Under the pieces are notes generated by a model. The model was not told where the DNA came from. It saw only the letters and a program-made list of their open reading frames with translations, and did not search any database. From a virus: a stretch of DNA of 31,166 bases. Each line of letters opens with the position of its first letter. Position 1 is the stretch's first letter. Where the stretch lies: positions 1 through 31,166 of the IMG/VR virus record IMGVR_UViG_3300010157_000176; one strand, given 5' to 3'. This document shows, piece by piece, positions 1 to 31,166 of this stretch. The position numbers and the translations under genes are program-made.

Positions 1-498
1 ATCAGCACCCGTCCACCCAATTTCTTTTGCATAAGCAATCCATTCAGAACGAATAGGGCGATCAGCCCTTGTATGTATATCTGGCTTCTGGCCTCTGGCT
101 TCTGGCTTCTGCCCCGTGACATCGACTGGACATTTGCGTGACATCGCCGTGACATCGCCGTGACGCTTACGCATCTGCCTACTGGCGTCTGACTTGCGAC
201 CTTGCTCATCCTTGACCATTCGGCGTGAAATGATGGTCTCTTTATCGAAAGAGAACACCCCGGAGGAGTGCAGTTCGTCCATCAAGGCCATCGTGCGTTC
301 CGTGGTTAGGCCAACAATTCTTGCCAGTTGTTCGGCTCGTGCTGGCTTGCCGCCGATCAATAGGTGGCCGTGAATTTCAGACTTTGCCATAAGCGAAATC
401 ATATCAATCCAAAGCCCCCTAGCCTCCACCGAACAAGACCGAACGGCCTCATCAGAAAGCCAATCCGATGCGTAGAATTTAATCCACGGCAACTTCAT
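1..498 (-). CDS. Replication-initiator-like winged-helix protein, partial (C-terminus beyond the left edge)
   Basis: The frame is open for 166 codons from an ATG at 498 to base 1 and has no stop in the window, so the C-terminus is missing. The N-terminus (WIKFYASDWLSDEAVRSCS, then RGLWIDMISLM, GGKPA, LARIVGL and SRRMVKDEQ) resembles the first domain of phage replisome-organiser/initiator proteins, a winged helix that reads origin DNA. That family assignment is from memory of the motif pattern. The ATG overlaps the stop of the upstream gene as ATGA. From about residue 112 the protein turns low-complexity and basic because the DNA carries tandem repeats (79-113 and 115-166), an arrangement like the iterons in lambda gene O. 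A generic helix-turn-helix regulator is the alternative. Confidence 0.75.
   Translation of the reverse strand, partial: MKLPWIKFYASDWLSDEAVRSCSVEARGLWIDMISLMAKSEIHGHLLIGGKPARAEQLARIVGLTTERTMALMDELHSSGVFSFDKETIISRRMVKDEQGRKSDASRQMRKRHGDVTAMSRKCPVDVTGQKPEARGQKPDIHTRADRPIRSEWIAYAKEIGWTGAD
79..113. repeat. Five tandem 7-bp units, TTCTGGC type
   Basis: On the plus strand the units are ATCTGGC, TTCTGGC, CTCTGGC, TTCTGGC and TTCTGCC with no spacing. They lie inside the replication-like gene. Seven is not a multiple of three, so successive units are read in different frames and give a Gln/Lys/Pro/Glu/Ala/Arg-rich linker. An AT-rich stretch (about 70-80) adjoins them. They may be initiator-binding iterons or a slippage-prone coding linker. 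Confidence 0.7.
115..166. repeat. Iteron-like direct repeats, CGTGACATCGC
   Basis: On the plus strand CGTGACATCGC occurs at 137-147 and again at 148-158. A shortened copy (CGTGACGC) follows at 159-166, and another copy, CGTGACATCG, sits at 115-124. They lie within the replication-like gene next to the 7-bp tandem array. By analogy with lambda ori inside gene O they are candidate origin iterons; no binding evidence is available from sequence. Confidence 0.6.
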
Positions 499-668
499 TT
501 CTTTTTAGACTTTCTTTGCCTTGGCTTCTGCCAAACCTCAAAGTTCGTATCGCAATCAATAGATAGAAACATTAACTTTTGATAAAGCAAACCACCCCAA
601 GCCCAATTAAATGTTGTATGGCTTACTATATTACCAAAGTGATAAAAGAACAATGAAAGGAACTTCAT
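495..668 (-). CDS. Small phage protein of unknown function (57 aa)
   Basis: The start ATG at 668 overlaps the stop of the upstream gene (ATGA), and its own stop overlaps the ATG of the replication-like gene in the same way, so it is embedded in a translationally coupled chain. The protein opens MKFLSLFFYHFG and contains LLYQKLMFLSIDCD, a layout I associate with short phage proteins of the early region. The C-terminus is very basic (QRKSKKK). There is no convincing membrane segment beyond the short hydrophobic N-terminus. Function not recognised. Confidence 0.6.
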   Translation of the reverse strand: MKFLSLFFYHFGNIVSHTTFNWAWGGLLYQKLMFLSIDCDTNFEVWQKPRQRKSKKK

Positions 669-874
669 TTCTTCTTGGCCTCTAGGTCTCGCTTCTGATA
701 CTTCTTTGCTCGTTCCAATAGCTCTTTAGTGATACGATGGGAATAATCTAGGTGATTCACGATGTCTTTATAGTTTTCTCGCTTTGCGTGATCGAAGTCC
801 TTGAACAATTCCTTCAACCTTTTGCTTACAACCCGGTGGAACTCATCCACCAACAATAGACGCTTAACGCTCAT
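665..874 (-). CDS. Small charged helical protein, unknown (69 aa)
   Basis: The start ATG at 874 is preceded by AAAGGA about twelve bases upstream and overlaps the stop of the 51-residue membrane protein gene. The sequence is rich in Lys, Glu and Arg with heptad-like spacing (HRVVSKRLKELFKDFD, then ELLERAKKYQKRDLEAKKK), so it is probably all-helical with a coiled coil. It has no cysteine and no catalytic motif. Function not recognised; a small nucleic-acid-binding or partner-binding protein is possible. Confidence 0.6.
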   Translation of the reverse strand: MSVKRLLLVDEFHRVVSKRLKELFKDFDHAKRENYKDIVNHLDYSHRITKELLERAKKYQKRDLEAKKK

Positions 875-1026
875 TTATTTTTTTTAATCCTTTCAATTAA
901 GTCTTTTACCAAATCCAGCAATATCTCGCACACAAACAAAGCCGTGAGAAATGCGGCGAATAAGCCAATGCCCATAATGAACGCCGCCCACAAACTCTTG
1001 GCGATGTATAAAAGGAAAGTTACCAT
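871..1026 (-). CDS. Small membrane protein (51 aa)
   Basis: The ATG at 1026 lies just before the stop of the upstream DUF551-like gene (overlap 1020-1026), and the stop overlaps the next ATG. Residues 11-39 are strongly hydrophobic (SLWAAFIMGIGLFAAFLTAL and onward), giving one or two membrane helices, followed by a charged tail (KDLIERIKKNK). A longer overlapping frame (893-1159) covers part of this stretch, but this frame fits the overlap chain better. Function unknown. Confidence 0.55.
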   Translation of the reverse strand: MVTFLLYIAKSLWAAFIMGIGLFAAFLTALFVCEILLDLVKDLIERIKKNK

Positions 1027-1241
1027 TTGGGTGCTTTAGGCCACGATGCCCACATCCGAACATTCGATTCAGCTTCGTCCCAGCTTTTAGAAACAAACTG
1101 ACCGCAGACGAAGCGACCACCAAGCACCTCACCATCAATATCCATAAGAACTCTTTCATTTTCTTTTGGCAACTCCTTTGTATTTTTCCAAACCAGCATT
1201 GACCATTTGGTTATAGGGACATCAATTTCAATAGCGGACAT
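1020..1241 (-). CDS. DUF551-like small phage protein (73 aa)
   Basis: The start ATG is preceded by AAGGAGG eight bases away, a near-perfect ribosome site located inside the end of the upstream gene. The central pattern ELPKENERVLMDIDGEVLGG, then GRFVCGQF, then WASWPKAP, matches the layout of phage DUF551 proteins, which pair a 'LP..ge.VLv' strand with a terminal W..lP motif. The molecular role of that family is not known to me. It is coupled on both sides by overlaps. Confidence 0.6.
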   Translation of the reverse strand: MSAIEIDVPITKWSMLVWKNTKELPKENERVLMDIDGEVLGGRFVCGQFVSKSWDEAESNVRMWASWPKAPKW

Positions 1242-1452
1242 TTTGGAGCCTCCTTATCGCTAGGACTACATCATTAAGAACATCCTTAATTACTTGATCT
1301 TCGGTTGAATCGGCAATCTGTTGAACCAGTTCGGCACAACGATTGCGTTCCAACTCGCCTACCTTTGCAAAGTTCTCCCGCAAGATGTTTGGGATTTCGC
1401 CCAACATTTGCGAGCCGATGGTTTCTGTTGCGTCAGAAAGGAATTTGGTCAT
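1228..1452 (-). CDS. Hypothetical helical protein (74 aa)
   Basis: The start at 1452 has AAGGAG seven bases upstream, placed within the last codons of the 261-residue gene, which supports coupled translation. The protein is acidic and likely all alpha-helical (IPNILRENFAKVGELERN, then CAELVQQIADSTEDQV). The second half, with paired Asp/Glu and Leu, has the look of a short helical bundle. It has no signal peptide or known motif. Function not recognised. Confidence 0.6.
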   Translation of the reverse strand: MTKFLSDATETIGSQMLGEIPNILRENFAKVGELERNRCAELVQQIADSTEDQVIKDVLNDVVLAIRRLQNVRY

Positions 1453-2218
1453 CGGGATTCTCCTTTGTTACTGCTTCTGCTTCGAGCAAGATTTCACGGA
1501 TTATCTCGTTTCGGATGATGTCGTTCTTGAACGGCTTGCCATCCTTGCCGGGTTTCAGTTCTTGCTTGGCCAACCAATCCAAATAGTCCAAGCCCTTGCC
1601 GCTAGGGAATGCCGCGATCTCCCGCAAGGTAGAGCCTTTGTGCTTTCCAAAGTTAAGCACCATATCCCTTGCGCCACCGAGCTTTTCATTGGTTACTTGG
1701 GCCACAATCTTTTCGGCAAACTTCTCTGGGGCTTTGATTGGTGCTTCGTATTTGTCCGTGTTGATGTCTTGGAAACCTCCGTGTGGAACTTCCTCGGCTG
1801 GAGTTGTCGAGAGATTCCCATCAATCATAACTACAATGTGAGCAAAAGCAGAGCGGCAAGCACGACTGATCGCCCTTGTCTGGCACATAGCTCGCTTGGC
1901 GTAAGTGGGACGCTTTTCCCACATAGGCTCATCATCACCAAGAAATCCCTCGGCTTGAGAAATAACCTGTCCGTTGTCCATTCGCTTTACCTCACCGATG
2001 CACCGATAGCCATCTTCAAGACGCTCAACATCTCTGGCACTTGCTACACATCCGTGAGCTACTGCGATAGCTTGCCAGCCCTCTACCCGCACATAATCCT
2101 TCTGGCCTATGCGTTGGCTGGTTCCCATTACGATTGCACGACAAGCCCCGGCAACATCCGATGCTTGCCTAATGTTTAATACTCCATTGTTCTGAACTGC
2201 TAACTGATTATCACTCAT
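1433..2218 (-). CDS. Phage recombination/ssDNA-associated protein with an SSB-like acidic C-terminal tip (261 aa)
   Basis: AAAGGAG lies six bases before the ATG. Residues 18-145 follow a pattern seen in a phage family with YVRVEGWQAIA near residue 42, a central MCQTRAISRACR helix (111-122) and TPAEEVP at 139-145. Residues 185-220 (MVLNFGKHKGSTLREIA, then GLDYLDWLAKQE) resemble the DUF3820 / exonuclease-associated small domain. The last residues, DDQIPF (256-261), match the acidic tip by which bacterial SSB recruits partners. From these I infer a single-stranded DNA or recombination role beside the ligase and nuclease genes. No OB fold can be proven by eye. Confidence 0.7.
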   Translation of the reverse strand: MSDNQLAVQNNGVLNIRQASDVAGACRAIVMGTSQRIGQKDYVRVEGWQAIAVAHGCVASARDVERLEDGYRCIGEVKRMDNGQVISQAEGFLGDDEPMWEKRPTYAKRAMCQTRAISRACRSAFAHIVVMIDGNLSTTPAEEVPHGGFQDINTDKYEAPIKAPEKFAEKIVAQVTNEKLGGARDMVLNFGKHKGSTLREIAAFPSGKGLDYLDWLAKQELKPGKDGKPFKNDIIRNEIIREILLEAEAVTKENPDDQIPF

Positions 2219-2239
2219 TGGTTCTCCTTTATTGGTTGG

Positions 2240-2455
2240 TTATTCTTTTTCTTTGTAGTCGAAAACGCCAAAGCCTTCGGCATTTTCTTTCTTTGTTTCT
2301 GGTAAGTTCAAGCTCCTAAAATCATTTCTTGAATCAAACTCTGTGTCTGGAATGGGGCCAAACAATCGCACAATCCATTGATCGGTAGTTTCATCGGGTC
2401 GCTTCTTATTGGCTGGTTCTTCATACCAAAAAGTAGGCAGTTCTTCTTGACTCAT
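2240..2455 (-). CDS. Hypothetical acidic protein (71 aa)
   Basis: The ATG overlaps the stop of the nuclease gene as ATGA. The protein is hydrophilic with many Glu, Asp, Lys and Pro residues, and a central segment TTDQWIVRLFGPIPDTEF is its only ordered-looking part. There is no signal peptide, cysteine or metal site. It sits between a PD-(D/E)XK nuclease and the SSB-tailed protein, so a part in DNA metabolism is possible but not shown. Confidence 0.6.
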   Translation of the reverse strand: MSQEELPTFWYEEPANKKRPDETTDQWIVRLFGPIPDTEFDSRNDFRSLNLPETKKENAEGFGVFDYKEKE

Positions 2456-2808
2456 TTAATTCCCTTTTTGATTTGGTTTAGTAAAACATTGTATGCCATT
2501 GACCCGCCCTTGCTGATGGTTGCGTGAATAGGTCGGAGCCATTCGACCGTAATCTTATGAGACGGCACACGGAACACTAGGATGCCTCGGCTTGCGGCCT
2601 CATTGTATTTCTCCATATCCTTTAAGAACCCGGCTCCTCTGGTGTGGCGGCCACCAGTATAAATCCCGCCCTCTAGCTCGACTGCTACCCCAGACTTATG
2701 AAAGTAATCGAACCGCCATTTGCGAACCGGGTGGAAGCGATGTTCCTTTTCAAGTTGTCCCCCACCAATGCTTCGCCAAAGCAGTTCAAACTTGGTGGAG
2801 GGTTTCAT
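2452..2808 (-). CDS. PD-(D/E)XK-type endonuclease (118 aa)
   Basis: The motif set is that of small PD-(D/E)XK nucleases or Holliday-junction-resolvase-like proteins. RKWRFDYF (29-36) carries the first catalytic Asp (D34). GVAVELEGG (40-48) gives the ExE pair E44/E46. GGRHTRGAGFLKDMEKYNEA (52-71) follows, and then ILVFRV. The fold cuts DNA using metal ions. I infer a role in branch resolution or DNA repair during replication, given the ligase and the SSB-tailed protein nearby. The length is normal for a single-domain member. The ATG shares a base with the stop of the upstream membrane protein (TGATG). Confidence 0.75.
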   Translation of the reverse strand: MKPSTKFELLWRSIGGGQLEKEHRFHPVRKWRFDYFHKSGVAVELEGGIYTGGRHTRGAGFLKDMEKYNEAASRGILVFRVPSHKITVEWLRPIHATISKGGSMAYNVLLNQIKKGIK

Positions 2809-3053
2809 CAGTTGCGACCCGCCCAGCGTTTGTTAAATGTTGTGATGCGTGGGTCTTTAGGTTGTGGCTTGTTGCCTTGTGCAATCATATTGTCCAGCCG
2901 TTGCAAGTCCTCGGCCAAGGCCAAGTAAAACTTCTTTCGCTCTAGCTCTTGGCGATCTAGGTGCTTGGCAAAAGCATATGCCATGCGGCAAACAAGAAGC
3001 ACAAGAAAGCAGACAAGAAAGAATGTCACGAACGAATCCTCATCTTCTGCCAT
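2808..3053 (-). CDS. Membrane-anchored coiled-coil protein (81 aa)
   Basis: A longer frame exists up to 3173, but it would run deep into the ligase gene. I take the ATG at 3053, whose product begins MAEDEDSF. Residues 8-27 (FVTFFLVCFLVLLVCRMAYA) form one clear transmembrane helix. A charged helix (HLDRQELERKKFYLALAEDL) and a basic tail follow. Such a protein would hang a coiled coil from the inner membrane. Function unknown; no lipobox. Confidence 0.6.
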   Translation of the reverse strand: MAEDEDSFVTFFLVCFLVLLVCRMAYAFAKHLDRQELERKKFYLALAEDLQRLDNMIAQGNKPQPKDPRITTFNKRWAGRN

Positions 3054-3571
3054 TCCGGGGAAAAGTAGGATGGGTTCTTGACCCAAGGATACTTGCTGTC
3101 CTTCTTCATAACAAAGCCCTCGAAGATTGTCTCGCCAGCCTTGTTGTTTTGAAAGTCCATCTCGTCCCAGCACGCACGAAGTTTGGAGTGGGTGAGATTG
3201 GGCATCCGCATCAAAGCGTTTGAGCGTGGGGAGAATGTGGCTACATCCAGATGCTCGAATAGCTTGCGGCGTTCCGCATAAGGCAACGACTCACAAGCAT
3301 CAATGACAATGAAGCTACCAGCACCAGACCTTGTGCGTTGTCCTAGCCACTCACCATCAATCCATCGGGAGTTGATGTTTGCGTTCTTGATGCGTTCCAG
3401 CACCGGGGCTTCAAGCGTTGAGCGTTGCCCCTTGCGGTTCCAGACTTGTCCGAAATCTTGATCTACTAGAATCCGCCAGCCGTTAAACTTCGGCTCGATG
3501 TGAAAGTCCGAGTAGCACTCGTCCCAAGCTGGGGCATCGCAAGCCATCGGTCGTGCGGGGTAGGATGTCAT
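3026..3571 (-). CDS. Minimal ATP-dependent polynucleotide (DNA) ligase, nucleotidyltransferase domain only (181 aa)
   Basis: Motif I is EPKFNGWR (26-33), with K28 as the predicted adenylated lysine and R33 following. Motif III is IDGE (71-74), motif IV is EGFVMKK (151-157) and a motif V-like WQKMR lies at 175-179. These are the landmarks of covalent nucleotidyltransferases that seal nicks using ATP. At 181 residues it has only the adenylation domain; the OB-fold domain usual in DNA ligases is missing. The common KxDG is KFNG here, and Asn at this place also occurs in some RNA ligases, so the substrate is uncertain. It probably seals phage DNA. A second possible start is M9. Confidence 0.75.
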   Translation of the reverse strand: MTSYPARPMACDAPAWDECYSDFHIEPKFNGWRILVDQDFGQVWNRKGQRSTLEAPVLERIKNANINSRWIDGEWLGQRTRSGAGSFIVIDACESLPYAERRKLFEHLDVATFSPRSNALMRMPNLTHSKLRACWDEMDFQNNKAGETIFEGFVMKKDSKYPWVKNPSYFSPEWQKMRIRS

Positions 3572-3608
3572 TGTGATTAGGATGGGGTATGGCGTGAGCT
3601 TGTCTAGC

Positions 3609-3707
3609 TTAATTTAGTGAGGCCATCACATTGATGCAGACCATCGCCAAGATGCACCCGGCGATAAAGCCGATGCAGATTCCAGTTATAAGTTGTTCGT
3701 TTTTCAT
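3609..3707 (-). CDS. Single-helix membrane peptide (32 aa)
   Basis: The ATG at 3707 is preceded by AAAGGAACC about eight bases upstream. The product is MKNEQLIT followed by a hydrophobic helix (GICIGFIAGCILAMVCINVM) and a short polar end, ending with TAA. The good ribosome site and the tight fit between two genes support it, but a 32-residue frame can arise by chance. Function unknown; no partner is evident. Confidence 0.45.
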   Translation of the reverse strand: MKNEQLITGICIGFIAGCILAMVCINVMASLN

Positions 3708-3731
3708 TTGATGGTTCCTTTCTTTGGTTGT

Positions 3732-4019
3732 TTATTTAGAATCGTATTCGTAGCCAGAATCATTCATCCAGCGGAAAAGACGAGGCTCAAGCTCACTCAA
3801 ATCATCGGACATCCATCCGTCATTTTCAAGGGTTAGCATATATCTTCCGTGTTCGTTGCCTTCGCCAAGATCAACGATGTGGATATTCCCGTTGATGTCA
3901 TTTGGGTATTCTAGCCCGCCATAAACGATTGCGTTTACTGATTCGTTTTCATAATCGTGATTGTGGGTAAAGGTATGGCGTATTTTTGAGTATGTTGTGT
4001 TTGTGTTGGTTGTTTGCAT
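3732..4019 (-). CDS. Hypothetical acidic protein (95 aa)
   Basis: The frame opens with GTG at 4025 or ATG at 4019; I take the ATG. The product is rich in Asn, Asp, Glu and Tyr (VYGGLEYPNDINGNIHIVDL, then RYMLTLENDGWMSDD) and looks like a small soluble alpha/beta protein. It is the first gene after the largest intergenic gap in the window, so it may be the first gene of a separately transcribed unit. No known family recognised. Confidence 0.6.
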   Translation of the reverse strand: MQTTNTNTTYSKIRHTFTHNHDYENESVNAIVYGGLEYPNDINGNIHIVDLGEGNEHGRYMLTLENDGWMSDDLSELEPRLFRWMNDSGYEYDSK

Positions 4020-4132
4020 ACCCACACTCTATTCATTATTGAACCGAAGTCAAGCCCTTGTTAAACATATTAAACAAGCTAATAATGATATAAGATGCCC
4101 TAATATGGTTTGCGTAACTGCTTGATATTGGG
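4020..4132 (-). promoter_or_regulatory. Intergenic gap with an imperfect palindrome and a weak promoter-like sequence
   Basis: This is the largest gene-free stretch in the window. At 4057-4078 there is an imperfect palindrome with outer arms CTTGTT/AACAAG (18 of 22 positions symmetrical). It has no T-run after it, so it reads more like an operator than a terminator. On the minus strand TTGACT is followed after 16 bases by TAGAGT, a weak sigma70-like pair that would place a transcript start almost at the next start codon. It may mark the start of the leftmost operon; both calls are by eye. Confidence 0.35.
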
Positions 4133-4417
4133 CTATTTAGCCTTTGTAATTAGGCGATAGTGGTCAATGGGCATCAATCTTCGACCACTTAAATCTGGCA
4201 CTCTGAATTGTTTTCTTTCTAAAATTTTATTCTCCACCATCTCTGTAAGCATCTTCGAGCGTGAACCGCTACCAATGGATTTAAGTCCCATCGCTTGCAG
4301 GGTTTCTGTAACTCTTTTCCAACCGGGAGGAACAACCTCTGCTTGCATTGAAATGTAACTTTCCAATGCGGATGCCCACTCTCCTCTGATTGGTTTATTC
4401 CATTTCCTGTCTCTCAT
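4133..4417 (-). CDS. Winged-helix-like DNA-binding protein (94 aa)
   Basis: The core from residue 29 (VPPGWKRVTETLQAMGL) through SGSRSKMLTEMV to LERKQFRV has the order helix, helix, recognition helix, wing typical of small phage winged-helix proteins. In these a 'PPGWk' turn precedes the helix-turn-helix and a 'K.FR' strand ends it. There is no enzyme motif. It is placed just before the intergenic palindrome (4057-4078), so it could bind there, which is inference. The start ATG follows the phosphoesterase stop by three bases. Confidence 0.6.
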   Translation of the reverse strand: MRDRKWNKPIRGEWASALESYISMQAEVVPPGWKRVTETLQAMGLKSIGSGSRSKMLTEMVENKILERKQFRVPDLSGRRLMPIDHYRLITKAK

Positions 4418-4420
4418 AAG

Positions 4421-5164
4421 CTAAAAGGATTTAATTGCAGTAGGCAAAGTAAACTTTCCGTTCCTCCTTTTGGCTTGGAAAACATCGTGGCTTTTCTCGG
4501 CCAAGTGAATCATTCCAAAAGCCCATCCGTTCTGCCAACGAAGGCGGCGCATTTGAGAGCGATTGTAGGTAGGCCCAAGTTCGGAAAGACAGCCAATATT
4601 CCACGCTTCTCGCAAGTCGTGTGAAACGCTTCGAAAATAATCAATAGCGTGAGTGTGGCCGAATAAAACATTTCCGTAAGCGTCCGAATGTTGCTTGGCT
4701 CCGTGCATTGCGTGGCCGTATCCGTGAACGAACGAAAGACTTCCACAAGTATAAACTCCGTGAATGGAATCGTAGGGCAACATTGTTCCCCTAGTTTCCT
4801 TCATAATGGTTTCTACATTCTCAATTCCAGAGTTGGCATAATCCCTGCAAATTCCGCTAGATGTGTTTTTGGCTAAATCCCAAAGCCGTTCATCGTGATT
4901 GCCACGAAGAAAGATTCGTTCCTCTCCAAATGCAAAGAACTCTCGAATAAATTCCTCTCCACAATCCCAATCCTCTTGCAAACTAGATGCTTGCTCCTCG
5001 TCCCCGGCTCCTTTGCGAATGGCCTTGAAATCCCACAAGTCCCCGATGCAAACAACTAGGTCTGGCTTAAAATCTTTGCAAAACGCCAATAAAGCCTTAA
5101 CGCTTTTAGGGCATTGCTCGTTTCCGTGGATGTCTCCACACGCTACAAATTTAATCGTTTTCAC
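4421..5164 (-). CDS. Calcineurin-like metallophosphoesterase (247 aa)
   Basis: All metal-binding motifs are present in order: GDIHG (10-14), GDLWD (41-45), GNHDE (88-92), the histidine in SFVHGYG (H147) and GHTH (169-172). Members use two metal ions to hydrolyse phosphoesters, and phage copies may act on nucleic-acid ends or nucleotides; the substrate cannot be read here. The start is GTG, 14 bases inside the upstream gene, shown by the motif spacing and by the lack of an earlier start. The protein is cytosolic, with no signal peptide. Confidence 0.85.
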   Translation of the reverse strand: MKTIKFVACGDIHGNEQCPKSVKALLAFCKDFKPDLVVCIGDLWDFKAIRKGAGDEEQASSLQEDWDCGEEFIREFFAFGEERIFLRGNHDERLWDLAKNTSSGICRDYANSGIENVETIMKETRGTMLPYDSIHGVYTCGSLSFVHGYGHAMHGAKQHSDAYGNVLFGHTHAIDYFRSVSHDLREAWNIGCLSELGPTYNRSQMRRLRWQNGWAFGMIHLAEKSHDVFQAKRRNGKFTLPTAIKSF

Positions 5165-5516
5165 TAGGCTTATTTCTATCGCCAGTTAATGAAGTGTAAA
5201 TAAGTTGGCAACATTCCCTAGCCTTGGGATTTGTCAGTTCGAGATCGGTCATTCCTTCGTGGGCTAAAGCACATATCACTTTCATAGATTGGCGAAGGCT
5301 CATCAAATAAGTTATCTGATCTACTGCTTCGTTAATGCTTTCCTCGACCATCCGCATTGCTGGCATCTCCCACAAGTTTGTTTTGTAGGCTTCGACCCCC
5401 GCCGTGTATTTCCGTTCCAAAGCCTCGCAAGTTGCGGCTTGAATTTGAGTTAAATGATGGAGATGTTTCTTGTTGAAAAACTTTTGTTTAGACGGCACAA
5501 CACTCGCAGATGTCAT
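5151..5516 (-). CDS. Helical phage protein, possibly MazG-like (121 aa)
   Basis: Residues 35-80 read ERKYTAGVEAYKTNLWEMPA and then MVEESINEAVDQITYLMSLR. This resembles phage proteins with a KY..G.E....L motif and a helix carrying E..E..D..YL, sometimes annotated as MazG-like nucleotide pyrophosphohydrolases. The second acidic helix of true MazG is not obvious, so the enzyme call is weak. The basic N-terminus (KQKFFNKKHLHH) is odd for that family. It starts right after the endolysin stop and overlaps the phosphoesterase start. Confidence 0.55.
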   Translation of the reverse strand: MTSASVVPSKQKFFNKKHLHHLTQIQAATCEALERKYTAGVEAYKTNLWEMPAMRMVEESINEAVDQITYLMSLRQSMKVICALAHEGMTDLELTNPKARECCQLIYTSLTGDRNKPSEND

Positions 5517-5519
5517 CCC

Positions 5520-6014
5520 TTATCTGCTAGACCAAGGCTTTTTATTTACGAGTGAAATCTTTTTTGTTTTCACCTCTTGCTTTTGTGGAGAAACCAATTC
5601 TCTCCACCCAGAAATCGTGCCGTCCTCTAAATGCGGAGTCTCCCATTCTAAATGCCGTAGGTTGTATTTCTCGGCAATCTTTTGGCAAATTGCGTAGGTG
5701 CTATCGTCATCCCAAGAAGCGATGTATTCCCCGGTAGGAGTGCGAGCCAATGGGACAAAATCAATAGCGTGGCCTCCAATGTGCAGGGATTGGGCTGGGA
5801 TGCCCCTAGCGTTTGTTACCTTTGTTCCGGGCTTGGTTCGACCTTGGGCGTAAAGTTCTTCTTGTTCTTCGGGGGTGCGGGTCGAGCAATAGATCAAGGC
5901 AGGTATTTTCTTGTCGAGCAGTTCCGAATACCATCTTGCCACCCTAGCCCCAAAACTGGCCTCTAATCGCTCTATATGCCCCCTAGAACGCTCCGCCGCT
6001 TCCTTTAGGGTCAT
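5520..6014 (-). CDS. Endolysin, peptidase M15 (L-alanyl-D-glutamate/VanY type), 164 aa
   Basis: The zinc site of M15 peptidases is visible: SLHIGGHAIDF (76-86) gives H78 and D85, and HLEWETPHLE (121-130) supplies the third ligand H128. CSTRTPEEQEELYAQGRT upstream is the usual substrate-side segment of phage L-Ala-D-Glu endopeptidases such as that of T5. It cuts peptidoglycan stem peptides. There is no signal peptide, so release depends on a holin, and the holin-like and spanin genes lie just upstream. The C-terminal 25 residues are basic and unstructured. The ATG overlaps the o-spanin stop. Confidence 0.9.
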   Translation of the reverse strand: MTLKEAAERSRGHIERLEASFGARVARWYSELLDKKIPALIYCSTRTPEEQEELYAQGRTKPGTKVTNARGIPAQSLHIGGHAIDFVPLARTPTGEYIASWDDDSTYAICQKIAEKYNLRHLEWETPHLEDGTISGWRELVSPQKQEVKTKKISLVNKKPWSSR

Positions 6015-6292
6015 TGTTCCTCAAGCCTCGCCCTGCATCGTTCTGTTTCTTCCATTGATCGAGATAACGCTTTGAGCGTTTGCCCATACAATTCTTGGTA
6101 TTGGTCTTGTGTGGCGTGGGTTCTGTCGAGCTTGTCCCACCTTTGGATGAAGTCCGAGATCGAGTCTTGGTTCGGCGTTTGGCCAATGTCATAAGGCCGA
6201 GTGGTTACGCACCCGGCGAGTAAGCTAACGGCGATGAATCCAAGCGTCCACTTCCGCATCACGGAGAGAACGCCTATAAGCGATTTGTTCAT
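6011..6292 (-). CDS. Outer-membrane spanin lipoprotein, Rz1-like (93 aa, or 82 from the second start)
   Basis: The frame carries a lipoprotein signal, MRKWTLGFIAVSLLAGC, with a textbook LLAGC lipobox. The periplasmic part (TRPYDIGQTP onward) ends in a charged helix (SMEETERCRARLEEQ). The ATG at 6292 has AGGGA upstream; the ATG at 6259 gives a more typical signal peptide. The first third overlaps the inner-spanin-like gene in another frame, as in Rz/Rz1 pairs. The product would sit in the outer membrane and fuse with its partner to breach it in the last lysis step. This strongly suggests a Gram-negative host. Confidence 0.75.
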   Translation of the reverse strand: MNKSLIGVLSVMRKWTLGFIAVSLLAGCVTTRPYDIGQTPNQDSISDFIQRWDKLDRTHATQDQYQELYGQTLKALSRSMEETERCRARLEEQ

Positions 6293-6386
6293 CGTCTCTT
6301 TCCCTTCGGGTCTTGGCTCTATTTTTAATCCACCACCCGCCAATACCAACCAATCCCGCTATGACGGCGAGGATTGAAGCAATCAT
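6225..6386 (-). CDS. Inner-membrane spanin-like protein, Rz-like (53 aa)
   Basis: The ATG at 6386 directly follows the stop of the holin-like gene. The product is a membrane helix (MIASILAVIAGLVGIGGWW) followed by a highly charged tail (KTRRERDDEQIAYRRSLRDA). The gene shares about 68 bases with the lipoprotein frame, the usual layout of an inner spanin with an overlapping outer spanin. It is shorter than lambda Rz (153 aa), so either its reach depends on the partner or it is only spanin-like. I am confident it is coding because of the packing on both sides. Confidence 0.6.
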   Translation of the reverse strand: MIASILAVIAGLVGIGGWWIKNRAKTRRERDDEQIAYRRSLRDAEVDAWIHRR

Positions 6387-6548
6387 TTAGTCGATGTGAA
6401 GTCCGAGGGTCTTTAGAACCGAAACCACTTTTTCAAGAACGCTGTCATCAGCCGGAGTCGGGGTGAGCTTCACAATAATGCGAGCAAGGACAACGACAGC
6501 ACCCACAACGGCCATAATGTTTGTGAAGTTTTCAGTAAACCAGTTCAT
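6387..6548 (-). CDS. Holin-like single-membrane-helix protein (53 aa)
   Basis: The product starts MNWFTENFTN, then has one hydrophobic segment (IMAVVGAVVVLARIIVKL, residues 11-28), and ends with a charged helix (ADDSVLEKVVSVLKTLG). Size, single helix and position at the head of the spanin-endolysin block fit a small holin or holin accessory that opens the inner membrane. The ribosome site AAGG is preceded by a TTGACA box (6562-6567). No homologue named from memory, so the role rests mainly on context. Confidence 0.6.
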   Translation of the reverse strand: MNWFTENFTNIMAVVGAVVVLARIIVKLTPTPADDSVLEKVVSVLKTLGLHID

Positions 6549-6558
6549 AACTCTACCT

Positions 6559-7206
6559 TTATGTCAAGGGTTCCCCGGTTGATGTGTTGTATAATCCACC
6601 ATAAGACCAGTATTCACTAGCCACGATTGTAGATGTAAAGTTTGTAATTAAAGGAGTTGGGCCGGGAGGGAAAATGTAGCCAGTATAATAAACCTTTTGC
6701 CCACTTGTTGTATAAACTTGGAATCCGTTTATCTTAAATTCTTGTATTGTATATGGGGCACCCTCAACCCCAAGAAGAACACCAGATTGATCGTCTTGAT
6801 CGGTTGCAAAAGTCACATCCATATAAAGATGAACAGGTGATTGGGTTGGCGATGAATTAAAATAAAAATCAGCACCTCTGAAATCTAAATTAAAGGCTAC
6901 ACTTGCCCCGGTATCGGTTAGGCTTGTTGAATAACCATCGTTGCAAACAAGATTTGCTTCTTCATCAGCCAGAGATGTGGTTGTTCCACTCCAAGTAACA
7001 CTTACCGGGTTTGCTGGGTCATTAAAGGTATATGCAGTAAATGAACCAGATACAGAAAACTTCTTTACTCTCCAATAGAGTTTCATCATTTCCTCTATTG
7101 TTCCTCGAACATTTAATCCAGTAGTAATTCCACAAGGAACATATCCACCAGCCTCGGAGTCGTAATGACTGAATGGGAATGGTTGGGCAGTTAAGATTTT
7201 ACCCAT
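6559..7206 (-). CDS. Putative tail-tip or virion protein (215 aa)
   Basis: The protein is rich in Thr, Ser, Tyr, Gly and aromatic residues, with many beta-strand stretches (FSVSGSFTAYTFNDPAN, then SVAFNLDFRGADFYFN), and no membrane segment or catalytic motif. It follows the fibre-like 565-residue gene and precedes lysis genes, the place where siphoviruses keep tip or fibre-associated proteins. The ATG is directly preceded by AAATCCT and, further up, by an AAAGG held in a small hairpin (7215-7226). Function is inferred from position only. Confidence 0.65.
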   Translation of the reverse strand: MGKILTAQPFPFSHYDSEAGGYVPCGITTGLNVRGTIEEMMKLYWRVKKFSVSGSFTAYTFNDPANPVSVTWSGTTTSLADEEANLVCNDGYSTSLTDTGASVAFNLDFRGADFYFNSSPTQSPVHLYMDVTFATDQDDQSGVLLGVEGAPYTIQEFKINGFQVYTTSGQKVYYTGYIFPPGPTPLITNFTSTIVASEYWSYGGLYNTSTGEPLT

Positions 7207-7214
7207 AGGATTTC

Positions 7215-7226
7215 AGCCTTTCGGCT
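7215..7226 (-). other. Small GAAA-tetraloop hairpin covering a ribosome site
   Basis: The minus-strand transcript reads AGCCGAAAGGCT, a perfect four-base-pair stem with a GAAA loop. The AAAGG inside it is the only Shine-Dalgarno-like element before the ATG at 7206, ten bases downstream. Folding could dampen translation of the 215-residue protein. The stem is short, so the effect may be small. Confidence 0.35.
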
Positions 7227-7232
7227 CTTGGC

Positions 7233-8930
7233 TTAATAGCCAATGACGGAGATTCGATAGGTGGCTGTGTTCACCGCAACTGAAGCATTGTCGGCATTTA
7301 CGCAAGACAAACAAACAACATTAGAAGCATAGACAACTCCTTGGATAATTGCACCAGAAGAAATAGCCGACGGCAACCCAACAAGAACAATATCATTTAC
7401 TGCCGCACCAGTAACAACCACATCTCGATAATGCTGATCGTTTGCATTGATCGTTCCAAATGAAACAGATGTTAGCGTGGTAATGGTTCTTGGAGATTGT
7501 GGAAACACTCCGTAGGTTGTCCCATTTGCTATCAATCCCACATTGATTAGGCCAGAAACAACATTGATATTTGCGGGTTGTGTGATTGGGGTAGAGCCAA
7601 AGAAGGCAAGTTTTGATGCCGTGCTAACGCCAATCTTTGTTCCAGTTGTAGAACCGATTCCAATGTTGTAGCCATCTGCGATTGTGATGGCAGTTCCAGA
7701 AAGGTCTAGGATTGTAGAACCAGTTCCAATGCTATTGTTCTGCCAATCTAGAAAGGCCGTTCCATAGCTATTGTATAGCTTGCGGTTTGTGGCATCGACA
7801 TTTGTGGTTAAGTCCTCGACAAAGAGTGCGTTGGCTTCTGCCTTGGTGTAGTAGCTGGCTTGGTCGGCGGGAACTACTGCCCCGGTTGTAATAAGATCAC
7901 GGCGAACACTAATTGAGCCTTGGTAAATTGTCTTGGGCGTTCCGTTCTGGGTAAGCTCGATCTCGATTGTGGGCGTGATGGTGTCGGTTCCAGCTTCCGC
8001 AAAAAGCTCATCGAGTTCAGCGGTTGCCATTGTAACCGATGTTCCAAGATAGGAACCATAAACAACCCCAGAAGTGTCCAAAGTGAGTGCAGTAGTGACG
8101 GCCTGTAATCCCAATGAGCGAACAAAAGAAATTGAATAATCGCCAGAATTGTTTCCAGAGTCCACGGAAACATTGTTCGCACCGATGCCAGTAACCGATG
8201 TGAGGGCTTCGGCAAAGCTAGCGGCAGTAGAGCCGATTGGGATAGCGGTTGTTGTATTTGTTCCAAAAGCCAAAACAACCGAACCACCCTCGGCATCCGG
8301 GCCGATGGCAAGGTTATAAATTTCGTTGCGAGTTGTGGAGCCGACTTGTGTTCTGGTAAGAGCAACCACACCAGAAACCGATGATGCCGTGAAGGTATCC
8401 GAATAGACGGCTGGGTTACGGCGAAGTTTTATGACTTGTTGAGCTTGAACGCTAGATGCGGGGTAACGCCGAGTGCTGATAATAACAGAGCTAGTTGGGA
8501 AAAGAGTAAAGCTAGAACCACCAAACGACATTGCTGTGTTTGGCTGGCTTGCGGTAAGTAAATAAGCATCTGGTTCTAGTCCGTAAACTCCGCAAGTAGA
8601 AACATTGTTGGAAACCGCCGTGTAGATTCTTGATGCAACAACCGCTTCATCTGAACTCCAAGTGATAGCGTTGGAGGTTGTCGAATTGATTGTGAGCTTA
8701 AATGCACCATCGCTAGGGCCGTCATCAATGCCACCGATGCCCAGCTTTAGGGAAGCCCCGGTAGTGTCCAAATCACGAAGGAAATTGTTGGTGTCACGCT
8801 CTTGAAGACGAACCCGGAGATTATAGGTATCATTGCGGGTAAATGTAGGCAGAACGCCGTTCTTGACCGAGCCAGCCGCCACAAGCGTCCCATTGGTCAC
8901 ATCAATAAAGAAGTCGATATTTTGTGCCAT
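7233..8930 (-). CDS. Putative tail fibre / receptor-binding protein (565 aa)
   Basis: This is a long Ser/Thr/Gly/Ala-rich beta protein. The N-terminal 120 residues (MAQNIDFFIDVTNGTL, then NLRVRLQERD) look like an attachment domain. The C-terminal third has YYTKAEANALF, NRKLYNSYGTAFLDWQN and KLAFFGSTPITQPAN, short motifs that recur in phage fibre proteins. No pectate-lyase or depolymerase motif is visible. It probably sits at the tail tip and contacts the host. The ATG has GAGG and a TTGACA box (8946-8951) in its leader. A structural protein of another kind is the alternative. Confidence 0.7.
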   Translation of the reverse strand: MAQNIDFFIDVTNGTLVAAGSVKNGVLPTFTRNDTYNLRVRLQERDTNNFLRDLDTTGASLKLGIGGIDDGPSDGAFKLTINSTTSNAITWSSDEAVVASRIYTAVSNNVSTCGVYGLEPDAYLLTASQPNTAMSFGGSSFTLFPTSSVIISTRRYPASSVQAQQVIKLRRNPAVYSDTFTASSVSGVVALTRTQVGSTTRNEIYNLAIGPDAEGGSVVLAFGTNTTTAIPIGSTAASFAEALTSVTGIGANNVSVDSGNNSGDYSISFVRSLGLQAVTTALTLDTSGVVYGSYLGTSVTMATAELDELFAEAGTDTITPTIEIELTQNGTPKTIYQGSISVRRDLITTGAVVPADQASYYTKAEANALFVEDLTTNVDATNRKLYNSYGTAFLDWQNNSIGTGSTILDLSGTAITIADGYNIGIGSTTGTKIGVSTASKLAFFGSTPITQPANINVVSGLINVGLIANGTTYGVFPQSPRTITTLTSVSFGTINANDQHYRDVVVTGAAVNDIVLVGLPSAISSGAIIQGVVYASNVVCLSCVNADNASVAVNTATYRISVIGY

Positions 8931-8953
8931 TTTAACTGCCCTCTATGTCAATG

Positions 8954-9211
8954 CTAGACCGATGGGCCATAGACTTGAATTGTGGCTGGCGTTCCGTTGG
9001 AGCAAACATTAAGGTCGATGGTCTTAAACCCTCCAGCACCCAAAGCACCTAAAGACACGGCAACTTGTATGCCGTCCTCTTTTTCGGTTAATGCAATTCC
9101 AGCCCCAGCAATCGGTTTGGTGCATTCAATTCTACGAATAAGGCTATTGAAGAAACCAAGGGCTAGTCTAGAACTACCCTTTAACTCAACAAGGCGAGGT
9201 TCTTTTGTCAT
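8954..9211 (-). CDS. Small putative tail-associated protein (85 aa)
   Basis: The ATG overlaps the stop of the 224-residue gene. The protein has a basic N-terminal half (SSRLALGFFNSLIRRIEC) and a Gly/Ala-rich, beta-prone second half (IQVAVSLGALGAGGFKTIDL). There is no recognised domain. The position, between two virion-type genes downstream of the tape measure gene, makes a minor tail role likely. The last residues, IQVYGPSV, suggest a terminal strand that could pack onto a partner. Confidence 0.6.
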   Translation of the reverse strand: MTKEPRLVELKGSSRLALGFFNSLIRRIECTKPIAGAGIALTEKEDGIQVAVSLGALGAGGFKTIDLNVCSNGTPATIQVYGPSV

Positions 9212-9882
9212 ACTTGTGTGGCGTAGGCAAATGCACCAATACCAAATTGCTTTTCCTTAAATACTGCTTTAGCCACCAAGAATTGACCTCTTCTTGTAGA
9301 ATCTAAATTGTCCATGCAATAACCAAAATAAGTAATGTTTCCATCTAAATTAGATTTAACAATTCCTACTGATCTTGGCTGACTTGGAAGGGTTAGACCA
9401 TTTAATTCTGTTGGCATTGTAAGAAATCTTCCAAGTCCAACATTAGTAAATGATTGATTTGTTGGAACTCCTTTTACAAGTTGCCCATTTGCAAACTCGC
9501 TTTCCACTAGGTCTGTTACAAACTCAACCTCAATGGTAAGTGGTGGCCCATAGATGCCAGCCCCGGTTGTAGGAATCATTCGGACAACTGGTTTGGGTAG
9601 CCCGGTGGAGCTAGTAAGGCCAACATAAACAACATTCATGGAAGTAAGCCCACCATCCTCTTCGCTAAAGCTAATGGTTTCTACGGCCATTCTTGGATAT
9701 GTGGTAGTAGAAGTAAAAGCAGAATAAGTTGTATCTTTTACTGGCGCAATAGTGGCACGATCAGCCGTGCGAATCTTATAAGTTTCCGTGATTGTTTCTA
9801 GTCCGTTAATATCCCTTTGAAAGTTTTGCCTTTGCAAAACCTTGCTTCCAGATATGGGAGAGCCAATAATTACTGCGCTCAT
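9208..9882 (-). CDS. Putative minor tail protein (224 aa)
   Basis: The start has GGAGG six bases upstream and overlaps the tape measure stop (ATGA). The protein is beta-rich with Thr, Val and Gly stretches (GLETITETYKIRTADRAT, then PLTIEVEFVTDLVESEF). It is the first gene after the tape measure, where distal tail proteins sit in lambda-like phages, but I see no clear Dit or gpM-type motif. It has no membrane segment. Confidence 0.65.
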   Translation of the reverse strand: MSAVIIGSPISGSKVLQRQNFQRDINGLETITETYKIRTADRATIAPVKDTTYSAFTSTTTYPRMAVETISFSEEDGGLTSMNVVYVGLTSSTGLPKPVVRMIPTTGAGIYGPPLTIEVEFVTDLVESEFANGQLVKGVPTNQSFTNVGLGRFLTMPTELNGLTLPSQPRSVGIVKSNLDGNITYFGYCMDNLDSTRRGQFLVAKAVFKEKQFGIGAFAYATQV

Positions 9883-11393
9883 TTAGAACCTCCTGCACCA
9901 GATGTAACAAGCGGAGCAGATGCCAAGGATTGAAGAACTGAATTAAGCGTTTCCAATAATCCTCCCTTTCCACCAGCAACATTTTGTCCTTCTTGTTTTG
10001 ATGCTCCTCCCATACTCCAATCTAAAGATTGTTTGGGAAGGTCTTTAAGCCATCCACCACCAGTTTGCTTTTGAGCCACATTTGCTATTGCCATTTGCTC
10101 TGGGCTAATTCCTTGGGCTTGTGCTTGAGCTTGTTCTGCAAGAGTTGGGGCATTTGCGGCTGAAACTCTTTGGGCTTCTCTAACCCGCATATCTTGAGCA
10201 GTTACACGAGTTCCGGTTCTTGCACTTTCGGCTTTTGCCTGTTCGCTAAAATAAACATCTTGAGCCTTAAAATTCTCTTGCCTTACTTTTTCGGCTCGTT
10301 GCTTTTGTGCTGTTTCAAGTGCTTGCCGTCCAGCTTGCGATGCTCCAAGTAGTCCTCCACCAAATTTTTGCTCATCTTCTGCATATTTTTTTTGTTCTTC
10401 CCTAACTCTTTTTGCATCTCGGATTAGTCGATCAAACCTATTTTGATCTAATTTTGCCTCAAGTCTTGCGGCTTCCTCAATATCATACATTTCTTCTTTA
10501 GAAGCACTATTTTGATTGGCAATTCTTCTGTCTATAAGCTCTTGGCGTAGCTTTTCCGACCTGTCTGCCGCCTCTTTATCTAGCTTTACTTCTTGAGCAT
10601 AAACTTCCCTTGCAAACTTAAAATCAGAATCTCTCCTTTCTTTCGCCATCTTGTCTAAAAGAGCGTTTCTTTGACGAGCCATTATATCGCCACTTGCTTG
10701 CTGAAATGCTTCGTATTCTTGTGGGTTTGTGATTGTTTCTGCTATTTTAGATCGCTTGCGATATTGAGCGTCAATTTCATATAGCTTTTTAGATTCTGCG
10801 TCTAATCCATCTAGTAGTTCATCATTTAGATTTTGACTTATGATTCCTTCTGCGAGTTTGCTGTCCCTTAATTTCTTATTTGTTTTAACTAAAGCCTCTA
10901 ATTGCTTTCTTGCACCAGTAGCTTCTGCAATAAAGTTTTGAAATGGGCTTCTATTAAGCTCTTTAAGTTTGTTATCTGTTGATAAAATTAAGGAGTCTAA
11001 TTGTGATACTTGGGAATTTGCTTCCTCCAAGTTCATTGCTTTTCCAGCTTTTTCTATGTCATCAAATGCTTTTTGAGCGGCGGTTGCCGTCTCTTTTAGC
11101 ATTGTTCCCATTCGTTCTATCTGATCAGAAAAAATCTTAAATGCACCGATAGCAACTGCACCACCCAATGTTTTGCCTAAAATGTGGCCCAAGCTATCAG
11201 CGGCGGCAGAGGCCACATCGCTTGCGTCCCTAGCCTCTGATAGGCTACGGCTGAAATTCTTAAAGATTGCCCCAGCCTTTTGACCACTTACATGAAGCCT
11301 CTCAATGGCCTTTGTGGTTCCAGCAACGGCTTTATCGGCTCCGCTATTGTCCCCTTGGACTCGAAGCATTAAATTTTGGGTAGCGTCTGCCAT
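9879..11393 (-). CDS. Tail tape measure protein (504 aa)
   Basis: The protein is long, helical and rich in Ala, Gln, Lys and Glu, with coiled-coil stretches through residues 100-400. The N-terminal part (LMLRVQGDNSGADKAVAG, then TTKAIERLHV) resembles the start of many tape measure proteins. A Gly/Ala-rich hydrophobic patch (LGHILGKTLGGAVAIGAFKI, about 87-106) could be a membrane-insertion segment used during ejection. It lies after the frameshifted chaperone genes, the usual order. At 504 residues it is short; using about 0.15 nm per residue I infer a tail near 75 nm. It is wrapped by the chaperones before tube assembly. Confidence 0.8.
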   Translation of the reverse strand: MADATQNLMLRVQGDNSGADKAVAGTTKAIERLHVSGQKAGAIFKNFSRSLSEARDASDVASAAADSLGHILGKTLGGAVAIGAFKIFSDQIERMGTMLKETATAAQKAFDDIEKAGKAMNLEEANSQVSQLDSLILSTDNKLKELNRSPFQNFIAEATGARKQLEALVKTNKKLRDSKLAEGIISQNLNDELLDGLDAESKKLYEIDAQYRKRSKIAETITNPQEYEAFQQASGDIMARQRNALLDKMAKERRDSDFKFAREVYAQEVKLDKEAADRSEKLRQELIDRRIANQNSASKEEMYDIEEAARLEAKLDQNRFDRLIRDAKRVREEQKKYAEDEQKFGGGLLGASQAGRQALETAQKQRAEKVRQENFKAQDVYFSEQAKAESARTGTRVTAQDMRVREAQRVSAANAPTLAEQAQAQAQGISPEQMAIANVAQKQTGGGWLKDLPKQSLDWSMGGASKQEGQNVAGGKGGLLETLNSVLQSLASAPLVTSGAGGSK

Positions 11394-11394
11394 A

Positions 11395-12180
11395 TTATAG
11401 ACCTAATTTGTCACTCTGTTCTTTGTTCTTTCTGGCAAGATAAACAGCCATATCACCCATTACCTTGTCGATTGCTTCTAATAGTCCGGGTAGTCCAACC
11501 TTTACAGCACCAGAAACCTGTCTTTTCCGCACTGGGTAATATCTTGTATCTTTATCACCAGCACGATTAAATATAATCCCCTCCATTCTGGCTTTATTTG
11601 AATCTGCTTTGCTACCACCCCCAAGACGCATAATGGCGGCCTTGCTATAATCACCCCTTGAAAGGCTTGCCCTTTTACCAAATATAGCCGCCGCCGCCGC
11701 CCAGCCATTTCTTATATAATTAACAGAACGCTTTCTTCCAGCTACAAGCCTACGAGCCAAAGCACCAATCGTTCCCGGTTTATTTCCCATCCCAAGTCCA
11801 CCAAGTCCAAGTTTGGTTTTTCCAAGTGTCGGAAGCCCCCTATTTTTCAATAGCCAATTAACTAGCTTATAGGTTCCAGAGTATGCAACTGATTTTGATT
11901 CTTTAACCAAAAACTGCCCTATTTTTCTTTTCTTTAATCTTCCTTTTGAGTCAAAACCTATTGGCTTAAACACCTTTTTAGTTTTTGTTTTGGTCTCAAT
12001 TCTTTGAAGCTCGGAAGCAATTTGAGCCGTGTTTGTGCGGTAGGTGGTTCCAATCGCCGTAACTGCAACATCTCCAAGTTTGCTATTGATAACATCAGCC
12101 ATATTCTTGCGTGAAACTTGCTGATATTGTTGTAGTTTATGCACAAACTTTGCTTGATTTAGTAGACTAATAGTAAGCAT
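11395..12180 (-). CDS. Basic putative virion assembly protein (261 aa)
   Basis: The gene lies between the frameshifted chaperone pair and the tape measure gene. The protein is strongly basic (KTKTKKVFKPIGF, then RLKKRKIGQFLV; GGLGMGNKPG mid-protein) with an alanine-rich helix (GWAAAAAIFGKRASL) near residue 170. There is no catalytic motif and no signal peptide. No family is recognised; the position suggests a tail-assembly role. The ATG at 12180 lacks a clear ribosome site, so translation may be coupled to the end of the upstream frame at 12191. Confidence 0.65.
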   Translation of the reverse strand: MLTISLLNQAKFVHKLQQYQQVSRKNMADVINSKLGDVAVTAIGTTYRTNTAQIASELQRIETKTKTKKVFKPIGFDSKGRLKKRKIGQFLVKESKSVAYSGTYKLVNWLLKNRGLPTLGKTKLGLGGLGMGNKPGTIGALARRLVAGRKRSVNYIRNGWAAAAAIFGKRASLSRGDYSKAAIMRLGGGSKADSNKARMEGIIFNRAGDKDTRYYPVRKRQVSGAVKVGLPGLLEAIDKVMGDMAVYLARKNKEQSDKLGL

Positions 12181-12190
12181 ATAAATTTAA

Positions 12191-12777
12191 TTATGTTAAG
12201 CCCAGCATAACCTCAAGATCATGTCTGTCTTTTTCAATCTCCCTTAATACCCTTCTGCACTTTACTCCGGCAGACCAAAGAAAAGAATGACTTGCTTGGC
12301 ATAATAGAGACAAGGGCATTTCCCATAAAATATAATCCACGCTCCACCCGGTCTTTTCGGCCAGCAGAAATACAAAACTAGCTGTCCCTGCTGGCGTTAT
12401 GCGTTTCCCACATCTTGTAATCCGTGAGTCTGAATCACTTCGACTCTGCCCTTTTGGGCCTCATCAACCATAGCGGAAACAATCTTGGTGGCCGCATCCC
12501 TATCTGATTCTGTTTTTCCTTCAATAAAATCTATAATCTTCTCTCTAAATAAATCCTTATTCCAAGCCAATTTGATTGCATCCTTTCGGTTCCTTGCAAT
12601 CTGAATGTGCATATAGATAAAAGCCCAAATGAAGTAAATCGAGCTATCCTCGTCATCCCTTACTTGCAACAAAAGCAACCTAGAGCCTTCGGTGTATGGG
12701 GCTAGTTTTTCCCCCATAAACTCACGCTCTGGGGATACAAACGATGAATTTAGTTCTTCTTCTAGGGATATGCTCAT
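12191..12777 (-). CDS. gpGT-like tail assembly chaperone made by -1 frameshifting (195 aa)
   Basis: The product shares the first 125 residues with the gpG-like protein, then slips back one base at 12403-12409 and reads 70 more residues to the stop at 12191-12193. The extension includes FLLAEKTGWSVDYILWEMPL and LCQASHSFLWSAGVK, a conserved-looking segment I associate with the T part of phage tail chaperones. The T frame has no good start of its own, which supports fusion. In lambda, gpGT binds both the tape measure and the tail-tube protein during assembly, and the neighbours here fit that. Detection depends on the signal at 12360-12409. Confidence 0.75.
12360..12409 (-). promoter_or_regulatory. 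-1 programmed frameshift signal: GGGAAAC, 7-nt spacer, 8-bp stem-loop
   Basis: On the minus strand the heptamer G GGA AAC (12409-12403) is in the 0 frame as X XXY YYZ. It is followed by a 7-base spacer, then GCCAGCAG (12395-12388), a 20-base loop and CTGCTGGC (12367-12360), an exact complement. Lambda uses the related GGGAAAG for gpG/gpGT. The 0-frame stop TAA lies two codons after the heptamer, inside the spacer. Confidence 0.8.
12397..12777 (-). CDS. gpG-like tail assembly chaperone (126 aa)
   Basis: This is the unshifted product of the chaperone gene. It is acidic and helical, opening MSISLEEELNSSFVSPE with two central helices (YFIWAFIYMHIQIARNRKDA). It ends at a TAA two codons after the slippery heptamer. 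In lambda, gpG is made in large excess over gpGT, and both coat the tape measure protein before the tail tube forms. The start ATG overlaps the upstream stop. It is identified mainly by position, size and the frameshift signal. Confidence 0.7.
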   Translation of the reverse strand: MSISLEEELNSSFVSPEREFMGEKLAPYTEGSRLLLLQVRDDEDSSIYFIWAFIYMHIQIARNRKDAIKLAWNKDLFREKIIDFIEGKTESDRDAATKIVSAMVDEAQKGRVEVIQTHGLQDVGNA

Positions 12778-13154
12778 AGGTGTTTTAGGATTGCTTTCTT
12801 GAGTTCTGGTTTTGCGTTTTCTGGGATAAGAAGGGTTTGATTGCCACGCTGAATGATGCGGATTGGTTCAACCTTGTTCTTAACCAAGCCGAGAAGTGTT
12901 TCTCGGTTTTCAAGTGCGGCACGGATATATCGAATTGGGGACTCTATATCGCTTTTCATTTCAGACCAATGACATTGCATTTCATCCCTAGCCATTGTTC
13001 CGGCTCCATCTGCCTGAAACCAAAAGGTTGTCTGCCTCCTGCCGTCCTCGTAAACTTGGGTCGTTACCGGGTCGGTAGTTCGTAGCTTACCACCATAAGT
13101 GGCAACGGCAGATGCCACCTTGATATTTGTTGTTCCCCAAAAGGCTTCCATCAT
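12774..13154 (-). CDS. Hypothetical tail-module protein (126 aa)
   Basis: The start is ATG at 13154 or at 13151, with AAATCCT in the leader and no clear Shine-Dalgarno site. The protein has a beta-like N-terminal half (NIKVASAVATYGGKLRTTD, then RRQTTFWFQADGAG) and a helical basic C-terminal half (IRYIRAALENRETLLGLVKN). It lies between the tail-tube candidate and the gpG-like gene and is probably a minor structural or assembly factor. No family recognised. Confidence 0.6.
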   Translation of the reverse strand: MMEAFWGTTNIKVASAVATYGGKLRTTDPVTTQVYEDGRRQTTFWFQADGAGTMARDEMQCHWSEMKSDIESPIRYIRAALENRETLLGLVKNKVEPIRIIQRGNQTLLIPENAKPELKKAILKHL

Positions 13155-13170
13155 AAGATATTAGGATTTC

Positions 13171-13194
13171 AATAAGAGGATTGGAACCTCTATT
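13171..13194 (-). other. Hairpin at the 3' end of the tail-tube-like gene
   Basis: On the plus strand AATAAGAGG pairs with CCTCTATT, with one bulged A and a 7-base loop (ATTGGAA). It overlaps the stop codon of the 114-residue gene. There is no T-run after it on the minus strand, so it is not a standard terminator. It may stabilise or punctuate the message of a highly expressed gene. Confidence 0.35.
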
Positions 13195-13537
13195 AACTTA
13201 CATTCGGATAGCCAGTAGCCGAGATGTCGAGGGTAACAAACGCATCGGGCGATTTGTTGATCGTCAAGGAATCAATCCTAGTCGTTCCAATCGTAGCCGC
13301 ATTTGCGAGTGCCGCCAAAGCACCACCAGCAGTAACGGAAATTGCACCAGTTACGGCAACGGAAAGTGAATATGCGGTGGTGGGGTTGTAATATGCTACT
13401 CCAACAATCTCCCCAAAATTGTTTGTTATTTCTGATTTGCTAATGTTACGAGCTTCGCTAAAAGACTGCACAAGGCCAATGGCCTCTGCGGTACAGCCCC
13501 AGACGAGCCCAGAAGTTCCGATAGTTACGGCTGGCAT
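13193..13537 (-). CDS. Tail-tube-protein candidate (114 aa)
   Basis: The gene has one of the best ribosome sites in the window (AAGGAG) with a TTGACA box upstream (13555-13560), as expected for an abundant virion protein. The product is beta-rich with small residues (AVTIGTSGLVWGCTAEA, then SLSVAVTGAISVTAGG), and SPDAFVTLDISATGYPNV near the end resembles a terminal strand of a small barrel. Its position, two genes before the chaperone pair, corresponds to lambda gene V. It is smaller than V (246 aa), so the assignment is inferential. The hairpin at its 3' end fits high expression. Confidence 0.55.
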   Translation of the reverse strand: MPAVTIGTSGLVWGCTAEAIGLVQSFSEARNISKSEITNNFGEIVGVAYYNPTTAYSLSVAVTGAISVTAGGALAALANAATIGTTRIDSLTINKSPDAFVTLDISATGYPNVS

Positions 13538-13561
13538 AGATAAGTTCTCCTTTATGTCAAG

Positions 13562-13804
13562 TTATGATTTAGATAGGAATTTTGACTTAATTATTTCCCA
13601 TCCGATAGTGAAAAGAAATCCTGCAACGGCCATCATTCCAAGCATCCTATGTTTCAATACCTCTAGGGCATTTACCCTATTTACAAGGTCTGCATACCTA
13701 GAAAGGCTTGTCTCAAGCATCGCACTAATATTTTTTTGGCGTTCTTCCATCCTAGCAAGGGCGATTGCAAGCTCTTTAATTTCGCTAGATTCGTTCTCGC
13801 TCAT
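13562..13804 (-). CDS. Coiled-coil protein with C-terminal membrane helix, XhlA/holin-accessory-like (80 aa)
   Basis: Residues 8-50 form an amphipathic coiled coil (EIKELAIALARMEERQ, then YADLVNRVNALEVLKHR). Residues 54-69 (MLGMMAVAGFLFTIGW) form one membrane helix, with a basic end (KSKFLSKS) afterwards. This is the build of XhlA-type haemolysin/holin-associated proteins. It lies within the tail genes rather than with the lysis genes at 5520-6548, next to a lipoprotein, so a membrane role other than lysis (for example superinfection immunity) is also possible. The ATG overlaps the upstream stop. Confidence 0.65.
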   Translation of the reverse strand: MSENESSEIKELAIALARMEERQKNISAMLETSLSRYADLVNRVNALEVLKHRMLGMMAVAGFLFTIGWEIIKSKFLSKS

Positions 13805-13950
13805 AGCTTTGCCCCTGCTTCGGTAACCCTAATAAACCATTCTCCATTTTCATCCTCATACGCTTCAATGAAATTCTCATCGAATAAGTAAGACAAAGCC
13901 CGAATCTTTTCCTCATCGGAGATTTTAGACCAATCAACCTCGCTACTCAT
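13801..13950 (-). CDS. Small acidic protein (49 aa)
   Basis: The ATG at 13950 and the stop at 13801 both overlap neighbours as ATGA, which supports a real coupled gene. The protein is acidic (WSKISDEEKIRALSYLFDEN, then GEWFIRVTEAGAKL) and resembles half of a winged helix. There is no membrane segment. Function unknown. It is sandwiched between a lipoprotein and a membrane coiled-coil protein, so it might be a soluble partner of these. Confidence 0.55.
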   Translation of the reverse strand: MSSEVDWSKISDEEKIRALSYLFDENFIEAYEDENGEWFIRVTEAGAKL

Positions 13951-14084
13951 AGCGTTCCAGCCCTATCCGCATCGCCCATAGTAGGGGTGTTGGGGTATTT
14001 GGTTGGGTAATTATCGCTCTGCACTTGCACCGGGGAGCAAGAGCAAACAATAAAAGCCATAGCGATTAGTGAAATAATTCTCAT
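13947..14084 (-). CDS. Small lipoprotein (45 aa)
   Basis: MRIISLIAMAFIVCSC is a lipoprotein-type signal, with C16 the better fit to a lipobox (V-C-S-C) and C14 the alternative. The mature part is about 30 residues, rich in Pro, Tyr, Asn and Asp (NYPTKYPNTPTMGDADRA). It is coupled to the tail-terminator gene upstream and the 49-residue gene downstream. Small phage lipoproteins may be o-spanins or superinfection-exclusion proteins. A separate o-spanin lies at 6011-6292, which makes exclusion the more interesting guess. Confidence 0.6.
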   Translation of the reverse strand: MRIISLIAMAFIVCSCSPVQVQSDNYPTKYPNTPTMGDADRAGTL

Positions 14085-14503
14085 TGAGGCGTTGCTATCA
14101 CATTGATTGTTAAGCCCCTCTGCCAAGCCCTTTTATTGGCTCTTATTGTTGGATTTTGGCTAGAAATCCTTGCCATATGAATCTTCGTCCCAACGACAAC
14201 ATTCTGTAATTTGTCGGTCAATGTTGGGCTTTCAGAATAAAAGGCTTCAAAAATTAGGCAGTATTCAGAATCAAACTCGGCTTGCGTGACTTTTGCCGCA
14301 GTATCGGAATAGTTCACGGCCACATTCAGATCATAAACCCCGCTATAAGGCACTAGAAGCTGGGAATTAATTGATGCCGATATTGTGGCATATGGGAAAA
14401 GCCTCGCCCCGGTGCGTTGCGTTGTGTAACGATTGAGTCCAGAAACCCCGCTTAAAAGGCCAGAGACCGCATCCTCTACAAGAATCTGGGTGGATTGACT
14501 CAT
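14081..14503 (-). CDS. Tail terminator/completion-like protein, copy 2 (140 aa)
   Basis: It aligns along its length with the protein encoded just upstream: LSGVSGLNRYTTQRTGAR here against AISAVTGVNFYTSERGTAR there, QLLVPYSGVYDL against QLGPFTGVFGTP, and KAWQRGLTIN-type endings against TWSNQITLD. The two are therefore tandem paralogues. Size and place (before the tail tube, after the connector) match lambda Z/U, which finish the head-proximal end of the tail. Which copy is the terminator cannot be told by eye. The ATG overlaps the upstream stop. Confidence 0.65.
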   Translation of the reverse strand: MSQSTQILVEDAVSGLLSGVSGLNRYTTQRTGARLFPYATISASINSQLLVPYSGVYDLNVAVNYSDTAAKVTQAEFDSEYCLIFEAFYSESPTLTDKLQNVVVGTKIHMARISSQNPTIRANKRAWQRGLTINVIATPQ

Positions 14504-14916
14504 TTTTTAGCGGTTGATGTTATGTCCAAGGTTATCTGATTGCTCCAAGTCCTATTGACCGCAACAACGCTTGGGCTTTCCCCGGTAACATTAGCCACAA
14601 AACAAGTGATGTTCGAATTGCTGGTCATATAACTTGCAAGGTCTGGGCTTCTATAAAGCTGGGCTATGATGCTTTGAAACTTGGCATCGAACTCTGCCCT
14701 AGAGACTATATCGGCTCTGGAAGTATAGGTAAGGCTGGCTGGTGTGCCAAACACCCCCGTAAATGGCCCCAACTGCTCGGAGCCTATGGTTGCCTTGGCA
14801 ACCACATTTGGAAGCGTCCTAGCCGTTCCTCGCTCGCTTGTGTAGAAATTAACGCCAGTAACCGCCGAGATTGCGTTGAGTAGGGCGTTCTCAACCTCTC
14901 GCTCGATGGAAGCCAT
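14500..14916 (-). CDS. Tail terminator/completion-like protein, copy 1 (138 aa)
   Basis: This is the upstream member of the tandem pair with 14081-14503. It has an alpha-beta build with an N-terminal helix (EREVENALLNAISAVTG) followed by the shared TSERGTARTLPNVVAKATI segment and a C-terminal strand (ITLDITSTAKK). The start shares a base with the stop of the connector gene (TAATG). Lambda has gpZ then gpU here, so one copy may complete the tail and the other connect it, but divergence is too great for certainty. Confidence 0.65.
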   Translation of the reverse strand: MASIEREVENALLNAISAVTGVNFYTSERGTARTLPNVVAKATIGSEQLGPFTGVFGTPASLTYTSRADIVSRAEFDAKFQSIIAQLYRSPDLASYMTSNSNITCFVANVTGESPSVVAVNRTWSNQITLDITSTAKK

Positions 14917-15233
14917 TAGGTCGTAATGTCGGCTAGTTCGATGGTGTAGGAAACATCATCGGCGGCCTTGCTAAATCCAGCAATCATTCTCTCGACCCCA
15001 GAAACAGAGCAAAGCTGTCCGATTGCTGGTGCCGATATTGCCGATACCTTAACCACCAAACTTTGTGTAATCCTAATAACATCTCCACCAATATCCAATT
15101 CTTGTGCAGTCCCAAGGTCTGTAACACTCGCCGAAACCGCAGAGGAACCCAGCCCGGTTACACTCGCCCATAGGTCTCCGATCATATAGGTCAAATCGGT
15201 GGAGAAGTAGGTTGTGTCAATCGTGCCAGACAT
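14916..15233 (-). CDS. Head-tail connector, gpFII-like candidate (105 aa)
   Basis: The protein is a small beta-rich chain (MSGTIDTTYFSTDLTYMI at the start, CSVSGVERMIAGFSKAADD near the end), compatible with the beta-barrel of lambda gpFII, which binds the head-side end of the tail. The order connector, Z/U-like, tail tube matches lambda. The leader has AAAAGG and a TTGACA box (15247-15252) that overlaps the stop of the preceding gene. The call rests mainly on length and position. Confidence 0.55.
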   Translation of the reverse strand: MSGTIDTTYFSTDLTYMIGDLWASVTGLGSSAVSASVTDLGTAQELDIGGDVIRITQSLVVKVSAISAPAIGQLCSVSGVERMIAGFSKAADDVSYTIELADITT

Positions 15234-15248
15234 AACCTTTTAAGTGTG

Positions 15249-15920
15249 TCAATCAGCTTTTATTAGGCCGTCAAAGTCCCAAACATTATCGGCCTCGAAC
15301 CCATTTCTTTGAGGGAAAAACATGGTTTCTTTCCCCTGCCTAACTGCGGAGGCCAAGATCATTGGCGAACTATTGATTCCCCAGAAATTCTCTGCTCCTC
15401 GGATAGCCTTTGCCATCTCTGAAACGCTTGGAGCCGTGTAGGTGTCTAGCCCTTGAATCTTAATATCTGGCGGGGTTAGGACATAAAAATTATCTTTTCC
15501 TAGTTGTTGCCGTGCGTCCTTAATGATTAAAAGGGGATTGCGGTAGTCGCTTTGGCTTGCTCCAAATGGGGCAATTAGATTGTATGTTTCTGGAAACCCT
15601 ATGGCTGGCTTTTCGTCTAGCTTATCAAGAATAATGTTTGTCTTTTCTGCATCCTTGATTTCTGGGTGGTCATAAACAAAATCGTGCCAAGGCTTACGGC
15701 TTGCCCTAAAAGCATCGTATCGAGTAGGCCAAATCTGTAAGTCTATCTGATCGCCCTTGTTCCCTCGTTGGCAATATGAAACCATATCAAAAACTCCCGC
15801 ATATTGCTCGTAGCAATCAATGAAAACTTCGTGGCCTTTATCGGCTAGGAGCTTGGCGGCTGGTAGGCATCGAAGCACATCCCCAAGACGCTCTCGGTAG
15901 ATGATAGTTTTAGCAATCAT
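15249..15920 (-). CDS. GT9/heptosyltransferase-like glycosyltransferase (223 aa)
   Basis: The N-terminus (RERLGDVLRCLPAAKLLADK) is the GD(v/i)l...PA element of family 9 glycosyltransferases such as ADP-heptose:LPS transferases. The C-terminal half (SVSEMAKAIRGAENFWGINS, then SPMILASAV) matches the usual nucleotide-sugar binding block. At 223 residues it is shorter than the about 350 typical, with the N-terminal domain compact. A TTG codon at 15926 would lengthen it by two residues; I prefer the ATG at 15920. It lies in the glycosyltransferase cassette, so it probably modifies phage or host surface sugars. Confidence 0.7.
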   Translation of the reverse strand: MIAKTIIYRERLGDVLRCLPAAKLLADKGHEVFIDCYEQYAGVFDMVSYCQRGNKGDQIDLQIWPTRYDAFRASRKPWHDFVYDHPEIKDAEKTNIILDKLDEKPAIGFPETYNLIAPFGASQSDYRNPLLIIKDARQQLGKDNFYVLTPPDIKIQGLDTYTAPSVSEMAKAIRGAENFWGINSSPMILASAVRQGKETMFFPQRNGFEADNVWDFDGLIKAD

Positions 15921-16677
15921 CAGCAACGCTCTTGTCTGCTACAAATGGCATATAATCTGCAAGCCTAACCGGGCCTTTGGTTTCTTGTAGCTTTTCCCAT
16001 CCTTCGACCAATCCTTTGTAGCCATAGAAATCCTCTTTGAACTGCACTTGCTCTTTAGTCGCATAGGCAAAATGCTCAAAGGTTAAGCCCCAAGCCTCGG
16101 TCATTCCTCTTGGAATCATAAGGCCATTCACATTTAGCTTGGGAGGTTCGTGGCTTACAAACTCAATGCCGTTGCCCCACTTCCAAGCCCTAAACCATTC
16201 ATACCAGTTCGACCCAAAGCCCTGCTTGGTCACAACTTTTTTATTTTGCCCAACATAGTAATTACAATGGAACTGCATTGCTCGACCTTCCTCGCACCCC
16301 TTCAAATGCCCATAGATGGCATCTAGCTGGTCTGCTCTCCACATTTCATCGGCATCCACTTCCATAACAACTCCTTTTTCCACGCCCTGCAAAGCCTCCT
16401 TAATCATCGCCAGCTTTCCGGGGAAAGACTTTGCCTGCCAATAAACCGAAACATTATCTTCTTTAATGCTGTTTAGATATTCGTGCGTTCCGTCCACGCT
16501 CACAAAGTTCTTGTGATATTTGTCTGGAACTTGCTTGCACCAGCGGGTGCATCCCAGAGGTTCTGAAACCCCCTCGACAATACGCCATTGCCAAGGAATC
16601 TTTAGCTTCTTAAACTCATCGAGATGCCGATTGATATAGGGCATCCCATTGAGAACGATGGTAAAAATTGTTAGCAC
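15910..16677 (-). CDS. GT-A type glycosyltransferase (255 aa)
   Basis: The protein starts MLTIFTIVLNGMPYI, the opening strand of many GT2-like enzymes. It has VVMEVDADEMW (103-113), in which D108 and D110 form the DxD metal site, and a conserved acceptor-side region (EWFRAWKWGNGIEFVSHE). It transfers a sugar from an activated nucleotide donor. The acceptor is unknown. It overlaps the MTase by seven bases upstream and the GT9-like gene by eleven bases downstream, so it is part of one coupled cassette. Confidence 0.75.
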   Translation of the reverse strand: MLTIFTIVLNGMPYINRHLDEFKKLKIPWQWRIVEGVSEPLGCTRWCKQVPDKYHKNFVSVDGTHEYLNSIKEDNVSVYWQAKSFPGKLAMIKEALQGVEKGVVMEVDADEMWRADQLDAIYGHLKGCEEGRAMQFHCNYYVGQNKKVVTKQGFGSNWYEWFRAWKWGNGIEFVSHEPPKLNVNGLMIPRGMTEAWGLTFEHFAYATKEQVQFKEDFYGYKGLVEGWEKLQETKGPVRLADYMPFVADKSVADDC

Positions 16678-17282
16678 AACTCAAAGATGGCGGCACCATT
16701 CCGCACCGACCAATCCTCCCAAAGCAGTTTAGAGAATCCCTTTAGTTTATGGTAGTTCGTCCAGTTCTTAATGTCGTTAATATCATCCAAGGCTATGATT
16801 GCTTTATCCGCCAAGAACGGCCTTACGCATCGAAGTTCGGCTTCCCCGGAGAATGGCGAACCATCAATCAGCACAAAATTAAAGTCCACATTGTGATCGA
16901 AGTGAATGTCCTCGATTGCGTTTGTCTGATAGCCATTGGCGTTTTGCATACACTCATTGTGCCATCCCAAGACTTGCTCTAGCGGATATGCGTTTAGGTT
17001 TGTTTTTGTGATGCGGTAGAACTCGGAAACATCTGCCTTATTCATCCACAATCCAGAAACAACTGCCGTGCCTTGCACTGAAACCCCACCCCTTGCTTCT
17101 AGGTTCATAAGATGACGGCCAATGCGGTCTGGGTGGTTCTCAATAGAAAAGAGTTTATCGGTGTGAATGCATTGTGTGGAGCCGTCCCCGGTTCCGCCAC
17201 CGATTTCTAAACCAATACGAAGCCCCTTGGTATATTTTGCCAAGGCTTGCCCAAAAGAATCTTGAATGGTCACTTCTTGCAT
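16671..17282 (-). CDS. Class I SAM-dependent methyltransferase-like protein (203 aa)
   Basis: Motif I is visible as LRIGLEIGGGTGDGSTQ (21-37), the glycine-rich SAM loop. The next acidic strand is in KLFSIENHPDR, and the Asp-containing FVLIDGSPFSGEAEL near residue 136 fits motif IV of small-molecule or sugar methyltransferases. The lack of DPPY/NPPY argues against DNA methylation. Between glycosyltransferases, the natural guess is methylation of a sugar or sugar nucleotide. The start overlaps a small upstream gene by 13 bases. Confidence 0.7.
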   Translation of the reverse strand: MQEVTIQDSFGQALAKYTKGLRIGLEIGGGTGDGSTQCIHTDKLFSIENHPDRIGRHLMNLEARGGVSVQGTAVVSGLWMNKADVSEFYRITKTNLNAYPLEQVLGWHNECMQNANGYQTNAIEDIHFDHNVDFNFVLIDGSPFSGEAELRCVRPFLADKAIIALDDINDIKNWTNYHKLKGFSKLLWEDWSVRNGAAIFELC

Positions 17283-17416
17283 TTAATCTTTTCTTCTAAA
17301 GCCTTGCGAATGACATAGGCAATCACGGCTTCTTTATCATGTTTTAACGCCATCATACCAGCCTTAAATAAAGCATTTTCACATTTCTCATCATAGCTAA
17401 CATCCACCTCAACCAT
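17270..17416 (-). CDS. Small charged protein, unknown (48 aa)
   Basis: The ATG at 17416 opens MVEVDVSYDEKCENALFKAG and the product ends in a basic Cys-containing tail (RKALEEKIKCKK). It is in the same frame as the large glycosyltransferase, and the codons between that gene's TAA (17465-17467) and this ATG are also open and coding-like. There is no clear ribosome site for the ATG, so translation may depend on readthrough, an upstream non-ATG start or coupling. The stop overlaps the methyltransferase gene. Function unknown. Confidence 0.45.
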   Translation of the reverse strand: MVEVDVSYDEKCENALFKAGMMALKHDKEAVIAYVIRKALEEKIKCKK

Positions 17417-17464
17417 CTTGGGGGCTTTTCTGGCCTTGCCAAAGACAATGCTTCCGAGGTCTTT

Positions 17465-19117
17465 TTATGCCCAATGATTTGCTTTGCGTTTTTCATAGAT
17501 GGCTTTGCCCTTTTCGTAAAACTCGGGCTTGTTGTGGTTCTTTAGCTGTTCGTCTGGATTGCCTTTAGTGAACATCGGGTTTTCGTGCTTAAATTGAATG
17601 TCCTTGGCCTCGACAACAACACCATCAGTATAGGCTCTCTCGGTAAATTCATTGTCCGAATAGATGCCATCCGAACCTTGATAGTCTGGATGGAACATAT
17701 AGCCCTGCTTGTTTAGCCTAGATTGCGTTAAAATGGCCATACAAAGCAGTTTGTCTTGCCGAAGCCCATCTGATACTGCCAGCACTTTATCGGCCTTTGT
17801 ATCCCCAATAGCGTTCAAAATTAGGGCATCCCAATGCTTGCACGGAGACCAATCATCGCTCATTTGAATAATCACATCTCCTTTTGCGTGTTTTGCCCCC
17901 TCGTTCCAAGCGTTGATGATTCCTCCGGGGTTGCACCTAATGGCTTGGTGTGGGGTATAGTCCACTTTCTCATCGTGATCTACCGCAAAAATCCATTGAA
18001 TCTTTAGTGGTTTTTGGGCAAGCGATAGCCATTGATAACGCCGTTGCCAAGCCAGTTGCGGTCTGCCTCTGGTTGCGTGAACAAGCGTGATTTTAGGAGT
18101 CGGCCACATCTTGAGCATCTTCTCGGACTCCTCGTTATTCCCAACGCACACGCAAGCGATCTGGTAAAGGTCTAGGGCTTTCCAATCATAGACATCCTCC
18201 ACTTGGTTCCAATAGTGGGTCTTTGGCCTATGCAAAGTCATCGCACTTCGGCTTGAGGCATAAGCCTTGTTCCATTGTCCCCGGCTGGCGTATTCCATCG
18301 CCGTGTAGTAATGGGCTTCTCGGCGATCTGGTTGGAGCGTGATTGCTTGCCCTAGCCATTTAAGCCTTTCGTCTTTCCCGGTGCATCGTCCCAAATTGCA
18401 AAGCACATCGTAGCGGAGCGTATCGTCTAATTCTGGGAACATCAAAGCTCTCTTGCTGTAATCAATGCAACGCTCGACTTGGTTGGATAGGTAGGCTTCT
18501 TGAGCCGTGTAGTAGAGGGAATTTGGTGCTGGTTCTAGAGTATCTGCCAAGATTCGAAAGTTCCTATCAGCACTTTTTTGCTTGTATCCGTGGGGCTTAT
18601 GAATGCGAAAGGTTTTATCTACGGCCACAAGTTTATCTGGCTCGCTCGCCACAAGCATTTCGTGAACTCGGTTCTTCCATCGGCATTTGCCTTTGCGACT
18701 AAAAGTTTCTCGAAGGGGTTTTAATCCAGCATTGGCCACATCGTATCTCATGGCCACTAGCCATTTGTCTTGCTTCTCTGCCTCATCCAAAGCCCGATCA
18801 ATCGCTTCCTCGCAACCCTCGGCCATCACATCATCGGCATCAACCCAAGCCGCCCACTCGCACGAACAATTATCTAATGCCAGATTGCGAGCTTCCGCAA
18901 AATCGTCAATGTGAGGCCAATCAATGCGTTTATTTTTGTAGTGAACAACCTTTGCTCCAAAACTTTTGCATATTTCCTCGGTCTTATCCGGGGTCTGATT
19001 GCCCCTAGCGATTGCAACAATAAACTCCTTTGCAATCGGTTTGAAGCTCTCCAAACATCGGCTAATGTAGGCTTCCTCATTTCCAGCGATTAAGTAAATT
19101 GAAATGTCGTGCTTCAT
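17465..19117 (-). CDS. Double-domain glycosyltransferase with central TPR-like helices (550 aa)
   Basis: The N-terminal GT2 domain (1-185) has SIYLIAGNEEAYISRCLESF and the metal motif WVDADD (91-96). The middle (195-335) is helical with repeat-like segments (LYYTAQEAYLSNQVERCIDY, then HYYTAMEYASRGQWNKAY), resembling TPR repeats. A second GT-A domain (341-515) starts ITLVHATRGRPQLAWQ and has IIQMSDDW (416-423) as its DxD-like site. Two catalytic domains in one chain suggest sequential sugar additions. It heads the sugar cassette, downstream of the LamG-like gene. The leader carries two AAATCCT elements instead of an obvious ribosome site. The protein is cytosolic, with no signal. Confidence 0.8.
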   Translation of the reverse strand: MKHDISIYLIAGNEEAYISRCLESFKPIAKEFIVAIARGNQTPDKTEEICKSFGAKVVHYKNKRIDWPHIDDFAEARNLALDNCSCEWAAWVDADDVMAEGCEEAIDRALDEAEKQDKWLVAMRYDVANAGLKPLRETFSRKGKCRWKNRVHEMLVASEPDKLVAVDKTFRIHKPHGYKQKSADRNFRILADTLEPAPNSLYYTAQEAYLSNQVERCIDYSKRALMFPELDDTLRYDVLCNLGRCTGKDERLKWLGQAITLQPDRREAHYYTAMEYASRGQWNKAYASSRSAMTLHRPKTHYWNQVEDVYDWKALDLYQIACVCVGNNEESEKMLKMWPTPKITLVHATRGRPQLAWQRRYQWLSLAQKPLKIQWIFAVDHDEKVDYTPHQAIRCNPGGIINAWNEGAKHAKGDVIIQMSDDWSPCKHWDALILNAIGDTKADKVLAVSDGLRQDKLLCMAILTQSRLNKQGYMFHPDYQGSDGIYSDNEFTERAYTDGVVVEAKDIQFKHENPMFTKGNPDEQLKNHNKPEFYEKGKAIYEKRKANHWA

Positions 19118-19148
19118 TGAGGATTTCAGTAGGATTTTTAGTTCTTAA

Positions 19149-19931
19149 TTATGGCAATCCGAGGCCAGTGCCGAGGGTGGTTTTGTAGATGGAGTAAATT
19201 GAAAGATATTGTGATGGAGTTATCGCAGTTGGGATAATCATTGATAATGCACCTTGCCCAGAAAAGTATTGTGCAACATCAAATGCTACATATAATTGTA
19301 GATTATTTGTTCCAGCCAACATAGCATTTCCAGAGGTTATTGTTGTGTCTTGTGATTCGTTTTTAAATGTATAAGAAGTTGATGGCCTATTATATAATGC
19401 AGAAGCCATTACAAAACTGCCAAGAGTAAATAAATTTCTACCAAATGCATTGAGAGAACCATCCCCAAAAAAAATAAAATCATCCCGCAACCGAAACCCT
19501 CTAGTGTTAGAATCGCTTAAAGTGCTTGCCAAGACTCTTGATGCACTTACTGATGTAGAATTTGAAACTGAAATGAAGGCCAATGAACCACCCGGAGGCA
19601 AGTATGTTGTTGAAATATATTGAGTTGTTCCGTTGAAAGTAATTCCATCTGTACCCCAAGTTGGACTATTGCCAAGCGTCCCATTATAAATCCCAAGTCC
19701 ACCCAAGCTGTAAGCAGTTGTTCCGCTTCCCTTGTTTTGTGATGAACGAAGAGGCCAGCAAACCATATTACTCCAAAGGCCAAGAGCTTTTACTCCAACG
19801 ACAAACGCATTGATCTGTTGCTTGGCCGTGGCGTCAGTCACGCCAGCCCTATCAAAATAGGCGGCGGCATCTCCATCGAATCCACCTATTTTTGATAGCC
19901 CACCAATTCGAATGCCACCCTTAATCATCAT
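19149..19931 (-). CDS. LamG/concanavalin-like structural protein (260 aa)
   Basis: The N-terminal segment (AAYFDRAGVTDATAKQQINA, about 25-45) and GLWSNMVCWPL (51-61) are a pattern I associate with phage structural proteins. The rest is beta-rich with LamG-like features (GITFNGTTQYISTTYLPPGG, then RGFRLRDDFIFFGDG). Such folds bind sugars or decorate the virion, so it could be a capsid spike or receptor-contacting protein. It lies between the head module and the glycosyltransferases, which invites a link to glycan binding. The start MM has AAGG in its leader. Confidence 0.65.
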   Translation of the reverse strand: MMIKGGIRIGGLSKIGGFDGDAAAYFDRAGVTDATAKQQINAFVVGVKALGLWSNMVCWPLRSSQNKGSGTTAYSLGGLGIYNGTLGNSPTWGTDGITFNGTTQYISTTYLPPGGSLAFISVSNSTSVSASRVLASTLSDSNTRGFRLRDDFIFFGDGSLNAFGRNLFTLGSFVMASALYNRPSTSYTFKNESQDTTITSGNAMLAGTNNLQLYVAFDVAQYFSGQGALSMIIPTAITPSQYLSIYSIYKTTLGTGLGLP

Positions 19932-19952
19932 AAGGATTTACCTTACAGACTT

Positions 19953-20249
19953 TTAGTCACCAATGCCAAGAACAATTCCGCTATGAATAGAGAATGCCGT
20001 ACAAGTGCCAGCCAAGTAAATCCCTGCGTTGATGGTAGAGGCAGAGGCCGCCGTTGCATTAGCAAGCCCAGAAAATCCAGTTACGGCAGAGGAGATGCTT
20101 GAAAACTTTGCATCTGAAACAATGTAAATACCAGCAAATCCAGCGGATGCACTAATCGCAGTTCCAGTTGTGGTTACATACTGGGTGCCGGGTCTGGCGG
20201 CGTGAGAAACTTGATCGTAATAAGGTTCTGAATTTGTAAGGTCTGCCAT
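19953..20249 (-). CDS. Small putative virion protein downstream of the capsid gene (98 aa)
   Basis: The protein has an ordered N-terminal part (EPYYDQVSHAARPGTQYVT) and a beta-rich, Ser/Ala/Gly-rich rest (GFAGIYIVSDAKFSSISSA, then INAGIYLAGTCTAFSIHSG). Related short proteins occur next to capsid genes in other phages, where they may be decoration or connector components; I cannot assign the role. It is the first gene after the capsid terminator. Its leader has AAGG and the TTGACA box (20266-20271), which abuts the terminator's T-run. Confidence 0.6.
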   Translation of the reverse strand: MADLTNSEPYYDQVSHAARPGTQYVTTTGTAISASAGFAGIYIVSDAKFSSISSAVTGFSGLANATAASASTINAGIYLAGTCTAFSIHSGIVLGIGD

Positions 20250-20269
20250 AGTTTCCTTATTGTTGTGTC

Positions 20270-20303
20270 AAAAGAAAAAGGGGGAGAGCTTTCGCCCTCC
20301 CCC
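20270..20303 (-). terminator. Strong rho-independent terminator after the capsid gene
   Basis: On the minus strand GGGGGAGGGC pairs with GCTCTCCCCC around a GAAA tetraloop: ten base pairs with one G-T. The T-rich run TTTTTCTTTT follows at once. It lies 32 bases downstream of the capsid stop. It probably limits readthrough from the highly expressed head genes into the sugar and tail modules. It is the only clear terminator in the window. Confidence 0.9.
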
Positions 20304-20334
20304 TTCTTCAAGGAACCAACCAATGAACCAATTT

Positions 20335-21297
20335 TTAGCTGTAGGTCGTGGTGATACGAACCGCCGCATTAGCGTCAATGACCTTCTCTGCGGTGTTCAT
20401 GCGAACACGGAGAACATTGCTACGGCGAGCTTCGTCACGATAGCTTTCAGAGACGAAACCACCCGGAGCGTCATCAGACCACACCAAGGTGCGTCCCAGA
20501 CCACCAGCGGTGAACTGACCGCCAGAGACATTGGCAACAACAATCTTGGTGTCGGGAACTATGAACGAGCCAGAGTATGACTTGTTCTTGTTCGCCGTGT
20601 TGTAGGCCGCACGACCGATGTAGACTTTATCCACACCGAAAGCGGTTGCAATCTGGCTCTCATCGAGCAGACGGCCACCAGTATTGGAAACCACTCCGTA
20701 GAACTGATTCTGCAAGAGGGTAGTCCGGCGAACCCGCTCGTAGACATTCGCCGACATGATGACGGCATTGGGTTCGTAACCGAGTTTGTTCAAGGCGAGC
20801 TTGCCAGCCGCAACATCCGCAGGGGCGTTGATGGTCGCAAGATTCGCTTCGGTGTAGTTAGCCGTGGGGCTAATATCAGCCGTAGTGAAGGGGGTCGTTG
20901 TTGCAAACAGCAAGTCAGCCACCCGCTTTTCGTGGGAGAGCTTAACTTGGCGGAGCAAGAACTTCGCTGTCTCGGCTTCGATCTGGAAGAAGCGGTTTGC
21001 ATCCGAACGGAAAGAATCGTCCAACAATTCTTCCAGTCCTGTTTCAATACAATCGTAGGTATCGGAAGTGAATTTCCGAACCGCACGAGCGTATTCAGCA
21101 CCAGCATTACGCTTGGCCGCATCAGCGTTCAAGAGATCGGCATCAGCCGTCTGCACTTTGAGGTAAACACCACTCTTTGCCGACACGGGCAAGAGAGGCA
21201 TAATGTCAGCGCCAATCATCCCAATCTGGGCTGGGGCTTCGATAAGGGCTTGGTTGATGTCCGCACGAATTGTCGTGCCACCAGAGATAAAGCTCAT
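20335..21297 (-). CDS. Major capsid protein (320 aa)
   Basis: Size, location (just after the protease/scaffold and decoration genes) and composition fit an HK97-fold capsid protein. An N-arm/E-loop-like N-terminal third (TTIRADINQALIEAPAQIGM, then MPLLPVSAKSGVYLKVQ) is followed by helix-rich and beta domains (AVRKFTSDTYDCIETGLEE, GFVSESYRDEARRSNVLRVR). The segment EPNAVIMSANVYERVRRT is typical of the A/P-domain region. It builds the icosahedral shell. A strong terminator follows. The start at 21297 has an AAAGAAAG stretch as its only ribosome-site candidate. Confidence 0.85.
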   Translation of the reverse strand: MSFISGGTTIRADINQALIEAPAQIGMIGADIMPLLPVSAKSGVYLKVQTADADLLNADAAKRNAGAEYARAVRKFTSDTYDCIETGLEELLDDSFRSDANRFFQIEAETAKFLLRQVKLSHEKRVADLLFATTTPFTTADISPTANYTEANLATINAPADVAAGKLALNKLGYEPNAVIMSANVYERVRRTTLLQNQFYGVVSNTGGRLLDESQIATAFGVDKVYIGRAAYNTANKNKSYSGSFIVPDTKIVVANVSGGQFTAGGLGRTLVWSDDAPGGFVSESYRDEARRSNVLRVRMNTAEKVIDANAAVRITTTYS

Positions 21298-21334
21298 TTT
21301 ATATTATTCTTTCTTTGTTTGTTGTTACTATTGT

Positions 21335-21697
21335 TTAGAACAATGGAACTGCAATTTCGATAACCGCCGATGTTGCCGTGGCCGCTTCGAGAGCGATTCC
21401 AGCAGTCGAGAGGTTGGAACCACTCGATGTGACTTGACCAGCCGCATCGAAGAACAAGGTATTACCAACCGCACAAGTTCCAGAAATTGTTGCAAAAAAG
21501 GTGGGGTGTAGCATCTTAATTGTTACAAAACCGCCAGCGGCAGCATCTTCTTGAGTCACGCCAATAGTTTTGCTAGCACCAGAAACCGAAACATTTACGA
21601 AACCCGCCGTGGTGGTATCGGGGGTAACAAAACGATAAGCCGAAACAGCGGAAGCCGTTCCGAATGTGCGAAAAACATTATCAATTTGAGTGGACAT
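21335..21697 (-). CDS. Capsid decoration/stabilisation protein, DUF2190-like (120 aa)
   Basis: The protein is small, Ala/Thr/Gly-rich and beta-dominated (TIGVTQEDAAAGGFVTIKML, then ISGTCAVGNTLFFDAAGQV), with TAGIALEAATATSAVIEIAV at the end, as in DUF2190 capsid-cement proteins. It lies between the protease and the capsid gene, the place of lambda gpD. It would bind the mature shell from outside. The ribosome site is AAAGGA, nine bases upstream. Assignment to DUF2190 rests on motif resemblance only. Confidence 0.75.
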   Translation of the reverse strand: MSTQIDNVFRTFGTASAVSAYRFVTPDTTTAGFVNVSVSGASKTIGVTQEDAAAGGFVTIKMLHPTFFATISGTCAVGNTLFFDAAGQVTSSGSNLSTAGIALEAATATSAVIEIAVPLF

Positions 21698-21715
21698 TGT
21701 ATTTAATCCTTTGTG

Positions 21716-22114
21716 TTAGATTTTAGTAATGCCACGGCTACGAGCCTCGGCATATTCTTTGGGGTTGGAGAGCATCACGGCGTTCATCGCCTTGAGCTTC
21801 GAAGTTCCGTAGTCGCTATGGGCGGCCACAAGTTCTTCAAAAGTTTTGGGTTCGACTTTCGCCGGGGCTTCAACAACCGGGGAAGCGGAAATGGGCTTAA
21901 TGCCAAATTCGGTCAGAACGGCTTTGAGCTTTTCGGCCATCTGGCTTTCGTCCTTCTTAACCTTATCTTCGGGCGAAGGAACATCAGCAACTGGCGTTCC
22001 TTCTGCGGAATCTTCGGCTTGATCTTTGGCTTCGTCAGCGGGTTTCATAGCGGCTTCGAGAGCCTCTAGGCGAGCTTTAAGTTCGCTCAATTCGTCCATG
22101 TATTTCTTATCCAT
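21716..22114 (-). CDS. Nested scaffold protein from an internal start (132 aa)
   Basis: A second start exists inside the protease frame: the ATG at 22114 has a strong AAGGAG, with GGAG eight bases upstream, and a TTGACA box before it. Its product is the C-terminal part of the protease fusion, opening with MDKKYMDELSELKARLEALE, a coiled coil, then an acidic Pro/Glu-rich linker and a final helical end (YAEARSRGITKI). Lambda makes scaffold Nu3 by the same trick inside gene C. It would guide capsid assembly and be removed by the protease. Confidence 0.7.
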   Translation of the reverse strand: MDKKYMDELSELKARLEALEAAMKPADEAKDQAEDSAEGTPVADVPSPEDKVKKDESQMAEKLKAVLTEFGIKPISASPVVEAPAKVEPKTFEELVAAHSDYGTSKLKAMNAVMLSNPKEYAEARSRGITKI

Positions 22115-22924
22115 ATTTTTATCTCCTTTTTTGTCAAGTATTGGGTCGCTCTCGACAACTGCTTGTGGCATATCTGCGGGAATGCTAACGCCCCCCGCAT
22201 TGTATCCCAAATTTTCTTCTGCTTTTACGCAAGAACCGGGTTCATAGGCTCCAACGCCTTTTGCTGGTTTGTATCCTTCCCAACAACGAAACTTTGTTCC
22301 AACTGCGAAAACAAGCATCTCTGCGTCTTTGCTTTGGAAGTCACGGAACTTCTCATTGCTGGCTGGGCTAGAAACCAAGTCGGCAGACTCAATCCTTTGC
22401 GGACGGATATAGTCTTTCCCATTGATGGTTTCAGATTCGTTCAAGAACGCCAAGCTAACCCCAAATTGGTCTGGGGCTTCCGATGCCATTTCCTTAACCA
22501 ATCCGTAGTGAGGGGAGCTTTTTAGAAGGTGAAGGTCTGCCATCAGTTTATCGCCTTCAATGCGAGGGTTGCGAGCAAAGCCAAGAACTGCTTCAAGCCC
22601 GGAGCCGTGATTCATCTTAACCTTAACTCCATTTGGAGCTTTCGACATTAGTTCATAGGCTTTCTCGATGGAGGTCTTGTCGATGAACAAATCGTGTCCT
22701 CTGGCCTCTCCTTGGCTTAAAATGTAAACATTAGGGATAATCGTTGAATCTTCTTCAAGCCTAGCTTCCTTGCGTTGCTTCTTCTTTGCATCCCGGTAGG
22801 TCTGGTAGGCAACTGCAACCCTTTGTTTCTGGTCTGGGAAATCTTTAACTGCGGTTTCGTGTCCCATAAAACGACCAACAAAATCTTTGCTTTTCTCGCC
22901 TTTTTTTGGAGTTAGTAGGGGCAT
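21716..22924 (-). CDS. Prohead protease fused to scaffold, with small phage accessory domains (402 aa)
   Basis: Residues 1-50 are a basic accessory module (KGEKSKDFVGRFMGHETAV and DQKQRVAVAY). The protease fold covers about 60-195: H106 (VKMNHGSG), S157 (FGVSLAF) and D182 (ADLVSSPAS) form a plausible HK97-family catalytic set. A mini-domain at 208-235 (FRCWEGYKPAKG, then PGSC) is inserted before the scaffold, which starts at M271 with a coiled coil. The protease cuts scaffold and capsid termini in the prohead, and here enzyme and scaffold are in one chain. The ATG lacks a good ribosome site. Confidence 0.8.
   Translation of the reverse strand: MPLLTPKKGEKSKDFVGRFMGHETAVKDFPDQKQRVAVAYQTYRDAKKKQRKEARLEEDSTIIPNVYILSQGEARGHDLFIDKTSIEKAYELMSKAPNGVKVKMNHGSGLEAVLGFARNPRIEGDKLMADLHLLKSSPHYGLVKEMASEAPDQFGVSLAFLNESETINGKDYIRPQRIESADLVSSPASNEKFRDFQSKDAEMLVFAVGTKFRCWEGYKPAKGVGAYEPGSCVKAEENLGYNAGGVSIPADMPQAVVESDPILDKKGDKNMDKKYMDELSELKARLEALEAAMKPADEAKDQAEDSAEGTPVADVPSPEDKVKKDESQMAEKLKAVLTEFGIKPISASPVVEAPAKVEPKTFEELVAAHSDYGTSKLKAMNAVMLSNPKEYAEARSRGITKI
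22115..22137 (-). promoter_or_regulatory. Ribosome-loading leader of the nested scaffold
   Basis: On the minus strand TTGACA is followed by an A-run, GGAG and then, after eight bases, the ATG at 22114. It is the strongest Shine-Dalgarno site in the protease gene and lies inside coding sequence, which is the main evidence for the internal start. The same TTGACA-before-SD layout recurs at five other genes. Confidence 0.65.
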
Positions 22925-22928
22925 ATAA

Positions 22929-23306
22929 TTAAACTAGGGTTAAGAGATACTTTAGCTGATTTACATTTCCAAGAATTTCATCTCGGATATTCAAAAGATC
23001 GGTGTCACCTTCGTTCAAATAACCGGGCAGTTCTTCTGAAAGGAACGAGATAAACTCATCGTTATATTCGCCAAAGGTTTCGGAGTAATTGTCTAGGCTG
23101 AAATCAAAGGTAGAAGCAGAGATAATTCTGCCATACTTGCCCATAAATGTTTCCACAAATTCATCAATGTTCTCTGTAAGAGACTCGTAGATTTCCCCAA
23201 AACTCTTGTGTTGGCTATAACTCCTTGTCTGCCAATGAAATATCTTATATTGATTCTGATATGTCAGAAAGGTGGTTAAAATTGTCTCGCCGTTGGCGTT
23301 TTCCAT
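22929..23306 (-). CDS. Ferritin/Dps-like phage protein, DUF5856-like (125 aa)
   Basis: FLTYQNQYKIFHWQTRSYSQ and HKSFGEIYESLTENIDEFVE, then MGKYGRI, form the HW...H...E..D pattern of Dps-like four-helix phage proteins (DUF5856). Dps binds iron and DNA; whether this one does is unknown. I chose the ATG at 23306 because it gives the usual length and follows the stop of the small upstream gene; earlier in-frame starts (23333 and 23420) overlap that gene. It lies between portal and protease, so it may be a virion or packaging partner. Confidence 0.65.
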   Translation of the reverse strand: MENANGETILTTFLTYQNQYKIFHWQTRSYSQHKSFGEIYESLTENIDEFVETFMGKYGRIISASTFDFSLDNYSETFGEYNDEFISFLSEELPGYLNEGDTDLLNIRDEILGNVNQLKYLLTLV

Positions 23307-23310
23307 AAGG

Positions 23311-23460
23311 TTATGGTTTCTTGTCAATTCCATCTGCACAAGTGCAACCCGGCTTGTCGCAAAGCTCTTTAGGGTCAATCTTTTCTTTATCAATAGGTTC
23401 AAGGTCTGATGAAGACCCAAAAACTCTTTGCTTATATGAATTATCTTTTTCTAGTGGCAT
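23311..23460 (-). CDS. Small protein with a terminal cysteine motif (49 aa)
   Basis: The ATG at 23460 is one base after the portal stop. The product is polar (MPLEKDNSYKQRVFGSSSDL) and ends in a cluster CDKPGCTCADG, three cysteines in seven residues, followed by a basic tail. The cysteines could bind a metal or form a small knot; no family recognised. Tight spacing to both neighbours argues for a real gene. Confidence 0.5.
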   Translation of the reverse strand: MPLEKDNSYKQRVFGSSSDLEPIDKEKIDPKELCDKPGCTCADGIDKKP

Positions 23461-23461
23461 A

Positions 23462-26400
23462 TCAATATTCTTCCACATCTACTTCATATATAAAGCCAAA
23501 TTTTTCGCCTCTCAAATTTTTCGCCTCTCTTTTTTTGGGTTCGCCAACCGCTCTAATCCTTGCTCCATATGGAAGCACAAATTCCTTTTCTCCGCTTGAA
23601 TCTAGGCCGTGAAATTGTCGCACTTTAGAGCTTTTAACTAGCCTTAATTTAACTTGTGCCTCCGATCCTCCACCAAAACTTCTAGCTACATCCTTGTCTT
23701 CACTAAATGATGTAAGTGTTCTATTTAGTTTTGCCCCACCAGTTAATTGACGAACATAATCATCGCCTTCTTTTTCTGTTGCAAATCCCATTCCTCGATA
23801 TAATGGCGATTTTTGTTTTATAGGCTTTTGTTGCTCCATCAAATTCCGAAGTTTTTTGCCAACATCACTTTCTGGCTTTTCATTGATTTTTATATAATGT
23901 CTTCCCCTAAAGTCATCTGTAATTTGCCAAGCGTTTTGGTCATTTCTTACTTGATCTCTCCAATCATTAAACTCTAAATTTTTCCCCTTAACCCCTATTT
24001 CACCAACTTTCCAAATTGCATTTTGATCGTTTCTTGTAATTTCCGATCTGTATTGATTCCAATCTCTTTCGTCATTTGCTCCATTAAATAGCTTAACTCC
24101 CTTTGGAGGAGTCCGAAGTTTTCCTGTGCGTTGCCCTTCGTTTTGTTTGTATTTTGGTATTTTTGTTTGAGGTAAAACTTGTTCTTTTGTTTTGGGAGCT
24201 TCTTTTGCAGAATCTTTCCTTGGTTCACCTATTGGCCTTTTTGGTTCATATCCACCCTTTAGTGCTGGCCTTCCATAGCCTTCTGCACATTTGTTATCCG
24301 GGCCAAATGTTCCGTCCTCGACTTGTCCGCAATCTCTAGCAAATTCAGTTTCTACTTTTTTTTTATCGTCTGTAATCGGGCCGCCAACAATCCAAGCGTC
24401 ACAAGTCCGTTTAGATGCACACTTGAAATCAAAAATCTCGCAGTAACCTAGATCGCCACCAATAGCAACTTCATTTGCATCTTCACCAATCCCCTTCTTA
24501 ATGCACCCAAGAAGTTTGTTGGTTTGATTAAAGGCGGCACAATTACCACAACGCATCTTCTTTGCGGTTGCTACATCACCTTGAAACTCGTCTGCCTTTG
24601 CCTTCCAATAGGCATGATTAGGCTCATTGGGATTAGCTGGCCCATAGTTGGCATCATCAACCGCATTTTGTCTGTGAGCTAAATTGGTTTTTACATCTTG
24701 AGTTGCGATTGGGCAAGAGGCTGGTTCTTCTAGCTTTTCGTCTCGGCTGTCCATCTGCTTGATGAGTTTCTTGACCCAAGAAAAGCCAGCATCTCCACCC
24801 CAGCCGTTCCACGCTTGCCATCCCTTGCCTTGATCGTCCCAACCAGCACCCTTCTTATCGACTTCGTGACGGCTAAAGAAGGAGTGCATTCTACGAATTG
24901 TGTCCGGGGATAATGCCTTGCCAGCAATCAAATCCCTAGCCCTAGCGATGCCTACGGAGGTCATTCCCCTCTGACTAGATGGTTTCTCGCTACGAACCTC
25001 CAAAGCTCGCTTGGCGGCATCCCTAGCCCCTTGGGGTGGGGTAAAGTCGATGTCTGAATACTTGCCAAGCTCACAAGCCTTTAGCATTCCAGCAATTAAC
25101 ATCTTAACGCTCTTATTATCTAGCTTGGACAATTCTTGCAGATTATTTTCAATCTGTATTCCGCCAATTTTTTGCGTATCTTCGGTTGCGCCTTTTTCGG
25201 TAGGCTCTCTTTCTTCACCAACATCAATGTCCCCATCGCTACCAGTTGTGCGGGTTTTAGTGTCTTGCTCTTTGATTGGGGGAACAACCACAACTGCGTT
25301 TTCGTCTTGCGGTTCGTCCTCCATCTTTTCTGGTGTGGGAACTGCTTGAGTAGGCGTAGGTGTTTTTGTGGATGGGGCGATTGTTCCAATGTTTATTCCT
25401 TCCACAATTTTTGATGCATCTTGTGCAGAAATGAATGGGAAAGCCGCCGTGATGATTGAAATAGAGCCTTCCTTTGAAACCGCCCCGGAAGCAACTGCAT
25501 TGATGACTTGAATAAGCGAAGCAACTTGCGCTCCATTGAGTGCTTGATCTGCGACATAAGTCTGATCTGCTTGTTTGGGTTGCTCGCCGTCTTGTGTTTG
25601 ATCTTGGTTGGGTTGAGCAATAGAACCAATAATTGTGTCGGAAATAGAGCTTGCTTGAACACCATATTGCTCTGAAAGGTCTTTAACCAACTTGGCTTCT
25701 AATGCCCTCTGCCTCATTGAGCTTTCAAAGTCCAATCCCTTTTCGGCGTAAATTGAGCTTGCGGTAGTCAGTCCGGCTCGAAACTCGGATATATTGGCTT
25801 GGCTCTCCCTTCCTAAATCTATGGAGACATTCGCACCAAAGTTAAAGACTCCCTTTGTGCTTTTGCTTCCAAGATTGTTTGCAATCAATCCCCTCGCAAC
25901 TCCGTCTGCAATAACAATGTTCTTGAGTGGTCGAAGAACCTTATCCTCAAGAAGTTTCTGGTATCTTCGAAAAGTGCGTCCTGCTTGTTGCATTTCAAGC
26001 CTAGCAGTTGGGCCGGACATTGAAGAAGGGTCAACCGCAAATGAATAAGGGATGCCAACTCCCATACAAATGTTTCGCAAAAGAATCCTGTGGAACTCCG
26101 CAAAAGCACCAGAGGGACGGCTTGGGCCATCTGGAAAAACGATGTCCTCATTGACTTCCAAATAGCTTATCTTACCCGGCTCAATGGTTTCTAGTTTGAT
26201 GCCTTGATTGTCGGCGTTTAGGTCATTCGTAAGCGTGGACAAGTCGGAGGCGTTGTTGTTGTTTCGCTTTACGATTCCAGCTTGTGAACTTGCCAGTTTT
26301 GCGGCCATCTTTTCGGAGGCAATGATTTCATACAAATCCACGCAATCATTGATGGCTGTATGAAAAGCAGAAATTCCCCGGTATTGGTCGATGCGAAGCG

Positions 26401-27070
26401 GGTCGTAAAGATGAAACGCTTGGCTTGCCGGGATTGTCGTTTGAAAGATATAAGCGTTTCCATAGGTGCGTAAATAAATATCGTAACCAGTAGGCGCACC
26501 AGTTTCTTGATCAATATGGATTCCACTAATAAGATTAAGGCTTGTGTAAGTGCGATTAGGGTCACCAAGTCTGTCTGCCTCGATGCCTTGGAGTTTTAGA
26601 TTTCCACTCTGGTCACGCACCAGAACGAACAAAAAGTCTCCGTCACGGAGCATCGACATCATTGCGACTTGCATTAAGAACGACCCGGTATTTCGTTCAG
26701 AAAGATCGCACTTGTCCCACCATTCGTTCCAATAAGCCTCTACATCTGAATTAACCTTGGGGCTTTCTGTTCTGGCTTGATAGGAAATGTTACCCGCACA
26801 ATGGCTGGCAAACTTCATCAGCAACCCACGAATCAATCCAACATTTTCGGCCAAATCCCTAGAACGCTTGAGAAGTTCTACCCGGTCATAGTTTGAGCGA
26901 AAACCTTCCGCACCAGATAACGAGGACGGCCCACGGCGTTGCCGATTATATTGCGTTGCATCATATTCAAAGGCCGTGAGCTTTGCCCTAGAAGCAAGCC
27001 GATCAACCGCCGCTTGCGGATTTACAAAGGCAATAGCCTTATCAAGAAAGTTCAGCCCAATTTTCTTCAC
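23462..27070 (-). CDS. Portal protein fused to accessory domains and a C-terminal ADP-ribosyltransferase (1202 aa)
   Basis: Residues 1-470 form a lambda-type portal (RSRDLAENVGLIRGLLMKFA, LRDGDFLFVLVRD, GIEADRL, MGVGIPYSFAVDPSSMSGPT). Then 508-555 is a helical portal-tail module, and 565-640 a Pro/Thr/Glu-rich linker. At 701-768 is an RHEVDK...GWGGDAG phage domain, at 786-930 a nine-cysteine domain (RCGNC, GYCEIF, RTCDAW, DCGQ, KCAEGYG), and at 1089-1202 an ADP-ribosyltransferase: YRGM with R1092, LTSFS with S1121, and EKE with E1161/E1163 before FVLPYGARIR. The start is GTG, directly after the gpW-like stop. The portal forms the DNA channel; the extension triples the usual length. One uninterrupted frame supports a true fusion. 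It may be cleaved in the head. Confidence 0.85.
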   Translation of the reverse strand: MKKIGLNFLDKAIAFVNPQAAVDRLASRAKLTAFEYDATQYNRQRRGPSSLSGAEGFRSNYDRVELLKRSRDLAENVGLIRGLLMKFASHCAGNISYQARTESPKVNSDVEAYWNEWWDKCDLSERNTGSFLMQVAMMSMLRDGDFLFVLVRDQSGNLKLQGIEADRLGDPNRTYTSLNLISGIHIDQETGAPTGYDIYLRTYGNAYIFQTTIPASQAFHLYDPLRIDQYRGISAFHTAINDCVDLYEIIASEKMAAKLASSQAGIVKRNNNNASDLSTLTNDLNADNQGIKLETIEPGKISYLEVNEDIVFPDGPSRPSGAFAEFHRILLRNICMGVGIPYSFAVDPSSMSGPTARLEMQQAGRTFRRYQKLLEDKVLRPLKNIVIADGVARGLIANNLGSKSTKGVFNFGANVSIDLGRESQANISEFRAGLTTASSIYAEKGLDFESSMRQRALEAKLVKDLSEQYGVQASSISDTIIGSIAQPNQDQTQDGEQPKQADQTYVADQALNGAQVASLIQVINAVASGAVSKEGSISIITAAFPFISAQDASKIVEGINIGTIAPSTKTPTPTQAVPTPEKMEDEPQDENAVVVVPPIKEQDTKTRTTGSDGDIDVGEEREPTEKGATEDTQKIGGIQIENNLQELSKLDNKSVKMLIAGMLKACELGKYSDIDFTPPQGARDAAKRALEVRSEKPSSQRGMTSVGIARARDLIAGKALSPDTIRRMHSFFSRHEVDKKGAGWDDQGKGWQAWNGWGGDAGFSWVKKLIKQMDSRDEKLEEPASCPIATQDVKTNLAHRQNAVDDANYGPANPNEPNHAYWKAKADEFQGDVATAKKMRCGNCAAFNQTNKLLGCIKKGIGEDANEVAIGGDLGYCEIFDFKCASKRTCDAWIVGGPITDDKKKVETEFARDCGQVEDGTFGPDNKCAEGYGRPALKGGYEPKRPIGEPRKDSAKEAPKTKEQVLPQTKIPKYKQNEGQRTGKLRTPPKGVKLFNGANDERDWNQYRSEITRNDQNAIWKVGEIGVKGKNLEFNDWRDQVRNDQNAWQITDDFRGRHYIKINEKPESDVGKKLRNLMEQQKPIKQKSPLYRGMGFATEKEGDDYVRQLTGGAKLNRTLTSFSEDKDVARSFGGGSEAQVKLRLVKSSKVRQFHGLDSSGEKEFVLPYGARIRAVGEPKKREAKNLRGEKFGFIYEVDVEEY

Positions 27071-27328
27071 TTACGCCATTCCCATTGAACGAGCAGGGCC
27101 AAACTTTGCGTATGTGGTTCGGATTCGTCCACCAGTTGCTTGCTGAATCGCAAGGGTAAGCTCGGCAATGGTATCACGCACCTCGCCAAGATTCGCTCTA
27201 GAAAAAGATCGTCCAGCGATGGAATAGCTTGAACCCGCCACCGCAATAGCCTCTAGGCAAGTAATATACTTATCCCGCAAGGAAGTTAGGGTGGTGAGGG
27301 GTAGCCCAATAAAATCACCCTTCGCCAT
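27071..27328 (-). CDS. gpW-like head-tail joining protein (85 aa)
   Basis: A small helical protein (LPLTTLTSLRDKYITCLEAI, then ANLGEVRDTIAELTLAIQQA) lies exactly between the large terminase and the portal, the position of lambda gpW, which completes filled heads. I chose the ATG at 27328 over 27340 because GAGG lies six bases upstream. The sequence shows a short amphipathic pair of helices and a Gly/Arg-rich end (GGRIRTTYAKFGPARS). It overlaps the terminase end by 14 bases and is followed immediately by the portal GTG. Confidence 0.75.
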   Translation of the reverse strand: MAKGDFIGLPLTTLTSLRDKYITCLEAIAVAGSSYSIAGRSFSRANLGEVRDTIAELTLAIQQATGGRIRTTYAKFGPARSMGMA

Positions 27329-29105
27329 TCTCAACCTCATCTGTCAAACTTGCTGGTGTGATATTCAAGAGCTTATGCAACCCGGCACCTACAATGTTCA
27401 TACATTCGCAATCCAACAAGTGATTCTGCTTCCCAATCTGCTTCCAAACCATCCTAGTTCTCCCGGTCATTGGGTTTTTAACTGAAACCTTTCGCTCTGC
27501 TTCAATATGCTCTCGCCATACTTGCGGGGCATCATCGGCAACGAATCCTTCCGACTTAACCAGATTGGCAAAGATGTCCTTGATTGCTGGGTTAGACCAC
27601 CTCCATATAGGAGCCAAACGCCATTTCCAACCATCCCTAGAGCCTGTGGCCTTACCAGAAAAGGGGTCACCATTGGCGATTCTTGCAAATGGTCTTGCTA
27701 TCTTTTGCTGTCCTACGATCTCGGAAAAGCTGGCCTTGTCCGAACCCACAAGACCTAACCAGCCCATCTTACAAATCCACTCGTAGCAAAGACGGGTTTG
27801 ATCGCCAGTATCAATCACAACGCATCTTGGTTCCACCTCAAATTCATCAGCCTTCGCCGCTACATCGCCCCAAGTCTCAAGCCTACCAGCCCAAACCATT
27901 CGAGACTTTCCCTCGCCATTATAAGCCCTAATCAAAGCCCAAGTGTGGAACCCACCAGATTCTTGCACATCGACTGACATAATCGTTTTTTCTCCTTCGT
28001 GAACAATACCCATATTGTAACCACCAGCCTTGATCTCGATTCGCTCTTGTTCGTGTTCTAGCCAAGGTTCAGCAAGGATTCGGTTCACAAAGTCTTGTAG
28101 CCCGATGATTCCGCTATATTTGTCTTGCAAGAACTTGACCGCTAGGGAGCCAAACGAAACCCACGGAGCATATAATCCGTTCAAGTGATAGCTTCGGCGG
28201 TTTGGTTCGCCTTTAGGGTTGGTCGCAATCCACTCTCCACCCCGGAGCATTGCTGTCTTTTGGCCGTCTGTAATCTTGCCTTTGCAGTTCTCGCACTCGT
28301 AATAGGCCGATGATTTAACCAGCTTAAAATCATAAACTGCTTCTTCGATCTTTGCGTTCTCATCCCACTTCACTTGCCCCCAGATGAGCTTCTGCTTGTG
28401 GTTGCAATGTGGGCAAGGCACAAAAAAGAAACGCATATCTCCCTTTTGCCATTCTGCCCAAATCGTAGAATCCGCCGTGGTTGGCGTAGATGTGGCGATG
28501 ATTAAGTGATTTGGATAGGTCGCAACTCTAGCCTCTGCCAACTGCAATGCCCCAGCCTCGCTCTTGCTCGCACCCGCCTCTGGGTATTTGTCCACTTCGT
28601 CCAAACATAGAAGTGCTACGCTTCTAGATGCCAAATTGCTAGGTGAACTAGCACCAACAAACCAAAGTGAACTTCGTTTGAAATGTTGCTCTAGCAATTT
28701 AATTTTATCGGTATTATCTGGCTTTTCTTTTGCAAGTGCTGGGCAATCGTCCACCATCGGAAGCCATCGGGTTTCAGAGAAAGACCTAGCCAAAGCCTCT
28801 GACGGCATAACCCATAGTGCGGGACAAGGATGCTCTGCAATTCTATAAGCTAGGCCAGCTAGAATTGTGGTTGTCTTTGATGTTTGTGCGCCCCATACGA
28901 GCGTAACCCTGCGAACTGAATCATCACCGAAAGCCTCTAGCGGCTCTCTTACATACGGAGTTAGCTTGGTCGAATACGCACCGGGAATATTCGTTACCCT
29001 AGCCGAAAGAGTTAGATTCTTTTCTGCCCACTCTGGAATCGAAAGTTTTTCCCTTGGCTCAAAGATTGATCTGGCGAATTGCTTAACATCAAAAAGCTGG
29101 TTCAT
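27315..29105 (-). CDS. terL: Terminase large subunit, lambda gpA family (596 aa)
   Basis: The ATPase has GAQTSKT (72-78) as the Walker A variant of GpA enzymes and ALLCLDE (164-170) as Walker B. A four-cysteine zinc site (CPHC 231-234, CENC 271-274) is characteristic of gpA-type terminases. The nuclease domain has MSVDVQESGG (D379) and CVVIDTGDQT (D432). It pumps DNA through the portal and cuts at the packaging site. The length is normal for the family. It starts within the HNH gene's stop (ATGA) and overlaps the gpW-like gene. Confidence 0.92.
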   Translation of the reverse strand: MNQLFDVKQFARSIFEPREKLSIPEWAEKNLTLSARVTNIPGAYSTKLTPYVREPLEAFGDDSVRRVTLVWGAQTSKTTTILAGLAYRIAEHPCPALWVMPSEALARSFSETRWLPMVDDCPALAKEKPDNTDKIKLLEQHFKRSSLWFVGASSPSNLASRSVALLCLDEVDKYPEAGASKSEAGALQLAEARVATYPNHLIIATSTPTTADSTIWAEWQKGDMRFFFVPCPHCNHKQKLIWGQVKWDENAKIEEAVYDFKLVKSSAYYECENCKGKITDGQKTAMLRGGEWIATNPKGEPNRRSYHLNGLYAPWVSFGSLAVKFLQDKYSGIIGLQDFVNRILAEPWLEHEQERIEIKAGGYNMGIVHEGEKTIMSVDVQESGGFHTWALIRAYNGEGKSRMVWAGRLETWGDVAAKADEFEVEPRCVVIDTGDQTRLCYEWICKMGWLGLVGSDKASFSEIVGQQKIARPFARIANGDPFSGKATGSRDGWKWRLAPIWRWSNPAIKDIFANLVKSEGFVADDAPQVWREHIEAERKVSVKNPMTGRTRMVWKQIGKQNHLLDCECMNIVGAGLHKLLNITPASLTDEVENGEG

Positions 29106-29407
29106 CTCTTAATCATATAATCCTTGGCATAAGCCCAAGTTGGATTCTGATGTATTTTGTGATGACATTCAAAGCACACGGCCAAGAAAAACTCTGTCTC
29201 GTTCAGCCTATCGCCAAACCTACCACGGCGATGATGCACTTGGCTTGCCATTTTGCATCTACAAACTTGGCAGACCGGGTTGTTTCCAAGAAACTTCTCT
29301 CGAACATCCTTATAGACTTCGTTCTGGCCTTTCCGCTTTTTAGAAACTCGGCGTAGCTTTCCGCTTCGCTTGAGTGGCGTTTTGCGTTTAAGTGGTGTGC
29401 GTTTCAT
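29102..29407 (-). CDS. HNH endonuclease next to the terminase (101 aa)
   Basis: A basic N-terminus (MKRTPLKRKTPLKRSGKLRR) precedes the zinc/HNH core: CQVC (46-49), VHHRRGRFGDR with the catalytic H58/H59, and CFECHHKIHQNP with C78, C81 and H86. HNH nucleases in this place assist the terminase in cutting DNA at the packaging site in many phages. The start at 29407 is preferred over an upstream frame extension to 29467 because it couples to the stop of the membrane peptide (ATGA) and gives the normal N-terminus. Confidence 0.85.
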   Translation of the reverse strand: MKRTPLKRKTPLKRSGKLRRVSKKRKGQNEVYKDVREKFLGNNPVCQVCRCKMASQVHHRRGRFGDRLNETEFFLAVCFECHHKIHQNPTWAYAKDYMIKR

Positions 29408-29580
29408 TTTTTGAATGATGGCAAATAAATAAATGTGTATGCAAGAATATATGCCGCATCTGTCCAACTAAATTTTCCATAACCCAATGCTCTTGTTATG
29501 ACTATCAGCAGAAAAAGTGGAGTAGCAAAAAACCTAAACTTTTCATCAAGCCAATCTATAATTTTTGTTATGCTTTTCAT
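29404..29580 (-). CDS. Membrane peptide between terminase subunits (58 aa)
   Basis: The ATG at 29580 and the stop at 29404 both overlap neighbours (ATGA). A basic, Trp-containing start (MKSITKIIDWLDEKFRF) leads to a hydrophobic segment (FATPLFLLIVITRALG) and a second one near the end (DAAYILAYTFIYLPSF), so it may span the membrane twice. It has no cysteine motif. Function unknown. A membrane protein inside the packaging genes is unusual. Confidence 0.55.
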   Translation of the reverse strand: MKSITKIIDWLDEKFRFFATPLFLLIVITRALGYGKFSWTDAAYILAYTFIYLPSFKK

Positions 29581-29660
29581 TTTAGAATATCGTCCAGAAT
29601 TGAACCAAGAATGCAGACCACAACCAAACCAGCAAGTAAAAGAAGGAATGATTCGTTCAT
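29577..29660 (-). CDS. Membrane micropeptide (27 aa)
   Basis: The frame reads MNESF, a hydrophobic run (LLLLAGLVVVCILGSIL) and a polar DDILK end, with one predicted membrane helix. It overlaps the small-terminase stop and the next ATG by four bases each. At 27 residues it could be a coupling leader that keeps ribosomes on the message rather than a functional protein. Function unknown. Confidence 0.45.
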   Translation of the reverse strand: MNESFLLLLAGLVVVCILGSILDDILK

Positions 29661-30256
29661 TTGAACGCTCCCTCTGCTTTCTGAATCGTCACAAAGATTT
29701 GGTCGATGCCCTCTTGGATTGCTTGTTTCGCACACTCCGGGTCACTTGGGTTTGCTCTGGTCGAAAGCGATGCTGGCATTGCATCCATTAAATTCCTAAT
29801 CGAGCCAAGCCATTTACCGAACACTTCCCGAACTTCGTCCATTCGGATGACGGCTCTTGTGGCTTCCTCGTATTGAGCGTGTTCCATTTCTGCTTCGCTT
29901 GCTCTTTTCTTTGCTTCGCCCCATCCCGCAATCGCCGCTCTCATCGCAACCGGGTTTCCGTCCCTGCTTGCTCTTGCCACCAACGAGTAGGCAACTAGCT
30001 CTGCCCTTTTCGCTCGAATCAATCTGCCAAGCGAGTTTTCCGACTTTAACGACTCGGAGTCCGAGGTTTCGGATGTCTCGGATGAGGTCGTAGATGGGGG
30101 AAGAATTGGCTGAACTCGGCTTACCCTTTTTTGATTGGCAAGCCTCCATCTGTGAGCATCTGCCTCGCTTGTGAGGGGCATACCTCTTTTCACAAGTCTG
30201 GACATTTGGCCTCTGTCCATTCCCCATTTTTCGCAAAGCTCTTTTTGTGTAATCAT
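29657..30256 (-). CDS. terS: Terminase small subunit, Nu1-like (199 aa)
   Basis: The N-terminal helix-turn-helix (MITQKELCEKWGMDRGQMSR, then LVKRGMP) followed by a WRLANQ segment is the Nu1-type DNA-binding domain that recognises the packaging site. A Ser/Thr/Glu linker (45-75) and a long helical region (RLIRAKRAELVAYSLVARAS, about 79-120) come next, then a C-terminal helical part likely to bind the large subunit (MDEVREVFGKWLGSIRNLMD). Position before HNH and terL agrees. A longer frame in the same stretch (29814-30548) is a shadow. Confidence 0.8.
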   Translation of the reverse strand: MITQKELCEKWGMDRGQMSRLVKRGMPLTSEADAHRWRLANQKRVSRVQPILPPSTTSSETSETSDSESLKSENSLGRLIRAKRAELVAYSLVARASRDGNPVAMRAAIAGWGEAKKRASEAEMEHAQYEEATRAVIRMDEVREVFGKWLGSIRNLMDAMPASLSTRANPSDPECAKQAIQEGIDQIFVTIQKAEGAFK

Positions 30257-30289
30257 TGGATAACTTTACTGCGGAGGGATAGTCCTCAT

Positions 30290-31166
30290 TCATTTGGCAA
30301 GCGTGGCCTTTTTGCCAGTAAGGTTCTCCCATCGCTTCACAATCACATCGCAGTAGTTGGGGCTGATTTCCATTCCGTAGCATTTGCGACCTAATTGCTC
30401 GGCGGCGATTATAGTTGTTCCAGAACCGCAGAATGGTTCGTAAAGGAGGTCTCCATTCTTCGTGTGATTGCCCATCGCATAACACCACATCTCGATTGGC
30501 TTCATTGTCGGGTGTTCTCTTGATGCCTTTGGTCTTTTGAAGTCCCACACGGTTGTTTTTGTTCTATCTTTGTTTTTTAATCTTTCTCCGGGTTTCCATC
30601 CAAAAAGTATGGGTTCGTGTTTGTAGTGGTATTCACTATGACCCATAACCATAGAATCTTTATTCCATACCAGTATTTGTCTTAATATTTCTCGGCCTTT
30701 CCAATCGTTCAAGAACACACTATGCAACCGTCCAGCCGGGACGGTTGCGATCCAGTATGCCCCATCCCTAGACATAGACTCGGCCACATCGAACCAGATC
30801 TTGCATTTTTCAATTAGGTCTGATTCTGATAGGTCATCATTCTCAATTTTTAATGCGTCCTTGGTTTTGCCAGTATAGCTTACGCCATAGGGCGGGTCGG
30901 TAAGAACCATATCAGCAAGTTCCCCATTCATTAGCTTTTCTGCGTCTTTTATGCTTGCAGAATCACCGCAAAGCAATCTGTGTTTCCCAAGAAGCCACAA
31001 GTCGTCCGGCTTGGTAATCGCATCAACTGGAACTTCTGGCATTTCGTCCTCGGTGACTTCTGGGTGTGCGTCCTCCATCATCAAGGCAATCTCATCCATT
31101 CCAAACCCAGTAATTTCCATATCCAGATCGCCAGTATCGATTTCCTCTAGGATGTCTTTGAGCATC
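30290..31166 (-). CDS. DNA methyltransferase, class beta (DPPY), N-terminus beyond the right edge
   Basis: LTDPPYGVSY (88-97 of the visible part) is the catalytic motif IV of DNA amino-methyltransferases. The SAM motif (EPFCGSGTT, about 243-251) comes after it, the beta-class order. Just before motif IV, LLGKHRLLCGDS is the usual bridge from a ParB-like N-terminal domain, and the first 30 residues (MLKDILEEIDTGDLDMEITG) look like the end of that domain, so the real start is upstream of the window and the ATG at 31165 is probably internal. It may protect phage DNA or mark packaging sites. Confidence 0.85.
   Translation of the reverse strand, partial: MLKDILEEIDTGDLDMEITGFGMDEIALMMEDAHPEVTEDEMPEVPVDAITKPDDLWLLGKHRLLCGDSASIKDAEKLMNGELADMVLTDPPYGVSYTGKTKDALKIENDDLSESDLIEKCKIWFDVAESMSRDGAYWIATVPAGRLHSVFLNDWKGREILRQILVWNKDSMVMGHSEYHYKHEPILFGWKPGERLKNKDRTKTTVWDFKRPKASREHPTMKPIEMWCYAMGNHTKNGDLLYEPFCGSGTTIIAAEQLGRKCYGMEISPNYCDVIVKRWENLTGKKATLAK

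Follow-up and report, generated by a model that had tools for sequence, protein, structure and literature searches.

A predicted Dps-type mini-ferritin encoded close to a phage portal gene

Why would a phage encode a ferritin-like protein right behind its portal gene? The question is raised by a 31,166-nucleotide stretch of viral DNA (IMG/VR record IMGVR_UViG_3300010157_000176; the whole stretch is referred to below as the window), for which a preliminary description had placed a Dps-like four-helix protein and a 49-residue cysteine protein between the genes for the portal and the head protease. The layout was borne out: the two open reading frames (ORFs) occupy 22929-23460 of the minus strand in head-to-tail order, directly downstream of the portal gene, and a 402-residue gene follows them (Table 1). 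The portal stop and the ATG of the peptide are separated by 1 nt, the peptide stop and the Dps ATG by 4 nt, and the Dps stop and the next ATG by 4 nt. Of the two flanking assignments, the portal is well founded, with matches to Phage_portal_2 (Pfam, E 8.5e-51, residues 60-371) and phrog_21 (E 9.2e-58), whereas the protease identity did not find such support, as the 402-residue gene gave no significant family in Pfam, PHROGs or NCBIfam and no phage match.

Table 1. Features of the window discussed in the text, in the order in which they are read on the minus strand.
Feature	Coordinates	Strand	Remarks
Portal gene, 1202 aa	23462..27070	minus	lambda-type portal domain and long C-terminal extension
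Portal extension module phrog_2859, residues 667-810	24641..25072	minus	contains SPDTIRRM; E 1.2e-25
HiPIP-like cysteine domain of the portal, residues about 786-897	24380..24715	minus	
ADP-ribosyltransferase-like (ART-like) domain, portal C-terminus	23465..23905	minus	variable cargo slot
49-aa ORF	23311..23460	minus	CDKPGCTC motif near the C-terminus
Dps-like mini-ferritin (DUF5856 / PHROG_858), 125 aa	22929..23306	minus	Pfam, PHROG, AF2, Foldseek, PDB profile
H24 codon	23235-23237	minus	predicted ligand
H33 codon	23208-23210	minus	predicted ligand
D48 codon	23163-23165	minus	predicted ligand
E52 codon	23151-23153	minus	predicted ligand
Putative head maturation protease, 402 aa	21716..22924	minus	position beside Dps and MNHG...GVSL pattern by eye

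The best start of the Dps-like gene (MENANGE...) was chosen because relatives that have no portal cargo carry this ATG after a purine-rich stretch, which reads AGGGAGG in 4 of the 12 loci inspected and stands in a short leader between the portal stop and the Dps ATG. In the window, the end of the 49-residue ORF occupies the place of that stretch, and translation of Dps may also be coupled to the peptide stop. The Pfam, PHROG, single-protein PDB, tblastn and first IMG/VR searches were run with a 134-residue version (ATG 23333), whose nine additional residues fall outside the Pfam match. An in-frame fusion of portal and Dps, hinted at by 3-nt gaps in relatives, was rejected on the TAA that lies in between. 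The Dps-like protein is probably a late product of infection, expressed along with the head genes.

Is the 125-residue protein a member of the Dps family? It matches DUF5856 (PF19174) in Pfam with E 1.4e-17 and 65 bits against a curated cut-off of 34.6, and PHROG_858 with E 6e-17, and found no match in NCBIfam. The family goes beyond chance, with relatives encoded at 64 distinct IMG/VR loci, and among 14 control genomes the DUF5856 profile gave a weak, sub-cut-off signal in one (B. subtilis). Homologues include rI.-1 of T4-like phages, detected by tblastn, and giant-virus proteins of Fadolivirus and Pithovirus, detected by structure search. Against the PDB, a single-sequence search with the window protein reached MrgA (E 9.3e-4), and a profile of 14 divergent members (down to 21% identity) reached Dlp-1 (E 9.6e-5) and HP-NAP (E 2.4e-4); a profile of 17 closer members found Dlp-1 at E 0.026 only, with unrelated proteins ranked next.

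The AF2 model is a four-helix bundle (helices at 6-25, 30-58, 74-96 and 102-121; pLDDT 82.5, pTM 0.78) that lacks the short BC helix seen in Dps, and residues 61-80 form a low-confidence loop with a mean pLDDT of 58-67. When the model was compared with the PDB in Foldseek, the first 34 rows were all proteins of the Dps/ferritin family, nearly all of them named Dps, with probabilities of 0.80-1.00 and TM scores (query) of 0.46-0.69 at weak E-values (best 0.13). VIA-align left Dps, bacterioferritin and rubrerythrin tied at Z about 10-11, where the tool advises 13 for helical bundles. The description of the product as a Dps-like four-helix protein is thus upheld by family match, predicted fold and PDB profile match, and as a family call we assign it to the Dps-type mini-ferritins with high confidence.

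Structure prediction of the ferroxidase site had been proposed as a check; model and alignments together brought out a complete set of predicted iron ligands; a predicted fold with no metal ligands was therefore not the outcome. In the 14-member profile, H24, H33, D48 and E52 align with the H, H, D and E of Dlp-1 and HP-NAP, which we take to be the ferroxidase ligands of HP-NAP; the two histidines lie at the end of helix A and the start of helix B, and the two acidic residues in helix B. Just 8 columns of the 14-sequence alignment are invariant and four of them are these ligands; assuming columns drawn evenly, the chance that four named columns are all invariant is about 7e-6. The pattern H-x8-H-x14-D-x3-E is kept in 154 of 155 distinct relatives, the exception being cut by a contig end so that it starts after the first histidine, and in all 40 ORFs from L361-L400 of a further scan (one or more of which belong to the window's clade), counts that are partly selected for because the IMG/VR scan patterns contain ligand residues as alternatives. 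Five of the 14 aligned sequences were found by plain tblastn without motif patterns, and all four ligands are kept in them. An N-x-x-D pair in helix 4 (N102 and D105 in the numbering of L236, a distant relative) is conserved like the ferroxidase ligands in the same alignment, and N-x-x-D occurs within the last 30 residues of 213 out of 218 ORFs.

DNA binding, which the preliminary description had attributed to Dps proteins at large, does not carry over to this one. The window protein has a pI of 4.2, with 7 lysines and arginines against 21 aspartates and glutamates, and no basic tail; it is acidic like the 154 related domains, whose median pI is 4.77, with none above 7. DNA coating is therefore unlikely, and we rejected a DNA-binding role on charge. 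A basic tail is found in some Dps proteins only and does not define the family, as DNA can be protected by Dps proteins that do not bind it (title of PDB entry 1o9r).

We consider it reasonably probable that the protein is a minimal Dps-type mini-ferritin with a protective iron-oxidising mechanism. Dps proteins form dodecameric shells with ferroxidase sites between subunits, and by analogy Fe(II) would be bound at an inter-subunit site by H24 and H33 of one subunit and D48 and E52 of another. The bound Fe(II) would be oxidised by peroxide or oxygen and the ferric iron then stored. Such a protein may leave less hydroxyl radical around the phage DNA during replication and packaging, and perhaps inside the particle.

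How general is the place beside head genes? From 218 Dps ORFs we left out those with a last part shorter than 90 residues and grouped the rest into 81 clusters at 90%; the seeds were the window's clade and the distant L236, plus named phages and cysteine-domain scans, and the fractions should not be taken as population frequencies. In 16 of these clusters a gene directly next to Dps was recognised as that of a portal, a head protease or a HiPIP-like protein. Since the other 65 have no recognised head gene at either adjacent position, the head-gene setting is not general. Such a gene, a terminase or a major head protein lies within four ORFs of Dps in 28 clusters, a count that includes the protease-like gene of L051, L101 and L107. 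The 'portal' and 'protease' of L051 had no match in searches and L051 was not used as confirmed head context, and the head-protease assignment of L266-L269 comes from an iterated profile that also catches the phrog_2859 module.

The 16 clusters span a lambda-type portal (L033), an HK97-type portal (L270, phrog_12 E 5.9e-53) and the L236 group. The Dps of L236 is about 27% identical to that of the window and is preceded by an XkdF-type head-protease-like gene (phrog_3017 E 5.1e-15; its top match is to a function-unknown family); the other neighbours are a HiPIP-like gene and, adjoining it two genes after Dps, the phrog_2859 module as a separate gene, and the gaps in this neighbourhood are of 1 nt. 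Where the gap upstream to a portal or head-protease-like gene could be measured at adjacent loci beyond the window's clade, it was -1 to 6 nt in every case (12 loci). Other members have other surroundings. In the T4-like phage RB16, rI.-1 stands between rI and a lipoprotein gene; in Mel-JY01 the Dps-like gene comes after a glycosyltransferase gene; in one set of contigs from large phages it comes before a T4 gp32-type SSB-like gene, identified by eye; and RusA/HNH-like genes are found close to further members, in some cases with a terminase a few genes further on (several by eye).

We also counted from the side of the portal. The cysteine domain of the portal, or a homologue of it, occurs at 97 loci once redundant ones and truncated HiPIP matches are removed (the near-identical window and L002 both counted). 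Dps follows downstream at 49 of these and is missing at 27; the remaining 21 are short, with fewer than 1,500 bases past the portal stop and no Dps there, the putative protease being already visible in some. Eleven Dps-less loci were inspected: in eight the putative protease comes directly after the portal, and the remaining ones have a small ORF first (L180), a terminase-like gene (L169) or genes annotated as capsid maturation proteases (L116).

The 402-residue gene is conserved beside Dps in relatives. Profile alignments of it with an XkdF-type head protease and with the L051 gene were not significant. Its first ~57 residues form a module that is fused to Dps domains in other phages: Dps stands behind this module in 13 of the 81 clusters, and in L044, L045, L046 and L050, where the module is 39-47% identical, the fusion is seen by plain tblastn. 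An iterated profile of the module also catches small phrog_2423-like proteins and may have drifted, and the module of L046 had no match in phages. In L081, the N-terminus of Dps resembles by eye that of the next gene. The predicted structures of two BFVD proteins, A0A6J7WPK9 (763 residues, 'Prohead protease'; similar fold region at probability 0.94, E 0.54) and A0A8S5MNG7 (713 residues, 'NUDIX hydrolase'), partly match the Dps-like model, and in these Dps may be fused directly to a head or effector protein.

The cysteine motifs of the portal had been thought possibly related to the ferritin. They fall in a domain that is HiPIP-like by the annotation of its homologues, seven of which, from phages, are publicly named 'high potential iron-sulfur protein'; five cysteines are invariant in 10 sequences that include distant relatives (pattern CxNC...G[YF]C...C...C). 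The domain often occurs without Dps: a Dps match was present at 2 of 35 more distant cysteine-domain loci (L226-L260, locus DNA examined), and an obligate HiPIP-Dps pair was rejected on this count. A HiPIP-like ORF lies within four ORFs of Dps in 9 of the 81 clusters, a figure low by at least one, as the gene of L043 is hidden by the ORF caller. The two genes are adjacent in L043, L236, L262, L264, L265 and cargo-free relatives of the window. A profile search of the cysteine domain against the PDB gave no match and its AF2 model was not confident (pLDDT 47); we do not claim an Fe-S cluster in it. At L226, a 1333-residue protein of polyvalent type (3407-7408) follows the portal and joins a HiPIP-like domain to a polynucleotide kinase-like end (phrog_505 E 1.2e-9), and a Dps-like gene stands before the portal with one gene between.

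Behind the cysteine domain the portal ends in an ART-like domain, which matches phrog_832 RNA polymerase ADP-ribosylase (E 1.3e-4) and, below the curated cut-off, DRAT (E 7.6e-4), and shows an R...TSFS...EKE motif by eye; no ART was among its PDB sequence matches. In relatives, the slot between the cysteine domain and Dps is empty or holds other ART-like, HExxH or ParB-like domains, and HNH-like domains are found in it among relatives without Dps; most of these names are motifs read by eye or weak matches. The slot is polymorphic (window 23465-24379; L004, L007, L008, L012, L013, L016, L031, L034, L047, L120, L169, L171) and also holds unnamed domains, and some cargo types come with their own small downstream ORF. 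Cargo clustering was crude, with a 53-member cluster mixing cargo types via common modules, and only loci standing singly or in small clusters were used. Head-protein PHROGs gave weak matches to two cargo pieces, and the portal had no MuF domain (PF04233/PF06152) in Pfam and PHROGs. With exchangeable C-terminal domains on the portal, phages may have one more way to carry effector enzymes. Elsewhere in the window, between the head genes and a glycosyltransferase, the gene at 19149-19931 looks hypervariable: it is 29-85% identical in six matching relatives and many have no match, and the adjoining glycosyltransferase is >90% identical in the five of those six whose sequence covers it.

What, then, is the 49-residue protein? 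It is a real ORF and has the CDKPGCTC motif, but its terminus is CDKPGCTCADGIDKKP and not, as had been stated, CDKPGCTC itself. It belongs to no family in Pfam, PHROGs or NCBIfam. A similar small ORF stands at each of the six loci in the ART cargo cluster to which the window belongs, and four of the six carry a cysteine tail; these ORFs are 43-66 residues long (that of the window with an upstream start) and show by eye [YF]xxR and then a close FG. Two loci with another ART-like type (L007, L122) have a different small ORF in common, and the HEYGHQVEN loci L004 and L014 have one of 82 residues. At L012, a cysteine tail like that of the window stands behind a HExxH cargo, and the tail is therefore not tied to one cargo. 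A relation of the peptide to the ferritin is not supported, the small ORF varying with the effector-like extension of the portal and its cysteines being optional. All in all, a partner of the portal cargo is a better reading of the peptide than a partner of the ferritin; it is perhaps a partner or immunity-type protein of the ART-like effector, the immunity role being a guess from the layout. In module-Dps fusions (L046, L082, L086, L096, L103, L105) a conserved motif of the linker, ASCGKPNCGS, has in its CGKPNC a spacing similar to that of CDKPGC in the window's peptide.

Where would a mini-ferritin of this kind act? As a variant of the protective reading and compatible with it, the protein could be packaged, with head modules beside it or fused to it directing it into the head, and as a virion iron store or antioxidant protect the DNA or reach the host. 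The 16 clusters with a head-type or HiPIP-like gene immediately alongside, which come from separate phage types, the 13 fused to the N-terminal module of the putative protease, the fold region in the 763-residue 'Prohead protease' and the likeness at L081 all argue for packaging. It is at odds with the 65 clusters that have no such neighbour, with the placements in RB16, Mel-JY01 and the large-phage group and, in the part of PMC6669764 available to us, with another Dps-like gene near replication genes in Lactobacillus phages; we regard it as unlikely. Its boldest form is an iron-loaded head, in which a mini-ferritin packed beside a portal with an iron-sulfur-type domain would give the particle its own iron store and ferroxidase, protect the DNA from Fenton damage in light and oxygen and let the particle deliver iron or redox cargo as well as a swappable effector enzyme, and this we consider distinctly unlikely. 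The same iron chemistry could instead serve the infected cell only, the protein being an auxiliary that lowers free iron and peroxide damage during infection, with its placement among head genes accidental. A role of this kind was proposed for Dps-like enzymes of gut phages (PMC8008677) and Lactobacillus phages (PMC6669764), as far as the accessible parts of these papers go, and is consistent with the relatives beside RusA-type, HNH-type, rI or gp32-like genes (several by eye); random insertion would not favour the neighbourhood being repeated with 1-nt gaps around the about 27% identical Dps of L236. To us the infected-cell role is a serious possibility that falls somewhat short of an even chance.

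Two further readings drop the iron chemistry or widen it. A helper or scaffold of head assembly that has retained the ferritin fold and lost the use of iron would suit a gene that adjoins head genes and whose presence is optional, as the eight Dps-less loci with the putative protease directly after the portal indicate; the family has few invariant residues and the ferroxidase ligands belong to them, and we think this reading improbable. A single metal-handling system that would unite the ferritin with the cysteine peptide and the cysteines of the portal draws on the CGKPNC motif just before some fused Dps domains and on the adjacent HiPIP-like and Dps-like genes described above. Set against it, the small-ORF cysteines are absent at two of six ART-cargo loci, the HiPIP-like domain often lacks a Dps companion, by both counts given above, and the fold of the cysteine domain is unconfirmed; a single system seems to us highly improbable. 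The preferred reading remains the protective mini-ferritin.

Parts of this picture are already in print, judging from the accessible parts of the sources: Dps-like enzymes of gut and Lactobacillus phages as protectants during infection (PMC8008677, PMC6669764), effector domains fused to head proteins, including ARTs on MuF or portal proteins (PMC9503650, PMC5576092), and a mention of 'viral ferritin' for giant viruses (PMC7136201). Our literature search found nothing on DUF5856, and searches on phage Dps beside portal genes, HiPIP-type virion or portal proteins and phage ferritins returned, in the text available to us, no report of a ferritin in a phage head. DUF5856 is of unknown function in Pfam and a transcriptional regulator in PHROGs, and in view of the ligand evidence it is better seen as a phage mini-ferritin, a reading that can be tested, for example, on rI.-1 of T4-like phages such as RB16. 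The Ferrojan Horse idea of iron in phage particles has reportedly been about tails so far; the repeated occurrence of the Dps-like gene next to portal and head-protease genes allows the idea to be tested for the head.

The encapsulin shell is akin to that of HK97. Among encapsulin cargo, Myxococcus EncB/EncC (PMC9321382, accessible part) are likewise ferritin-like; packaging of the present protein is putative. MuF polymorphic toxins (PMC5576092, in the part available) offer the parallel of a head protein with exchangeable C-terminal effectors, ARTs included; the carrier here differs in being a portal with a HiPIP-like domain and no MuF match. The Dps-like enzymes of gut phages of the 'Gratiaviridae' and 'Flandersviridae' are also phage-borne members of the Dps family thought to handle iron and oxygen stress, and differ in being proposed, in the accessible part of PMC8008677, as enzymes of the infected cell, with neither a place among head genes nor a head-module fusion described there. 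T4-like rI.-1 is homologous (RB16, 31% over 75% of the query) and has the same four ligands, and unlike the window's gene it lies beside rI and not among head genes; the label 'starvation-inducible transcriptional regulator' for its family is the PHROG name of PHROG_858. With the Dps family proper (Dlp-1, HP-NAP, MrgA, E. coli Dps) the window protein shares the four-helix bundle and the H/H/D/E ligands aligned to Dlp-1 and HP-NAP; it is shorter and acidic, has no basic tail and shows no BC helix in its model, and its two histidines are spaced H-x8-H where HP-NAP, as aligned, has H-x11-H, a stretch shorter by 3 residues.
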